Below are positions 1 through 64,000 of a DNA stretch of 64,000 nucleotides, piece by piece. The notes under the pieces were generated by a model. That model saw only the letters and a program-made list of their open reading frames with translations. It searched no databases and was not told the origin of the DNA. Origin of the DNA: Ruminococcus sp. AF46-10NS (lineage in GTDB: Bacteria; Bacillota; Clostridia; Lachnospirales; Lachnospiraceae); NCBI RefSeq assembly GCF_003474435.1, contig NZ_QRNF01000019.1, positions 1 through 64,000 of the forward strand. Reading direction: 5' to 3'. Position 1 is the stretch's first letter; each line of letters starts with the position of its first letter. Both the position numbers and the translations under genes were made by a program.

Positions 1-75
1 AGGAATTTTCTTCAGAAGAACAGCACTCTAAAAACAAGATCATAAGCTTAATTTCTGAAATAGCGGGAAAAATAA

Positions 76-570
76 AAAAAAGCAGTTCTTAGCACTCTGA
101 CTGCGGTACAAAGTTTTTTGGGAATCCCATCCAAAATATTCAAAAAAATCCGGAATCTCACATTAACAATCAAAAAATTCTGTGGTAAGATAAACTGGTA
201 TAAGGAATTTATCAACCACGCCCAGACCAGAGCAGCACTTTCTCTTGTATGGAAAGATGGAAAGAAACTGGTACGGCATGTTCTTCCTACCAGGATTACA
301 GGAAAGATCACATTTGGATGCGAAGATCCTTCGATCACAGGAACGGTGCTGGCAGTTCTTGGCATGACGATTCCTTTTCACAAGAATGCAATAGCAGTGA
401 CGCCTCTTTTTGACAGTGAGAATGTACTGGAGGGAGAGGTTATGCTGAAAGGCCGGATCTACGGAATCATGCTTCTGAAGACGGCTGCAGAGCTTTACTT
501 TAATAAACATATCAAATACGTCATCCACCGATGGAGACATAAGGAGGTAAATCATGGAGAAAGAGAATAA
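76..570 (+). CDS. DUF2953 family protein, C-terminal part (YtfI-like), 5' end unclear
   Basis: The open frame from 76 encodes the C-terminal part of a DUF2953 protein, the family of B. subtilis YtfI. The recognisable part begins near 118 and includes a typical charged stretch followed by a beta-rich end. Its position directly before gerW (17 bp overlap) matches the ytfI-ytfJ pair of Bacilli and Clostridia, which supports the call. The frame is closed upstream by a TAA at 73-75, but another frame is open from base 3 to 89 and encodes a charged, linker-like peptide. A frame break in the A8 run at 74-81 is therefore possible and the true gene would start before the window. Function is unknown; a sporulation link is inferred from the neighbour. 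Confidence 0.6.
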   Translation, partial: KKAVLSTLTAVQSFLGIPSKIFKKIRNLTLTIKKFCGKINWYKEFINHAQTRAALSLVWKDGKKLVRHVLPTRITGKITFGCEDPSITGTVLAVLGMTIPFHKNAIAVTPLFDSENVLEGEVMLKGRIYGIMLLKTAAELYFNKHIKYVIHRWRHKEVNHGERE

Positions 571-922
571 TTTCAAGGATACCGTGAATTCATTATTTAA
601 AGGAATGGATGGATTTGTATCAGCCAAAACAGTTGTTGGTGATGCGATTCATGTAGGCGATACCATCATTCTTCCTCTGGTAGATGTATCTTTCGGTGTG
701 GGAGCCGGGGCTTTTGAGGGAGATAAGAAGAACAATGGAGGTGGCGGTCTTGCAGGCAAGATGACCCCTTGTGCAGTCCTTGTGATTCAGAATGGAACAA
801 CCAAGCTTGTAAATGTAAAGAACCAGGACGGCCTTACCAAGGTTCTGGATATGGTTCCTGATTTTGTGAACCGTTTTGTGCCGGGAGCAGGCGGGGATTC
901 TGAGGATGAGACAGAGGAATAA
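554..922 (+). CDS. gerW: GerW family sporulation protein (YtfJ)
   Basis: This 122-residue protein matches the GerW/YtfJ family in length and in its Gly-rich centre (GVGAGAFEG, then a run of Gly before LAGKMTP). In B. subtilis the protein is made in the forespore and is needed for normal germination. The ATG at 554 follows AAGGAGG at 541-547 with good spacing and overlaps the end of the DUF2953 gene, so the two are probably co-translated. The acidic tail (GDSEDETEE) is a variable end common in this family. The family call is strong; the detailed role in this organism is inferred. Confidence 0.9.
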   Translation: MEKENNFKDTVNSLFKGMDGFVSAKTVVGDAIHVGDTIILPLVDVSFGVGAGAFEGDKKNNGGGGLAGKMTPCAVLVIQNGTTKLVNVKNQDGLTKVLDMVPDFVNRFVPGAGGDSEDETEE

Positions 923-992
923 AACAGTGTGAACTGTACTCAGATCAGTTTTTAGGCATATACTGTAATAAAGAATACAGAAACGGGCAGAC

Positions 993-1133
993 TTGCGTGG
1001 GAAACTAACAGGGTTTATGTTGTTTTTTATTGGCGTTGGAATGGTTCTTGGCATTCTTATTACAGAAAATATTATTGTGATTTTCATTGCAGTGGCATGT
1101 CTGCTGTGTGGATATCATATGTTTTGCAGATAA
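993..1133 (+). CDS. Small membrane protein, 46 aa
   Basis: A short frame begins with a TTG at 993 (or an ATG at 1017) and ends at 1133. It encodes one or two hydrophobic segments (FMLFFIGVGMVLGILI and VIFIAVACLLCGYHMF) after a short basic start, the usual form of tiny clostridial membrane proteins that follow gerW. It lies between gerW and a strong terminator, so it is probably the last gene of that operon. The ribosome site is weak (ACGGGCAG). I do not know a function. Confidence 0.5.
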   Translation: MRGKLTGFMLFFIGVGMVLGILITENIIVIFIAVACLLCGYHMFCR

Positions 1134-1134
1134 G

Positions 1135-1170
1135 CGGGAAGTGTGTGGTATGCAGGCTTCCCGTTTTTTG
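1135..1170 (+). terminator. Rho-independent terminator of the gerW operon
   Basis: CGGGAAG at 1135-1141 pairs with CTTCCCG at 1157-1163 and is followed by six T. Confidence 0.85.
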
Positions 1171-1259
1171 ATATCATAAAAAAGGATTGTACCTGTGACT
1201 TGTGTGTATCAACCAGGAGACAGTCCTTATTCTTTAAGTATTTTTGTAAATAAAAACAT

Positions 1260-1290
1260 AAAAAAACAGCCCCCGTGTAATACGGGGGCA
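1260..1290 (-). terminator. Terminator of rpmB
   Basis: On the minus strand GCCCCCGT and ACGGGGGC form an 8-bp GC-rich stem followed by TGTTTTTTT. It lies just past the rpmB stop codon. Confidence 0.85.
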
Positions 1291-1301
1291 TACGCTTCTA
1301 C

Positions 1302-1490
1302 TTATGCTCTCTCAACTTTTCCGGATCTTAAACAAGAAGTACATACATACATTTTCTTTGCTCCGCCGGCAGTTGTTTTTACTCTGACGGACTTAACGTT
1401 AGATTTCCACATTTTGTTGGATCTTCTATGGGAATGACTCACATTGTTTCCGAAATGAGCTCCTTTATCGCAGATTGCACATTTAGCCAT
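1302..1490 (-). CDS. rpmB: 50S ribosomal protein L28
   Basis: This is a 62-residue L28, a structural protein of the large ribosomal subunit. It begins MAKCAICDKG and carries two CxxC pairs (CAIC near the start, CTSC near the end), the zinc-binding form of L28. The start is the ATG at 1490, behind AAAGGAGG; an upstream in-frame TTG would add three residues and is not supported. It diverges from the asp23-fakA-recG genes, the same arrangement as in B. subtilis. Its promoter and terminator are both visible. Confidence 0.97.
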   Translation of the reverse strand: MAKCAICDKGAHFGNNVSHSHRRSNKMWKSNVKSVRVKTTAGGAKKMYVCTSCLRSGKVERA

Positions 1491-1520
1491 GAATAGCACC
1501 TCCTTTTATCAACAGTCACC

Positions 1521-1549
1521 ATTTTAACAGATGAATTGCTCTTTTGCAA
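1521..1549 (-). promoter_or_regulatory. Promoter of rpmB
   Basis: Minus strand -35 TTGCAA (1544-1549) and -10 TAAAAT (1521-1526) have a 17-bp spacer. Confidence 0.65.
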
Positions 1550-1610
1550 GCAAAAAAAGGAAATTTATAAAAAATTCTGTAAGGTGGTTTTTTACAGAAT
1601 AAATTAAACG

Positions 1611-1639
1611 TTGTGTTCCAGACAAAAAAAGGTTATAAT
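1611..1639 (+). promoter_or_regulatory. Promoter of asp23-fakA-recG
   Basis: TTGTGT (1611-1616) and TATAAT (1634-1639) have a 17-bp spacer. A purine-rich leader with GGAGG leads to the asp23 ATG. Confidence 0.7.
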
Positions 1640-1687
1640 GTAACTATATAAGTATTTAATTTTAAATGAAACAATGGAGGTACCCAT

Positions 1688-2047
1688 ATGAATGGACGTA
1701 TAAATTCCGGATTGGGCCAGATTGTAATTGATACGGATGTCATTGCGACTTATGCCGGCAGTGTGGCAGTAGAGTGTTTTGGTATTATCGGAATGGCTGC
1801 TATCAGCATGAAAGACGGACTGGTTAAGCTTTTACGTATTGACAGCCTGAAGCATGGAATCAGTGTGAAGATCACAGATGATAACAAGATCCAGCTGAAT
1901 TTCCATGTTATTGTAGCATATGGTGTGAATATCAGCACTATCGCAGATAATCTTGTCAACAATGTGAAATATAAAGTCGAAGCCTTTACAGGAATGGAGA
2001 TTGAGAAGATCAACATCATGGTTGAGGGCGTACGTGCAATAGATTAG
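1688..2047 (+). CDS. Asp23/Gls24 family envelope stress protein (YloU)
   Basis: This is a 119-residue small Asp23/Gls24 protein. The family is cytosolic or membrane-associated and is linked to cell-envelope homeostasis. The sequence has the alternating alpha/beta form of the family, with the end EKINIMVEGV typical of YloU. ATG 1688 follows GGAGG at 1676-1680. It is followed after 17 bp by the DAK2 fatty-acid kinase gene, a pair kept in most Firmicutes. The family is secure; the biochemical role is unresolved. Confidence 0.9.
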   Translation: MNGRINSGLGQIVIDTDVIATYAGSVAVECFGIIGMAAISMKDGLVKLLRIDSLKHGISVKITDDNKIQLNFHVIVAYGVNISTIADNLVNNVKYKVEAFTGMEIEKINIMVEGVRAID

Positions 2048-2064
2048 TTTTAGAGGAGGAACTT

Positions 2065-3726
2065 GTGGTGAATAATAAAACCATAGATGCTAAAATACTT
2101 TCCAGAATGTTTCTGGCCGGAGCCAAGAACCTGGAAGCGAAGAAAGAATGGATCAATGAACTGAATGTGTTTCCCGTACCTGACGGGGATACGGGAACGA
2201 ACATGACGCTTACCATCATGTCTGCCGCTTCTGAAGTAGGAGTTCTTGCTGACCCGGATATGGAAACTCTGGCAAAAGCAATTTCTTCCGGTTCTCTCCG
2301 TGGAGCCAGGGGTAACTCAGGTGTTATCCTGTCACAGCTTCTCCGAGGCTTTACAAGAGGAGTACGTAAACTGAAAGATCTGGATGCACCGGCAATTGCC
2401 GCAGCTATGGAGCGAGGTGTTGAGACTGCATACAAGGCAGTTATGAAGCCGAAAGAAGGAACCATCCTGACTGTAGCCAGAGCAGCAGCGGATAAAGCTA
2501 TCGAGCTTGCAGATGGTGCAGAGGATTTGGATTCATTCTTTAATGGAATCTTCCAGCACGCAGAGGAGACACTTGCGAGAACACCGGAGATGCTTCCGGT
2601 ACTGAAAGAAGCAGGCGTTGTGGATTCAGGCGGACAGGGGCTTCTGGAAGTATTCCGCGGAGCTATTGACGGATATCATGGCAAGGAAGTAGATTACTCC
2701 CAGTTTGAGGCATCTGCTGCTCCGAAGATTACCAAGATTTCTCCGCAGGCAGAGGCAGATATCAAGTTTGGTTACTGTACAGAGTTTATCATCCTTCTTG
2801 AGAAACCGCTTCCGCAGGAAGAAATCAGCCGTTTCCGTGAATTCCTGGATTCCATTGGTGATTCCATTGTACTGGTAGCAGACGATGAGATCGTTAAGGT
2901 ACACGTGCACACCAATCATCCTGGTCAGGCATTTGAGCGTGCGCTCACATACGGTCAGCTTTCCCGCATGAAGATCGACAATATGCGCGAGGAACATCAG
3001 GAGAAGCTGATCAAAGACGCAGAGAAGCTTGCCAGAGAGCAGGCTGAGAAGGAGAAAGAGCCGCCGAAAGATCATGGGTTTATTTCCGTATCTGTAGGAG
3101 AGGGGCTTTCCCAGATCTTCCGTGAGCTTGGTGTAGATTATCTGATCGAGGGCGGACAGACCATGAACCCAAGTACAGAGGATATGCTCAATGCCATTGA
3201 TAAAGTAAATGCGAAAACCATTTATATTTTTCCGAATAATAAGAATATTATCCTTGCAGCTAACCAGGCGAGGGATCTTACAGAGAACAAGGAAATCATC
3301 GTAGTGCCGACCAAGACGATTCCGCAGGGAATTTCCGCTATGATCAGTTTTGTTCCGGAGAAAGGCGGCGAGGAGAATCTTGCTTCCATGACAGATGCGA
3401 TCTCCAGAGTGAAGACAGGCCAGGTTACCTATGCAGTACGTGATACACGCATTGATGACAAGGAGATCCATGAGGGAGACATCATGGGAATTGGTGATGC
3501 AGGTATCCTTGCAGTAGGCAAAGAACGTCTCCAGGTAGCTGAAGAGATGGTAGCTGAGATGGTTGATGAGGAATCTGAGATCATCAGTATATATTATGGA
3601 GAGGATGTATCTGAAGAAGATGCAGAAGTTCTTTCCGATGTACTTGCTGAGAAATATCCGGAGTGTGAGATTGAGCTGAACCAGGGTGGACAGCCGATTT
3701 ACTATTATCTTATTTCCGTAGAATAA
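2065..3726 (+). CDS. fakA: DAK2-domain fatty acid kinase catalytic subunit (YloV/FakA-like)
   Basis: The 553-residue protein has the three-part FakA layout: an N-terminal DAK2 nucleotide-binding domain (about 1-200) with DGDTGTNM and RGNSGVIL, a middle DegV-interacting region, and a C-terminal DUF1949/YloV-type domain. FakA phosphorylates fatty acids bound by a FakB (DegV) partner so that they can enter phospholipids. No fakB is in this window. GTG at 2065 or 2068 is the start, behind GAGGAGG at 2053-2059. It sits between asp23 and recG, the order of B. subtilis yloU-yloV-recG without the sda genes. Confidence 0.9.
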   Translation: MVNNKTIDAKILSRMFLAGAKNLEAKKEWINELNVFPVPDGDTGTNMTLTIMSAASEVGVLADPDMETLAKAISSGSLRGARGNSGVILSQLLRGFTRGVRKLKDLDAPAIAAAMERGVETAYKAVMKPKEGTILTVARAAADKAIELADGAEDLDSFFNGIFQHAEETLARTPEMLPVLKEAGVVDSGGQGLLEVFRGAIDGYHGKEVDYSQFEASAAPKITKISPQAEADIKFGYCTEFIILLEKPLPQEEISRFREFLDSIGDSIVLVADDEIVKVHVHTNHPGQAFERALTYGQLSRMKIDNMREEHQEKLIKDAEKLAREQAEKEKEPPKDHGFISVSVGEGLSQIFRELGVDYLIEGGQTMNPSTEDMLNAIDKVNAKTIYIFPNNKNIILAANQARDLTENKEIIVVPTKTIPQGISAMISFVPEKGGEENLASMTDAISRVKTGQVTYAVRDTRIDDKEIHEGDIMGIGDAGILAVGKERLQVAEEMVAEMVDEESEIISIYYGEDVSEEDAEVLSDVLAEKYPECEIELNQGGQPIYYYLISVE

Positions 3727-3739
3727 AGAGTATAGAAAA

Positions 3740-5800
3740 ATGAATGATAAGACACCTTTACGTGAATTAAAAGGCGTGGGTGAAAAAACAGAGAAGCTTT
3801 TCCAGAAGATCGGGATCACGACTGCGGAGGAGCTTCTCCGTTATTATCCGCGTACTTACGATGTATATGAGGAACCTGTGGAGATTGCTTCCGCACAGGA
3901 GGATATCACAGTTTCTATCCGAGCCACTATATCCACCAGTATTTATATTAACCAGACGCGCAATCTTCAGATCCTAACAACAACTGTGGCAGATGCCAGT
4001 GGCCGTCTTCCGGTGGCCTGGTTTAATGCGCCTTATCTCAGAGGAACTCTGAAAAAAGGAAATGTATTCATTTTGCGAGGAAAGATCACAAGGAAAAAAG
4101 GACGTCTGCAGATGGAACATCCGGAGATTTTTACCCCTGCAGCATATGAGGAGATCGTTCACAGCATGCAGCCTGTATACGGGCTGACGAAAGGTCTTTC
4201 CAATAAGGCAATCACGAAGTTGGTACATCAGGTTCTGGATACAAGACCTCTTCATGGAGAATATCTGCCGGAGGAGATACGGGAACGATATCAGCTTGCA
4301 GATGATAATTATGCAATCCGTACCATTCATTTTCCAAAGAATATGCAGGAGCTTCTTACTGCAAGGAAACGACTGGTATTTGATGAATTTCTGCTCTTTG
4401 TGCTGGCAGTACAGCTTCTGAAGGAGAAGACAGAAGAAGCTCCCAATACATTTCCTATGAAGCCAGTTTGGACAACTGAGGAGATCATAGAAGGTCTTCC
4501 CTATGAGCTGACGAATGCCCAGAAGAATGTATGGCATGAGATCGAGAAGGATTTATGCGGTCATAAACTGATGTCCAGACTTGTGCAGGGAGATGTTGGA
4601 AGTGGTAAGACAGTGATCGCATTTCTGTCTATGGTTCTTTCCGCAGAAAACGGGTTTCAGAGTGCGCTGATGGTTCCTACAGAGGTTTTGGCTAATCAGC
4701 ATTACGAAGGTTTTCTTAAACTGATGGAAGAACAGAATATTACTTCCTGCCGTCCGGTTCTTCTGACAGGTTCTGCTACAGCCAAACAGAAACGAGAGAT
4801 ATACCAGAAAATTGCATCCGGTGAGGTAAATGTGATCATCGGAACCCATGCTCTGATCCAGGAGAAAGTGGAATATAAAAATCTGAGTCTTGTGATCACG
4901 GACGAGCAGCACAGATTTGGTGTCCGCCAGAGAGAAGCATTGACAACAAGGGGAAATCCACCCCATGTACTTGTTATGAGTGCAACGCCTATTCCCAGGA
5001 CACTGGCGATCATTTTATACGGAGATCTGGATATTTCCATTATTGATGAGCTTCCGGCAAAAAGACTTCCTGTTAAAAATTGTGTGGTGGGAACTTCCTA
5101 CCGCCCCAAAGCCTATTCTTTCATTGAAAAACAGGTGCAGACGGGAAGGCAGGCTTATGTGATCTGCCCTATGGTAGAGGAGAGTGAGGGTTTGGATGCA
5201 GAAAATGTCACAGATTATGCAAAAAAACTGCAGGAAGTCCTGCCTGATGAAATCAGAGTAGAGATCCTTCACGGCAAGATGAAGCCCAAAGAAAAGAACA
5301 AGATCATGGAAGCTTTTGCCACCGGTGAAATCCAGGTGCTGGTATCAACTACAGTAGTAGAGGTTGGAGTTAATGTGCCTAATGCAACTGTTATGATGGT
5401 GGAAAATGCAGAACGGTTCGGACTTGCACAGCTTCATCAGCTTCGGGGGCGTGTAGGACGTGGGGAACATCAGTCTTACTGCATTTTTATTCAGGGGAAT
5501 AATGAGGAAGATACTTCCAGACGTCTGAAGATCCTCAATGAATCCAATGACGGATTTTATATAGCAGGAGAAGATCTGAAGCTTCGTGGGCCAGGAGATC
5601 TTTTTGGCATCCGTCAGAGCGGATTGATGGAGTTTAAGATCGGTGATATCTACAATGATGCCGGAATCCTGAAGAATGCAAGTGAGGCAGCCGGTGAGAT
5701 CCTGACATTGGATTTTGACCTACGTCTGCCCCAGCATGAAGCTTTAAAGGAACGTCTTATGGGCTATATGAGTCAAGATCTGGAAAATCTGGGGATCTAA
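3740..5800 (+). CDS. recG: ATP-dependent DNA helicase RecG
   Basis: RecG remodels stalled replication forks and Holliday junctions. The 686-residue protein is of normal length. An N-terminal OB/wedge domain (about 1-250) is followed by the SF2 motor, with Walker A GDVGSGKT, motif II DEQH, motif III SATPIPRT, and the C-terminal QLRGRVGRG motif VI. The gene follows the FakA-like gene by 13 bp and is probably in the same transcript. Confidence 0.97.
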   Translation: MNDKTPLRELKGVGEKTEKLFQKIGITTAEELLRYYPRTYDVYEEPVEIASAQEDITVSIRATISTSIYINQTRNLQILTTTVADASGRLPVAWFNAPYLRGTLKKGNVFILRGKITRKKGRLQMEHPEIFTPAAYEEIVHSMQPVYGLTKGLSNKAITKLVHQVLDTRPLHGEYLPEEIRERYQLADDNYAIRTIHFPKNMQELLTARKRLVFDEFLLFVLAVQLLKEKTEEAPNTFPMKPVWTTEEIIEGLPYELTNAQKNVWHEIEKDLCGHKLMSRLVQGDVGSGKTVIAFLSMVLSAENGFQSALMVPTEVLANQHYEGFLKLMEEQNITSCRPVLLTGSATAKQKREIYQKIASGEVNVIIGTHALIQEKVEYKNLSLVITDEQHRFGVRQREALTTRGNPPHVLVMSATPIPRTLAIILYGDLDISIIDELPAKRLPVKNCVVGTSYRPKAYSFIEKQVQTGRQAYVICPMVEESEGLDAENVTDYAKKLQEVLPDEIRVEILHGKMKPKEKNKIMEAFATGEIQVLVSTTVVEVGVNVPNATVMMVENAERFGLAQLHQLRGRVGRGEHQSYCIFIQGNNEEDTSRRLKILNESNDGFYIAGEDLKLRGPGDLFGIRQSGLMEFKIGDIYNDAGILKNASEAAGEILTLDFDLRLPQHEALKERLMGYMSQDLENLGI

Positions 5801-5878
5801 TCTTGCGTTCAGCGAAAAAAAGTGATATCCTAATGCTCGAGAAAAGATTAACAAATTCCTTGTAAGGAGGCTATAAAA

Positions 5879-6442
5879 ATGGCTAGAACAAAGAAAGCTG
5901 CAACCAAGACAATTGTAAAAACGGCTTCAGTAAGCGAGACTCCTGCAAAATCTGTAGTAACCGCATCAGAAGAGAAAGCCGTTAAGGCTGAGACACCGAA
6001 GACAGACGATGCAAAAGCATCTGTAGAGACAAAAGCAGCTGAGAAAAAAGTAGAAGAAAAAACAGCAGAAGCAAAATCTGCTGAGGAGAAAACAACAGCC
6101 GTAAAGGCAGAAGAGCCGGTTAAGAAAACAGCTGCAAAGAAGACAACAACAAGAAAAACAGCTGCTAAGAGAACAACCAAGACAGCTGCTAAGAAAACTG
6201 AGACCAAAACAACAAGAAAGACTGCTGCTAAGAAAACTGAGCCGGTTACAGAAGTATATGTTCAGTACTGGGGCAATGAAATACATACTTCTGAGGTTGC
6301 AGAGAGAATCAAAAAAATCTGGACAGAGGATATGGGCAAGAAGGCTTCTGATCTGAAAGACCTTAAGATCTATATCAAACCGGAAGACAATGGAGCTCAT
6401 TATGTGATCAACGGAGATGTTACAGGATTTATCGGACTGTAA
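5879..6442 (+). CDS. Lys/Ala-rich histone-H1-like protein with C-terminal DUF6465-type domain
   Basis: The 187-residue protein has two parts. Residues 1 to about 120 are very low in complexity, made of Lys, Ala, Thr and Glu with repeated KKTAAK/RKTAAK units like the tail of histone H1. The last 65 residues are an ordered domain (EVYVQYWGNE through GDVTGFIGL) that I associate with the DUF6465 family of Lachnospiraceae. TAAGGAGG at 5864-5871 gives a clear ATG. The tail suggests binding to nucleic acid, and the ordered end could be the anchor. No function is established. It is followed by a strong terminator. Confidence 0.75.
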   Translation: MARTKKAATKTIVKTASVSETPAKSVVTASEEKAVKAETPKTDDAKASVETKAAEKKVEEKTAEAKSAEEKTTAVKAEEPVKKTAAKKTTTRKTAAKRTTKTAAKKTETKTTRKTAAKKTEPVTEVYVQYWGNEIHTSEVAERIKKIWTEDMGKKASDLKDLKIYIKPEDNGAHYVINGDVTGFIGL

Positions 6443-6481
6443 ACAGAGCTTTTACCGAATAGTAGATTAAAGAATATGTTG

Positions 6482-6524
6482 AATAGCCTGCTATAGAGTT
6501 GAACTATAACAGGCTATTTCTTTT
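6482..6524 (+). terminator. Rho-independent terminator
   Basis: AATAGCCTG pairs with CAGGCTATT, with an inner TATAG/CTATA stem, followed by TCTTTT. Confidence 0.85.
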
Positions 6525-6530
6525 GTGTAT

Positions 6531-6559
6531 TTGACCAATAGGAAAGAGCATGGTATCAT
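6531..6559 (+). promoter_or_regulatory. Promoter of the GDSL hydrolase gene
   Basis: TTGACC (6531-6536), 17-bp spacer, TATCAT (6554-6559). Confidence 0.65.
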
Positions 6560-6603
6560 TCATTTATCTAATAAACATACTAAACAGATGGGAATATAAT
6601 GAA

Positions 6604-7227
6604 ATGAAACAGATATTATGCTTTGGAGATTCCAATACATGGGGATATGACGGAGAGAGCAGGGAGAGACTTCCATGGGGAGTCCGCTGGACAAGCCTTC
6701 TCCAAGAAAAACTGAATAAAGAAGAATATCGCGTGATCGAGGAGGGCCTGTGCGGAAGAACAACGGTTTTCGAAGATCCGCTCCGCGACGGAAGAAAAGG
6801 AACTGCACTTCTTCCTACGCTTCTGGAAACACATGCCTAGGTGGATGTGATCACTTTGATGCTGGGAACCAATGACTGCAAAACAGTTTTCGGAGCATCA
6901 GCAGATGTGATTGGAAAGGGAATTACAAGACTGCTGGATCAGATCCAGGAATACGCACCAAAAGCGAAAGTACTCCTTATGTCACCGATTTATCTGGGAG
7001 AAAAAGTATGGCAGGAAGGATATGACCAGGAGTTTTCCAGGGAATCTGTAACTGTTTCCAGAAATCTGCAGTCCGTATATGAAAAAATCGCAGCTGCGCG
7101 GCACATCAGTTTTCTTCCTGCTGCATCCTATGTACATTGCTGCGATGCAGACCAGGAACATCTTGATGCAGCAGGGCATAAACAATTTGCAGAGGCAGTA
7201 TACAGAAATTTGCTGCCATTGCTCTAA
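6604..7227 (+). CDS. SGNH/GDSL-family hydrolase, interrupted by an in-frame TAG
   Basis: The protein begins MKQILCFGDSNTWGYDG, the GDSN block I of SGNH hydrolases with the Ser nucleophile, and continues to LMLGTNDCK (block III) and a C-terminal DxxHLDAAGH block V with the catalytic Asp/His. It is probably an esterase or lipase of 207 residues; the substrate is unknown. A TAG at 6838-6840 splits it between blocks I and III, and both halves stay in the same frame. A C-to-T change from CAG explains it. The gene may be a real pseudogene, or the TAG may be a base error, as other lesions in this sequence suggest. ATG 6604 is preferred to 6550 because block I starts there. Confidence 0.8.
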
Positions 7228-7267
7228 AAAACGCGTTACTTGCTCGGATGTTGGGAATATGTTAAAA

Positions 7268-7316
7268 TAAAAGTGCATTTTCGGCAGTCAGACTGTTTGA
7301 AAAGGCACTTTATTTG
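7268..7316 (+). terminator. Terminator downstream of the GDSL gene
   Basis: AAAGTGC and GCACTTT flank a loop with an inner TTTC/GAAA pairing. Confidence 0.5.
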
Positions 7317-7325
7317 TGTGACAGT

Positions 7326-7376
7326 AAAAAAGATGTTGTCTGGCTGTTTTTATATCAGTCAGACAGCATCTTTTTT
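7326..7376 (-). terminator. Bidirectional terminator between the GDSL and SASP genes
   Basis: A long stem (AAAAAAGATG...CATCTTTTTT with the inner TGTCTGGCTG/CAGTCAGACA) has a T-run on both strands. It serves the minus-strand SASP gene and probably also the plus-strand gene. Confidence 0.8.
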
Positions 7377-7426
7377 CTTGAGTTTTTCAACTCAGCATGG
7401 CAATAGATCTACTTTACGGTACAGAT

Positions 7427-7657
7427 TTAGTACTGCTGGCTACTCTGGGAGCCGCTGGACATCTGACGCTCCTGTGCTTCGATCATTTTTTTGACCATAT
7501 ATCCACCTACAGATCCGTTCTGTCTGGAAGTCAGGTTTCCGTTGTATCCGTCTGTAAGCGGAACACCCAGCTCGTTTGCTACCTCATATTTGAAACGGTC
7601 AAGTGCGCCCTTTGCTTCCGGTACAACTGCTTTGTTAGAAGAAGTGTTACTTGGCAT
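7427..7657 (-). CDS. Alpha/beta-type small acid-soluble spore protein
   Basis: SASPs coat the DNA of dormant spores and protect it from UV and heat. This 76-residue protein has the family core: the GPR protease region FKYEVANELGV and the second block LTSRQNGSVGGYMVKKM. ATG 7657 has an ideal AAGGAGG upstream. On the minus strand, CATATACTA about 60 bp upstream resembles a sigma-G type -10 element, which would fit forespore expression, but this is only suggestive. The gene is direct evidence that the organism can form spores. Confidence 0.95.
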   Translation of the reverse strand: MPSNTSSNKAVVPEAKGALDRFKYEVANELGVPLTDGYNGNLTSRQNGSVGGYMVKKMIEAQERQMSSGSQSSQQY

Positions 7658-7774
7658 AATTCATTTCCTCCTTGGTTGTTGTTTGTTTTGATGTTACATT
7701 GCTAGTATATGAAATCCGGGAAATAATACACTGGCAGTTAAAGGAAAATAAGAATATAAAAATCGAATGTATGG

Positions 7775-7813
7775 TTGCCTTTTTGCAGATATAGTAGTTA
7801 TAATAATATCTGC
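7775..7813 (+). promoter_or_regulatory. Promoter of the nuclease gene with overlapping palindrome
   Basis: TTGCCT (7775-7780), 18 bp, TATAAT (7799-7804). The inverted repeat GCAGATAT (7785-7792) / ATATCTGC (7806-7813) encloses the -10 and is a candidate repressor operator. Confidence 0.5.
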
Positions 7814-7855
7814 ACAGCATATAATATCTGTCAGATAAAAAATAAGGAGATTTCT

Positions 7856-8734
7856 GTGAAAAAGAAACGATATCCCATATACAGGCAAAAATATAAACGA
7901 AGAAAACAGCCAGTGAAAAAAATATTCACAGCCATTGTCCTGTGTATTGTTCTTGCAGTATGCAATGGCTGGACACCGCCGCGAAATCTTAAAGAAGCAA
8001 AAACTCAAAGTCAGATATTCGGTCAGATTTTTCTTACATATATAGAAGAAAATGCAAAGATCTTCTGGGATGAGGCATCGGAATCCATTTCCGATGCAGT
8101 GACAGGAATGCTGGAACAATCTCGTACGGAGACAGGAGAACGGTCAGTATCTGTAACCCTGGATCATATACCAGAATACAGTGGCAGCCCATATGTGGAG
8201 ATCAACGGAAATGTTCCTTCTTTTTCTGAGAAAAAGAAAAACGGTCCTGCATATGAATTTTACAGTGAATTGGATTCGCTGGGGCGATGCGGCTATGCGG
8301 AATCCAGGATCACGTCAGAACTGATGCCTGCAGAAGAACGGGGAGCGATCGGAATGGTGAAGCCTACGGGATGGCACACTGTAAAATATGACAGCGTAGA
8401 TGGCCGGTATCTGTACAACCGCTGCCACCTTATCGGGTATCAGCTCACCGGTGAGAATGCAAATAAAAAGAATCTCATCACAGGTACCCGCTATCTTAAT
8501 GTGACTGGCATGCTTCCTTTTGAAAATGAAGTGGCAGATTATGTGCACAATACCGGAAATCCCTGTATGTATCGTGTAACTCCGGTCTTCAGGGGTGATG
8601 ATCTGCTGGCCGGGGGTGTGGAGATGGAGGCTGAATCTGTAAAAGATCAGGAAATATCTTTTCATGTTTTTGTATACAACGTACAGCCGGGAATCGGGAT
8701 CGATTACAGTACCGGGAACAGCTGGGAAGAATAA
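7856..8734 (+). CDS. DNA/RNA non-specific endonuclease, membrane-anchored or secreted
   Basis: The 292-residue protein starts at GTG 7856 behind AAGGAG; a basic start and one hydrophobic segment (IFTAIVLCIVLAV) form a signal anchor. The C-terminal half has the fold of beta-beta-alpha-Me nucleases such as the streptococcal DNA-entry nuclease EndA and streptodornase. It shows NRCHLIGYQL, the equivalent of the DRGH/NRGH catalytic box with His as general base, and an Asn (KKNLITGTRYLN) for metal binding. It probably degrades extracellular DNA or acts in DNA uptake. The Cys in the NRCH box replaces the more usual Gly. Confidence 0.85.
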   Translation: MKKKRYPIYRQKYKRRKQPVKKIFTAIVLCIVLAVCNGWTPPRNLKEAKTQSQIFGQIFLTYIEENAKIFWDEASESISDAVTGMLEQSRTETGERSVSVTLDHIPEYSGSPYVEINGNVPSFSEKKKNGPAYEFYSELDSLGRCGYAESRITSELMPAEERGAIGMVKPTGWHTVKYDSVDGRYLYNRCHLIGYQLTGENANKKNLITGTRYLNVTGMLPFENEVADYVHNTGNPCMYRVTPVFRGDDLLAGGVEMEAESVKDQEISFHVFVYNVQPGIGIDYSTGNSWEE

Positions 8735-8768
8735 AATATTAATTTTTCATGAATTTGTATGAATTAAA

Positions 8769-8797
8769 TTGAACTTTTTTGTATGATATGCTAGAAT
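8769..8797 (+). promoter_or_regulatory. Promoter of mgsA-rsmD-coaD
   Basis: TTGAAC (8769-8774), 17 bp, TAGAAT (8792-8797). Confidence 0.6.
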
Positions 8798-8877
8798 CAA
8801 ATACAGAGTTATAGTATTTTACCGATATACGCGGAGATAAAAGGATATAACCCGAGGCAGAATGGAGAGGTGAATTT

Positions 8878-9273
8878 ATGAATTTAGGAATTATTGCACA
8901 TAACAGTAAAAAAGTTCTGATTGAAGACTTCTGTATTGCATATAAGAATATCCTTGCCAAGCACGAAGTATATGCAACCGGAACTACAGGAAGAAGAATT
9001 GAGGAAGCTACCAGCCTTCATGTTCATAAGTTTCTTGCAGGAAGCATTGGTGGAGACAAGCAGTTTATGGAGATGGTGGAGAGACAGGATCTGGATATGG
9101 TTATCCTGTTTTACAACCCGGTCATGACAGATCCGGCAGAACCGGACATTATGAGTATCGTTAAGCGTTGCGACCAGTATAATATTCCGGTTGCCACAAA
9201 TATTGCGACTGCGGAGCTTCTGATCCTTGGTCTGGCCCGCGGTGATCTGGATTGGAGATTAAATCTGAAATGA
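8878..9273 (+). CDS. mgsA: Methylglyoxal synthase
   Basis: MgsA converts dihydroxyacetone phosphate to methylglyoxal and phosphate, a bypass of lower glycolysis under phosphate limitation. The 131-residue length is normal. Family motifs are visible: the start IIAHNSKK, TGTTGRRIEE for the phosphate site, LAGSIGGDKQ around the catalytic Asp region, and FYNPVMTDP. The last codons overlap rsmD by 4 bp (ATGA), so the two are translationally coupled. Confidence 0.95.
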   Translation: MNLGIIAHNSKKVLIEDFCIAYKNILAKHEVYATGTTGRRIEEATSLHVHKFLAGSIGGDKQFMEMVERQDLDMVILFYNPVMTDPAEPDIMSIVKRCDQYNIPVATNIATAELLILGLARGDLDWRLNLK

Positions 9274-9818
9274 GAGTAATAGCAGGAAAAGCACGTAGAT
9301 TAAACCTAAAGACAATTCCCGGAAACGATACAAGGCCCACAACAGACCGTATTAAGGAAACTCTATTTAACATTCTCCAGCCTGAAATACCGGGCTGCAG
9401 GTTTCTGGATCTGTTTTCCGGAAGCGGTGCCATCGGTATTGAGGCACTGAGCCGCGGAGCTGATTATGCAGTATTTGTGGAGAAGAATCCCAAGGCATGC
9501 GCATGTATCCGCGAAAATCTTTCATTTACAAAACTTGCAGAAGGTGGTAAACTGCTGAACATGGATGTACTGCAGGCCCTGCGCTCATTAGAGGGCAGTG
9601 AACCGTTTGACTGTATTTTTATGGATGCACCTTATGAGCAGCGTCTGGAGCAGCCGGTTCTGGAATATCTGGCAGACAGTACTCTGGCAGATGAGAACAC
9701 GCTTATTGTTATAGAAGAGGATCTGCACACAGACTTCTCTTACCTTGAGGAACTAGGATATCATTTGATCCGTTCCAAGGAATATAAGACTAACAAGCAT
9801 GTTTTCTTAAAAAAATGA
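9270..9818 (+). CDS. rsmD: 16S rRNA (guanine(966)-N(2))-methyltransferase
   Basis: RsmD methylates G966 of 16S rRNA using SAM. The 182-residue protein shows MRVIAGKARR at the start, the SAM motif I LDLFSGSGAIGIEALSRGA, and the catalytic motif IV as DAPY in place of the common DPPY. The start at 9270 is set by the ATGA overlap with mgsA; an upstream ATG at 9252 lies inside mgsA. It is followed by coaD after 15 bp, a pairing widespread in bacteria. Confidence 0.95.
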   Translation: MRVIAGKARRLNLKTIPGNDTRPTTDRIKETLFNILQPEIPGCRFLDLFSGSGAIGIEALSRGADYAVFVEKNPKACACIRENLSFTKLAEGGKLLNMDVLQALRSLEGSEPFDCIFMDAPYEQRLEQPVLEYLADSTLADENTLIVIEEDLHTDFSYLEELGYHLIRSKEYKTNKHVFLKK

Positions 9819-9833
9819 AAGAGAGACAGACAT

Positions 9834-10328
9834 ATGATAACAGCAGTATACCCGGGAAGCTTTGACCCGGCAACTTATGGACATCTTGACGTTATCAGTC
9901 GTGCAAGCGTTTCTTTTGACCGGGTTATAGTAGGAGTTTTGAATAATTCTGCAAAAACTCCGTTGTTTTCTGTGGAAGAACGTGTTAAGATACTAACAAA
10001 AGCGACAAAAGATATCCCGAATGTGGAGGTGAAAGCGTTCGAAGGCCTGTCAGTGAACTTTGCCAGGGAGAATCATGCCCAGGTGATCGTTCGCGGACTT
10101 CGTGCTGTCACAGATTTTGAATACGAGCTTCAGATGGCGCAGACCAACCGTGTCCTGGCGCCGGATGTGGATACTGTTTTTCTCACGACAAGTCTGGAAT
10201 ATGCATACTTAAGCTCCACGATCATGAAAGAAGTTGCTAATTTCGGAGGAGATCTGAGCAAGTTTGCACCAGGCGAGATCATAGAAGCAGTAAAAGAAAA
10301 ATTGAAAAAAAGAGAAACAGAGAAATAA
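9834..10328 (+). CDS. coaD: Pantetheine-phosphate adenylyltransferase
   Basis: CoaD transfers AMP from ATP to 4'-phosphopantetheine in coenzyme A synthesis. The 164-residue protein has the nucleotidyltransferase box [12 protein letters not shown], the substrate region [12 protein letters not shown], and the second ATP-binding motif LSSTIMKEV. All are in their usual places. Confidence 0.97.
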
Positions 10329-10340
10329 GGAGAGTGTATT

Positions 10341-10979
10341 ATGAGCAGCAGAATTGAACAGATTATTCAGGAGATTGAAGAGTATGTAGACAGCTGTAAG
10401 TTCCAGCCTCTTTCTACTACCAAGATCGTAGTAAACAAAGAAGAAATCGAGGAGCTGTTACGTGAGCTTCGTCTGAAAACTCCGGATGAGATCAAGCGTT
10501 ATCAGAAGATCATCAGCAACAAGGATGCAATCCTTGAGGATGCACAGTCCAAGGCTGACAGCCTGATCGCAGATGCACAGACAAAAGCTCAGGAGCTGGT
10601 AACACAGCATGAGATTATGCAGAAGGCATATGCACAGGCAAATGAGACAATCAATGCTGCCAACAAGCAGGCTCAGGAGATCCTGGATTCTGCTACACAG
10701 GATGCTAACAGCATTCGTCTCAGTGCGATCACATATACAGATGATATGATGGCTAATATTGGTTCTGTCCTGAACCAGACACTGGAAGATGCGGGTGGTA
10801 AATACAAGGCATTTATTGATGCTCTGCAGAGCTGCCTTGAGGTTGTTAACCACAACCGTCAGGAGCTTGCACCACAGACAGCACAGGCAGCTGCAATTTC
10901 CAATACAATTCAGGATGATGACAGCACTTCCATAACAAAGGAAGATGAAGAGCTGTTAGATGATATCGGAGAGAACTAA
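10341..10979 (+). CDS. Coiled-coil protein resembling V-ATPase subunit H/ATP synthase b
   Basis: The 212-residue protein is mostly a long Ala/Gln/Glu-rich coiled coil (about residues 40-150, with repeats such as AQSKADSLIADAQTKAQEL). It is often annotated as vacuolar H+-ATPase subunit H-like or DivIVA-like on composition alone. There is no membrane segment. Its tail is acidic and it overlaps the end of the opposing ylbJ gene by 24 bp. It follows coaD by 12 bp in the same operon. A real function is unknown; a scaffold role is only a guess. Confidence 0.65.
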   Translation: MSSRIEQIIQEIEEYVDSCKFQPLSTTKIVVNKEEIEELLRELRLKTPDEIKRYQKIISNKDAILEDAQSKADSLIADAQTKAQELVTQHEIMQKAYAQANETINAANKQAQEILDSATQDANSIRLSAITYTDDMMANIGSVLNQTLEDAGGKYKAFIDALQSCLEVVNHNRQELAPQTAQAAAISNTIQDDDSTSITKEDEELLDDIGEN

Positions 10980-11890
10980 GAGCAGGAGAATTACTGCTGT
11001 ATTCAGACATTTGGAAGTGACATAAGGAATCAGAGATAATCTGTTTTCCAGTACACTTTCTGTCTGTGCCATGATACAGAGTCCGCCGAAAGCAGTCAGC
11101 ATCATGGAAAGATAGTATTGTTTTTTCCATGCGAGAGGCGAAAGGGCGATCCTGTGCAGACCTGTTGTCAGCTCAACAGGGACTGTAAACAGAATTCCAG
11201 TCAGTGAGCTAAGTGGCCAGTAATAACTGACGCATGCGCAGATCAGTGAGAACAGCAGAATATATCCCCCGAGGCGTGTAATGGTTTCGAATCCGTTCAT
11301 AATCGAGACATCCAGTATGACTCCTGTGGAGTCCTGTCCGGATGTCTCTTTCTTTTCATCTGTAGATTTGACAGAACTAACTGTATGGCCATGGTATACG
11401 ATAAAACGGAAAAAAAGCATGCATATAAGATCTGCACCCAGAAGCAGCAACATGATCCGACTGCCTGATATCCTGTTTTCAGGCAGTCTCCGGCCAGATA
11501 AGATAGAATAAATGCAGGGCTTGCATTGCAGGAAAAAGAAAGCAGATATTCCCCTTCCCTGCGGGATATCTGTTGATTTATGTAAAGGTCATGTGCCAGT
11601 TTGGCTCCCATAGGATAACCACAGAGAAGTCCCAGGAGAAAGACATAAGTTCCGGCAGGGGAAAGACCAAGGAGCTTTTTGGTCAAAGGTGCAGCAGGAT
11701 TCAATAATTTTCGGATATTTCCGGTTTTTAATAAAATTCCGGTAAGGATCAGAAAAGGCAGGAGCGCAGGGATCATTACATTGAGCCACAGCGTCAGCCC
11801 GTCTCTGGCAGCAGGGAGAGCTTCTGCCGGGTGAAGCAGGAGAAAAAACAGCAGGCAGACACAGAAAAACAGGAGTAATTTTTGTTTCAT
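10956..11890 (-). CDS. ylbJ: Sporulation integral membrane protein YlbJ, frame broken
   Basis: YlbJ is a nucleoside-recognition-domain membrane protein needed for spore formation in B. subtilis. The N-terminal half (start ATG 11890) has several hydrophobic segments and the family signature GLLCGYPMGAKL, followed by SCNASPAF. The frame is lost in the T-run 11476-11479 (AAAA on the coding strand). Adding one base joins it to the second half, giving about 311 residues ending at 10956. The rsmD-coaD-ylbJ association matches B. subtilis, though here the gene is on the opposite strand. The break is probably a sequencing error. Confidence 0.85.
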
Positions 11891-11973
11891 GAAATCCTGA
11901 CCTTGCTTTTTTTTCAGTATATGATTATTATAAAATATAAATGAATTTATGAAGTAAAAGGAGGCAGATATCT

Positions 11974-13419
11974 ATGCCAGTATTAGAGAATTGTGAACCT
12001 AAGAGAGTTTTTCATTATTTTGAAGAAATCTGCAAAATCCCTCATGGTTCCGGTAATACGAAACAGATCAGTGATTACCTTGTGAAATTTGCAGAGGATC
12101 ATGGATTTAAATATGTGCAGGATGAGATGAACAATGTGATCATCTACAAACCAGGCACAGCAGGATATGAGAAATCCCCTACTGTTATCATCCAGGGACA
12201 TATGGATATGGTATGCGAGAAACGTCCTGATGTAGATCATGATTTTACAGAGGATGGGCTGAACATTTCTGTAAAAGACGGTTACGTAACAGCCAACGGA
12301 ACTACACTTGGTGGCGATGACGGTATTGCAGTTGCCTATAGCCTTGCTCTTCTTGACAGTACAGATATTCCTCATCCGCCACTTGAAATACTTCTTACGG
12401 TTGACGAGGAGATTGGTCTTCTTGGTGCGGTAGGACTGGACTGCAGTGTTCTGGAAGGAAGAAGATTTATCAATCTTGATTCTGAGGCAGAAGGAAGCCT
12501 GTGGATCAGTTGTGCAGGCGGCCTTTCCGGTGTAAGCCATATTCCGGTTCAGCGTGTAGAGGGTGAGGGAGACAAAGTTCAGATTAAAATCTGCGGACTG
12601 ATGGGAGGACATTCCGGAGCAGAAATCGATAAGAACAGAGCCAATGCCAATAAACTGATGGGACGTTTCTTCTATGGACTTAAGAAAAAAGCAGATTATG
12701 CTATCGTTTCTCTTGCAGGCGGACAGAAAGATAATGCCATCACAAGAGAGTGTACGGCGCAGGTTCTGACAAATGCATCAGCAGAAGTAAAAGCTTATGC
12801 AAAAGAGCTTCAGGCGCAGATCCGTGAAGAATATGCCGGAACAGATGAGAATATTTCCATTGAAGTAACAGAGGAGGGTACTGTTTGCACACAGGTTCTT
12901 CATCCGACAAGCCAGGAAAAAGTTTTATTTTATCTTCAGAACGTACCGTTTGGAGTCCAGAAGATGAGCGGAACTATTCCGGGACTGGTAGAGACTTCCA
13001 CGAACATAGGAATTCTCCGTCTTGATGAGGACGAGCTTTTTGCAAGCTCCAGCGTAAGAAGTTCTGTGGATACAGCATGCAGTGCATTATCTGATAAGAT
13101 CGAGTATCTCACGGAGTTCCTTGGCGGTGAGTATGAAGTACAGGGGGCATATCCGGCTTGGGAATACCGCAAGGAATCACCGTTAAGAGACAAGATGGTA
13201 GACATCTTTGAGGAGATGTACGGACATAAACCGGAGGTCGTTGCTATTCATGCAGGACTTGAGTGCGGACTTTTCTATAAGAAAATGGAAGGACTTGACT
13301 GTGTTTCCCTTGGGCCGGATATGAAAAACATTCATACTTCCGAGGAAGTTTTAAGCATTGAGTCCACAGAGAGAGTATGGAATTATCTTGTTAAAGTTCT
13401 TGAAAATCTGAAAGACTGA
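11974..13419 (+). CDS. pepD: Aminoacyl-histidine dipeptidase (M20 family, PepD-like)
   Basis: This zinc aminopeptidase cleaves Xaa-His dipeptides. The 481-residue length is standard. Metal-ligand motifs are clear: GHMDMV (His and Asp), GGDDG (bridging Asp), DEEIG (catalytic Glu and ligand), and a lid domain with GGHSGAEI. GGAGG at 11961-11965 precedes ATG 11974. It has its own downstream terminator, so it is monocistronic. Confidence 0.93.
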   Translation: MPVLENCEPKRVFHYFEEICKIPHGSGNTKQISDYLVKFAEDHGFKYVQDEMNNVIIYKPGTAGYEKSPTVIIQGHMDMVCEKRPDVDHDFTEDGLNISVKDGYVTANGTTLGGDDGIAVAYSLALLDSTDIPHPPLEILLTVDEEIGLLGAVGLDCSVLEGRRFINLDSEAEGSLWISCAGGLSGVSHIPVQRVEGEGDKVQIKICGLMGGHSGAEIDKNRANANKLMGRFFYGLKKKADYAIVSLAGGQKDNAITRECTAQVLTNASAEVKAYAKELQAQIREEYAGTDENISIEVTEEGTVCTQVLHPTSQEKVLFYLQNVPFGVQKMSGTIPGLVETSTNIGILRLDEDELFASSSVRSSVDTACSALSDKIEYLTEFLGGEYEVQGAYPAWEYRKESPLRDKMVDIFEEMYGHKPEVVAIHAGLECGLFYKKMEGLDCVSLGPDMKNIHTSEEVLSIESTERVWNYLVKVLENLKD

Positions 13420-13455
13420 TAAGACAGTCCGGGAAATAAAAAGGCATAAATACTG

Positions 13456-13499
13456 ATACCCTGAGGTGGAGCAGACGTTTTCCCTTGGGGTATTTTTGT
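13456..13499 (+). terminator. Terminator of pepD
   Basis: ATACCC pairs with GGGTAT, with inner GG/CC pairing, followed by TTTTTG. The rest of the 13420-13757 gap is AT-rich and holds a -10-like TATAAT at 13683-13688 but no convincing -35. Confidence 0.65.
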
Positions 13500-13702
13500 G
13501 CATCATAAAAAGACATTGACCGGGTATGGTTTGCAGGGAATAAGATTTTTTCTGAAAAATATTCATAAACAGAGTGTCACTGCATATATATAGATTTGTG
13601 GATGCATCACACAAAATGAATATTCTTCTATAATTTTTTGATAAAAAATTTATAAAGAATCCCTATTTTTCAAAACATATGTTATAATAAAAAATATATG
13701 CC

Positions 13703-13737
13703 GCTGTCACATAGGTTTAAGGTTTAGAAGTGACAGC
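13703..13737 (+). promoter_or_regulatory. 5'-leader hairpin before the (p)ppGpp synthetase
   Basis: GCTGTCAC (13703-13710) and GTGACAGC (13730-13737) form a perfect 8-bp inverted repeat downstream of the -10-like TATAAT and just before the ribosome site AAGGAG. Confidence 0.45.
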
Positions 13738-13757
13738 AGATTTAAGGAGCGAGCAAC

Positions 13758-14570
13758 ATGGAAATACAGTTATGGCGAAGTATTCTGTGCCCTTACGAGC
13801 TGGCTGTCAAAGAGCTGACAGTCAAATTTGAACATATGATAGAAGAGTATCGTGAGAACGATCGTTATTCTCCCATTGAACAGGTCAGTGGAAGAGTAAA
13901 AAGTGTCTCCAGTATCCTGGAGAAGATGCAGCGCAAGCATATCCCCATTGAGCAGATGGAGACAGAGGTGGAAGACCTTGCCGGAGTCAGGATCATCTGT
14001 CAGTTTGAGGAAGATATTGATACAGTGGCTGCCATTATCCGAAGAAGAACGGATATGGAGGTAAAAAGTGAGAAGAATTACCTGACTCATATCAAACAGA
14101 GCGGATACCGCAGTTACCATATGATCCTCTATTATACAGTAGAGACGATCAATGGTCCCAAGAGACTTCAGGTGGAGATACAGATCCGTACTATGGCAAT
14201 GAATTTCTGGGCAACCATCGAACATTCCCTTCAGTATAAATATAAAGGAGATATGCCGCCTCATGTGGCAGAACGTCTCAGTAAGGCATCCGATGCCATT
14301 ATTTCGCTGGATCATGAGATGTCGTCTGTGCGTAATGAGATCATGGATGCACAGAACTCATCCCAGATGCAGTCTAATCTGGTGAAAGATATTCTGAATA
14401 ACATCGAGAATCTTTATCGTGTATCCAGTGAGCGTGAAGTCAGCAAGATCCAGGATGAATTCCTTAGAGTATTTAAGACCAAGGATCTGCGTAAGCTGGA
14501 GAGATTCCACAGGCAGCTTGATATCATTGCTGAAGGCTACCGTGCCCAGGCTGTTCATCACAGCATGTAG
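13758..14570 (+). CDS. GTP pyrophosphokinase family protein (small alarmone synthetase-like)
   Basis: The 270-residue protein has only the RelA/SpoT synthetase domain, without an HD hydrolase, TGS or ACT domain, so it resembles RelQ/YjbM-type small alarmone synthetases. Family motifs are visible: EDLAGVRIICQF for substrate binding, SGYRSYHMI, and the highly conserved MNFWATIEHSLQYK. The C-terminal 80 residues are helical (oligomerisation or regulation). It likely makes (p)ppGpp from GTP/GDP and ATP under stress. It is preceded by a hairpin leader. Confidence 0.85.
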   Translation: MEIQLWRSILCPYELAVKELTVKFEHMIEEYRENDRYSPIEQVSGRVKSVSSILEKMQRKHIPIEQMETEVEDLAGVRIICQFEEDIDTVAAIIRRRTDMEVKSEKNYLTHIKQSGYRSYHMILYYTVETINGPKRLQVEIQIRTMAMNFWATIEHSLQYKYKGDMPPHVAERLSKASDAIISLDHEMSSVRNEIMDAQNSSQMQSNLVKDILNNIENLYRVSSEREVSKIQDEFLRVFKTKDLRKLERFHRQLDIIAEGYRAQAVHHSM

Positions 14571-14638
14571 TACGCCAGGTGCATTTGGAGTGAACAATTC
14601 AGAAATCTGAAAATATACATACATATGAGGAATGATAA

Positions 14639-16591
14639 ATGCAGGATTTTTTACCGGTTACAAGGGAAGATATGAAGTCAAGAGGCTGGGAGGCGGTTGA
14701 TTTTGTCTACGTGACAGGCGATGCTATGTGGATCATCCGTCTTTTGGATCTGCTATTATCGGACGCCTTCTGGAAAGCAGAGGCTACCGTGTAGGAATGA
14801 TCCCCCAGCCGGACTGGCGAAAGAAAGAGAGTATCCAGGTGTTCGGGGAACCGCGCCTGGGTTTTCTTGTTACAGCCGGAAACATGGATTCCATGGTGAA
14901 TCATTATACGGTTTCCAAGAAACACAGAAGTACAGATGCCTATTCTCCGGGAGGAAAAATGGGCCTGAGGCCGGATCGTGCCTGTGTTGTATACAGCAAT
15001 CTGATCCGGCAGACATATAAGCATACACCTATCATTTTAGGTGGAATTGAGGCAAGCCTTCGAAGAATGGCACATTATGATACTGGGAAAACAAGGTAAA
15101 ACGCAGTATTCTTATTGATTCCGGCGCAGATCTGATCTCCTATGGTATGGGAGAGCATTCTATTCTGGAGATCGCAGAAGCTCTGCAGAGCGGGATCCCT
15201 GTGGAGGAGATCACCTATGTGGCAGGAACTGTTTTTAAGAGCCATGATATAGGCAGAGTGTACGAGCCCCTGATCCTTCCTGATTTTGAACAGGTACAGA
15301 CAGATAAGAAGGCTTATGCAGACAGTTTTGCCATTCAGTACCGAAATACAGATCCTTTCACAGCCCGATCGCTGGCAGAATCCTATGGAAACCGCGGATA
15401 TGTGATACAGAATCCGCCGGCACAGCCACTTACAGAAATGGAGATGGATGATGTTTACGATCTGCCCTATACAGGACAGTATCATCCCATGTATCAGAAG
15501 GATGGCGGGATCCCGGCACTGAAAGAGATCAAATTCAGTCTGACCAGCAATCGCGGATGTTTTGGAAGCTGCAATTTCTGTGCACTGACCTTTCATCAGG
15601 GGCGTATCCTCCAGACGAGAAGTCACGAATCCATCCTGAAAGAAGCAGTACGGATGACAGAAGATCCTGATTTCAAAGGGTACATCCACGATGTAGGAGG
15701 TCCAACTGCTGATTTTCGTCATCCATCCTGTAAGAAACAGCTGACAAAAGGTGTCTGCCAGAACCGGCAGTGTCTGTTTCCATCTCCATGTAAGAACCTT
15801 ACGGTGGACCATAAAGACTACCTGAAACTTCTTCGTAAAGTTCGAAATATTCCGAAAGTCAAGAAAGTTTTTGTACGTTCTGGAATCCGTTTCGATTATC
15901 TGATGGCAGATCCTGACAAGACATTTCTCAATGAACTTGTGAAGTATCATGTCAGCGGACAGCTCCGCGTTGCACCGGAGCATGTTTCTGATGAAGTCCT
16001 GAAATATATGGGAAAACCGAAACATGCAGTATATGAAGGTTTTCTGAAGGAATATGAAAAAGCTAATGCCCGCACAGGCAAACAGCAGTATGCAGTTCCT
16101 TACTTTATGTCCTCCCATCCGGGATGTACCATGAAAGAGGCCGTGAAACTGGCAGAATATGTGAGAGACCTTGCTTTACGCCAGAACAGGTTCAGGATTT
16201 TTATCCGACCCCTTCAACTCTTTCAACTTGTATGTACTATACAGAGATCCATCCTCTTACAGGTGAGAAGGTCTACGTGCCTAAGAATCCTCATGAAAAA
16301 GCGATCCAGAGAGCTCTGATGCAGTACAAGAATCCGGAGAACCGGGAACTGATTCTGGAAGGCCTTAAGATGACCGGCAGGATGGATCTGGTTGGATTTG
16401 GCCCCAAATGTCTGATCCGGCCAAGAGAACTTCATGGAAAAAATATTTCCGGCAGAAATGCTGACAGGAACCAGAGTGGACGAAAGGCTGCAGAAAGAAA
16501 TTCCAGCTCTTCAGCGAAAAAGACATCAAAAACACGGGTAAGGAGTTCTTCACATGAAAAATACAAAAAAAACAAAAACAAGAAAAGGTGA
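14639..16591 (+). CDS. YgiQ family radical SAM protein, frame broken three times
   Basis: This is a UPF0313/YgiQ protein of about 651 residues. The start [17 protein letters not shown] is typical, the radical-SAM cluster motif is [10 protein letters not shown], and a basic C-terminal tail follows. Three single-base deletions interrupt it: a T at 14725/14726 (GDA-Y-VDHPSF), a T at 15081/15082 (HYD-Y-WENK) and a G at 16173/16174 (RDL-G-FTPEQ). Restoring one base at each point gives an uninterrupted protein. Each lies at a two-base homopolymer, so they are most likely sequence errors. The reaction of YgiQ is unknown. Confidence 0.88.
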
Positions 16592-17173
16592 TTTCGGCTA
16601 CTTCAGCAGCGAAAAAAAAAGGCGGCTTCTGATCACAGCAGGGCTTTTTTCCCTGCCCCTTATCATCTTTTTTGTGGCCTGGGCTGTCAACGGTACAAGA
16701 ATGACAGTATGGACGGTGCTTACAGTTGTAGGTTGCCTTCCCGGATGTAAATCATGGTAAGCCTGATTATGATTCTGATGCGCCATCCAATGGATGAAAA
16801 GCTGTATAAAGAGATTCGCAGTCATGCAGGAGATCTTGTTATGGCTTATGAGATGTACATGACTTTCTATGAAAAGAGTGGTTATCTGGATGCAGTTGCC
16901 GTATGCGGAAATACAGTTGTTGGCTATACCAGTGATCCCAGGGCAGATACTGCATATCTGGCAGAGCAGTCCCAGAAGATCGTGCGCAAAAACGGATATA
17001 AGGTAGATGTAAAGATCCTGAAAGATCTGAAACCATATCTGGAACGTCTGGATTCCATGAATGAGCATAAAGAATCTTTGCGAAACGGAATCAAATTCAC
17101 ACCGGATGACCGCTATCCGGATCTTTCCAGGGAAGAGCTGATCAAGCATACGATCCTGGCAATCTGCCTGTAG
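16554..17173 (+). CDS. Conserved membrane protein, frame broken
   Basis: The gene begins inside the last codons of the YgiQ gene, with ATG 16554. The protein has a Lys-rich start, two hydrophobic segments (about residues 28-48 and 50-75) and a soluble C-terminal domain. A missing base near 16752-16754 separates the halves; restoring it gives 206 residues. It lies between YgiQ and a pseudouridine synthase, an arrangement I associate with Lachnospiraceae, but I recognise no named family. Function unknown. Confidence 0.7.
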
Positions 17174-17185
17174 GAGTATTATATA

Positions 17186-18154
17186 ATGAAAGAATTTATC
17201 ATCAATGACAACGAGGCAGGGCAGCGTTTTGACAAATATCTGGCAAAACTTTTAAGAGAGGCACCCAAGAGCTTCTTCTATAAAATGATGCGAAAGAAAA
17301 ACATCATACTCAACGGAAAAAAAGCAACCGGCAATGAGAAGCTGCTTTCCGGAGATCATGTGAAGCTGTTTTTAAGTGATGAGACTTTTGAGAAATTCAG
17401 CGGAAGTGTTCCTGCGCCGAGAGCGAAGCATTCCCTGGATATTGTGTATGAGGATGAACATATTCTGCTGATCAATAAGCCTTCAGGAATGCTCTCCCAG
17501 CCGGCAGATGACGGAACGCCTTCCCTGGTGGAATATCTGACAAGCTATCTTCTTGAAAATGGAAGTCTTACAGAAGAAGAACTTCGGACATTCCGGCCGT
17601 CTGTATGCAATCGTCTTGACAGGAATACCACAGGCCTGATTGCAGCCGGAAAGAGCCTTCCAGGATTGCAGGAGCTTTCCGGAATGTTTAAATCCAGAAA
17701 TCTCCATAAGTATTATCTGTGTCTGGTGGAGGGAGTACTGTCAGAAAAAAAGCATATCAAAGGCTACCTGGCAAAAGATAAAAAAAATAACAAAGTAACC
17801 ATCTACAGATCAGAGAAAGAAGGCACACTGCCTGTTGAGACGAGATATTTTCCCCTGGGAAACAATGGAAAAAGGACGCTTCTTAAGGTAGAGCTGATCA
17901 CAGGACGTACACACCAGATCCGTGCACATCTGGCATCAGAAGGCCATCCTGTAGTAGGAGATCCGAAATACGGAAGAACAGGAGCGAAAATAAAAAGCCA
18001 GCTTCTTCATTCCTTCCGTCTGGAGTTTCCTTCAATGGAAGGCACACTTTCTTATCTTTCGGGAAAAGCGTTCACAGCACCGGTACCGGAGATATTTCTT
18101 GGAACATTAAAAGAGGAACAGTTGGAGGAGAGTTATTATGAAAATCTGGAATGA
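17186..18154 (+). CDS. RluA-family pseudouridine synthase
   Basis: This 322-residue enzyme isomerises uridine in rRNA or tRNA. It has an N-terminal S4 RNA-binding domain (about residues 1-70), then the catalytic domain with NRLDRNTTGL, where the Asp is the nucleophile, and the C-terminal GRTHQIRAHL motif typical of RluA. The layout is that of RluC/RluD-type enzymes; which base it modifies cannot be told. It overlaps lepB by 17 bp. Confidence 0.92.
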   Translation: MKEFIINDNEAGQRFDKYLAKLLREAPKSFFYKMMRKKNIILNGKKATGNEKLLSGDHVKLFLSDETFEKFSGSVPAPRAKHSLDIVYEDEHILLINKPSGMLSQPADDGTPSLVEYLTSYLLENGSLTEEELRTFRPSVCNRLDRNTTGLIAAGKSLPGLQELSGMFKSRNLHKYYLCLVEGVLSEKKHIKGYLAKDKKNNKVTIYRSEKEGTLPVETRYFPLGNNGKRTLLKVELITGRTHQIRAHLASEGHPVVGDPKYGRTGAKIKSQLLHSFRLEFPSMEGTLSYLSGKAFTAPVPEIFLGTLKEEQLEESYYENLE

Positions 18155-18695
18155 AATATGGGACTATGTGAAGATGATCATCATTGTGGTGGTTGTAGTC
18201 CTTGTTATCAATAATGTAGTACTGATCAATGCAAAGATCCCGTCAGAATCCATGGAAAACACCATTATGACAGGAGACCGTATTTTCGGTTATCGTCTTG
18301 CTTATGGCTTGAATCTTGATCTTTTCGGAAAAGAGATCTCAAAAAAATGGAAAGATCCGGAGCGTTTTGACATTGTGATCTTCAAATATCCGGATGATGA
18401 GTCACAGCTTTTTATCAAACGTATCATCGGACTTCCGGGAGATAAGGTTGAGATCAGAAACGGCAAAGTATACATTAATGATTCAGAGACCCCTCTCGAA
18501 GATGATTATGTTCCGGAAACTCCGCTTGGCAGTTTCGGACCGTATGAAGTACCTGAAAACTGTTACTTTATGATGGGAGATAACCGAAATAACTCCAAGG
18601 ATTCCAGATACTGGACAAACACTTATGTACGTTTTGACCAGATCGTCGGAAAAGCTGAGATCCGTTATTTCCCGTCCATCAAACTTCTGAATTAA
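18138..18695 (+). CDS. lepB: Signal peptidase I
   Basis: This 185-residue type I signal peptidase cleaves signal peptides at the outer face of the membrane. It has one N-terminal membrane segment (about residues 11-30), the catalytic Ser38 in PSESM and the general base Lys94 in FIKRIIGLPGD, then the box MGDNRNNSKDSR. ATG 18138 is preceded by GGAGGAG inside the previous gene. The pairing with RecU and a pseudouridine synthase looks operonic. Confidence 0.96.
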   Translation: MKIWNEIWDYVKMIIIVVVVVLVINNVVLINAKIPSESMENTIMTGDRIFGYRLAYGLNLDLFGKEISKKWKDPERFDIVIFKYPDDESQLFIKRIIGLPGDKVEIRNGKVYINDSETPLEDDYVPETPLGSFGPYEVPENCYFMMGDNRNNSKDSRYWTNTYVRFDQIVGKAEIRYFPSIKLLN

Positions 18696-18710
18696 AAGGC
18701 AGGATAAAAA

Positions 18711-19244
18711 ATGGCAACATGGAACAGCAGAGGTCTCAGAGGTTCCACGCTGGAGGAACTGATCAACAGAACCAATGACCAGTACAGAGAGAAAGGACTT
18801 GCCTTGATCCAGAAGATTCCCACACCTATCACACCGGTAAAAATGGACAAGAACAGCCGACACATCACACTGGCATATTTTGAACAAAAAAGTACAGTAG
18901 ACTATATCGGAGCAGTACAGGGAATCCCTGTCTGCTTCGATGCAAAAGAATGCTGTGTAAAGACCTTTCCCCTTGCGAATATTCATCCTCACCAGGTAGC
19001 TTTTATGGAAGAGTTTGAAAAACAGAAGGGGATTGCTTTTTTTCTGATTTATTTCAGCGCAGACAATGTTTTTTACTATCTGACGCTTCGCAAACTTCAG
19101 GAATTCTGGAAACGGATGGAAGCAGGGGGAAGAAAAAGTTTCCGGAGGGATGAGCTGGATGAGGAGTTTTATCTTACTGGAAAAAATGGATTTCTGGTAC
19201 CATATCTGGACGGGATCCAGAAAGATCTGCAATTACGGGATTGA
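18711..19244 (+). CDS. recU: Holliday junction resolvase RecU
   Basis: RecU cuts Holliday junctions in Firmicutes in place of RuvC. The 177-residue protein begins with the family signature (NSRGLRGSTLEELIN) and carries the catalytic acidic residues in STVDYIG and FDAKE, with a Lys in the same place as in known RecU. It follows lepB by 15 bp. The his promoter starts within its stop codon region. Confidence 0.93.
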   Translation: MATWNSRGLRGSTLEELINRTNDQYREKGLALIQKIPTPITPVKMDKNSRHITLAYFEQKSTVDYIGAVQGIPVCFDAKECCVKTFPLANIHPHQVAFMEEFEKQKGIAFFLIYFSADNVFYYLTLRKLQEFWKRMEAGGRKSFRRDELDEEFYLTGKNGFLVPYLDGIQKDLQLRD

Positions 19245-19269
19245 CTTTTGGAAAACTTTCCTATATAAT
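19241..19269 (+). promoter_or_regulatory. Promoter of the histidine operon
   Basis: TTGACT (19241-19246), 17 bp, TATAAT (19264-19269). The -35 overlaps the recU stop codon. The leader before hisZ contains a TTTAGTT/AACTAAA stem but no T-box. Confidence 0.75.
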
Positions 19270-19352
19270 CTATTTTAGTTTTTCTACGGTAGCATGGTAG
19301 TGAACTAAAGTAATGCCGCAGAATTTCAAATTGTTTTACGGAGGAGATCATT

Positions 19353-20474
19353 ATGCAGCGTATTTTTCATACACCTGAAGGTGTGCGGGACATTTACGGA
19401 GAGGAATGCAGCCGCAAGAAACGGCTCCAGAAGGAGCTCCATCAGGTGTTTTCAAGATATGGATATGAAGATATAGAGACACCAGGATTTGAATATTTCG
19501 AAGTATTCAGCAATGAAGTAGGAACGATTCCGTCCAAAGATCTTTATAAATTTTTTGACAGAGAGGGTAATACCCTTGTTTTAAGACCGGATTTTACACC
19601 GTCTGTATCAAGAGCATGTGCAACATATTTTGATCCGGAGAACGGACCGGTAAGTCTGTGCTATACAGGAAATACTTTTATCAATAATTCCAGTTACAGA
19701 GGTCAGATGAAAGAGAGCACTCAGATGGGTGTAGAACACATTGGTGATGATTCCGCAGCAGCAGATGCGGAGATTCTTGCCATGACTGTGGAATGTCTGA
19801 AGGCAGCAGGACTTACAGAGTTTCAGGTCAGTGTAGGACAGGTGGATTATTACAAATCCATTCTTGCAGAGGCAGATCTGGAACCAGAGATTGAAGAACA
19901 TCTTCGTGAACTGATCTCCCAGAAGAATTATTTCGGTGTGGAAGAGCTTCTGAAGGGACAGAGCTTAGATGAAAATCTTTCTAAAGCCTTTGCAGAGCTG
20001 CCGCAGATGTTCGGTTCTGCGGAAGTCCTGGAGAAAGCGAAGTCCCTTACCACTAATCCGGAAGCTCTGGCAGCTGTAAGCCGCCTGGAGGAGATCTATG
20101 AGATCCTGAAAGTTTACGGATGTGAGAAGTATATTGCGTTTGATTTTGGAATGCTGAGTAAATTCCGCTATTATACAGGAATTATTTTCCAGGCCTATAC
20201 ATACGGAACCGGTGAGCCATTAGTTAAAGGCGGACGTTATAATGAGCTGATGAAACATTTCGGAAAACCGGCTTCCTCCATTGGTTTTGCCATTGTTGTG
20301 GATAATTTGATGCTTGCTCTTTCCAGACAGAAGCTGGATGTTCCAGCTGGAGAGGAAACAGTTGTGATCACGTACAAACAGGAAGAATTAAACGAAGCTA
20401 TCAAAGAAGCTATGAAACTTCGTAAAGAAGGAAAAAATGTGGCATTACGCCCGTCAAAGGAGGAGCAGGACTGA
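19353..20474 (+). CDS. hisZ: ATP phosphoribosyltransferase regulatory subunit
   Basis: HisZ is a histidyl-tRNA-synthetase-like protein without charging activity that activates short-form HisG. The 373 residues hold the class II synthetase core ([10 protein letters not shown] at the start, [12 protein letters not shown] as motif 2, [12 protein letters not shown] as motif 3). The C-terminus is short: the last codons also serve as the ribosome site for hisG (AAAGGAGGAGCAG), with a stop/start overlap. Together with the 212-residue HisG this forms the hetero-octameric type of enzyme. Confidence 0.93.
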
Positions 20475-21112
20475 TGAGATATCTTACATTTGCCCTCACA
20501 AAAGGGCGTCTGGCTAATAAAACTTTGGACATGTTTGAAAAGATCGGAATCACATGTGAGGAGATGCGTGACAAGGACTCCCGAAAACTGATCTTTGTCA
20601 ATGAGGAACTGAAACTGAAATTTTTCCTTGCAAAAGGACCGGATGTGCCGACTTATGTGGAGTACGGTGCCGCAGATATTGGTATCGTAGGTAAGGATAC
20701 CATTCTGGAAGAGGGAAGAAAACTTTACGAAGTTATGGATCTGGGATTCGGAGCATGCCGCATGTGCGTATGTGGCCCGGAAAGCGCCAGAGAAGTTTTA
20801 AATAACAACCAGCTGATCCGTGTTGCTACCAAATACCCGAACATAGCAAAGGATTACTTCTATAATAAAAAACACCAGACTGTGGAGATCATCAAACTGA
20901 ATGGTTCCATTGAGCTTGCACCGATCGTGGGGCTTTCCGAAGTTATCGTGGATATCGTGGAAACAGGAAGTACCCTTCGCGAGAATGGTCTGAAGGTGTT
21001 GGAGGAAGTCTGCCCGCTGTCTGCCCGCATGGTAGTCAATCAGGTCAGCATGAAAATGGAAGATGAAAGGATCCGTAAACTGATCACAGAACTTCGAAAC
21101 GTTGTCAAATAA
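20474..21112 (+). CDS. hisG: ATP phosphoribosyltransferase catalytic subunit, short form
   Basis: HisG joins PRPP and ATP in the first step of histidine synthesis. The 212-residue length lacks the C-terminal regulatory ACT-like domain, so it needs HisZ, which is directly upstream. It carries TFALTKGRL, the ADIGIVGKD loop, and the PRPP-binding loop [13 protein letters not shown]. Confidence 0.96.
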
Positions 21113-21191
21113 GCTGTGAAACCGTTTACTTGATCATAAGTAAGTAGTAGAGCGGATTGCGAATAAATACAGAAAGAAGGCAGAAGTTATT

Positions 21192-22502
21192 ATGCGTAAG
21201 GTAAAACTCACCAAGGAATCTACAAAAGATATTCTGGAAACTCTCTTAAAAAGAAGTCCTAATAATTACGGCAAATATGAGGATGCGGTAGCAGATATCC
21301 TCGCAAAAGTGAAGGCAGAGGGAGATGAAGCTCTGTTTGCCTTTACCAGAGAATTTGATAAAGTTGAAGTGACAAAGGAGACGATCCGTGTTACACCGGA
21401 AGAGATCGAGGAAGCTTATAAGTTGGTAGATCCGTCTCTGATCGATGTGATCAAAAAAGCTCTGGTAAATATCCGCAGTTATCACGAAAAGCAGCTTCAG
21501 AACAGCTGGTTCACAAGCACGACAGACGGTACCATGCTTGGCCAGAAAGTAACTGCACTGAACCGTGTAGGTGTTTATGTTCCAGGCGGAAAAGCTGTAT
21601 ATCCATCTTCTGTACTGATGAATATCGTTCCTGCCAAAGTAGCAGGTGTGGACCGTATTGTAATGACAACCCCTCCTGGAAAAGACGGAAAGGTGAATCC
21701 AAGCACACTGGTTGCTGCCAATGAGGCCGGCGCAGATGAAATTTATAAAGTGGGCGGTGCTCAGGCTATTGGAGCTCTTGCATACGGAACTGAGAGTATC
21801 CCGAAAGTTGACAAGATCGTAGGACCTGGAAATATTTTTGTTGCCCTTGCAAAAAAAGCAGTTTATGGTTATGTCAGCATTGACTCCATCGCCGGTCCAA
21901 GCGAGATCCTTGTTCTTGCAGATGAGACTGCAAATCCACGTTATATCGCGGCAGATCTTCTTTCTCAGGCAGAGCATGATGAGATGGCGTCTGCAATCCT
22001 GATCACAACAAATGAGGAATTTGCGGATAAGGTTGACGCAGAGGTAAAAGGTTTTGTTGAAAAACTTTCCCGAAAAGCTATCATCGAGAAATCTCTGGAG
22101 AATTTTGGATATATCCTGATCGCAGAAGATATGGACGAGGCCATTGAGGCAGCCAATGAAATTGCCTCCGAGCATATGGAGATCGTCACAAAGAATCCGT
22201 TTGAAGATATGATGAAAGTACGAAATGCAGGTGCGATCTTTATCGGAGAGCACAGCTCTGAGCCTCTTGGAGATTATTTTGCAGGACCGAACCATGTACT
22301 TCCTACCAACGGAACCGCGAAATTTTTCTCCGCACTTTCTGTAGAGGATTTTATCAAGAAATCCAGCATTGTGTATTATTCCAGAGAAGCACTCCGGAAG
22401 ATCCACAAGGACATTATCCAGTTTGCCACATCGGAACAGCTGACTGCACATGCAAATTCCATTGCAGTCCGTTTTGAGGAAGAGGATAAGGAGAACGAAT
22501 AA
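21192..22502 (+). CDS. hisD: Histidinol dehydrogenase
   Basis: HisD performs the last two NAD-dependent oxidations from histidinol to histidine. The 436-residue protein has the family signature around IVGPGNIFVALAKK and SIDSIAGPSEI, plus the zinc-ligand region LLSQAEHDEMA and the C-terminal AGPNHVLPT. ATG 21192 follows GAAGG. The stop overlaps the hisB start (TAATG), so the two are coupled. Confidence 0.97.
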   Translation: MRKVKLTKESTKDILETLLKRSPNNYGKYEDAVADILAKVKAEGDEALFAFTREFDKVEVTKETIRVTPEEIEEAYKLVDPSLIDVIKKALVNIRSYHEKQLQNSWFTSTTDGTMLGQKVTALNRVGVYVPGGKAVYPSSVLMNIVPAKVAGVDRIVMTTPPGKDGKVNPSTLVAANEAGADEIYKVGGAQAIGALAYGTESIPKVDKIVGPGNIFVALAKKAVYGYVSIDSIAGPSEILVLADETANPRYIAADLLSQAEHDEMASAILITTNEEFADKVDAEVKGFVEKLSRKAIIEKSLENFGYILIAEDMDEAIEAANEIASEHMEIVTKNPFEDMMKVRNAGAIFIGEHSSEPLGDYFAGPNHVLPTNGTAKFFSALSVEDFIKKSSIVYYSREALRKIHKDIIQFATSEQLTAHANSIAVRFEEEDKENE

Positions 22503-23089
22503 TGGCTAGAGAAGCACTGATCGAAAGAAACACAAAAGAAACACAGATCCGTCTCCAGCTGAACATTGACGGAACAGGAAGTTCCGATATTGATACAGGG
22601 ATTGGCTTTTTTGACCATATGCTGGACGGCTTTACGCGTCATGGACTGTACGATCTTACACTGAGAGTACACGGTGACCTGAATGTGGATGATCATCATA
22701 CTATTGAAGATACAGGTATTGTCCTTGGAAATGCGATCCGTGAGGCAGTTGGGGACAAAAAAGGAATCAAACGTTATGGCAGCTGTATCCTTCCCATGGA
22801 TGAAGTTCTGGTGCTCTGTGCGGTGGATCTTTCCGGAAGACCTTATTTTGGATGGGATGCGGAGTTTTCCACGGAGAAAATGGGAGATATGGCAACCGAG
22901 ATGGTGAAGGAATTCTTTTATGCAGTGTCTTATTCCGCAGCAATGAACCTTCACATCAAAGTTCTTTCCGGCGGAAACAGCCATCATGTGGCAGAGGCTA
23001 TGTTTAAGAGTTTTGCCAAAGCCCTTGATGCGGCAACACAGTATGATTCCCGGATCACAGACGTGCTTTCTACCAAGGGAAGCCTCTGA
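22502..23089 (+). CDS. hisB: Imidazoleglycerol-phosphate dehydratase
   Basis: HisB dehydrates imidazoleglycerol phosphate. The 195-residue monofunctional form shows the paired manganese-binding motifs DDHHTIEDT and SHHVAEAMFK and the GFFDHML start signature. It overlaps hisD by one base. Confidence 0.97.
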   Translation: MAREALIERNTKETQIRLQLNIDGTGSSDIDTGIGFFDHMLDGFTRHGLYDLTLRVHGDLNVDDHHTIEDTGIVLGNAIREAVGDKKGIKRYGSCILPMDEVLVLCAVDLSGRPYFGWDAEFSTEKMGDMATEMVKEFFYAVSYSAAMNLHIKVLSGGNSHHVAEAMFKSFAKALDAATQYDSRITDVLSTKGSL

Positions 23090-23108
23090 TACATAAAGGA
23101 GACTACTT

Positions 23109-23765
23109 ATGAACAAACAGTTGATCCCATGCCTTTATCTTCAGGCAGAAAAAGCGGTAACAGGATTTGGACAGAGAAATCTTTTCGGAGATGGAAATGT
23201 AGAGACACTTGCAAAATTTTATGGTGACAATGGGGCAGATGAACTTCTGGTGTTTGACTTTTCTTCTGCAGATGCAGAGCATGACCGTGCGATTGGAAAG
23301 ATCCGGGATATCTGCCAGGCATCGGAAATCCCGGTGATCGCGGCAGGAAACATCAAACGCATGGAAGACGTAAAAAAACTGATCTATGCAGGCTGTGCCA
23401 AAGTTGTACTGAATTTTTCAAAGAAAAGTAATATCGAACTTCTGGAAGAAGTATCCAGACGTTTTGGAAAAGAACGCATGATGATCAGTATTTCTGATCT
23501 GAAGGAATTCGCAGAAAATCAGGAGCTGATCGAAACCTATGCAGACAGTGTTCTGGCTCTGGATACAGTGGAAAATGAAATTGCGGAGATTTCGCAGATT
23601 TCTATTGTTCTCCACACGGACGAAAGCAGTCAGGAAAAAGTTCTGGAGCTTTTAGGGGAAGTTGCCGTGTCCGGACTTTGCGGTGCTTATGTGAGCTGCC
23701 TTGAAAATGATCTGCATACATTAAAAGAGACCTGCGAAAAAGCGAATTCCGGTGAATACCTATAA
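23109..23765 (+). CDS. HisF/HisA-like beta-alpha barrel domain, Asp-to-Tyr at active site; probably fused to HisIE
   Basis: The 218-residue product resembles HisF/HisA (start NKQLIPCLYL; AGNIKRMEDVKKLIYAGCAKVVLN as in the phosphate-binding half of the barrel, quoted in part). The residue aligned with the catalytic Asp of HisF (IPCLDV) is Tyr10, so it is unlikely to be an active cyclase. Its end overlaps hisIE, which has no ribosome site of its own. Restoring two bases in a GTGTG repeat near 23750 gives one protein of 426 residues, the fused form I believe is common in Lachnospiraceae. hisH, hisA, hisF and hisC are absent from this operon. Confidence 0.75.
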   Translation: MNKQLIPCLYLQAEKAVTGFGQRNLFGDGNVETLAKFYGDNGADELLVFDFSSADAEHDRAIGKIRDICQASEIPVIAAGNIKRMEDVKKLIYAGCAKVVLNFSKKSNIELLEEVSRRFGKERMMISISDLKEFAENQELIETYADSVLALDTVENEIAEISQISIVLHTDESSQEKVLELLGEVAVSGLCGAYVSCLENDLHTLKETCEKANSGEYL

Positions 23766-24387
23766 AAGCAATATTGCATGGTCAGACTTTAAATTAAACA
23801 GTGATGGAATGGTTCCGGTTATTGTCCAGGATTACCGGACAGATGAAGTGCTGATGCTGGCCTATATGAATGAACTGGCTTTTGATACCACACTGAAACT
23901 GGGAAAAATGACATACTGGAGCCGCAGCCGGAATGAACTCTGGACCAAAGGCCTGACATCCGGCCATGTACAGTATGTAAAATCTCTTACCATTGACTGT
24001 GACAATGATACAATCCTTGCCAAGGTGGATCAGGTGGGGGCTGCCTGCCATACAGGAAACCGTACCTGTTTCTTTAAACCACTGATGAAAAAAGAGTACG
24101 ATGATACCAATCCGCTTCATGTATTTCAGAATGTATACGATGTAATCACAGACCGGAAAGAGCATCCGAAGGAAGGTTCCTATACCAACTATCTGTTTGA
24201 CAAGGGAATCGACAAGATCCTGAAAAAAGTTGGGGAAGAATGTACGGAGATTGTCATTGCAGCCAAAAATCCGGACAAAGAAGAGATCAAATACGAGATT
24301 TCCGATTTTCTGTACCATATGATGGTACTTATGGTGGAAAAAGGAGTCAGCTGGGAAGAAATTACCAGAGAGCTGGCGAAAAGATAA
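23752..24387 (+). CDS. hisIE: Bifunctional phosphoribosyl-AMP cyclohydrolase / phosphoribosyl-ATP pyrophosphatase
   Basis: HisIE carries out steps two and three of histidine synthesis. Residues 1-120 are HisI (EVLMLAYMN, MTYWSRSR, and the zinc-site CDNDT and ACHTGNRTCF). The rest is HisE (EGSYTNYLFDKG, the acidic VGEECTEIVIAAKN, YEISDFLYHMMVLM). The GTG at 23752 has no ribosome site and lies inside the previous frame. The gene is therefore probably the C-terminal part of a fusion with the HisF-like domain, split by a two-base loss. A strong terminator follows. Confidence 0.92.
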   Translation: MNTYKSNIAWSDFKLNSDGMVPVIVQDYRTDEVLMLAYMNELAFDTTLKLGKMTYWSRSRNELWTKGLTSGHVQYVKSLTIDCDNDTILAKVDQVGAACHTGNRTCFFKPLMKKEYDDTNPLHVFQNVYDVITDRKEHPKEGSYTNYLFDKGIDKILKKVGEECTEIVIAAKNPDKEEIKYEISDFLYHMMVLMVEKGVSWEEITRELAKR

Positions 24388-24401
24388 GCTTTTGTAATGT
24401 T

Positions 24402-24440
24402 CAGGTTACTGTTCGCTTTATGAACAGTAACCTGTTTAAA
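24402..24440 (+). terminator. Terminator of the his operon
   Basis: A perfect 13-bp stem (CAGGTTACTGTTC / GAACAGTAACCTG) is followed by TTTAAAGTTT. Confidence 0.85.
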
Positions 24441-24468
24441 GTTTGCTACAACAAACCAGATGATTTTC

Positions 24469-24497
24469 TTGACATTTAACATGGTAAATAATATAAT
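24469..24497 (+). promoter_or_regulatory. Promoter of the first cobalamin-riboswitch unit
   Basis: Consensus TTGACA (24469-24474), 17 bp, TATAAT (24492-24497). Confidence 0.85.
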
Positions 24498-24518
24498 ATA
24501 CAAAATATATTACAGAAA

Positions 24519-24677
24519 CAATGCATGTTCCACAGATGTGGATGAAAAGGGAAACCGGTGTGAATCCGGTACGGTCCCGCCACTGTAAAAGGGAGCTATT
24601 ATCATATATGTCACTGCCGAAATGGCGGGAAGACGATAAAATGCGATGAACTTAAGTCAGGATACCTGCTTGCATTG
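24519..24677 (+). ncRNA. Cobalamin riboswitch 1
   Basis: The conserved core is present: GGTGTGAATCCGGTACGG, then CCCGCCACTGTAA, and the B12 box AAGTCAGGATACCTGC near the 3' end. CAATGCAT at the start and TGCATTG at the end close the P1 stem. A TTTCTTA/TAAGAAA stem followed by GGCTTTATTTTTAT at about 24688-24720 may be the expression platform. It controls the orphan binding-protein gene at 24821. Confidence 0.93.
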
Positions 24678-24820
24678 AAAAAGGTTATTTCTTACGGTGT
24701 ATAAGAAAGGCTTTATTTTTATACCTAAAATGCATCTTAAGAAAGATCTTTTTTATTTCGGGAAAGGATGTGAGAAAAAAGTTCGGGTTTTACACAAATA
24801 CGATAGAAAGGTTAAAAGGA

Positions 24821-26032
24821 ATGAAAAAGATAATAAGTTGTATATTAACGGTACTCATGTTATTTATGTGCACCAGCAGTCCGGTCTGGGCAGAGGAAGT
24901 GCAGAGTGATGTAACAGGTGAGAATAAGAAAACTGTAATAGGAGTGTCCGTCTATGATCTGGATGATGCTGAAGTAAGAGCATTTAGGAATTATTTTGAA
25001 AATTATGCAGGTGTGTCTTTTGAAGTGGAATTTTTGTATTCTTCCAGTATAAATACTGCTGAAGAAGAAATTGATTTTATAAATGAGCTTCATAAAAGAA
25101 ATGTAAAGGGAATCATCTCGTTCCTTTCTTCGGATCTTGAAGAAGTTCTGCCTGTATGCAAAGAATATGGTATGTATTATGTACGTGGTTCAGGGACGAT
25201 CAGTGATGAAATGTATGAGAAAGTAAAAGACAATCCTTATTTTCTTGGAACAATAGGACCGTTAGTCGAAACAGAAATGGAAGCAGCTGCCAAGATGACA
25301 GAGTATTTTGCATCCGATGACCAGAATAAGCAAAATCATTACATAATAGCGTGCGGAGGAACTGGAACAGGTAATGAAATGCATCGTCTGAGAACCATTA
25401 GTATGCTGAACAGACTTCAGGAAATTTACGGGTTATCATACGATAAACCGGTAGAGCAGCTGGCAGATGCAAAGGATATTGAACAGATTGAAACTGGCAG
25501 TGATATAAAGATCACATTAGCGCCAGGCTATCCGTCAAGAGACAAACTTGATAAAAAACTGGCAGATCTGATAAACACTGGAGAATATAATGTTGTTCTA
25601 AGTGTACTGGGAGCGAATGGTTTTATTAATGTGATCGATGATTATGAAGAAGAGAATGATACGGATGTATTATTGGGGGTAATTGACTGTTTTACGGAAG
25701 ATACGTATGAGCTGTTTAATACAAGAGGGTACGCCGGAACGGAAAGGCTTAATTATCTTGTAGGAAAATATGGCGCGATCGTTGCACCGTCCTTCGTTTC
25801 TATGGAAAATGCCCTGGCAGGTTTTTCGGAAGATTATCGCGATGATGGAAATGCTTTCCAGTTAAATCAGTCATTCTGGGTTGCAGACTCTGAGGAGTCA
25901 TTCAACAAACAGTATGCATTATCTGTGGGAATGTATGATAATACATACAGTGTGGAAGATATGATGAAAGTTATGAAATCCTATACACCAGAAACCGATT
26001 TTGAGGAATTCCGAAATTTTACGGAAAAATAA
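24821..26032 (+). CDS. Secreted periplasmic-binding-like protein (type 1 fold), cobalamin-riboswitch controlled, orphan
   Basis: The 403-residue protein starts at ATG 24821 (AAAGG upstream); an in-frame upstream start at 24770 adds a basic stretch before the signal peptide and is less likely. The signal peptide ends VWA-EE, a signal peptidase I site, not a lipobox. The mature part starts KKTVIGVSVYDLDD and has the alternating alpha/beta form of type 1 periplasmic sugar-binding-like proteins (GIISFL, YYVRGSGTI, IIACGGTGTGNEM, VVLSVLGANGF). It stands alone behind a B12 riboswitch with no permease attached. It may bind a corrinoid, a cobalt complex or a corrinoid precursor; this is inference. 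Confidence 0.7.
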   Translation: MKKIISCILTVLMLFMCTSSPVWAEEVQSDVTGENKKTVIGVSVYDLDDAEVRAFRNYFENYAGVSFEVEFLYSSSINTAEEEIDFINELHKRNVKGIISFLSSDLEEVLPVCKEYGMYYVRGSGTISDEMYEKVKDNPYFLGTIGPLVETEMEAAAKMTEYFASDDQNKQNHYIIACGGTGTGNEMHRLRTISMLNRLQEIYGLSYDKPVEQLADAKDIEQIETGSDIKITLAPGYPSRDKLDKKLADLINTGEYNVVLSVLGANGFINVIDDYEEENDTDVLLGVIDCFTEDTYELFNTRGYAGTERLNYLVGKYGAIVAPSFVSMENALAGFSEDYRDDGNAFQLNQSFWVADSEESFNKQYALSVGMYDNTYSVEDMMKVMKSYTPETDFEEFRNFTEK

Positions 26033-26051
26033 AAATATATTGCTAAAGCAA

Positions 26052-26080
26052 TTGACATATTTGTAACAACATGTTATTAT
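26052..26080 (+). promoter_or_regulatory. Promoter of the second cobalamin-riboswitch unit
   Basis: TTGACA (26052-26057), 17 bp, TATTAT (26075-26080). It lies just after the stop of the orphan binding-protein gene. Confidence 0.85.
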
Positions 26081-26112
26081 TTTTGCGAATCATACAGCCA
26101 TTTCATAATTTT

Positions 26113-26289
26113 AGAGATAAGTTCAAACCAGCAGGTAAACTGCTGGTTTGCTTAAAAGGGAAATCGGTGTGAATCCGGTACGATCCCGTCACTGTGATAG
26201 TTGGTTTTCAGCTCAATGCCACTGAAGGATATTCTTTTGGGAAGGCGCTGAAAATGTGTGAGCTTAAGTCAGGAGACCTGCTTATTTCT
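26113..26289 (+). ncRNA. Cobalamin riboswitch 2
   Basis: The core GGTGTGAATCCGGTACGA, CCCGTCACTGTGA and B12 box AAGTCAGGAGACCTGC are all present. AGATAAG and CTTATTTCT at the ends close P1. An extra hairpin (AACCAGCAG/CTGCTGGTT) lies inside the 5' part. Confidence 0.93.
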
Positions 26290-26381
26290 ACGAGAGATTC
26301 TTGCGGACGACGAGAAATCCTGATTAAGAGTTACAACTTCAAGTGTTACTTTGGATAAATTCTTTAATGATAAGATTTCGT

Positions 26382-26411
26382 GACGGATGCAGAGCATCTG
26401 TCTTTTTTTGG
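26382..26411 (+). terminator. Expression-platform terminator of riboswitch 2
   Basis: GACGGATGC and GCATCTGTC form a stem followed by seven T. It lies between the aptamer and the transporter genes, as expected for B12-induced termination. Confidence 0.8.
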
Positions 26412-26467
26412 GAGAAAATTATGGAAACAAGTTGTGTATGAGATAAAGAGAAGAAAGGAAAAAGAAA

Positions 26468-28024
26468 ATGAAAAAAAGAAAATTAATTGTGTTGGCAGCG
26501 GCGACAGCAGCAATGTTATCAATGGGTGTTTCCGTACAGGCAAAAGGCGATGAAAAGACTTTAAATTTCGGATGTCAGATGTACACGGACGGATGTGTAA
26601 ATAGCGCAAATGATGAGAATAGCGGATGGAATGCCATGAGATATGGTATTGCAGAAGCATTATTCAAATTTGATGATAACATGGAGGTTGTACCGTGGCT
26701 TGCTGAGAGTTATGAAGTAAATGATGAACATACAGAATGGACGATCAAGCTGAAAGATGGTATTAAATTCTCTGACGGATGCGATCTGACTCCGACAAAG
26801 GTAAAAGAATATTTTGATCATATGAAAGAGGTAGGACCATCCGGATCTGCAAAACCTGAAAAATATCTGGAATTTGAAGCAGAAGTTACTGTGGATGATG
26901 ATGCAAATACTGTCACTATCAAAACAAGTAAACCATATGCCAACCTTGTAGGACAGCTTTGTCATCCAACTATGGGAATCACAGATGTAGAGCATATTGA
27001 AAACTATGACAATGGAATCATTGGAACAGGCCCATATAAAATTGATGAGTTTAATGGTGTGGGTGTTGGTTATACATTATCTGCAAATGAATATTATCGT
27101 GAAGATGTTCCATATGATAAAGTTAATCTGATGTTTATGGGCGATAACTCTGCAAAAACAATGGCACTTCAGAGTGGACAGGTAGACCTGGTTGAGAATA
27201 TTACAAATGTTGCAGACATTAAGAATTTCCAGGACAGCGATGATTATACAGTTGATATCGCATCCGGTGTACGTTGTGGATTTGCATGGATGAATTTTGA
27301 TGGTGTTCTCGGAAACAAAACACTTCGTCAGGCGATTCTGATGGCAATCGACAATGATACGATCTGCAACTCCAAAACAATCGGTGGACTTTATACACCA
27401 GGATTTTCCGTACTGCCATCTACTCTGAATTACGATTATGATAAACTGGAAAATCCATATACCTATGATCCGGAAAAAGCAAAGCAGATTCTGGATGATG
27501 CAGGAATTGTTGATACTGACGGAGATGGAATCCGTGAACTCGATGGTCAGAATATCAATCTCAGATACATCTCTTATGAGAATCGTCTTCTGAATGATTT
27601 TGCAGATGCACATGCGCAGTATCTTGCAGAAATTGGTATTGGTGTTACTCCGGAATATGGAAGCTCTGATGATCAGTGGAGTAAACTTGCAGCACTGGAT
27701 TATGATTTTAATAATAATAACTGGATTACCGTTGGTACGGGAGATCCTCTGGCATATATGGCTAACTGGGCAACGGATACCAGCTACTGTGCATATTCTA
27801 ATCCAGACTATGATAAGCTGTATGAAGAATTAAAAGGTGAGATGGACCCTGAAAAGAGAAAAGATCTGATCTTCCAGATGCAGCAGATTCTGGTAGATGA
27901 TGCAGCAGTTCTGATCGACGGATATTATAACTCATCCATGATCTACAATAAGAACGTTGGATCTGCTCATATCCATACAGCTGATTACTACTGGCTCTCA
28001 ACAGAAATTACTCCTGCTGAATAA
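26468..28024 (+). CDS. ABC transporter substrate-binding protein, family 5 (NikA/OppA-like)
   Basis: The 518-residue protein is a peptide/nickel-type SBP (family 5). After a signal peptide ending VQAKG it shows VPWLAESYEV, WTIKLKDGIKFSDG and GTGPYKIDEF, landmarks shared with E. coli NikA. There is no lipobox Cys, which is odd for a Gram-positive SBP. It is the first gene of an operon with two permeases, two ATPases and a MATE exporter, behind a B12 riboswitch. The substrate may be cobalt (as a chelate), nickel or a corrinoid-related compound; the regulation points to cobalt or corrinoid. Confidence 0.88.
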   Translation: MKKRKLIVLAAATAAMLSMGVSVQAKGDEKTLNFGCQMYTDGCVNSANDENSGWNAMRYGIAEALFKFDDNMEVVPWLAESYEVNDEHTEWTIKLKDGIKFSDGCDLTPTKVKEYFDHMKEVGPSGSAKPEKYLEFEAEVTVDDDANTVTIKTSKPYANLVGQLCHPTMGITDVEHIENYDNGIIGTGPYKIDEFNGVGVGYTLSANEYYREDVPYDKVNLMFMGDNSAKTMALQSGQVDLVENITNVADIKNFQDSDDYTVDIASGVRCGFAWMNFDGVLGNKTLRQAILMAIDNDTICNSKTIGGLYTPGFSVLPSTLNYDYDKLENPYTYDPEKAKQILDDAGIVDTDGDGIRELDGQNINLRYISYENRLLNDFADAHAQYLAEIGIGVTPEYGSSDDQWSKLAALDYDFNNNNWITVGTGDPLAYMANWATDTSYCAYSNPDYDKLYEELKGEMDPEKRKDLIFQMQQILVDDAAVLIDGYYNSSMIYNKNVGSAHIHTADYYWLSTEITPAE

Positions 28025-28053
28025 GAAAACGAAAATAAGAAGAGGTGTCTTTT

Positions 28054-28992
28054 TTGAGTAAAAAGCAAATAATTAAGCGACTTTTACAGATTGTAATCGT
28101 ACTGATCGGTATCAGCTTTATTACATTTGCACTGACTTTTATGTCTCCAGGTGATCCCGTGCGAAATATGTACACGGCAACTGGCGTAATGCCCACAGAA
28201 GAGATGGTTCAGGAAACAAGAGAAGAACTTGGTCTGAACGATCCGTTTCTGGTACAGTATACAAGATGGCTTAAAAACTGTCTGAAGGGTGATTTCGGCA
28301 AGTCATACAGTTTGAATAAACCGGTTACTGAACTTCTTGTAGCCAGATTATGGCCAACTCTGAAACTTACATTAATGTCCATGCTCCTTATGCTGGTCAT
28401 TTCGGTACCTTTAGGTATGCTATCTGCCATATATAAGGATAAATGGATAGATTATCTCGTCCGGGGAATTACATTCCTCGGATGTGCTATGCCTAATTTC
28501 TGGGTTGGACTTTTACTAATGCTTGTATTCTGCGTTTATGTCAATGTATTTCCGGTTATCAGTTCTGCGGGAGACTTTAAGAGTCTGTTTCTTCCCGCAT
28601 TGACCCTGGCTATTGCCATGTCTTCCAAATATACAAGACAGGTTAGAACAGCAGTGCTGGATGAACTGAATCAGGACTATGTAATCGGCGCACAGGCAAG
28701 AGGAGTAAAAAGATCAAAGATTATCTGGGGTAATGTTTTTCCGAACTCATTATTGCCATTGATCACAATGTTCGGTCTCTCCATAGGCTCACTTCTTGGA
28801 GGAACCAGTGTTGTAGAGGTGATTTTTTCTTACCCAGGTCTTGGAAACCTTGCAGTTTCCGCGATTACATCCAGCGATTATAATCTGATCCAGGGATATG
28901 TATTGTGGCTTGCTCTGATTTATATGGTAATTAATCTGATCGTTGATGCATCTTATGTTTATATTGATCCACGTATGCGGTTAAAGGAGTAG
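28054..28992 (+). CDS. ABC transporter permease (NikB/OppB-like)
   Basis: This permease has six hydrophobic segments, an N-terminal one followed by a large extracytoplasmic loop, and the conserved EAA-type loop AQARGVKRSKIIWGNVFPN. TTG 28054 is the best start: the ribosome site GAAGAGG (28039-28045) overlaps the alternative GTG at 28045. About 312 residues. It forms the membrane channel together with the next gene. Confidence 0.88.
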   Translation: MSKKQIIKRLLQIVIVLIGISFITFALTFMSPGDPVRNMYTATGVMPTEEMVQETREELGLNDPFLVQYTRWLKNCLKGDFGKSYSLNKPVTELLVARLWPTLKLTLMSMLLMLVISVPLGMLSAIYKDKWIDYLVRGITFLGCAMPNFWVGLLLMLVFCVYVNVFPVISSAGDFKSLFLPALTLAIAMSSKYTRQVRTAVLDELNQDYVIGAQARGVKRSKIIWGNVFPNSLLPLITMFGLSIGSLLGGTSVVEVIFSYPGLGNLAVSAITSSDYNLIQGYVLWLALIYMVINLIVDASYVYIDPRMRLKE

Positions 28993-28996
28993 AATC

Positions 28997-29824
28997 GTGA
29001 AAAAGAAAAACAGATTTTTAGCAAATAAAACTTTTGTCGTGTTTTCTATTCTGGCAGTCTGTATTATTCTTGCAGCTGTGTTTGCACCGGTGGTTACCAG
29101 AGGTGTTGATCCGTTAAAAGGTTCTCTGGTAGATGCATTGCTGCCACCATGTAAAGAACATATTTTTGGAACAGACAAAATGGGACGGGATATTTTTTCA
29201 AGAGTTATTTATGGAGCACGTGCTTCGTTGTCCGCAACCTTTGGTGTTGTTGCCCTGATCTTTCTGGTGGGTACTGTTACCGGAGTTCTTGCAGGATATT
29301 TCGGAGGGGTGATCGATGCTGTTATTATGCGAATTGCAGATATGATGCTTGCTTTCCCCGGATTAGTACTGGCACTTGCCGTTGCAGGTATCATGGGTGC
29401 AAGTATCAAAAATGCGATTATTGCTATTGTTGTAGTAAGCTGGACGAAATATGCACGTTTGGCACGAAGTCTGGTTATGAAGATCCGTGACAGGGATTAT
29501 GTATCAGCAGCGATCGTTACTGGCTCAAAAACACCATATATGTTGTTTCGATATATGCTTCCGAATGCACTTCCAACACTGATCATTACTGCAGCAACAG
29601 ATATTGGTTCCATGATGCTGGAATTAGCAGCAATGTCCTTCCTGGGCTTTGGCGCAAAGCCCCCGGCACCAGAATGGGGATATATGCTGAATGAAGGAAG
29701 AGCGTGTATGCAGTCAGCTCCGTGGCTGATGATCTTTCCTGGTCTTGCTATTTTTGTTGTAGTTGTTGTATTCAATATGCTTGGGGATTCTATTCGTGAT
29801 ATCCTTGATCCAAGAAATGAGTAG
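28997..29824 (+). CDS. ABC transporter permease (NikC/OppC-like)
   Basis: The 275-residue permease has the OppC N-terminal segment, the DKMGRDIFSRVIYGARASL signature of NikC/DppC proteins, and the EAA loop region VTGSKTPYMLFRYMLPN. GTG 28997 follows AAAGGAG. It is 4 bp past the previous stop codon. Confidence 0.9.
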   Translation: MKKKNRFLANKTFVVFSILAVCIILAAVFAPVVTRGVDPLKGSLVDALLPPCKEHIFGTDKMGRDIFSRVIYGARASLSATFGVVALIFLVGTVTGVLAGYFGGVIDAVIMRIADMMLAFPGLVLALAVAGIMGASIKNAIIAIVVVSWTKYARLARSLVMKIRDRDYVSAAIVTGSKTPYMLFRYMLPNALPTLIITAATDIGSMMLELAAMSFLGFGAKPPAPEWGYMLNEGRACMQSAPWLMIFPGLAIFVVVVVFNMLGDSIRDILDPRNE

Positions 29825-29835
29825 GAGGAATAAAC

Positions 29836-30618
29836 ATGCTGAAATTGAATAATGTGACAATCTCCTACAAAGATGTCCCAACTGTCCAGAATTTTAATCT
29901 GGATATGAAAGAGGGACAGGTCATCTCCCTGGTAGGAGAATCAGGAAGTGGAAAAACTACGGTTATTCGCGCGATTCTGGGACTTCTTGCAGGTGGTGGT
30001 AAAGTTACCGAAGGAAGTATCTTATTTGAGGGAGAAGACCTTTTATCTTACACACCGGAGCAATGGAGAAAGCTTAGAGGTTCCGATATTTCCATGATTT
30101 TTCAGGATAGTGGTGCGATGATGAATCCGACAAAAAAAATCGGAAGTGTTTTTACTGAATATATACTTACCCATGAAAAAATCTCCAAAAAAGAAGCATG
30201 GAATAAGGGAATCGCAATGCTGGAAAAAATGAGGCTCCCTTCCGCAGATAATATTATGGAATCTTATCCTTTTCAGTTATCTGGCGGTATGAGACAAAGA
30301 GTTGGTATTGCTATGGGAATGACTTATCAGCCGAAACTTCTTCTGGCAGATGAACCAACTTCTGCACTGGATGTGACAACGCAGGCTCAGATTGTTCGAC
30401 AGATGATGCAGCTTAGAGATGATTATCATACGAGTATTATTGTGGTGACACATAATCTGGGAGTGGCGGCCTATATGTCAGATTATATTATTGTAATGAA
30501 AAACGGAAAAATGGAAGATCAGGGCTCAAGAGAGTATATTCTGAAGGAATCAAACAATGAATATACCAGAAAACTTCTGGAAGCGGTTCCGTCTCTGGGA
30601 GGTGAACGATATGTCTGA
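29836..30618 (+). CDS. ABC transporter ATP-binding protein (NikD/OppD-like)
   Basis: The 260-residue ATPase has Walker A GESGSGKT, signature LSGGMRQRV, Walker B LLLADEPTSALD and the H-loop VVTHN. The C-terminal OppD extension with Cys/Pro is absent, as in short NikD forms. It overlaps the next gene by 8 bp. Confidence 0.92.
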   Translation: MLKLNNVTISYKDVPTVQNFNLDMKEGQVISLVGESGSGKTTVIRAILGLLAGGGKVTEGSILFEGEDLLSYTPEQWRKLRGSDISMIFQDSGAMMNPTKKIGSVFTEYILTHEKISKKEAWNKGIAMLEKMRLPSADNIMESYPFQLSGGMRQRVGIAMGMTYQPKLLLADEPTSALDVTTQAQIVRQMMQLRDDYHTSIIVVTHNLGVAAYMSDYIIVMKNGKMEDQGSREYILKESNNEYTRKLLEAVPSLGGERYV

Positions 30619-31585
30619 AAACAGAGAAGTGATACTGGAAGCAAAACATGTGACCAGAAGATTTGCAGCATCACATGGGCGAACACTTCTGGCAAACAAC
30701 GATATCAGCTTAAAAATGTACAAGGGTGAGACATTGGGACTGGTAGGCGAATCCGGATGTGGAAAGAGTACATTTATGAGATTTCTGGTTTCTCTTGATA
30801 CTCCTTCAGAGGGAGAAATCCTGTATCGTGGCACTGACATCACGAAATTAAAAGGTGAAGAACTGAGAAAAAATCGCCAGAACATTCAGATGGTATTTCA
30901 GGATCCGACCTTATCTTTTAATCCAAAAATGAAAATTCGCGATATTGTATGCGAACCTTTGATGAACTTTAAAAAGATCAGGAAGTCCGAGAAAGATTCC
31001 GTCTGCAGAAAGCTTCTTGAGATGGTAGAATTACCCGGCGATTTTGCAGACCGTTATCCTCATAATATGAGTGGTGGACAGCGCCAGAGAGTTGCTATTG
31101 CAAGAGCACTTGCATTGGAACCTGAAATCGTTGTTCTTGATGAAGCAACTTCTGCTCTGGATGTTTCTGTTCAGAAAACAGTAATAGAATTGATCATAAA
31201 ACTTCAGAAAGAGAAGAATATTACGTTTGGTTTTATCTGTCATGATATAGCACTGGTTCAGCTGGTGGCACATCAGGTAGCGGTTATGTATCTTGGGAAT
31301 CTGGTGGAAGTTCTTCCGGGAAAAGAACTTGGAACAAAAGCCATGCATCCATATACAAAAGCGTTGATGGGAGCCGTATTTGACATTAATATGGATTTTT
31401 CAAAACCAATCGAAAGTATTGAAAGCGAGGCTCCAAGCCCGCTGGATCTTCCAAAGGGGTGTCCGTTCCAGGGAAGATGTGATCATTGTATGGATATCTG
31501 CAAAATAAAGAACCCGAAGCTTACAGAAGTCGAAAATGGACACAGCGTTGCCTGCCATTTGTTTCAAAAGGGTAGTGAAAAATGA
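30611..31585 (+). CDS. ABC transporter ATP-binding protein (NikE/OppF-like)
   Basis: The 324-residue ATPase has Walker A GESGCGKS, signature MSGGQRQRV, Walker B IVVLDEATSALD, and the OppF C-terminal domain with a Cys-rich end (GCPFQGRCDHCMDIC). ATG 30611 is chosen because of GGGAGGTGAACGAT just before it and because homology starts at SENREVILEA; an upstream ATG at 30557 lies inside the previous gene. The last four bases overlap the MATE start. Confidence 0.92.
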   Translation: MSENREVILEAKHVTRRFAASHGRTLLANNDISLKMYKGETLGLVGESGCGKSTFMRFLVSLDTPSEGEILYRGTDITKLKGEELRKNRQNIQMVFQDPTLSFNPKMKIRDIVCEPLMNFKKIRKSEKDSVCRKLLEMVELPGDFADRYPHNMSGGQRQRVAIARALALEPEIVVLDEATSALDVSVQKTVIELIIKLQKEKNITFGFICHDIALVQLVAHQVAVMYLGNLVEVLPGKELGTKAMHPYTKALMGAVFDINMDFSKPIESIESEAPSPLDLPKGCPFQGRCDHCMDICKIKNPKLTEVENGHSVACHLFQKGSEK

Positions 31586-32949
31586 AAAAAAACAGCTTGA
31601 CCTCTGGAAATATAGGGAAAGCATTATTGCTTTTTGTGCTTCCGCTGATTGCCGGAAGCCTGATCCAGCAGTTGTATACAACCGTTGATGCGATTATTGT
31701 TGGACAGTTTACAGGAAAAGTTGGACTTGCATCCATTGATTCTGTACATACACTTTTCAAGTTTCCGATTAACTTTATGAATGGATTGGCAACCGGTGCA
31801 ACTATTATGATTTCCGGATATTTCGGAGCAAAAGACAAAAAAGGGTTACATTGTGCAGTGCGTACAGCACTTTTGCTTGCCGGTATTCTTGGAATTATCT
31901 GTGCAGTAGTGGGTATTATTTTTTCCCCATGGCTTCTCAAAATCATGTCTGTTCCGAAAGAAATTCATGCAGAGGCATTGATCTACTGCCGTATTTATAT
32001 GGGCGGTATTTGGGCGATGATCCTCTATAATATGATGGCCGGTGTTCTGCGTGCATTCGGGGATTCCAAAAATCCTTTATATGTTTTGCTTGTATGCAGT
32101 GTGGTCAATATCGTCGCAGATCTTATATTGGTAGGAGTTTTTCATGCCGGCGTTGGAGGAGCTGCTGCGGCCACGGTACTTTCACAAATTGTGAGCGTGG
32201 TATTTACCGCATATCTCCTTATGAAATCTGATTTTCTGGAAGAAAATATAGGCATCAGGACTATGGGAATATGTAAAGAGCATATGGGAATGATGATAAA
32301 AAAAGGTTTTCCATTAGCTCTTCAATCAATGCTGTTCCCAATCGCCAATTCTATTGTTCAGGCAAGTGTTAATACGATGGGAACTGACAGTATTGCGGCA
32401 TGGGGAATCTGTGATAAACTTGATCTGCTGATCTGGCTAGTCGCGGATTCCATGGGACCGGTACTGACTACATATACCGCACAGAATCTTGGTGCCGGTA
32501 AGTCGGAGAGAGTAAAGAAAGGTGTTTTCGTTGGTACTGGTCTATCTGTGGTCGCAGTAGGAATTATCAGTATTGTCCTTTATTTTGGCGCTGGTCTGAT
32601 CGGACCGCTTTTTATCGATCAGAAAGATGTTCCGACATTGATACCTCTTGTTATAAAATACATGCAGATGATGGCACCATTTTTTGCGTTTTATGCTGTT
32701 GTAGAAGCACTTTCGGGAGCCTGCTGCGGTCTTGGTGAAACACTGGTACCAATGATAACTACCATGATTACGATCTGCTTGTTTCGAGTAGCTGGTATTT
32801 GGTTTGTTTTGCCAAGGTTTGATACAATGGAATGCATTGTATGGATTTATATTGCATCATGGATTGTGTCAGGTGTTGCTTTTATTATTTTGTATCTGAT
32901 AAAGGTTCATAAAATCCATCAGAAAAAGGAAACAACTCTGGCATCGTGA
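31582..32949 (+). CDS. MATE family efflux transporter
   Basis: The 455-residue protein has twelve hydrophobic segments in two halves. The start is NIGKALLLFVLPLIAGSLIQQLY and the centre carries GVGGAAAATVLSQ, features of the NorM/DinF-like MATE family (Na+- or H+-driven export). It overlaps the NikE-like stop by 4 bp, so it is translated with the ABC transporter and lies in the same B12-riboswitch operon. The substrate is unknown; export linked to the imported compound is possible. Confidence 0.88.
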   Translation: MKKNSLTSGNIGKALLLFVLPLIAGSLIQQLYTTVDAIIVGQFTGKVGLASIDSVHTLFKFPINFMNGLATGATIMISGYFGAKDKKGLHCAVRTALLLAGILGIICAVVGIIFSPWLLKIMSVPKEIHAEALIYCRIYMGGIWAMILYNMMAGVLRAFGDSKNPLYVLLVCSVVNIVADLILVGVFHAGVGGAAAATVLSQIVSVVFTAYLLMKSDFLEENIGIRTMGICKEHMGMMIKKGFPLALQSMLFPIANSIVQASVNTMGTDSIAAWGICDKLDLLIWLVADSMGPVLTTYTAQNLGAGKSERVKKGVFVGTGLSVVAVGIISIVLYFGAGLIGPLFIDQKDVPTLIPLVIKYMQMMAPFFAFYAVVEALSGACCGLGETLVPMITTMITICLFRVAGIWFVLPRFDTMECIVWIYIASWIVSGVAFIILYLIKVHKIHQKKETTLAS

Positions 32950-32975
32950 TATTCTGCAAAAATATAATGATTGGA

Positions 32976-33018
32976 AATCGCTGCATCCCCGTATTTGTCA
33001 GGATACAGCGATTTTTTG
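32976..33018 (+). terminator. Terminator of the transporter operon
   Basis: AATCGCTGCATCC pairs with GGATACAGCGATT, followed by a T-run. Confidence 0.85.
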
Positions 33019-33156
33019 ATGCCATGATATATATTATTTTGTTTCTGCATAGAAAATACATTTTTATATAAAAAAATTAAAAATCCTCTTTACTTTCTTA
33101 AGTTAATATAATAAAATCTATAAATATGTGAAAACATACATGGAAGGGAGAGAAAC

Positions 33157-34687
33157 ATGACAACAGCACATATTTGTATAATGGCAGCCATTATCGTCTA
33201 CCTGGGTGCAATGATCTTTGTGGGTTATCTGTGCTCCAAGAACAACAATGACAGTTCTGACTTTTACCTGGGAGGAAGAAAGCTTGGCCCTCTGGTAACA
33301 GCCATGAGTGCAGAGGCTTCTGACATGAGCAGCTGGCTTCTGATGGGATTGCCTGGACTTGCTTATCTTACCGGTATTGCAGACGCAGGCTGGACAGCCA
33401 TTGGCCTTGCAATTGGAACTTATGTAAACTGGAGGATTGTGGCAAAAAGAATCCGCCGCTACACACATGTGGCCGGAAACTCCATTACACTGCCATCCTT
33501 TTCAGTAACCGTTACAGAGATGAGAAGAAGATCCTGCAGTCCATCGGAGCGATTTTTATCGTAATCTTTTTTATTCCGTATACAGCTTCCGGATTTGCAG
33601 CCTGTGGTAAGCTTTTTGCCAGTCTCTTTGGCGTAAAATATCTGCCGGCCATGATCATCAGTGCACTGGTTATTGTTGGATATACCACACTGGAGGATTC
33701 CTGGCAGCATCTACTACAGATTTTATTCAGAGTATCATCATGTCCATCGCACTTGTGATTGTATTCGTATTCGGGATCAGCACTGCCGGTGGTATTGAGG
33801 CAGTTGCAGACCATGCAAGATCCCTGCCGGGATATCTGACTATGTTTACTACATATGATCCCACAACCGGAACAGAACAGGCATATCCACTGCTTAACAT
33901 TATTTCCATGCTTGCATGGGGACTTGGATATTTCGGAATGCCACATATTCTTCTTCGTTTCATGGCGATTGAAGACGAAGAGAAACTTACGCTTTCCAGA
34001 AGAGTGGCAACTACATGGGTAGTGATCTCACTGGCAGTAGCAGTACTGATCGGTGTGGTAGGACTTGGAATGACAGCAGCAGGAGAGTTTGACCTTCTGG
34101 AGGGCTCCGCATCTGAGACAATTATCGTTCAGATCGCAGATCTTCTCAGTAAACATGGTGTAATTGCAGCAATCCTTGCAGGACTCATCCTTGCAGGAAT
34201 CCTGGCATCCACCATGTCAACCGCAGATTCTCAGCTCCTGGCAGCATCCTCAGCCGTTTCTTCCGACCTTCTCGGAAGCATCCTGAAGGATAAAGAAACA
34301 AAAAAAGAAAGCATGGTAGCCGATAAGATTACGCTTCTTCTCATCGCAGTAGTAGCCATGTTTATTGCCCGCGACCCGAACAGTTCCGTGTTTACTATCG
34401 TATCCTTTGCCTGGGCAGGCTTCGGAGCTGTATTCGGCCCTGTAGTCCTCCTGGCATTATTCTGGAGACGCTCCAACTGGCAGGGAGCCCTGGCAGGAAT
34501 GATCTGCGGTGGCTCCATGGTATTCATCTGGAAGTACGGAATCAGCAAACTGGGGGGTGCCTGGGGAATCTATGAACTTCTTCCGGCTTTTATAGTAGCC
34601 ATTGCTGCAAACATCATAGTAAGTCTGCTTACCAAAGCCCCATCCAAAGAGATCACTGATGAATTTGACAAGGTAAACCAGAAATAA
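33157..34687 (+). CDS. Sodium:solute symporter (PutP-like), frame broken twice
   Basis: The restored protein has about 510 residues and belongs to the SSS family; the best match is a sodium/proline symporter. FYLGGRKLGPLVTAMSAEASDMSSW is the PutP signature (quoted in part). One T is missing in the T-run 33499-33502, and one G at 33692/33693 (TTL-G-GFLAAS). Both breaks are healed by one base. It lies between the MATE terminator and a convergent folate operon, with which it shares a bidirectional terminator. Confidence 0.88.
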
Positions 34688-34743
34688 AAGCCTCTGCCAT
34701 TTTACCAAATTGAATACAATCAAAACAGCAACACCAGACAATA

Positions 34744-34786
34744 AAAGCCGATACAGATGTCCTGATTTGCATCTGTATCGGGCTTT
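34744..34786 (+). terminator. Bidirectional terminator between the symporter and the folate operon
   Basis: A 15-bp stem (AAGCCGATACAGATG / CATCTGTATCGGGCTTT) lies between two convergent genes. Confidence 0.8.
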
Positions 34787-34802
34787 ATGTTCTTTTAATT
34801 TA

Positions 34803-35624
34803 TCAATTTTTCCCCTCAAGCTTTTTTAAAAGCTGACTCATAGTCTGGTTCAGCACCGGATGCCGAAAATACGGTGCGATCTCCACCATAGGCTTCAGTA
34901 CAAAATCACGGTTTTCCATATCAATATGCGGAACATGCAATTCTTCTGTATCAATGATCTCGTTATCATAAAACAAAATATCAAGATCCAGTGTCCGCGG
35001 CCCCCAGTGAACGATCCTCTTTCGGTCAGCAGCCTGTTCGAGTATATGCAGTCTGTCAAGAAGATCTTCCGGCGAAAGAAGTGTACGGACTCTCAAAACA
35101 CCGTTGAGGAATTCATCCTGTTCCACACCACCATAAGGCTCCGTTACAAGATACCCGGAAACCTTCTCAACAACAATTTCCTTCATATCACGAAGCCCCT
35201 GGATCGCATTATCCAGATACTTTTTCTTGTCACCCATATTAGAACCAAATGCAATAAAAGCAGTATGCCATCCACGGGTGATCTCCACAGCAACTGTTTT
35301 CAGAGGAAGCCTTACAGGAGCCCACGGTTTCTCTATGCGAAGAGTGATCTTTTTAAGAAGCGGAAGAGAGAGCAGTAACATCTCAGCCAGATTTTCCACA
35401 GCAGCTTCAAGCAGTTTATAAGTGTTCTTCTGAAGAAAATCCGTGATCATATGACTGACTTCTCCATAATTAATAGAAGCAGAGAGATCGTCGGTAAGCC
35501 CTGCCGGGCGCGTTTCTGTATACATAATTGCAGAAACTACAAATTTCTGTCCAAGAGCAGTTTCTTCCGGAAATACACCATGGTTTGCAAAAATCTCAAG
35601 ATCTCTGATTTCGATTTTATCCAT
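34803..35624 (-). CDS. folK: Bifunctional dihydroneopterin aldolase / HPPK
   Basis: Two folate enzymes are fused in 273 residues. Residues 1 to about 117 are FolB (start DKIEIRDLEIFANHGVFPEE). The remainder is FolK (AFIAFGSNMGDK, the pyrophosphokinase motif WGPRTLDLDILFYDN, and VPHIDMENRDFVL). It is the last gene of the minus-strand operon folE-HD-folP-folBK and completes the pterin branch of folate synthesis. Confidence 0.95.
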   Translation of the reverse strand: MDKIEIRDLEIFANHGVFPEETALGQKFVVSAIMYTETRPAGLTDDLSASINYGEVSHMITDFLQKNTYKLLEAAVENLAEMLLLSLPLLKKITLRIEKPWAPVRLPLKTVAVEITRGWHTAFIAFGSNMGDKKKYLDNAIQGLRDMKEIVVEKVSGYLVTEPYGGVEQDEFLNGVLRVRTLLSPEDLLDRLHILEQAADRKRIVHWGPRTLDLDILFYDNEIIDTEELHVPHIDMENRDFVLKPMVEIAPYFRHPVLNQTMSQLLKKLEGKN

Positions 35625-35633
35625 CAGTTCCTC

Positions 35634-36926
<1,293 letters not shown>

Positions 36927-36927
<1 letters not shown>

Positions 36928-37484
36928 CAGTCTTTAACCATTGCAAGGAACTGTTTCTGAAGTTCCATATTTTCTTTAAATTCACCCCTTGTAACAGTTG
37001 TAACGGTTTTGCTTCCCGGCTTTTTGATTCCACGCATAGTCATGCAGGTGTGTTCAGCTTCCAACATGACCATGATTCCTTTCGGATCAAGAACTCGCTC
37101 TAATGCATCTGCGATCTGGACAGTAAGACGCTCCTGGATCTGAGGCCTTCTTGCGTAAACATCTACTGTACGGGCCAGTTTGCTTAAACCGGTAACTTTG
37201 CCGTTTGGAATATAGGCAATATGGGCTTTTCCGTAAAATGGCATCAGATGATGCTCACACATGGAATAGAAAGTGATATCTTTTTCCAAAACCATCTCAT
37301 TATTTTCTACATGGAACTGTTTCTGAAGATATTCGTCTGCCTCGTTGTCAAGTCCGCCGTAAATTTCTTCACACATACGGGCAATACGCTCAGGTGTTCC
37401 CTGAAGACCCTCTCTGTCAACATCTTCGCCGATTCCTTCAAGAAGAAGCTTGATCGCCTCTTCAACTTTCGCTTTGTCTACCAT
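36927..37484 (-). CDS. folE: GTP cyclohydrolase I
   Basis: FolE converts GTP to dihydroneopterin triphosphate. The protein shows the zinc ligands in [12 protein letters not shown] and [11 protein letters not shown] 37484 is chosen over an upstream TTG because the ribosome site GGAGG is 9 bp before it. It is the first gene of the operon, behind the THF riboswitch. Confidence 0.95.
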
Positions 37485-37590
37485 AAATAACAACCTCCAT
37501 TTGTTAAAAAAATCACAGTTTTCGGAGACTGTCTTTTTTATTTTTGGGCATAAAAAAAGATATCTCCAATTGTAATAGAACGTATGTCGA

Positions 37591-37730
37591 AAAAAGCCCT
37601 ACACAATATGAGATAATCTCTTATATTGCTGCAACGGGTGCGAACTTCATACCGTAAGACGTACTTTTCGTTCTGGCGACAACTCCCCATTCGCCAAACA
37701 CTTGACGCATAAAGCCCTATTTTGCATATC
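37591..37730 (-). ncRNA. Tetrahydrofolate (THF) riboswitch with terminator, upstream of folE
   Basis: On the minus strand the leader carries GCGTCAAGTG, a GGCGAATGGGG..GTCGCC arm, AACGAA and CCGTTGCAGC in order, matching the pattern of the folT/folE THF riboswitch I know from Clostridiales. It ends in the stem AATATAAGAGA/TCTCATATT followed by GGGCTTTTTT, a likely expression-platform terminator (37591-37628). A -10 TATACT lies on the minus strand at 37747-37752, with a weak -35. The fit is by eye, not by a covariance model. Confidence 0.7.
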
Positions 37731-37908
37731 ATTCATTTCAGGGACAAGTATACCATATACTAATACAATAAGAAAGGGAAAATGATAAAAAAATATCACA
37801 AAAATAGTGGATATGTTCTATGAATTATGTAGTATTATCTATAGATTTGGCCGATTTTTACAGACTGTACCAGGTACAAAAGAAAGAAAAAGTAAAAGGC
37901 AGATAATT

Positions 37909-37936
37909 CCCGGAACAGTTAAAGTTCTGTTCCGGG
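37909..37936 (-). terminator. Terminator downstream of the 38.5-37.9 kb gene pair
   Basis: CCCGGAACAG and CTGTTCCGGG form a perfect 10-bp stem. The T-run is weak. Between this and the folE promoter (37753-37908) I see only AT-rich sequence. Confidence 0.6.
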
Positions 37937-37945
37937 TCAGAAGAA

Positions 37946-38221
37946 CTAATGTTGTATCATTTTCATTAGATTTACGATTCGGTCGAGCCTGGCTGCATCT
38001 GCCGGATTCTTTCCCATTTTGATCACTTCTATGATTGTGGAAATTTCATGGGAGCTGAAATTCAATCCGGCATTTTTTCCCCTGGAAGCAGCTTCCATAA
38101 TAAAAGGTAGCAGTTCTGAAGGATTTTTCCCCAAGCCCTGATCCGCCAGATTCTGAAGCATGGAGAGTTTTTGCGGATCCATCTGGGAAAGGCGGGGGTC
38201 TTTTTTCCAGTCGTCACTCAT
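37946..38221 (-). CDS. Hypothetical protein, 91 aa
   Basis: A small soluble helical protein (start SDDWKKDPRLSQMDPQK, end RIVNLMKMIQH) with no motif I recognise. It overlaps the upstream gene by 4 bp (ATGA), so the two are translated together. The two look like a conserved pair in Lachnospiraceae. No function is suggested. Confidence 0.7.
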   Translation of the reverse strand: MSDDWKKDPRLSQMDPQKLSMLQNLADQGLGKNPSELLPFIMEAASRGKNAGLNFSSHEISTIIEVIKMGKNPADAARLDRIVNLMKMIQH

Positions 38222-38574
38222 GGATTATCACCTCCTGGTGGATTTTCATTCATGATCTTCATCATCTGTATGGTTGCCATAAGATTGGTGATCTGATCGA
38301 TCTGTCTGCGGTTTTGGCTTCCGCAGCACTTTCGTATATCCTGCAGTATTTCCATAGGATCGTTTACGGAGACACTGGCTGCCTGCATATCCGGATAATA
38401 ACTGCGATTCTGAAACAAAGTCATAGTATTAATAAGCTCCTGGGTTTTGGCATACATGGACAGAAACCGCTGACCTGATGGCGGAAGATAGGGGATCATA
38501 GCTTTCAGCATCTGATTTCGGTCACTTTCCACCATTTCGTCCAGGGCAGTTCTGGCAATGAAATCCTGTTCCAT
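38218..38574 (-). CDS. Hypothetical protein, 118 aa
   Basis: A helical protein (start MEQDFIARTALDEMVES). Its end (IDQITNLMATIQMMKIM) resembles that of the next gene (LDRIVNLMKMI), so the two may be diverged paralogues. The CCGSQNRRQ stretch carries two Cys. No known family. Confidence 0.7.
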   Translation of the reverse strand: MEQDFIARTALDEMVESDRNQMLKAMIPYLPPSGQRFLSMYAKTQELINTMTLFQNRSYYPDMQAASVSVNDPMEILQDIRKCCGSQNRRQIDQITNLMATIQMMKIMNENPPGGDNP

Positions 38575-38682
38575 AAAAAAGTCCTTTTTCCTGAAATCTA
38601 TGATTTCTGAAACAGAAATATGACAGAAACACGAAAACTGCCATAATATATATAGAAGAAATTTTTAATAAGGGAAACAGAT

Positions 38683-38817
38683 ATGGGAACTGAAAAAAAG
38701 CAGAAGCTTGTGATCGATGGAAATGCTTTTTATGAGATAGATCTGAAATGTCTGGAAGATAAGAAAAAGGAGCAGGAAGAGGTCAAAAAACAAGACCAGA
38801 AAGGGCAGAGGAAATAA
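38683..38817 (+). CDS. Small Lys/Glu-rich protein, 44 aa
   Basis: ATG 38683 follows AAGGGA and opens a frame of 44 codons (start MGTEKKQKLVIDGNAFYEID, then a charged coil rich in Lys, Glu and Gln). ATGACA and CATAAT about 16 bp apart upstream could be a promoter, and a strong hairpin terminator overlaps the stop codon. The own promoter and terminator argue that it is a real mini-gene. Function unknown. Confidence 0.55.
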   Translation: MGTEKKQKLVIDGNAFYEIDLKCLEDKKKEQEEVKKQDQKGQRK

Positions 38818-38831
38818 CCTCTGCCCCTTTT
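38800..38831 (+). terminator. Terminator of the 44-aa gene, also facing the Cys-rich gene
   Basis: GGGCAGAGG and CCTCTGCCC form a 9-bp GC-rich stem, followed by CTTTT on the plus strand. Confidence 0.75.
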
Positions 38832-38844
38832 GGGAGAAAAGAAA

Positions 38845-39132
38845 TCAGCAGCATCCACATCCGTTATTTCCGCAACACAGCAGAAGAAGGATAATGATCC
38901 AGCAGCTATCATTACAGCTGTTGTTATTGCATCCGCAGCTATTATTATTTCCGCAGCAGCAAAGCAGGCAGATGATCCAGAGAATGCAGGAGCAGCTGTT
39001 TCCACCGCCAAACAGGGAAGTTCCCCATCCATTGTTGCATCCACAGCCATTGTTGCATCCACAGTTATTGCCACATCCGGAATCACAGCCGCATCCACAG
39101 TCATTACAGTTTGTAGCCGCTAAGTCACTCAT
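38845..39132 (-). CDS. Cys/Gly/Asn-rich protein (chorion-class high-cysteine HCB13-like)
   Basis: 24 of the 95 residues are Cys, set in repeats of CGC and CNN with Gly and Asn, around two hydrophobic patches (ILWIICLL and WIIILLLL). Lachnospiraceae proteins with this composition are annotated as chorion-class high-cysteine HCB protein 13. The sequence suggests dense disulfide cross-linking or metal binding, as in spore coat or exosporium proteins. It lies next to a SleB-type wall hydrolase, in line with a coat or envelope role. The start ATG at 39132 has GGAGG upstream. Function unproven. Confidence 0.75.
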   Translation of the reverse strand: MSDLAATNCNDCGCGCDSGCGNNCGCNNGCGCNNGWGTSLFGGGNSCSCILWIICLLCCCGNNNSCGCNNNSCNDSCWIIILLLLCCGNNGCGCC

Positions 39133-39202
39133 TGATAAGTCCTCCGAAAAATTTGATTACACTTCATCATATGAGGGGAGTCTGTCCCAGGTTACAAAAA
39201 AG

Positions 39203-39231
39203 TTGACAGTGTTTATTCATTACGATATAAT
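39203..39231 (+). promoter_or_regulatory. Promoter of the SleB-type hydrolase gene
   Basis: Consensus TTGACA (39203-39208), 17 bp, TATAAT (39226-39231). Confidence 0.85.
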
Positions 39232-39310
39232 AAACCTAATGTAACAATTTTGTAATTTTTAGAAACAGATCCGATATACTCTCGTCGGTTCAGAAAGAAT
39301 GGGGAAAATT

Positions 39311-40666
39311 ATGAAGAGTTTCAGAAAAAAGAACTGGTTCAAAGGCCTGATGATGGCCGCGCTGCTTTTGATGGGATGTACTTTCCTTTCGCATTCGGCT
39401 ACAGAAGTACAGGCAGCAACTGCCGGATTTAAAACCATTAACGGAAAGACCTACTACATAAAAAGTAATGGAAGCAAACAGAAAGGCTGGCTTACTCTCG
39501 GAAAATATAAATATTATTTTAATAAAAAAACAGGTGTCCAGGTCAAGAGATGGCTCAATGTGAACGGTAAAAAAACATATTATTTTACCAGTAAAAAAGG
39601 CGTAATGGTAACAGGATGGCTGACTGATTCAAAAAAACATAAACGCTACTTTGATCCGGCTACTGGTAAGCTGACCAGAGGCTGGATGAAGGACAGCAAA
39701 GGTTATAGATATTATTTTACGAGCGGTGAAGGTGTTATGGTTACTGGCTGGATGAAAGACAGCAAAGGTCATCGGCGCTACTTTTATAAAGGTTCCGGAA
39801 TAATGGCAACGAAATGGCTGAAGAATACCAGCAAGAATATTAATTATTATTTTGAACCAGATACTGGCTATATGGCTACAGGCTGGAAGACTATCAGTAA
39901 AAAGAAGTATTATTTTGAGAAAAACACAGGTTATATGGTTACCGGTTTAAAGACCATCAGCGGAAAAAAATATTATTTTAAAGCAGATGGTTCCATGGCC
40001 GTCAGCACAACGGTAACAGTTAGCGGAGTTACTTATACGATTTCTTCAACCGGAGTGGCCTCAGTTAAGACAAATGGCAATAATAATGGAAGTTCTTCCC
40101 ATCCGGATAAGAATCTGAGCAATGGAAATGTAAAGGTTTACGATACTAAAAATTCCAGATATTATACCATGGTCAAAGAGTATAAGAGTCATCCGGGAAT
40201 TGCCAATGGCAAGACAACAGATGAGAAACTTCTTGCTGCACTCTGCGAGTCCGAGGCAGGGGATCAGGGAAAGATCGGAATGGAAGCAGTAGCACTCTGC
40301 GTTCTGAACCGTACGATCAAGACAGATAAAGAATTTCCATCAACGATTCGTGGTGTGATCTACGAAAATATTGGAAGCAGCACAACAGCTCAGTATTCCG
40401 TAGTCCGTAACGGTGCTCTTTTGAAACGACTGAATGGCAATTTCGAGAATCGTACTCTTGCATATCAGGCTGCCAGAGAGGCTATGACTATTTTTAATAA
40501 TTATGTTAAAAACGGGAAAGCCAGAACATTAAAAGGATTTAAACAGAAAGATTTCAAATATATGTATTTTATGATGAACAGTGCTTTCAAAAAACAGCCG
40601 TTGAATTTTAGTAAAGTTAAATATGAAGTCTACAAAGATCATACGTTTTTTGTAGACTGGGTATAA
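39311..40666 (+). CDS. Secreted cell wall hydrolase: wall-binding repeats plus SleB (Hydrolase_2) domain
   Basis: A signal peptide (about 1-37, ending VQAAT) precedes about nine choline-binding-type repeats (GWLxxxGKxYYF-like, about residues 38-260), a low-complexity linker (NNNGSSSHPDKN), and the SleB-type domain with the Glu in CESEAGDQGKIG and NRTIKTDKEFPSTI. SleB enzymes cleave cortex or wall peptidoglycan. ATG 39311 (GGGGA before it) is preferred to 39299. A sigma-A promoter suggests vegetative expression, so it is more likely a wall remodeler than a germination enzyme. Confidence 0.88.
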   Translation: MKSFRKKNWFKGLMMAALLLMGCTFLSHSATEVQAATAGFKTINGKTYYIKSNGSKQKGWLTLGKYKYYFNKKTGVQVKRWLNVNGKKTYYFTSKKGVMVTGWLTDSKKHKRYFDPATGKLTRGWMKDSKGYRYYFTSGEGVMVTGWMKDSKGHRRYFYKGSGIMATKWLKNTSKNINYYFEPDTGYMATGWKTISKKKYYFEKNTGYMVTGLKTISGKKYYFKADGSMAVSTTVTVSGVTYTISSTGVASVKTNGNNNGSSSHPDKNLSNGNVKVYDTKNSRYYTMVKEYKSHPGIANGKTTDEKLLAALCESEAGDQGKIGMEAVALCVLNRTIKTDKEFPSTIRGVIYENIGSSTTAQYSVVRNGALLKRLNGNFENRTLAYQAAREAMTIFNNYVKNGKARTLKGFKQKDFKYMYFMMNSAFKKQPLNFSKVKYEVYKDHTFFVDWV

Positions 40667-40674
40667 GAAACAGT

Positions 40675-40706
40675 TCCCTGTCTGGTGTCAGGCAGGGGAT
40701 TTTTTC
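40675..40706 (+). terminator. Terminator
   Basis: TCCCTGTCTG pairs with CAGGCAGGGGA, followed by six T. Confidence 0.8.
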
Positions 40707-40730
40707 ATACTTCATAACAGGAGGGCATAT

Positions 40731-42454
40731 ATGAATCCTTATTTCCAGGTGATCATATGGGCAGCAGGCATTGTTCTGCTGTTTGTCGTTTTAATGGCAT
40801 GGAATAACCATAAATGGAAAAAAATACAGCGGAACCGTATTCGCAGGATATTTGGCAAGGTTCCTGAACGGGAATATTCTCCGGATGATCTGGAACGGAT
40901 TTCTCACTATTTCCGCAGAAAAGAAAGTGCCGGTTTTTGTATTGATGATATTACATGGAACGATCTGGATATGGACCGTGTTTTCATGCAGATGAATCAG
41001 ACAGTTTCTTCGCCAGGTGAAGATGTTCTTTATGATATGCTCCGAAGACCTGCTTTTGATAAAAAAATACTGGAAGAACGGGAAAAAGAGATAAGATTTT
41101 TCGATACTCATGAGCAGGAACGCACAGAACTCCAGCTGATGTTAGCTTCTGTCGGAAAAACCAGGATCGGTTCCCTGTCAGATACAGTTCTGGCATTAAA
41201 AGATGCTCCGGTTATTGATCTTAAAATCCATATTGTCATGCTTGCAGCACTTCTTTCAAGTCTTTTTATTCTGCTTCCGATGTATCCGATGGCAGGTTTT
41301 CTTGTATTTATCTGTCTGATGATCGCAAATATTGTCATTTATTATGCAAGTATCGGTCAGAAGGTTATTGAAGCCTATCTGGACTGTTTTAATCATCTTC
41401 TGAAAATGCTGGGAGCAGCAGACGAGATGCAGACTGTGGACTGGCCGGAAGTCAAAAAACAGATGGATGCTATCAGAGAAGGGAAAAAAGAATTCAGCCG
41501 TTTTCGGAAAAAAGCTGTTATGCTTACCAGTAAAAATGCAGACTCCGGAGATCCGTTTCAGATTTTTATGAGTTATGTGCGGATGGTTTTTCATGTTGAT
41601 ATTTTAATGTATAATTCCGTGCTGAAAGAAGTTCAGGATAAAACAGGACAGATCATGAACCTGATCGACAATATCGGAGAGCTGGACGCACTGATCTCCA
41701 TTGCTTCTTTCCGTCGGATACTGCCTGAGTGGTGTAACCCGGAGTTTATACTCTGGAAAGAAGAGGATCATCGACCAGTACGCCTGGAAACAGAAGCTCT
41801 CTATCATCCGCTGATCTCTCATCCGGTGGCAAACAGCATTACAGCAGAGGGAGGAACGCTGATCACTGGTTCCAATGCCTCCGGCAAGTCCACTTTTCTT
41901 AAAAATGTGGCTATCAATGGCATTCTGGCACAGACGATCCACACCTGTACAGCATCATCCTGCCATATGCCATTTCTCAAGGTCATGACTTCCATGGCAC
42001 TAAGAGATGATATCAGCAGTGGTGAGAGTTATTTTATCGTAGAGATCCGCTCCCTGAAACGGATTCTGGATGAAAGCCGTAAAAAAGAGCCTCTTCTCTG
42101 TGTGATTGATGAAGTGTTAAGAGGAACGAATACAATTGAACGTATTGCAGCTTCTTCTCAGATTCTTAATGCACTTCGCGGAAACTGGATGCTGCCTTTT
42201 GCGGCGACCCATGATATTGAGCTTTCCTATATTCTGGATGGTATTTATAGAAATTATCATTCAAAGAAGAAGTCAAAGACAGGGAGATAGTGTTTAATTA
42301 TCTGCTTCAGCAGGGAAGGGCCACAACAAGAAATGCAATTCGTCTTCTGGATATGCTGGGATATGATCCGGAACTTGTGCGGGATGCCGGAAACGCAGCA
42401 GCAGAATTTGAGCATATAGGTGTCTGGAAAAAAATTCTTGCACAGAAGAGATAG
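40731..42454 (+). CDS. Membrane-anchored MutS-like ATPase, frame broken
   Basis: The restored protein has about 574 residues. The C-terminal third is the MutS-family ABC ATPase: Walker A TGSNASGKST (about residue 380), SSGESYF, Walker B LLCVIDEVLRGTN, and the end ATHDIELS. The N-terminal part has no mismatch-binding domain; instead it has a hydrophobic segment at about residues 5-24 and a pair near 165-205. It is thus a MutS-domain-V protein of unknown job in the membrane, not classical MutS. One T is missing at 42260/42261; restoring it recovers the last 60 residues to the TAG at 42452. Confidence 0.82.
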
Positions 42455-42568
42455 GACAGGTATAATCGGATAGAAATCAATACTGTAAATTAATAAAAAT
42501 AGAATATATATTAAAGTGGAATGAAAATGTCTGCTTTATATTCAATTTAGATTCAAGGAGTAGATTAT

Positions 42569-43045
42569 ATGCAGGTGAAAATCTATACAGACGGTGCAGC
42601 TCGCGGAAATCCTGACGGACCGGGCGGTTACGGAGCTGTTCTTCAGTATATTGACACGAAGGGACAGCTTCACGAAAGAGAGTTGTCCAGAGGATATCAG
42701 AAAACTACGAACAATCGAATGGAACTGATGGCAGCCATTGTGGCACTGGAAGCTCTTACACGTCCCTGCCAGGTGGATCTCTATTCTGATTCCAAATATC
42801 TGGTAGATGCTTTTAACCAGCACTGGATCGATTGCTGGCTCAGGAAGAACTGGAAACGCGGAAAGAATGAAGATGTGAAGAATGTAGACCTCTGGAAACG
42901 TCTTTTAAAGGCCAAAGAACAGCATCAGGTAAACTTCCACTGGGTTAAAGGACATGCAGATAATCCGTTAAATGAACGGTGCGATCAACTTGCAACATCG
43001 GCAGCAGACGGCAATGAACTATACGTAGATGAAGGTCTGAAATAA
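42569..43045 (+). CDS. rnhA: Ribonuclease HI
   Basis: RNase HI cleaves the RNA strand of RNA-DNA hybrids. The 158-residue protein has all four catalytic acids: Asp in YTDGAARGN, Glu in NRMELMA, Asp in YSDSKYLVDA, and Asp in GHADNPLNE. It lies alone between the MutS-like gene and the T-box leader. Confidence 0.97.
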   Translation: MQVKIYTDGAARGNPDGPGGYGAVLQYIDTKGQLHERELSRGYQKTTNNRMELMAAIVALEALTRPCQVDLYSDSKYLVDAFNQHWIDCWLRKNWKRGKNEDVKNVDLWKRLLKAKEQHQVNFHWVKGHADNPLNERCDQLATSAADGNELYVDEGLK

Positions 43046-43124
43046 TAATTTTAAATGGCCGTTTTCTGTAAAATAAGCAACTATATTCTGCTACTTTAAG
43101 TTGTCAAAGCGATATTAAAATTTC

Positions 43125-43153
43125 TTGACAAACAAAAAAGCAGTTTGTATACT
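43125..43153 (+). promoter_or_regulatory. Promoter of tyrS
   Basis: TTGACA (43125-43130), 17 bp, TATACT (43148-43153). Confidence 0.85.
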
Positions 43154-43159
43154 TCATAT

Positions 43160-43497
43160 AGTATAGTAAAAGGCGAGGAAGGGAAGAAGTAACCTAGGGA
43201 AAACCCCACAGAGAGCAGCCGGCAGGTGAGAGGCGCAGGGTGGAACTTTCGTGAATACATCCCGGAGCTGCGCACCGAATCAGGATTTAATACTGTGAAA
43301 TATAGATTTTACAGATAGGCTGCGACGGATAGCACCCGTTATTGTGCTGAAGTGATTTTATATCTTGTTATATATTGACATAAAGGATATAAATTCACTT
43401 TATGAGGCAGGAAATGCGAGTTTTCTGTAAATTTAGGTGGTAACGCGGGACCCGGTTCTCGTCCTAAACGGACAGGAACCGGGCATTTTTATTTTTT
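43160..43497 (+). ncRNA. T-box leader (tyrosine) with terminator
   Basis: The leader carries AGAGAGCAGCCGGC.., a specifier loop GTGAATAC (TAC, tyrosine, at 43256-43258) and the T-box GGTGGTAACGCGGGAC (43436-43451). The terminator stem CCCGGTTC..GAACCGGG ends in CATTTTTATTTTT. It senses uncharged tRNA-Tyr and allows tyrS expression. Confidence 0.93.
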
Positions 43498-43572
43498 ACG
43501 CTAATACTGTAAATTATAAACTTTATGTAACAAAAAAGCGTAAACATAAAAGCTATACAGGAGGAAAGAACA

Positions 43573-44797
43573 ATGACAGTTTGGGAAGAACTGAAAGCAC
43601 GTGGCTGATCGCACAGGTTACAGACGAAGATGAGATTAAAGAGATGGTAAATAACGGGAAAGCCACATTCTATATCGGCTTTGACCCTACAGCAGACAGC
43701 CTTCACGTAGGTCACTTCATGGCTCTTTGCCTGATGAAGAGACTGCAGATGGCAGGCAACCGTCCGATCGCCCTTCTTGGCGGCGGAACAGGAATGATCG
43801 GTGATCCGTCCGGAAGAACCGATATGCGTCAGATGCTGACAAAAGAGACCATCCAGCACAATATTGACTGCTTTAAACAGCAGATGAGTCGTTTCATCGA
43901 TTTCTCCGATGAAAAGCTCTTATGGTAAACAATGCTGACTGGCTTATGAATCTTAATTATGTAGAGCTTCTCCGTGAGGTAGGTGCTCACTTTTCCGTAA
44001 ACCGTATGCTGACAGCAGAGTGTTACAAACAGCGTATGGAGCGAGGCTTAAGCTTCCTGGAATTCAACTACATGATCATGCAGAGCTACGATTTCTACAT
44101 GCTGTACCAGAAATACGGCTGCAACATGCAGTTCGGCGGTGATGACCAGTGGAGCAATATGCTTGGCGGAACAGAGCTGATCCGCCGTAAGCTTGGCAAA
44201 GATGCTTATGCTATGACTATCACACTGCTTCTCAACTCTGAGGGCAAGAAGATGGGCAAGACACAGTCCGGCGCTGTATGGCTTGATCCGAACAAGACAT
44301 CTCCGTTTGATTTCTACCAGTACTGGAGAAATGTAGACGATGCAGACGTTATTAAATGTATGCGTCTTCTTACATTCCTTCCGCTTGAAGAGATCGATGA
44401 GATGGCCAAATGGGAAGGAAGCGAGCTGAACAAAGCAAAAGAGATCCTTGCATACCAGCTGACAGAGCTTGTACACGGTGAGGAAGAGGCCAAGAAAGCA
44501 CAGGAAGGTGCACGCGCACTGTTTTCAGGTGCGGATACTTCTCATATGCCGACAACCGAGCTTGCAGAGGAAGATTTTGATGAGGAAGGAAAAATCGACC
44601 TGATCACACTTCTTGTAAAAGCAGAGCTGGTACCAAGTCGTTCCGAGGGTCGTCGTGCGATCCAGCAGGGTGGTGTATCTATTGACGGTGAGAAGATCAC
44701 AGATATCTATCACACTGTTGAAAAAGATGCTTTTGCAGGAGAAGGAATCGTTCTCAAGCGAGGCAAAAAGAAATTCAAAAAAATCTGTGTAAAATAA
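43573..44797 (+). CDS. tyrS: Tyrosyl-tRNA synthetase, frame broken twice
   Basis: TyrRS charges tRNA-Tyr. It has the class I HVGH signature ([10 protein letters not shown]), the KMSKS-like KKMGKT, and a C-terminal S4 domain ([16 protein letters not shown]). One C is missing at 43605 (ARG-LIAQ) and one A at 43922/43923 (KLL-MVNN). Two added bases give a 408-residue protein of standard length. The gene must be functional unless another copy exists; the T-box upstream is intact. Confidence 0.95.
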
Positions 44798-44882
44798 TTT
44801 CCCGTATATGCAGCATTTCCGAATGCAGATTTCAAGATCCGGGAATGCAGCAAAAAGGGGTTGACACAAGGAGGATAACAAC

Positions 44883-47524
44883 ATGAAAAAGTACGGAGTG
44901 AACGAACTTCGTAAGATGTTTCTTGATTTTATGGAAAGCAAGGGACATCTTGTAATGAAAAGCTTTTCCCTGGTTCCGCAGGGAGATAAGAGTCTTCTGC
45001 TGATCAATGCAGGTATGGCTCCGCTGAAACCATATTTCACAGGTGCTGAGAAACCGCCAAGAACAAGAGTGACAACCTGTCAGAAATGTATCCGTACAGG
45101 AGATATCGAGAACGTAGGTAAAACTGCACGCCATGGTACATTCTTTGAAATGCTCGGTAACTTCTCTTTTGGTGATTACTTCAAAAAAGAAGCAATTCAC
45201 TGGTCCTGGGAGTTTCTTACAGAGGTTGTAGGACTTGATGCAAACCGTCTCTATCCATCCATTTATCTGGATGATAATGAAGCCTTCGATATCTGGAACA
45301 AAGAGGTCGGAATTCCGGCCGAACGTATTTTCCGTTTCGGAAAAGAAGACAACTTCTGGGAGCATGGTGCAGGTCCGTGTGGTCCATGTTCTGAGATTTA
45401 CTATGACCGTGGGGAAAAATATGGCTGCGGTAAACCAGGATGTACAGTAGGTTGTGACTGCGACCGCTACATGGAAGTATGGAACAACGTTTTCACACAG
45501 TTTGAGAATGATGGAAATGGAAACTATACAACACTGAAGCAGAAGAACATTGATACAGGTATGGGACTTGAGCGACTTGCTGTAGTTGTTCAGGATGTAG
45601 ATTCTATTTTTGATGTAGATACGATCTGTGCACTTCGTAATCTTGTTTGCGAGATCGCACATAAAGAATATGAGAAAAACTATGCAGACGATGTTTCTAT
45701 TCGTCTGATCACAGACCATATCCGTTCTGCAACATTTATGATCTCCGATGGAATCATGCCAACCAACGAGGTCGCGGCTATGTTCTCCGCCGTCTGATCC
45801 GCCGTGCAGCACGTCACGGACGTCTTCTCGGCATTGAGGGAACATTCCTTGCAAAATTAAGTGCACAGGTGATCGAGAGCTCCAAAGCCGGTTATCCGGA
45901 ACTTGAGGAAAAGAAGGAGTTTATCTTCCGTGTTCTCACAAACGAGGAGAATCAGTTCAATAAGACCATCGACCAGGGACTTCGTATCCTTTCTGATATG
46001 GAAGAGGATATGAAGAAAGCCGGTGAGAAAACTCTTTCCGGAGACAACGCATTCAAGCTTTATGATACTTACGGATTCCCTCTTGACCTTACAAAAGAGA
46101 TCCTTGAGGAAAAAGGTTACGGTATTGATGAGGAAGGCTTCCAGAAAGCAATGGAAGAGCAGAGAGTCAAAGCACGTACTGCCCGTGAAGTAACTAACTA
46201 TATGGGCGCAGATGCAACTGTATATGATGATATTGATGTCAATGTAACTACAGAGTTCGTTGGCTATGATCATCTTACTTTTGATTCCAAAGTAACTGTC
46301 CTTACCACAGAGACAGAGATTGCAGATTCTCTCACAGAAGGACAGAAAGGTACTGTATTTGTTGAGCAGACTCCGTTCTATGCAACTATGGGTGGACAGG
46401 AAGGCGATACCGGTGTGATCGAGACTGCAAACGGTAAATTTGTTGTTGAGGATACCATCAAACTCCGCGGCGGCAAGTTTGGCCATGTAGGACATATGGA
46501 GTCCGGTATGATCTCCGCAGGCGAGACAGTATCGCTGAAAGTAAATGAAGATGCAAGAAAAGATACAGAGAAAAACCACAGCGCAACACATCTTCTTCAG
46601 AAAGCACTGAAAACTGTTCTTGGTTCCCATGTAGAGCAGAAGGGTTCTCTTGTAACACCGGAGAGACTTCGGTTTGATTTTGCTCATTTCCAGGCTATGA
46701 CAGCTGAGGAGATCCAGGCAGCAGAGGAGCTTGTAAACAAAGAGATCCAGGCAGGTCTTGATGTCCATACAGATGTCATGGATGTGGAAGAAGCAAAGAA
46801 ATCCGGAGCAATGGCTCTTTTCGGTGAGAAATATGACCAGAAAGTACGTGTAGTATCCATGGGTGACTTCTCCAAAGAGCTCTGTGGCGGTACACATGTA
46901 AAGAATACAAGCTCCATCATGCTCTTTAAGATCGTTTCCGAGTCCGGTATTGCAGCAGGAGTCCGCCGTATTGAGGCACTGACAGGCAAAGCTGTTATCG
47001 ACTACTACAGAAAACAGGAAGAGCTTCTTCATGAGGCAGCAAAAGCATTAAAGGCTAATACATCTGAGGTAGTAGAGAAAATCGGCCATCTTCAATCTGA
47101 GGTAAAAGCACTTCAGAGCGAGAACGAGTCCCTCAAGAGCAAAGCAGCTCAGAGTGCACTTGGTGATGTTATGGATAAAGTCATTGAAGTAAACGGCGTA
47201 AAACTCCTTGCAGCCAAAGTTGATGGCGTTGATATGAACGGCCTGAGAGATCTTGGTGACAAGCTGAAAGAGCAGCTTGGCGAAGGTGTTGTCCTTCTTG
47301 CAGCAGTAAACGGCGGTAAGGTAAATCTCCTTGCAATGGCAACAGATGCAGCTCAGAAAGCGGGAGCTCATGCAGGAAATCTCATCAAGGCAGTAGCAGC
47401 TATCGTTGGCGGTGGCGGCGGTGGACGTCCGAACATGGCACAGGCCGGCGGAAAGAATCCGGAGAAAGCTCAGGAAGCTATGGATGCAGCAGCAGGAATC
47501 CTTGAGAAACAGCTTACAAAATAA
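44883..47524 (+). CDS. alaS: Alanyl-tRNA synthetase, frame broken
   Basis: The restored protein has 880 residues, with the class II core ([19 protein letters not shown]), the editing domain with the HxxxH zinc site ([12 protein letters not shown] and [10 protein letters not shown]), and the C-Ala domain. One G is missing at 45770/45771 ([11 protein letters not shown]). The end of the second half is Gly-rich ([16 protein letters not shown]) as in other AlaRS. ATG 44883 has AAGGAGGA before it. The 85-bp gap from tyrS has no T-box. Confidence 0.96.
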
Positions 47525-47582
47525 GTATAATATTCGAGATTTACATTTTTGACAAATTTTTCATAAAAATCGCGAAAAGCTG

Positions 47583-47612
47583 TTGACGAAACCTTGTGTT
47601 ATGATATATAAT
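47583..47612 (+). promoter_or_regulatory. Promoter of rpsU
   Basis: TTGACG (47583-47588), 18 bp, TATAAT (47607-47612). Confidence 0.7.
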
Positions 47613-47690
47613 AACAGTCGTGCAAGAAAAATACCCAGACAGTTGTATTTTAGCACAATCTACAACTGGAGGGAGGTTAGGTGTGAGTCT

Positions 47691-47866
47691 ATGTCAAACG
47701 TTATCGTAAAAGAGAACGAGACTTTAGATAGCGCTCTTCGCAGATCAAGAGAAGCTGTGCTAAGGCGGGAATCCAGCAGGAAATCCGTAAAAGAGAGCAT
47801 TACGAGAAGCCAAGCGTTCGTCGTAAGAAAAAATCTGAAGCCGCAAGAAAACGTAAATATAATTAA
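47691..47866 (+). CDS. rpsU: 30S ribosomal protein S21, frame broken
   Basis: S21 is a small basic protein of the 30S subunit involved in mRNA selection. The start [18 protein letters not shown] is diagnostic. One T is missing at 47745/47746 (CGCAGAT-T-CAAGAG); restoring it gives 58 residues, the exact normal length, ending RKRKYN. GGGAGG lies 14 bp before the ATG. Its own promoter and terminator make it monocistronic. The break is almost surely a sequence error. Confidence 0.95.
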
Positions 47867-47875
47867 TTGTGCGCA

Positions 47876-47908
47876 AAAAATCCCTGGCTATGTAGTCAGG
47901 GATTTTTA
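47876..47908 (+). terminator. Terminator of rpsU
   Basis: AAATCCCTG pairs with CAGGGATTT, followed by TTTAATT. Confidence 0.85.
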
Positions 47909-47949
47909 ATTAAAGAGCCGAAAGAACGTTCGACAAAAGGGAAAAAAGT

Positions 47950-49524
47950 ATGAACTTAATTATTAAACTGATTATCAGACCATTGCGATCGCTCCTGAAG
48001 TTATTATTTAATCGAATTTTTTATGTAGCACTTGCTCTTATTGTACAGCTGGCATGGTTGCTGATCGCTCTTTTCCGACTTATGGAATACTCCAGATGGG
48101 TGACCATCGGAATGCAGGCGGTTGGAGTTCTGCTTGTTTTTTGGATCGTAAATAAGAAAATCAATCCGTCCTATAAGCTTGCATGGACGATGCTGATACT
48201 AATTTTCCCGGTATTTGGCGGAACATTGTATCTTTTGTTTGGCAAGTCGAGGATCGGAGCTGTAATGGAGCAACACTATCAGAAACTGATCGATGAAACA
48301 TCAGAATATCTTGATGAATCAGAATGTACCAGAAAACATCTGATGGAAGATGATCAGTCCATGGCCATACAGTCAGAATATATATGGAAGTATTCCAGAT
48401 ATCCTGTTCATGAAAATACTTCTGCAGAATATTTTCAGGTAGGAGATGATATGTTCCCGGTTCTTGTACATGAACTTGAACAGGCGAAACATTTCATATT
48501 TATTGAATATTTTATAATTAATGATGGTGTGATGTGGCAGACGATTCTGAATATCCTTGAGAAAAAGGCGAAGGAAGGCGTGGATGTCCGACTGATTTAT
48601 GATGGATTTGGCTGTCTTACCACATTGCCATATAAATATTATGAAGAGATGCGTAAACGGGGAATTAAATGCCAGGTATTTAATCCTTTCCGCCCGATCC
48701 TTAATATTATTCAGAATAACCGTGACCACCGTAAGATCTGCGTGATCGACGGATGGACCGGTTTTACCGGTGGTATCAATTTGGCAGATGAATATATTAA
48801 TCAGCGGAAGCGTTTTGGGCACTGGAAGGATACTGCTGTAATGCTGAAGGGAGAGGGTGTCTGGAATATGACTGCCATGTTCCTGTATATGTGGGGAATT
48901 GTAACCAATACAGATACTTCCTCAGATTTCGCTAATTATGTGCCTCACAGATGGCATCCGGATGATTTTGAGGGAAGCGGCTATGTGCAGCCTTTCTGTG
49001 ATTCACCCCTGGATGATGAGGTCGTAGGTGAGAATGTTTATCTGAATATTATTAATCGTGCCAAGAACTATGTATATATCTGTACGCCATACCTGATCAT
49101 TGATAATGAGATGATGACCGCCCTTTGCCTGGCGGCCAAAAGTGGTGTGGATGTCCGGATCATGACACCTGGAATCCCGGATAAAAAAATGGTCTTTCTT
49201 CTGACCCAGTCTTATTATAAGCAGCTTCTGGAAGCAGGGGTAAAAATCTATGAATATCAGCCTGGATTTCTTCATGCAAAATCTTTTGTCTGCGATGACA
49301 AAGTAGGCGTTGTGGGAACCATTAATCTGGATTATCGTAGTCTTTATCTGCATTTTGAAGATGGTGTCTGGATGTATAAGAACGATGTGGTGCTGGATAT
49401 CCGTAATGATTTCCTGGAAACGCTGGAGTATTGCAACAGCATTGATCTGGAATTCTGTGCAAAAAGAAATATCGCAGTACGGGCTATGCAGAATGTGCTG
49501 AGGGTTTTTGCACCATTGCTGTAA
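47950..49524 (+). CDS. cls: Cardiolipin synthase (phospholipase D family)
   Basis: Cls joins two phosphatidylglycerols into cardiolipin in the membrane. The 524-residue protein has two N-terminal membrane segments (about 15-35 and 40-65, then one near 80-100) and two HKD motifs: HRKICVID (about residue 260) and HAKSFVCD (about residue 442). These are the catalytic His/Lys/Asp sets. Length and layout are standard. Confidence 0.94.
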   Translation: MNLIIKLIIRPLRSLLKLLFNRIFYVALALIVQLAWLLIALFRLMEYSRWVTIGMQAVGVLLVFWIVNKKINPSYKLAWTMLILIFPVFGGTLYLLFGKSRIGAVMEQHYQKLIDETSEYLDESECTRKHLMEDDQSMAIQSEYIWKYSRYPVHENTSAEYFQVGDDMFPVLVHELEQAKHFIFIEYFIINDGVMWQTILNILEKKAKEGVDVRLIYDGFGCLTTLPYKYYEEMRKRGIKCQVFNPFRPILNIIQNNRDHRKICVIDGWTGFTGGINLADEYINQRKRFGHWKDTAVMLKGEGVWNMTAMFLYMWGIVTNTDTSSDFANYVPHRWHPDDFEGSGYVQPFCDSPLDDEVVGENVYLNIINRAKNYVYICTPYLIIDNEMMTALCLAAKSGVDVRIMTPGIPDKKMVFLLTQSYYKQLLEAGVKIYEYQPGFLHAKSFVCDDKVGVVGTINLDYRSLYLHFEDGVWMYKNDVVLDIRNDFLETLEYCNSIDLEFCAKRNIAVRAMQNVLRVFAPLL

Positions 49525-49531
49525 AAACTCT

Positions 49532-49560
49532 TTGACAGACAAGTATAAATTCTGTATGAT
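49532..49560 (+). promoter_or_regulatory. Promoter of miaB
   Basis: TTGACA (49532-49537), 17 bp, TATGAT (49555-49560). It starts directly after the cls stop codon. Confidence 0.85.
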
Positions 49561-49597
49561 ATATCAGGCGGGAGTTTATAAAACTCCCGTCTGATAT
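49561..49597 (+). repeat. Long inverted repeat at the miaB transcription start
   Basis: The two 17-bp arms (ATATCAGGCGGGAGTTT and AAACTCCCGTCTGATAT) are almost perfectly complementary around ATA. The hairpin begins next to the -10, at the expected +1. There is no T-run after it, so it is unlikely to be only a terminator for cls. Confidence 0.75.
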
Positions 49598-49654
49598 TGT
49601 CTAACGAAGAATACCGCATAAGAATACATAAATAATTTTATTGGAGGAATCAAT

Positions 49655-51052
49655 TTGAGCCAGAATAAAGAAACGGAGCTTCAGCTTCAGTACATTGAGA
49701 AATGTAAGGAACTTCTTGCTAAAAACAGCACACGCCGCCCGACGTTCCATATCCAGAATGAGGGATGTCAGATGAACTCCATCCAGACGGAGTCCATTGC
49801 AGCTATTATGGAGAAAATGGGCTATGAGATGGTAGATACGGAAGATGCCGATGCCGTAGTGTTTAACACCTGTACAGTCCGTGAGAATGCCAACCAGAAG
49901 ATCTATGGACATCTGGGTCATTTAAAGAGCATTAAGCGCAGTCATCCGGATATGAAGATCGTACTTTTTGGCTGTATGATGCAGGAACATCATGTAGTGG
50001 AGAAGATCAGCAAGGACTATAAATATGTAAATCTTGTATTCGGAACCCACAACATCCATAAATTCCCTGAACTTTTTTACAGGGCACTGCAGACAGATGA
50101 GCAGATCATTGATATCTGGAAGGAATCCGATGAAATCGTAGAGGGTATGCCCACATCCCGCAAATATCCGTTCAAAACAGGCGTCAGCGTAATGTTTGGG
50201 TGCAATAACTTCTGCAGCTACTGTATCGTGCCTTATGTACGCGGCCGTGAGAAGAGCCGTGAGCCGCAGGCGATCATCCGTGAGATCGAAGAACTGGTAG
50301 CAGATGGAGTTACAGAGATTATGCTTCTTGGACAGAACGTCAATTCCTATGGAAAAACACTGGAAACACCGGTGACATTTTCACAGCTTCTTAAAGAAGT
50401 GGAGAAGATCGAGGGACTGAAGCGCATCCGTTTCATGACTTCACATCCGAAAGATCTTTCCGATGAGCTGATCCAGACCATGGCTGAGAGCAAAAAGATT
50501 TGTCATCACCTTCACCTTCCGCTGCAGTCCGGAAGCAGCAGAGTTTTAAAAGAAATGAACCGCCGCTATGATAAAGAGAAATATCTCCAGCTGGTAGATA
50601 AGATCCGTAAAGCGATTCCGGATATCTCTCTGACAACCGACATCATGGTTGGATTCCCGGGAGAAACAGAAGAGGACTTCCTGGAGACTCTGGACGTAGT
50701 AAGAAAGGCCAACTACGATACAGCCTTTACATTTATCTATTCCAAACGAAGCGGTACTCCTGCGGCAGGAATGGAGAATCAGGTACCGGAAGACGTTGTA
50801 AAGGATCGTTTCAGCCGTCTTCTTGCCCTTGTACAGGAGAAAGGCCGTGAGAATTCTTCGCGTTTCCAGGGAACTGTTCAGGAGATCCTGGTAGAAGATG
50901 AAAACCGTGAGAAAGGTACACTTACAGGACGTACCCAGCACAACCTGCTTGTACATTTCCCGGGAGATAAAGAGCTTATCGGTAAATATGTTAATGTAAG
51001 TCTGGATACCTGCAAAGGATTTTATTACTTCGGCCATATGGTAGAGGAATAA
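49655..51052 (+). CDS. miaB: tRNA-2-methylthio-N6-dimethylallyladenosine synthase
   Basis: MiaB adds a methylthio group to A37 of tRNAs. The 465-residue protein has the N-terminal Fe-S cluster Cys (QNEGCQMN, VFNTCTVR, FGCMMQE), the radical-SAM motif CNNFCSYC, and a C-terminal TRAM domain. It uses TTG or the like at 49655, behind GGAGG. Confidence 0.96.
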   Translation: MSQNKETELQLQYIEKCKELLAKNSTRRPTFHIQNEGCQMNSIQTESIAAIMEKMGYEMVDTEDADAVVFNTCTVRENANQKIYGHLGHLKSIKRSHPDMKIVLFGCMMQEHHVVEKISKDYKYVNLVFGTHNIHKFPELFYRALQTDEQIIDIWKESDEIVEGMPTSRKYPFKTGVSVMFGCNNFCSYCIVPYVRGREKSREPQAIIREIEELVADGVTEIMLLGQNVNSYGKTLETPVTFSQLLKEVEKIEGLKRIRFMTSHPKDLSDELIQTMAESKKICHHLHLPLQSGSSRVLKEMNRRYDKEKYLQLVDKIRKAIPDISLTTDIMVGFPGETEEDFLETLDVVRKANYDTAFTFIYSKRSGTPAAGMENQVPEDVVKDRFSRLLALVQEKGRENSSRFQGTVQEILVEDENREKGTLTGRTQHNLLVHFPGDKELIGKYVNVSLDTCKGFYYFGHMVEE

Positions 51053-51071
51053 GAACAGAAAATAAAAAAAG

Positions 51072-51109
51072 AGGAGACTGACCATATACGGATCAGTCTC
51101 CTTTTTTTA
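51072..51109 (+). terminator. Terminator of miaB
   Basis: GGAGACTGA pairs with TCAGTCTCC, followed by seven T. Confidence 0.85.
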
Positions 51110-51134
51110 TTTGTCTTTTTTATTTGACGTCTGG

Positions 51135-52145
51135 TTAAACACCATAAACTTCTTTGTTGTATTTATCAATCTCGTCATCAATGATCGGGTCCACATGCTT
51201 ATACAGGCATCCCGGACCGCCATAAGTGATACACGGGATGAAATGACCACCAGGGCCATAGCTCTGGCAGGCTCTTCTTACTTCCTTGCGGATTTCTTCT
51301 TCTGTGGAATCAGCGCGGTCAACGATGGCAGCATCAATACCGCCCATCAGAGTCATTCTGCCGTTCAGCTGTTTCTGAAGCTTCGGAATATCATTTTCCG
51401 GCAAAGCTCCCTGCCATATATCAATGCCAAGATCTACCATATCTTCAATGATCGGCTCCAGGAAAGAATCAGCGTGATGCATGACGATCACACCATGATC
51501 CTTCATGTATTTATAGGTTTTTGCATACTGTGGCTTGATAAATTCACGCCAGGTTTCCGGGCTGATAAAGAGAGAATGCTTGGAGCCCCAGTCATCATGG
51601 GACAGCATTACATCCGGTTTGATATAATCAACGATCAGCTTCATATACTGGAAACGGTATTCGCCGATGGCATTACAGAGATCCATCATATCTTCCGGTT
51701 CCAGAAGATAATTCATCAGCATATCCTCGAAGCCCATAAGAAAATGAAGTCTTTCGAATACACCGGTAGGCATGAAGGCCATAACAAGGTCACCGTTTGC
51801 GCGGATTTCATCAGCTTTTTTGATAAAAGGCTCCCAGAGAGCAGGATCGGAGCAGTTTGCCTGAAGATCCGGCATCACAAGCTGTTCCTTCCATTCGGTG
51901 ATGTCGCTGATCACCTTGTTTTTGTCAGTAACATGTGGCATGGCAGCAACCTGATTTGCAGGCCACAGGATTTCAGTACCAAAACGGTCGATCAGAGGAT
52001 CCATACCCGGATGACGGTTGCCACGGATATAGGATGCTGCTGGGTTAGGCGGATAAAAAACAGCACCTTCATATTGTTTTACAAGACGATCCGGTTTTCC
52101 GTCCGGTTTGATCGTTTCCAGAAAATTTTCTTTTGCTGATAACAT
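51135..52145 (-). CDS. Uroporphyrinogen decarboxylase family protein (URO-D-like)
   Basis: The 336-residue barrel protein belongs to the URO-D superfamily, which includes HemE and corrinoid methyltransferases such as MtaA. The position where MtaA-type proteins have a His-X-Cys zinc motif reads MHHADSF, so the usual Cys is missing. It is the second gene after a GPH-type transporter, 65 bp downstream of it. ATG 52145 (AAAGGAGG, 8 bp) is preferred to a TTG two codons earlier. It probably acts on a compound imported by the neighbour; the reaction is unknown. Confidence 0.82.
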   Translation of the reverse strand: MLSAKENFLETIKPDGKPDRLVKQYEGAVFYPPNPAASYIRGNRHPGMDPLIDRFGTEILWPANQVAAMPHVTDKNKVISDITEWKEQLVMPDLQANCSDPALWEPFIKKADEIRANGDLVMAFMPTGVFERLHFLMGFEDMLMNYLLEPEDMMDLCNAIGEYRFQYMKLIVDYIKPDVMLSHDDWGSKHSLFISPETWREFIKPQYAKTYKYMKDHGVIVMHHADSFLEPIIEDMVDLGIDIWQGALPENDIPKLQKQLNGRMTLMGGIDAAIVDRADSTEEEIRKEVRRACQSYGPGGHFIPCITYGGPGCLYKHVDPIIDDEIDKYNKEVYGV

Positions 52146-52210
52146 AAACAATTCCTCCTTTATAAAAACGTCTTAAAATTTATGTCTTATGTTTAACATC
52201 CTGTTAAATA

Positions 52211-53605
52211 TCAGTTTTTTCTTGCGTCAATCTCTGACTGATAAAAAGCAACCTTATCCTTGGTGATCCGGAATCCTACAAGAAGAAGGATCATTCCCAC
52301 AAGGCAGAAGATAGCAGGAACCAGTGCGAAAGCAATGGTCATTCCCTGACGTGCTGCACCCTCCAGGACAACACCGGATTTCCAGCCTACTGCGACCAGG
52401 CAGGCACTTAAGATGGTTCCTCGAAGGAAAACAGCAACCTTAAGTGGAAGATTCTGAAGTCCCATGATCCATCCGGAAGCATCCTTACCGCTTTTCCATG
52501 TGGCATAGACAACCGTATCTGCATACAGAGCAGGAGAAGCTGCAAAAGCCATTCCATAAAATACCTGTGCCAGAGTCATAAGACCGATAACTGTATAGGC
52601 ATTTCCATAGAAAAGATAGATCATAAACAATGCTGCCGCCATACCGCCGTAAGCCACGATCATGGTTGTACGGGAAGAAAGTGCTTTTGCGATAAAACGC
52701 ATGGTAAATGCTCCGATGATCGCACCGAGAGAGATACAGAAGGTATAAGTCACCATTAATCCCGGATTTCCCATGGCATCGCGGAAATAGTAGATTGCAG
52801 ATGCGGCAGTTACGAATTTTACACACCATTTAGCCAGGTCAGCCAGCATCAGGACCATAAGAGGTGGATTCTGGAAAAGAGAAGCAAACATTTCCGGAAT
52901 GGAAACCTTGGTCTTGTCATTTGCTTTTCCTGTAGCTTCTGTTTCGATCTCTTCATATCCTTCGGTCATTTTGAAATGTGCAAAATAGGTGACTACCATA
53001 AGTACGCCCAGACAGAACGCGGCAGCTGCAAATTTGTTTTTCTCGCCTACGTAGCCTGCCAGCAGTGTTGCAAAAGGAAGTCCCAGATAGGAGAACAGAA
53101 GTCCGCCTACATTATTCCAGGTTGCACGGGAAGAAGCAAGAATTGCTCTTTCCTCGGGAGTTTTTCCTACAACGCTGATCAGTGTTGCGTTTGCAACATA
53201 ACTGAAATTCCATACAACGTGTGAAGAAATGGATGCGATAATGATCACGATTGCGGATAAGATCTCGTTATCACTGATGCGGATGAACATGAATGCGTAC
53301 AGGAACGGAACCATCCATGGAACCAGGATCAGCCAGGAACGGTAGCGTCCCCATTTTTTTGCTTTCGTGCCGTTGATAATTCCTCCGTACAGCCAGGAAA
53401 GACAGGCATCTACAATAGTAAAAACAGAATTGATCACACCTGCGATTCCGGCACTGAACTGAGCCAGGTCAGTAAGGAATGTCATAAAGTAAAAAGTTTC
53501 GATATTACTCATCAGGACAAAGCCTGCGTCTCCGACTCCGAAAAAGTACTTCAGTGCGTTGCTGAGACCTTTTTTGCGTCCGGTTTCTTTTTTTTCATTT
53601 CCCAT
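52211..53605 (-). CDS. GPH-family (MFS-type) sugar/cation symporter
   Basis: The protein has about twelve hydrophobic segments and features of the GPH (glycoside-pentoside-hexuronide) family: LKYFFGVGDAGF at the start, GRYRSWL after segment 2, and the loop before the second half. The start is ATG 53605 behind AGGGGGG; the longer frame upstream has no signal of its own. It is first in a two-gene operon with the URO-D-like gene and divergent from a PucR-type regulator. The substrate is unknown. Confidence 0.85.
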   Translation of the reverse strand: MGNEKKETGRKKGLSNALKYFFGVGDAGFVLMSNIETFYFMTFLTDLAQFSAGIAGVINSVFTIVDACLSWLYGGIINGTKAKKWGRYRSWLILVPWMVPFLYAFMFIRISDNEILSAIVIIIASISSHVVWNFSYVANATLISVVGKTPEERAILASSRATWNNVGGLLFSYLGLPFATLLAGYVGEKNKFAAAAFCLGVLMVVTYFAHFKMTEGYEEIETEATGKANDKTKVSIPEMFASLFQNPPLMVLMLADLAKWCVKFVTAASAIYYFRDAMGNPGLMVTYTFCISLGAIIGAFTMRFIAKALSSRTTMIVAYGGMAAALFMIYLFYGNAYTVIGLMTLAQVFYGMAFAASPALYADTVVYATWKSGKDASGWIMGLQNLPLKVAVFLRGTILSACLVAVGWKSGVVLEGAARQGMTIAFALVPAIFCLVGMILLLVGFRITKDKVAFYQSEIDARKN

Positions 53606-53681
53606 AAAAATCCCCCCTGTTATCCAAAAAACAGTTTCCGGTTTCATAATAAAGCACATAAAGCACGTCGCGAGTACTTGC

Positions 53682-53701
53682 GGATCACTTTCCCGTGATC
53701 C
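53682..53701. promoter_or_regulatory. Inverted repeat in the divergent control region
   Basis: GGATCAC (53682-53688) and GTGATCC (53695-53701) form a 7-bp inverted repeat. It lies just upstream of the transporter gene, and AAAGCACA/AAAGCACG direct repeats follow toward it. Confidence 0.45.
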
Positions 53702-53792
53702 TGGATTTCTTCTGATGGGACAAGTATACAGCAGAATAAATGGTCCGTAAATCCGCACAGGGTTTCATTTTTTATGAATGTATTCAGACGTT

Positions 53793-53867
53793 TTGTACAA
53801 TCAGAGATGTAAACTTATACAAAAAACAATACTGTATTTCATGAATGTTTATGTTATAATTGTACAA
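53793..53867. promoter_or_regulatory. Two TTGTACAA palindromes before the PucR-type regulator
   Basis: The 8-bp palindrome TTGTACAA occurs at 53793-53800 and 53860-53867. The second copy is next to TATAAT (53855-53860), a likely -10 of the regulator gene. Confidence 0.45.
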
Positions 53868-53901
53868 ATGATCGAAATGACAGGAAGTAAAAGGAGAAAA
53901 A

Positions 53902-55482
53902 ATGCACAATAACAGTAATGATTATGACAATATATCCGAAAGGTTTCTTTTGAATGGCCAGATTCTGATTGACGAATTTGCGGATTCTTTTGCAGAGACT
54001 GCCCTGTTTGGAAGAGAAGATCCTTACCGGCTGACAGGTGTCCGTTTGTTTCAGAAAGAAATCACTTTATCCGAAAATTATATTTATCTTGCGACTGCCT
54101 CACAGGTTACAGAAGAATTCTGTCATTATGAAAACAGAACGTTTCTTATTGCAGGACAGACAGACTATCACAATTTTCATGAAAGCTGTGTTGTACTTAT
54201 GGTAGGTCGGCAGGAACAGTTTGCCGGGATCATGAATTCTGCACAGCAGGTCTTTGAGAAATACAGAGAATGGGACAGAAAGCTGCAGCTTTCCCTGAAT
54301 AGTGAAGCGCCTCTGGACAATATGCTGGAAGCAAGTGTTCCCATATTTAAGAATCCTCTTTTTGCTCATGATACGAATTTCTATATTCTGGCCTGTCCGT
54401 ACAGAACAGGTCCCATGTCTGTATGGGAGAGAGACTCCAGAACCGGAAGGATGATGGTTCCTCTGAATCTGATCCATGAGTTTAAAGTGGATCTGGAATA
54501 CTTAAGAACACTTTCCACAAAAGGACCTGATATTTACAATGAGGATCTCAGGGGGTATCGCATCCTGTATAGGAATCTATGGGTAAATGGAAGCTATGAG
54601 GGGCGGCTGTGCGTAAATGAGATCCAGACCGCGTTTCATCCTGGGAATTTTGCGGCATTACAGTATCTTGGTAATTTTATTGAGCTTTGCATTCAGCACC
54701 ACAATCTGTTTCATCTGAATCTGGGAACAGATACCCGACGCTTTTTTACGGATTTTCTGGATGGAAAGATCTCAGATCCGGCCAAGGTTCAGGACTTTCT
54801 GTATTTTCTTAACTGGAACAGAACGGACCGTTATCTCTGCCTGCGGCTGGAGGCAGAACAGCTGGATGAAAAAATGCATTCCTCGGTTGCAACACTGGGA
54901 CATATTGAATCCCAGATTCCGGAAGGCAGGGCCTTTATCTATCAGCAGGGAATCGTGGTGATCGTCAATCTTTCTTTTGAGAATTCCAGTGTTGCTCAGG
55001 TGATCAGCGGACTGGCGATTATTTTAAGAGAAGGACTATTTAAAATGGGGGCGAGTGCAGAACTTGCAGATTTTTTTCAGCTTCCCCAGGGGTATTTTCA
55101 GGCAAAAACAGCGCTTCATCTTGGCGAAAAATACGACAGCATGATCTGGTGTCACCGCTTTGACGAATATTTTCTGGAATACATTCTGGAAGAAGCGGGT
55201 GAAAATCTTTCGCCGAAGCTTTTGTGTTCCCATGCTCTGCATGTGCTGAAGGATTATGACAGCAAAAATAATACGGAGCTGTATAAAACCCTGAAGATCT
55301 ATCTCAAGCTGGAACGAAATGCACTTCAGACAGCAAAAGCTCTTTTCATACACAGAAGTTCTCTTTTCTACAGGATAGAGAGGATCACCCAATTGACAAA
55401 GATCAATCTTGACGATCCCAAAGAACGGCTGATCCTTCAGCTGTCCTATTGTCTGATGGAAGGTACAAAAACTTTTTCCTGA
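53902..55482 (+). CDS. PucR-family transcriptional regulator
   Basis: The 526-residue protein ends in the PucR C-terminal HTH: KIYLKLERNALQTAKALFIHRSSLFYRIERI (quoted in part), the HTH_30 pattern. The rest is an N-terminal sensory part and a GGDEF-like middle domain typical of CdaR/PucR proteins. It diverges from the transporter/URO-D-like operon and most likely activates it when the substrate is present. It precedes the copper unit by its own stop codon. Confidence 0.87.
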   Translation: MHNNSNDYDNISERFLLNGQILIDEFADSFAETALFGREDPYRLTGVRLFQKEITLSENYIYLATASQVTEEFCHYENRTFLIAGQTDYHNFHESCVVLMVGRQEQFAGIMNSAQQVFEKYREWDRKLQLSLNSEAPLDNMLEASVPIFKNPLFAHDTNFYILACPYRTGPMSVWERDSRTGRMMVPLNLIHEFKVDLEYLRTLSTKGPDIYNEDLRGYRILYRNLWVNGSYEGRLCVNEIQTAFHPGNFAALQYLGNFIELCIQHHNLFHLNLGTDTRRFFTDFLDGKISDPAKVQDFLYFLNWNRTDRYLCLRLEAEQLDEKMHSSVATLGHIESQIPEGRAFIYQQGIVVIVNLSFENSSVAQVISGLAIILREGLFKMGASAELADFFQLPQGYFQAKTALHLGEKYDSMIWCHRFDEYFLEYILEEAGENLSPKLLCSHALHVLKDYDSKNNTELYKTLKIYLKLERNALQTAKALFIHRSSLFYRIERITQLTKINLDDPKERLILQLSYCLMEGTKTFS

Positions 55483-55488
55483 CAGGTA

Positions 55489-55550
55489 TTGACAAATACC
55501 CCATTAGGGTATATATTGTTCTATGTAAAGTGAATACCCCATTAGGGTAT
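55489..55550 (+). promoter_or_regulatory. csoR-copA promoter with two CsoR operators
   Basis: TTGACA (55489-55494), 17 bp, TATATT (55512-55517). The palindrome ATACCCCATTAGGGTAT fills the spacer (55496-55512) and is repeated exactly at 55534-55550. It matches the G/C-tract form of CsoR sites. Confidence 0.88.
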
Positions 55551-55576
55551 TTTGAAAGAGAAAGGAGTGACAGCCT

Positions 55577-55888
55577 GTGACTGAAAAAGAAGCCTGTCCT
55601 TGCTGCAGTGAGAAACACACTGCACGTTCCGAGGAGGAGAAGAAGAAGCTGATCAACCGTCTGAAACGTATTGAAGGACAGATCAGGGGCATCATAGGAA
55701 TGATGGAGAATGATGCTTACTGCAACGATATCCTGATCCAGTCCGCAGCGGTCAATGCCGCAGTCAATGCTTTTAATAAAGAGCTGCTTGCCACCCATAT
55801 CCGTACCTGCGTTGCCAGAGATATCAGGGAAGGTAAGGACGAGACGATCGATGAGCTTGTAGCAACCCTCCAGAAGCTGATGAAATAG
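55577..55888 (+). CDS. csoR: Copper-sensing transcriptional repressor CsoR
   Basis: This 103-residue CsoR/RcnR-family repressor leaves DNA on binding Cu(I). The Cu ligands are Cys49, His74 and Cys78 (DAYCND, ATHIRTC). The N-terminus has an extra Cys cluster (ACPCCSEKH). GTG 55577 has AAAGGAG before it. It is the first gene of the copper unit and the two 17-bp palindromes upstream are its likely operators. Confidence 0.93.
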   Translation: MTEKEACPCCSEKHTARSEEEKKKLINRLKRIEGQIRGIIGMMENDAYCNDILIQSAAVNAAVNAFNKELLATHIRTCVARDIREGKDETIDELVATLQKLMK

Positions 55889-55921
55889 GGATAATATATT
55901 TTAGGAGGATATTAAGAGAGA

Positions 55922-58489
55922 ATGGAACAATATAACGTAACTGGTATGAGCTGTGCAGCCTGCTCTGCCCGGGTAGAAAAAGCCGTATCCAAAGTTCCCG
56001 GTGTTACCAGCTGTTCGGTGAGCCTTCTTACCAACTCCATGGGAGTGGAGGGAAGCGCATCTGCACAGGACATCATAAAGGCAGTGGAAGCGGCAGGCTA
56101 CGGAGCTTCCCTGAAAGGTGCCGCCGGCGAAAAAATTTCCATGTCAGCGGCCGAGGAAGCACTGGAGGATCATGAGACTCCTGTTTTGAAAAGGCGTCTC
56201 ATTGCATCCGTCGGATTCCTGCTTGTTCTGATGTACTTTTCTATGGGACATATGATGTGGGGATGGCCGCTGCCGAAATGGTTTGATGACAATCATGTAG
56301 CCATGGGACTGGTACAGCTGCTTCTTGCAGGAATTATCATGGTGATCAACCAGAAATTCTTTATCAGCGGTTTTAAGAGTCTCTGGCATCGTTCCCCGAA
56401 CATGGATACCCTGGTAGCACTTGGCTCCATGGCATCCTTTGTATGGAGTGTTTATGCACTGTTTGCCATGACGAGAGCACAGGTAGATGGAGATTCTGCA
56501 GCAGTCATGAATTACATGATGGATTTCTATTTTGAATCCGCAGCCATGATCCTGACACTGATCACTGTAGGAAAAATGCTGGAAGCCCGCTCAAAGGGTA
56601 AGACCACCGATGCCCTGAAAAGCCTGATGAAGCTGGCACCGAAAACAGCAGTTGTAGTACGAAACGGGCAGGAACTTAACGTCCCTATTGAACAGGTACA
56701 GAAAGGTGAGATCTTTGTTGTACGTCCGGGTGAGAACATTCCTGTGGATGGTGTGATCCTGGAAGGTACTACCGCAGTCAATGAATCTGCACTGACCGGT
56801 GAGAGTATTCCGGTAGATAAAGAAACCGGAGATATGGTTTCCGCAGCAACAGTCAACCAGTCTGGATTCATTAAATGTGAAGCTACCCGTGTGGGAGAGG
56901 ATACCACACTTTCCCAGATCATAAAAATGGTCAGTGATGCAGCCGCTACAAAAGCTCCCATTGCCAAGATCGCAGACCGTGTTTCCGGAGTGTTCGTTCC
57001 GGCCGTAATTACCATTGCCGTGATTACGACGATCATTTGGCTTCTGGTCGGACAGAGCTTTGGTTATGCGCTGGCAAGAGGCATTTCTGTTCTGGTTATC
57101 AGCTGCCCGTGTGCACTTGGACTTGCAACGCCGGTTGCCATTATGGTAGGAAACGGTATGGGCGCCAAAAACGGAATCCTCTTTAAAACAGCGGTTTCCC
57201 TTGAAGAAGCGGGAAAAGTCCAGATCGTTGCGCTGGATAAAACAGGAACGATCACAAGCGGTCAGCCGGAAGTGACAGATATTCTGCCTGCACAGAGCAT
57301 TACAGAGAAAGAACTTCTCACACTTGCCTGTGCCCTGGAGAAAAAAAGCGAGCATCCCCTTGCAAAAGCTGTTCTGAAAAAAGCCGAGGAAGAGAAGCTG
57401 GTTCCGGAAGAGGTTACCGGATTCCAGGCACTTCCGGGTAACGGTCTTTCAGCAGTGCTTGGAAATGACACGCTGACAGGCGGAAGTATGAAATTTATCA
57501 GCAGCCAGACCCGTGTTCCGTCAGATCTTCAGGCAAAAGCCGAAGCACTTGCGGAACAGGGAAAAACGCCGCTTCTTTTTACCAGAAACGGAAAGCTTCT
57601 GGGAATCATCGCAGTGGCAGATGTGATCAAGGAGGACAGCCCACGTGCGGTAAAAGAGCTTCAGAATATGGGAATCCGTGTGGTGATGCTGACCGGTGAT
57701 AATGAGCGGACAGCAAGAGCTATCGGGGCGCAGGCTGGCGTTGACGATGTGATCGCAGGAGTTCTTCCTGACGGAAAGGAGAGTGTGATCCGTTCTCTGA
57801 AAGAACAGGGAAAGGTTGCCATGGTAGGCGATGGCATTAACGATGCACCTGCACTTACAAGAGCAGATATCGGAATTGCCATCGGAGCGGGAACCGATAT
57901 TGCCATTGATGCGGCAGATGTTGTTCTGATGAAGAGCCGTTTAAGTGATGTTCCGGCTGCAGTTCGTCTGAGCCGTGCCACACTCAGAAATATCCACGAG
58001 AATCTTTTCTGGGCATTTTTCTACAATGTGATCGGTATTCCCCTGGCAGCAGGTGTATGGATCCCGATCTTCGGCTGGACACTGAATCCGATGTTCGGTG
58101 CTGCGGCAATGAGCCTGTCAAGCTTCTGCGTGGTAACCAATGCACTTCGACTGAATCTGTTCAAGGTTCACAGCACAGCCCGTGATAAGGCACTGAAAAA
58201 TCCGGTAACTTTAAACATCAGTCATGATGAAAATAAAGAAGATAAAAAACAGGAAAAGGAGACAAAAACTATGGTAAAAGTAACAGTTAATGTAGAAGGA
58301 ATGATGTGCGGTCACTGTGAGGCACATGTAAACAAAGCAATCCAGGCAGCTTTTGGCGCTGAGGATGTGGTATCTTCCCACGAGAGCGGAACAACCGTAT
58401 TCACTGCACCGGAGAAGGTTGATGAGGCCAGGGTTGAAGAAGTGATCAAAGAAGCCGGCTACGAGTTCAAAGGCATCACACAGGAATAA
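55922..58489 (+). CDS. copA: Cu(I)-exporting P-type ATPase with a C-terminal CopZ-like domain
   Basis: CopA pumps Cu(I) out of the cell. The order is: N-terminal HMA domain (Cys11/Cys14 in GMSCAACS), six or more membrane segments, the translocation motif CPC (395-397), DKTGT phosphorylation site (Asp439), GDGINDAP, then a Lys-rich linker and a second HMA domain (GMMCGHC, from about residue 784). The last 72 codons are preceded by an in-frame ATG and a ribosome site and may also be made as a free chaperone. It is 33 bp from csoR. Confidence 0.95.
58271..58489 (+). CDS. copZ: Possible internal copZ start within copA
   Basis: ATG 58271 (codon 784 of copA) is preceded by AAAAGGAG at a usable distance and gives a 72-residue HMA protein ([20 protein letters not shown]), the exact size of a CopZ chaperone. 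This is a second product, not a second gene. It is inferred from position alone. Confidence 0.45.
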
Positions 58490-58523
58490 GTGAATCCCAA
58501 TCCCTTTTATAAATTTTTTGTAA

Positions 58524-58560
58524 AAAAGCAGCTCTGTGTAAAAAGCAGGGCTGTTTCTTT
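58524..58560 (+). terminator. Terminator of the copper unit
   Basis: CAGCTCTG pairs with CAGGGCTG (one GU), followed by TTTCTTT. Confidence 0.7.
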
Positions 58561-58667
58561 ATGTATAAAAATCCGGTTCCGGAAATATACTAAATCAGAA
58601 AATAACAGGCTGTTAAATAACCCTTTTACATGAAACTCATTGGATGAGAGGAAAGGAAGGATGTTTT

Positions 58668-59135
58668 TTGAAGAAAGAAACCAAAAAGCTGATAACCTGT
58701 ATAGCAGTGCCGTTAGCTACAGGTGCAGTTTCGGGATTTTTTACAAGAAATGGAATGAAGGTATTTGCCAGGCTTGACAAACCACCTTTATCTCCGCCGG
58801 GATGGTTGTTCCCTATTGTGTGGACGATCTTGTTTATCATGATGGGAACTGCATCCTGGCTGGTCGCGTCCAGACCGGAAAGCAAAGCCAGAAACCAGGC
58901 ACTTACTTTATATGGGATTCAGCTTGCGGTAAACTTTTTATGGCCGTTTTTCTTTTTTGGTGCCGGCTGGTATACATTTGCCCTGTTGTGGCTGCTTCTT
59001 CTGTGGGGACTGGTATATTGGTGTATTTGTGTATTTGCAGGATTTTCCAAAAAAGCTGTCTATCTGATGATTCCGTATATTATATGGCTGACGTTTGCCG
59101 GATATCTGAATCTTTTTATTGCACTGTGGAATTAG
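58668..59135 (+). CDS. tspO: TspO/MBR family protein
   Basis: TspO proteins are five-helix membrane proteins that bind porphyrins. The 155-residue protein has five hydrophobic segments and the family marks KPPLSPPGWLFPIVWT and WPFFFF. TTG 58668 follows AGGAAGGATG; an upstream ATG at 58644 would lie before the ribosome site. Its role in anaerobes is not clear. Confidence 0.88.
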   Translation: MKKETKKLITCIAVPLATGAVSGFFTRNGMKVFARLDKPPLSPPGWLFPIVWTILFIMMGTASWLVASRPESKARNQALTLYGIQLAVNFLWPFFFFGAGWYTFALLWLLLLWGLVYWCICVFAGFSKKAVYLMIPYIIWLTFAGYLNLFIALWN

Positions 59136-59214
59136 AAAAAACAGAAATCTTTTATAAATATGGCTAATATCCTTATGATTTATTTTGAAAAAGACGAAAT
59201 ATCCTCTGAATTAA

Positions 59215-59244
59215 TTGTTATTTTTCTGTGCCGTATGCTATACT
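59215..59244 (+). promoter_or_regulatory. Promoter of the PurF-like gene
   Basis: TTGTTA (59215-59220), 18 bp, TATACT (59239-59244). Confidence 0.6.
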
Positions 59245-59311
59245 GAAAAACGATTATGGATGTACGAAAAATAAAGAATCGTTAAACTATGGAAGCAGAG
59301 AGGAGCACATT

Positions 59312-60724
59312 ATGAGCGGATTTTTTGGAGTAGCATCAAAAGAAGACTGCGTACTGGAACTTTTTTACGGAGTGGATTATCATTCCCATTTGGGAACTCG
59401 TCGCGGCGGTATGGCGGTTTATGGTGAACATGGATTTGACCGTGCCATCCACAACATTGAGAACACGCCTTTCCGTACAAAATTTGACGGGGATGTAGGT
59501 TCCATGAAAGGTAACATGGGAATTGGATGTATTTCCGATTATGAGCCACAGCCACTTCTGTTCAGTTCCAGAATCGGAAGTTTTGCCCTTACCTTTGTGG
59601 GAAAGGTCAACAATTATGACGAACTTCTGCAACGGTTATATGATACCACCAAGGTACATTTTCAGGAAATGACAAATGGAACAGTCAATGTGACAGAGCT
59701 GATTGCAGCCCTTATCTGTGAAAAAGACAATTTCGTGGAGGGTATCCAGTATGTACAGGAGCTGATTGATGGTTCCATGACACTACTTCTTATGACAAAA
59801 GACGGAATCTATGCAGCCCGTGACAAGATGGGCCGTACTCCGTTAGAGATCGGTCATAAAGAAGGCTCCTACTGTCTGTCTTTTGAAAGCCATGCCTATA
59901 TCAACCTGGGATATGAAGACTATAAGGAACTTGGACCTGGAGAAATTGTATTTGTCACGGCAGATGGTGTAAAAACTCTGGTAGAGCCTGGAAAGAAAAT
60001 GAAGATCTGTTCCTTCCTCTGGGTTTACTATGGATATCCGACAGCTTCTTATGAAGGCGTCAATGTAGAAGAAATGCGCTACCGCTGTGGAAGCATGCTT
60101 GCAAAAAGAGATGGCGATTCTGTTCATCCGGATATTGTAGCCGGTGTTCCGGATTCCGGTATCGCTCATGCTATCGGTTATGCTAATGAATCCGGAATTC
60201 CTTACGCAAGACCGTTTATCAAATATACACCGACCTGGCCAAGATCCTTCATGCCCACCAATCAGAACCAGCGTAATCTGATCGCCAAGATGAAGCTGAT
60301 CCCTGTACGTGCCCTGATCAAGGATAAGAAACTTCTTCTCATTGATGATTCTATTGTACGTGGAACCCAGCTCCGTGAAACAACCGAGTTTCTGTACCGA
60401 AGCGGTGCAAAAGAAGTTCATGTTCGTCCTGCCTGCCCACCGATCATGTACGGGTGTAAATATTTAAACTTCTCCCGTTCCAAATCCGAGATGGAACTGA
60501 TTGCCCGTCAGGTCATCGAGAAAAGAGAGGGTCCCAACTGTCCGCAGGAAATTCTGGATGAATATGCAGATCCGCGTACAGAAAAATACGAGCAGATGGT
60601 ACAGGATATCTGCAAGATGCAGAACTTTACCACTCTTCGCTATCACAGGCTGGATGATCTTCTGGAATCTATCGGGATTGATCCGTGTAATGTATGTACA
60701 TACTGCTTTAACGGCAAAGAATAA
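59312..60724 (+). CDS. PurF-like amidophosphoribosyltransferase paralogue lacking the Cys nucleophile
   Basis: The 470-residue protein has the full PurF layout: a glutaminase-like N-terminal domain and a PRT domain with LLLIDDSIVRGTQLR. The start is MSGFFGVAS, so the residue that is Cys1 in PurF (CGVFG) is Ser; there is no propeptide. Yet the Fe-S cluster Cys are kept: Cys233, Cys382, Cys462 and Cys465, plus extra Cys375 and Cys459. It is thus a PurF paralogue unlikely to use Gln as nitrogen donor. ATG 59312 has AGAGAGGAG before it. No other pur gene is nearby. Confidence 0.85.
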   Translation: MSGFFGVASKEDCVLELFYGVDYHSHLGTRRGGMAVYGEHGFDRAIHNIENTPFRTKFDGDVGSMKGNMGIGCISDYEPQPLLFSSRIGSFALTFVGKVNNYDELLQRLYDTTKVHFQEMTNGTVNVTELIAALICEKDNFVEGIQYVQELIDGSMTLLLMTKDGIYAARDKMGRTPLEIGHKEGSYCLSFESHAYINLGYEDYKELGPGEIVFVTADGVKTLVEPGKKMKICSFLWVYYGYPTASYEGVNVEEMRYRCGSMLAKRDGDSVHPDIVAGVPDSGIAHAIGYANESGIPYARPFIKYTPTWPRSFMPTNQNQRNLIAKMKLIPVRALIKDKKLLLIDDSIVRGTQLRETTEFLYRSGAKEVHVRPACPPIMYGCKYLNFSRSKSEMELIARQVIEKREGPNCPQEILDEYADPRTEKYEQMVQDICKMQNFTTLRYHRLDDLLESIGIDPCNVCTYCFNGKE

Positions 60725-60817
60725 ATCTGGGGATGTAATAGCTTTACGAAGTGGTCGCTAACTCACCGTTGCATTTCATGCCTTGACAGACTATAATAGC
60801 ATTATAAAAAAATAAGA

Positions 60818-60853
60818 TGCGGATATGTCCCAGAGACATATCCGTGTTTTTGT
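60818..60853 (+). terminator. Terminator of the PurF-like gene
   Basis: CGGATATGTC pairs with GACATATCCG, followed by TGTTTTTGTT. Confidence 0.85.
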
Positions 60854-60884
60854 TAGAGTATACAAAACAGGGAGTATAAAAGAA

Positions 60885-61541
60885 ATGACTTACCCGATAA
60901 ATGCTGTTATTTTTGACATAGACGGAGTGCTTCTGGATTCTCTTTTTATCTGGAAGGAGCTTGGAAGAAGATTTATTGTAAAACATGGATATACACCTGT
61001 TCCGGATATGGATGAGATCCTTTTTTCTATGAGTATGGAACAGGGAGCTGCCTGGCTGAAAGATACATTTTCTCTTGAAAATTCAGAAGAAGAGATTATA
61101 CAGGAACTGGAAACCAGAATACAGACCTTTTATTTCGAAGAAGTGAAAGCCAAACCAGGTGCAGAGGCACTTTTGCAGAGAATAAATAAGCTGGGAATTC
61201 CGGCAGTGGCAGCTACATCCAGTCCCAGAGAGCATGTAAGAAAAGCACTGGAGCGGAATCATCTGCTTCCTTATCTGAAAGAGATCTATACGACAAGCGA
61301 GATCGGAGAGAGCAAATATTCTCCGAAAATTTATCTCACAGCGGCAAAGTCTCTGAATTCCAGTCCCAATGGAACGCTTGTTGTGGAAGATTCCCTGTAT
61401 GCTTTGATTACAGCCCGAGATGCAGGTTTTCAGACAGCAGGAATTTTCGATCCTTTCGGAGAACCGGATCAGGAACAGCTGAAAAAAAAGGCAGATATTT
61501 ACTGCAGGTCTTTAAATGAACTTTTAAAATATATGGAATAG
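60885..61541 (+). CDS. HAD-family hydrolase (beta-phosphoglucomutase-like)
   Basis: The 218-residue protein has the HAD nucleophile motif FDIDGVLLDS, motif II ATSSPREH, a Lys-containing region KYSPKIYLTAA and motif IV VVEDSLYAL. The cap domain is of the phosphoglucomutase type. It is a phosphatase or mutase; the substrate cannot be named. The ATG at 60885 is used because upstream in-frame codons lie in the terminator stem. Confidence 0.85.
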   Translation: MTYPINAVIFDIDGVLLDSLFIWKELGRRFIVKHGYTPVPDMDEILFSMSMEQGAAWLKDTFSLENSEEEIIQELETRIQTFYFEEVKAKPGAEALLQRINKLGIPAVAATSSPREHVRKALERNHLLPYLKEIYTTSEIGESKYSPKIYLTAAKSLNSSPNGTLVVEDSLYALITARDAGFQTAGIFDPFGEPDQEQLKKKADIYCRSLNELLKYME

Positions 61542-61569
61542 ATTTTACGGAAAACGGAGGATAATACAT

Positions 61570-62373
61570 ATGAAAACAGCATTAACCATAGCAGGCAGCG
61601 ATTCCAGCGGAGGAGCAGGTATCCAGGCTGATATCAAAACCATGATGGCAAACGGTGTCTATGCAATGAGTGCTATCACAGCACTGACAGCACAGAATAC
61701 AACCGGTGTTGCAGCGATCCAGAATGCAACAGCTGAATTTCTCAGTCAGGAACTGGATTCTGTTTTTAACGATATTTTTCCGGACGCAGTAAAGATCGGA
61801 ATGGTTTCGGAAAGTGACCTGATCCAGGTGATCGCCGGGAAACTTCGCCGATATAAGGCAAAAAACATCGTAGTTGACCCGGTTATGGTGGCAACCAGCG
61901 GTGCAAGACTGATCAGCGAGGCAGCAGTCGATGTTCTGAAAAATGAACTCTTTCCTCTGGCCGATCTTCTGACTCCGAACATTCCGGAGACGGAGGTACT
62001 GACCGGAATGCAGATCACAACTGCAGAAGCTATGATCGAAGCAGCCCGCCAGGTATCTGAAAGGTATCACTGTGCAGTTCTTTGCAAAGGTGGACATCAG
62101 CTTAACGATGCCAATGATCTTCTCTATGAAAATGGAACTTACCAGTGGTTTGAAGGAAAACGGATTGATAATCCTAACACTCATGGAACAGGATGTACTC
62201 TTTCCTCAGCCATTGCTTCCAATCTTGCCAAAGGCTTCTCCATGGAGGAATCCGTAAACCGCGCAAAAGATTACATCTCAGGTGCCCTCGCAGCCATGCT
62301 TGACCTTGGAAAAGGCAGCGGACCTATGGATCATGGCTTTGCAATAAAAAATAACTTCACAGAGGAGGCTTAA
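61570..62373 (+). CDS. thiD: Hydroxymethylpyrimidine/phosphomethylpyrimidine kinase
   Basis: ThiD phosphorylates HMP twice in thiamin synthesis. The 267-residue protein has the ribokinase-like start TIAGSDSSGGAGIQAD, VVDPVMVATSG, and the ATP/anion motif NTHGTGCTLSSAIAS. There is no TPP riboswitch in front of it. A pyridoxal kinase role is possible, since these families overlap. Confidence 0.88.
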   Translation: MKTALTIAGSDSSGGAGIQADIKTMMANGVYAMSAITALTAQNTTGVAAIQNATAEFLSQELDSVFNDIFPDAVKIGMVSESDLIQVIAGKLRRYKAKNIVVDPVMVATSGARLISEAAVDVLKNELFPLADLLTPNIPETEVLTGMQITTAEAMIEAARQVSERYHCAVLCKGGHQLNDANDLLYENGTYQWFEGKRIDNPNTHGTGCTLSSAIASNLAKGFSMEESVNRAKDYISGALAAMLDLGKGSGPMDHGFAIKNNFTEEA

Positions 62374-62378
62374 AACTT

Positions 62379-64000
62379 ATGACAGTTACAGAACGGATCG
62401 CAGCTCTTCGGAAGCTGATGAAAGAGAAGGGAATTGATGCATATCTGGTTCCAACCGATGATTTCCACGGTTCCGAATATGTAGGCGACTATTTTAAATG
62501 CAGAAAATATATTACTGGTTTTACAGGATCAGCGGGAACTGCAGTGATCATGCAGGATATGGCAGGTCTCTGGACAGATGGAAGATACTTTATTCAGGCA
62601 GCGCAGCAATTAGAGGGAACACCCGTCACACTTTTTAAGATGGGAGAACCAGATGTTCCAACCATCCATAAATTTCTGGAAAAAAATCTGAAAGAAGGGA
62701 TGTGCCTTGGTTTTGACGGCCGTACAGTCAGCGGAGAAGAAGCGGACCAGCTGAAAAAGATCCTCCAGAAAAAACAGATACGTTTTTCTGTAAATGAGGA
62801 TCTGATCGGAGCGATTTGGCAGGATCGTCCTGCACTTTCCTGCGAGCCGGTGATGGAGCTTGATGTGAAATGGGCAGGGAAATCCAGAGCAGACAAGATC
62901 CAGGAGATTCGTACTAAATTAAAAGAAAAAGGCGCATCTCTCTTTGTACTCACTTCCTTGGATGATATCGCATGGCTTCTGAACATTCGCGGAAACGATA
63001 TTCACTGCTGCCCGGTAGTCCTTTCCTATCTTGTACTGGATGAGAAAGAGATCCGCCTTTTTGCCAATGAGAAAGCTTTTCCGGATTCTGTAAAAGAAGC
63101 TCTGGCCGCAGATGGTGTTACCATCTATCCATATGATGATATTTACACTTATGTACAGACGATCCCTGAAGAGAAAAAAGTGTATCTTTCAAAAAGCAAT
63201 GTAAACAGCCGTCTGGTCAGCAACATTCCGGATGGAGTAACGATCCTGAACGGCGAAAATCTGACTCTTCTTCCAAAAGCCATCAAAAATGAAACGGAAG
63301 TCCAGAATGAAAAGACAGCCCACATCAAAGACGGCGTAGCAATGGTGAAATTCATCCACTGGCTGAAAAAGAATGTGGGAAAGCAGGAGATAACAGAACT
63401 TTCTACAGCGGATAAACTCTATGAATTCCGTTCCATGCAGGAGAATTTCCAGGGGAACAGCTTTGATCCCATCATTGCCTACGGTGCACATGGAGCCATT
63501 GTCCATTACAGTGCAACAGAAGAAACCAGTATCCCACTGGAGCCAAAAGGACTGGTTCTGATGGATACCGGCGGACATTATCTTGAAGGAACTACAGATA
63601 TCACTCGTACCGTTGTACTTGGCCCGGTTACTGAAAAAGAAAAAAAATATTTCACAGCAGTACTTCGTGGGCATCTGAATCTGGCAGCCGCAAAATTCCG
63701 CTATGGCTGTACCGGACTGAATCTGGATGCTCTGGCAAGAGGACCACTCTGGGCTATGGGAGAGGATTATAATCACGGAACCGGTCATGGTGTAGGATAT
63801 CTTCTGAACGTACACGAAGGCCCGCAGAGCTTCCGCTGGAAAAATCTTGCAGACCATCCAGCACCTGTACTGGAAGAAGGCATGATCACTTCCGATGAAC
63901 CAGGCTACTACGCAGAAAATGAATTCGGAATCCGCCACGAAAACCTGATCGTATGCAAAAAAGCGGAAAAAACAGCTTATGGCCAGTTTATGAAATTCGA
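62379..64000 (+). CDS. Xaa-Pro aminopeptidase (M24, aminopeptidase P), 3' end outside the window
   Basis: The frame opens at ATG 62379, 5 bp past thiD, and stays open to the end of the window (about 540 codons). Two N-terminal creatinase-like domains are followed by the M24 domain with all five metal ligands visible: LMDTGGHYLEGTTDITRT (two Asp), HGTGHGVGY (His), SDEPGYY (Glu) and GIRHENLI (Glu). It belongs to the long form of about 595 residues, so some 50 residues are missing. It removes an N-terminal residue before proline. Confidence 0.93.
   Translation, partial: MTVTERIAALRKLMKEKGIDAYLVPTDDFHGSEYVGDYFKCRKYITGFTGSAGTAVIMQDMAGLWTDGRYFIQAAQQLEGTPVTLFKMGEPDVPTIHKFLEKNLKEGMCLGFDGRTVSGEEADQLKKILQKKQIRFSVNEDLIGAIWQDRPALSCEPVMELDVKWAGKSRADKIQEIRTKLKEKGASLFVLTSLDDIAWLLNIRGNDIHCCPVVLSYLVLDEKEIRLFANEKAFPDSVKEALAADGVTIYPYDDIYTYVQTIPEEKKVYLSKSNVNSRLVSNIPDGVTILNGENLTLLPKAIKNETEVQNEKTAHIKDGVAMVKFIHWLKKNVGKQEITELSTADKLYEFRSMQENFQGNSFDPIIAYGAHGAIVHYSATEETSIPLEPKGLVLMDTGGHYLEGTTDITRTVVLGPVTEKEKKYFTAVLRGHLNLAAAKFRYGCTGLNLDALARGPLWAMGEDYNHGTGHGVGYLLNVHEGPQSFRWKNLADHPAPVLEEGMITSDEPGYYAENEFGIRHENLIVCKKAEKTAYGQFMKF

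Follow-up and report, generated by a model that had tools for sequence, protein, structure and literature searches.

Two vitamin B12-sensing switches over a nickel-type importer and its partner protein in a Blautia-like gut bacterium: most likely a route of cobalt uptake for B12 synthesis

We have found a locus in a Blautia-like gut bacterium in which two B12 riboswitches stand over a nickel-type ABC importer and a partner binding protein, which we will call P. It is probable that this locus encodes a metal importer of the Nik/Opp class, repressed by B12 and aided by P, which supplies cobalt for the de novo synthesis of cobalamin. Cobalt, either free or chelated, is the substrate that we infer as the best supported; it may be taken up in a chelated form, and P would be an accessory binding protein. 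When adenosylcobalamin is low, both riboswitches would permit the expression of P and of oppABCDF-MATE. OppA, with the help of P, would then capture extracellular cobalt, probably held by a small organic chelator, for OppBCDF to import it for cobalamin synthesis, replacing CbiMNQO.

The two units of the locus

The window, i.e. the whole stretch of DNA that was analysed, has 64 kb. The features of the locus are the following, all of them on the + strand:

24469..24497, +: sigma-70-type promoter-like site, TTGACA-17-TATAAT (12/12 consensus matches)
24508..24687, +: cobalamin riboswitch aptamer 1 (RF00174, 121.5 bits, E 5.9e-30)
24770..26032, +: P, secreted binding protein of type-1 fold (RbsB/GGBP-like); its start is more likely ATG 24821
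26052..26080, +: sigma-70-type promoter-like site, TTGACA-17-TATTAT (11/12 consensus matches)
26102..26299, +: cobalamin riboswitch aptamer 2 (RF00174, 107 bits, E 8.5e-26)
26382..26402, +: terminator-like hairpin of 9 pairs, then a T run; also present in the RNA fold prediction
26468..28024, +: oppA, binding protein of the SBP_bac_5 family, closest to NikA; the signal region, as read in the translation, shows no lipobox
28045..28992, +: oppB, permease (NCBIfam Opp2B 'nickel ABC transporter permease', 388.8 bits, cut-off 350)
28997..29824, +: oppC, permease (NCBIfam Opp2C 'nickel transporter permease', 325.8 bits, cut-off 300)
29836..30618, +: oppD, ABC ATPase (Pfam/NCBIfam family matches)
30611..31585, +: oppF, ABC ATPase with oligo_HPY C-terminus (family matches)
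31582..32949, +: MATE-family transporter, final gene of the operon (TIGR00797, 214.8 bits, cut-off 147.4)

An earlier note on this DNA had described two B12 aptamers, each with its own consensus promoter, and had proposed an Infernal search with RF00174 as a check. A cmscan of the whole window with Rfam agrees with it: both aptamers span model positions 1–189, which is the full length, with scores far above the gathering score of 31.5. The promoter-like sites are found about 10–20 bases before the aptamer start in both units. Only their quality and placement argue for them, not their number: the stretch contains four such sites, against a mean of 7.8 in shuffled sequences, so that there is no excess. 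The terminator-like hairpin lies between aptamer 2 and oppA. It is likely the expression platform of riboswitch 2, whose mode is probably transcription termination. For the first unit, the fold prediction pairs the start region of P with a U-rich upstream sequence: riboswitch 1 may act on translation, hiding the start codon of P in this predicted hairpin. Both the P and the opp units would be repressed by B12.

P has 403 amino acids if it starts at ATG 24821, which we prefer because its close relatives start there. Its fold has two alpha/beta domains of the RbsB/GGBP kind, with about 9–17% identity to periplasmic binding proteins of this type in the comparisons listed; it differs from them by the lack of a Pfam match and by the adjoining Opp-class transporter. 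No NCBIfam family was matched by P, and no Pfam family even at E ≤ 10 (beyond about 0.1 most matches are removed by the HMMER filters); an identity as DUF3798 was rejected, since Pfam gave no match. No sequence relatives were found in the PDB, either with the single protein or with a profile. At E ≤ 0.001 a protein search found 171 relatives, and among the 120 of them listed those bearing a name are called "hypothetical". Carriage of P on plasmids was discarded: there is one distant match, with 27% identity.

The second unit joins in one operon an SBP_bac_5 protein, two BPD_transp_1 permeases and two ABC ATPases, as is the case in the peptide/nickel/opine (Nik/Opp) class. The six-gene operon of Nik/Opp type had thus been correctly recognised in the earlier note, as had the absence of btu, cbi and known cobalt transporter families: CbiM/CbiQ, FecCD, Peripla_BP_2 and other Cbi families have no Pfam match among the seven locus proteins at E ≤ 0.001. 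OppA is below the cut-offs of the NikA equivalogs (NF045468, 182.5 against 600; TIGR02294, 130 against 393) and therefore is not filed as NikA. Ten of its 11 best PDB matches in a profile search are named nickel-binding or NikA, several of them being near-identical NikA entries; in a single-sequence search peptide and glutathione binders rank just after 3t66. Alignment A5, where we looked at residue conservation for a NikA-type binding of metal chelates, has no invariant histidine. By a simple motif test of the main loci described below, with uncurated start codons, a lipobox-like signal is present in 5 of 32 open frames of P and in 2 of 31 of OppA; 4 of the latter 31 have a twin-arginine-like signal. 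The two receptors of the cobaltophore pathway proposed below, OppA and P, would mostly be without a lipid anchor.

Pairing of P with the transporter in related genomes

A genome scan gave a main set of 33 P loci in 30 genomes, which are titled Blautia, Robinsoniella, Lachnospiraceae, Clostridiales or Eubacteriales bacterium, with one Butyricicoccus. P adjoins OppF or stands elsewhere in the opp operon or next to it in all 33 loci; most commonly it is the last gene, in the order riboswitch-oppBCADF-P. We have found 17 further strong loci in 16 genomes (match of P with E below 1e-70; several genomes are identical to those of the main set), and in 16 of them an OppF or OppC gene is the neighbour. 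Only G177 (L154) departs from this: P lies there between two LysR-type genes, with no match to OppC or OppF in 12 kb and no riboswitch. P had been called an orphan, unattached protein in the earlier note, which these loci contradict; its idea that the first protein belongs with the second system, to which it may deliver a ligand, is borne out as to the pairing by the main set. The operon with its riboswitch is also found in G011 and G003, where P is absent; G003 has OppC and OppA fused in a single frame of 807 amino acids.

Among the loci seen, the split layout of the window (riboswitch-P, riboswitch-oppABCDF-MATE) is shared solely with B. schinkii (L025) and Blautia sp. MSJ-9 (L030), so that the comparison in Lachnospiraceae suggested earlier finds the pairing conserved, but not the split arrangement. 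L041 has the order riboswitch-oppABCDF-MATE-P. The hisIE-putP slot, which in the window contains the P/oppABCDF/MATE version, holds AstE-riboswitch-oppBCADF-P in B. luti (L071), with proteins 34–65% identical to those of the window. G005 (L148) has the same content as B. luti, with P shrunk to a remnant, and both paralogous versions are present in B. schinkii (L025, L026). The presence of two paralogous versions in one slot suggests that they do the same job.

A B12 riboswitch is found ahead of the operon in 26 of the 33 main loci by a covariance model (R1) trained on 13 riboswitches, from the window and from relatives, which match by construction, as do the duplicates of this training set among the 33 loci (L039, L040, L042, L064, L070 and L071). 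R1 was used instead of a regular expression, which missed many riboswitches. The sequences of L053 and L068 begin inside the operon. L063 begins at the operon edge, where the last 19 positions of the model are visible (17.3 bits, E 0.046). In four loci (L043, L044, L054 and L062) the sequence reaches upstream of the operon, but R1 detects no riboswitch in it; the genomes of the first two hold a second copy with a riboswitch (L047, L059).

B12 synthesis and the substrate of the importer

We have used CbiD as a marker for the anaerobic de novo synthesis of B12. It is present in all 30 P genomes and in 120 of the 200 genomes, at least 90% complete, of a family sample (Fisher p 1.5e-6, uncorrected for kinship). 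CbiM is found with E below 1e-50 in two of the 30 P genomes and NicO in none of them; three more have CbiM matches (E 3.9e-5 to 5.1e-4), of which two narrowly pass the Pfam cut-off. At E below 1e-20 CbiM is found in 46 of the 114 family genomes which have CbiD but not P (against 2/30, p 3.5e-4; against 4/30, if the two marginal matches are counted, p 0.005; both uncorrected for kinship). Family genomes whose P match was weaker (E above 1e-100; 24 of 30) were scored here as lacking P, and those with weak CbiM matches (11 of 74) as lacking CbiM. One of the genomes with a weak P match, G066, has two BPD_transp_2 permeases as its neighbours.

In a set of 37 genomes of the genus, where all p values are likewise uncorrected for kinship, CbiM is present in 3 of 11 genomes with P and in 16 of 26 without it (Fisher p 0.079), or in 4 of 11 with the marginal match of G028 (p 0.28). 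Weak P matches (G005, G020, G037) and distant ones (G054, G057) were not scored as P. When the genomes which have only Opp are added (G003, G005, G011, G017), the proportions become 4/15 and 15/22 (p 0.020); leaving out G017, whose contig begins inside oppA with no riboswitch visible, gives p 0.007. The anti-occurrence of P and CbiM was rejected as a sole argument, since it is too weak.

The strongest single case for cobalt is G011 (L146). Its operon runs in one direction as riboswitch-oppABCDF-cbiD-TP_methylase-cbiG-TP_methylase-cbiJ fusion-CbiA/CobB-like-cbiB, in a genome with no match to either CbiM or P. That cobalt or a corrinoid is taken up here by another route, as the earlier note had proposed, is supported, and the evidence leans towards cobalt. 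We favour cobalt over a corrinoid because of the opp-cbi operon, the presence of CbiD in 30/30 P genomes with strong CbiM in 2/30 and NicO in 0/30, and the proximity of OppA to NikA. Against cobalt we have to count the 68 of 114 B12-making family genomes without P that also lack CbiM, the presence of CbiM in 3 of the 6 family-sample genomes with P (E below 1e-100) and the occurrence of Opp without P in some relatives. Our confidence in the cobalt importer is slightly lowered because of the exception in G177 and the marginal CbiM matches.

A corrinoid importer is unlikely, although it is the best of the other explanations. OppA, P or both would bind cobinamide, cobamides or precursors, which the Opp channel would import alongside BtuFCD. 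This would be in keeping with the heme-binding names that some SBP_bac_5 proteins carry in the PDB and with the FecCD-class operons of B. schinkii, which are also under B12 riboswitches (L027, L029). However, with these B. schinkii already has two B12-switched systems of the FecCD class, all 30 P genomes examined have cbiD, and in G011 opp heads cbiD-cbiG-cbiJ, for which cobalt must be supplied. Metal ATPases also recur at the locus: 17 of the 33 main loci have the P1B type in their fetched flanks, in varied arrangements, a count which, like the other neighbour counts, is not made of independent cases, given unequal flank lengths and many related genomes. A scan of seven such ATPases (L030, L035, L046, L061, L151, L152, L156) places every one above the cut-off of the cadmium family TIGR01512, and that of L035 above the copper cut-off as well.

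Another explanation, which we find quite improbable, is a metallophore cycle: MATE would export a small cobalt chelator, OppA and P would recapture the complex, OppBCDF would import it and a hydrolase of the AstE/AspA type would free the metal. Nine of the 33 main loci have genes for such hydrolases in their fetched flanks, the fold matches include CntA with staphylopine and cobalt, and MATE is either within the operon (window, L025, L030, L041) or after P (L153, L155, L156, L157). On the other hand, only 5 of the 33 main loci have MATE, in two of them more than 4 kb from P; the seven locus proteins include no chelator synthesis genes, and the 64 kb window has no AstE homologue at E 1e-15. MATE transporters have diverse substrates. 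A wider scheme, to which we give an equally small chance, is a cobaltophore pathway with two receptors, one NikA-like and the other of sugar fold, for a single Opp channel: MATE would secrete the chelator, AstE/AspA would release the metal inside and a P1B ATPase would vent the excess, all around B12 riboswitches in gut Lachnospiraceae.

Opp-class systems transport peptides and B12-sparing functions can be under B12 riboswitches, and peptide and glutathione binders come close in the search with OppA alone; nevertheless, a peptide or amino acid importer switched on when B12 is scarce, which would spare B12-dependent enzymes such as MetH, is very improbable in view of the OppA profile nearest to NikA, the opp-cbi operon of G011 and the nearby metal ATPases.

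Known systems and significance

The cobalt importer which we prefer has a precedent. A 2009 survey (PMC2667541) says that the NikABCDE systems of Clostridium tetani and Desulfitobacterium hafniense had been predicted to stand behind B12 riboswitches and treats them as exceptions to nickel specificity. They resemble our locus in having an importer of the peptide/nickel class after a B12 riboswitch. A second binding protein like P is not mentioned in that part of the survey, whereas in the loci studied here P is a conserved member, and MATE, AstE/AspA and P1B ATPases are met repeatedly. Since such systems were already predicted as cobalt importers (PMC2667541), the earlier note overstated the case when it took a B12 riboswitch before a Nik-type importer as a departure from the norm; the regulatory logic of the locus is therefore of a known kind.

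The ECF importer CbiMNQO would share with the locus the role of a B12-switched cobalt supply for de novo synthesis, but the proteins are unrelated: the operon encodes a binding-protein-dependent ABC importer with no match to CbiM or CbiQ. BtuFCD is also a B12-switched ABC importer, for corrinoids, with Peripla_BP_2 and FecCD in place of SBP_bac_5 and BPD_transp_1. The locus differs from the Cnt/Nik metallophore importers (CntABCDF, SaNikA) by its control by B12 riboswitches and by the absence of staphylopine-type synthesis genes among its seven proteins.

As far as our literature searches show, the conserved partner P, the opp-cbi operon and the neighbouring metal ATPases and hydrolases are new: among the CC-licensed papers searched, no title or abstract opening describes P or the operon in Lachnospiraceae. 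If the cobalt reading is right, a receptor of sugar fold that serves an ABC channel of the nickel class would, to our knowledge, be unusual. In that case a cobalt supply could be named for a set of B12-making gut Lachnospiraceae without a textbook importer. A role would also be given to a family of binding proteins which no Pfam or NCBIfam model matches here, and one could test by which metal or corrinoid the B12 production of such bacteria is limited.

Remnants and other settings of the binding protein P

Of the gene P, which in the window codes for the secreted type 1-fold binding protein behind cobalamin riboswitch 1, only about 105 codons remain in locus L148 (genome G005), split in two pieces (8750-9066). 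In the same locus oppBCADF, the genes of the Nik/Opp-type importer, read full-length. Genome G177 has a strong homologue of P with 42% identity (L154:1091-2341, minus strand), flanked by two LysR-type genes; the Opp operon was not found near it in the 12 kb fetched. A more distant relative of P lies in another Lachnospiraceae genome (L077:1438-2736, minus strand) with a BPD_transp_2 permease on each side, an arrangement which is possibly the ancestral setting of P. In many genomes that bear P, the open frame that holds CbiD, our marker of anaerobic de novo B12 synthesis, is unusually long, at about 630-755 aa; examples are G263, G265-G267, G269-G280, G284 and G288. These frames are possibly fusions.

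Variants of OppA

The permease OppC is fused with the binding protein OppA in genome G003, in a single open frame of 807 aa (L147:11364-13787), from which we read a binding protein probably tethered to its permease. Four other loci have an OppA with a twin-arginine-like signal (L049:2424-4070, L051:6082-7806, L065:3391-5037 and L069:6157-7803), which suggests that it is exported folded.

Other elements of the window

The Rfam cmscan of the window also gave two further RNA elements:

37630-37726, minus strand, THF riboswitch
43167-43469, plus strand, T-box leader

The putP-like symporter at 33157-34687 is found in two open frames (33157-33564 and 33740-34687), whereas in relatives a single 510-aa frame encodes it.

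B12 riboswitches with other genes

A 215-aa protein of Blautia schinkii carries PF04071, a cysteine-rich "zf-like" domain, and the open frame listed for it overlaps at its start with a B12 riboswitch (L028:2365-3150). Two operons led by a B12 riboswitch, one of them also from this species (L027:4049-10115) and the other at L031:8532-14677, contain a CbiK-like chelatase with an N-terminal extension of about 130 aa, a Peripla_BP_2 protein, a FecCD-class permease and an ABC ATPase; the L027 operon also has a NEAT match below the cut-off. Operons of this type are a putative second unusual uptake system switched by B12.
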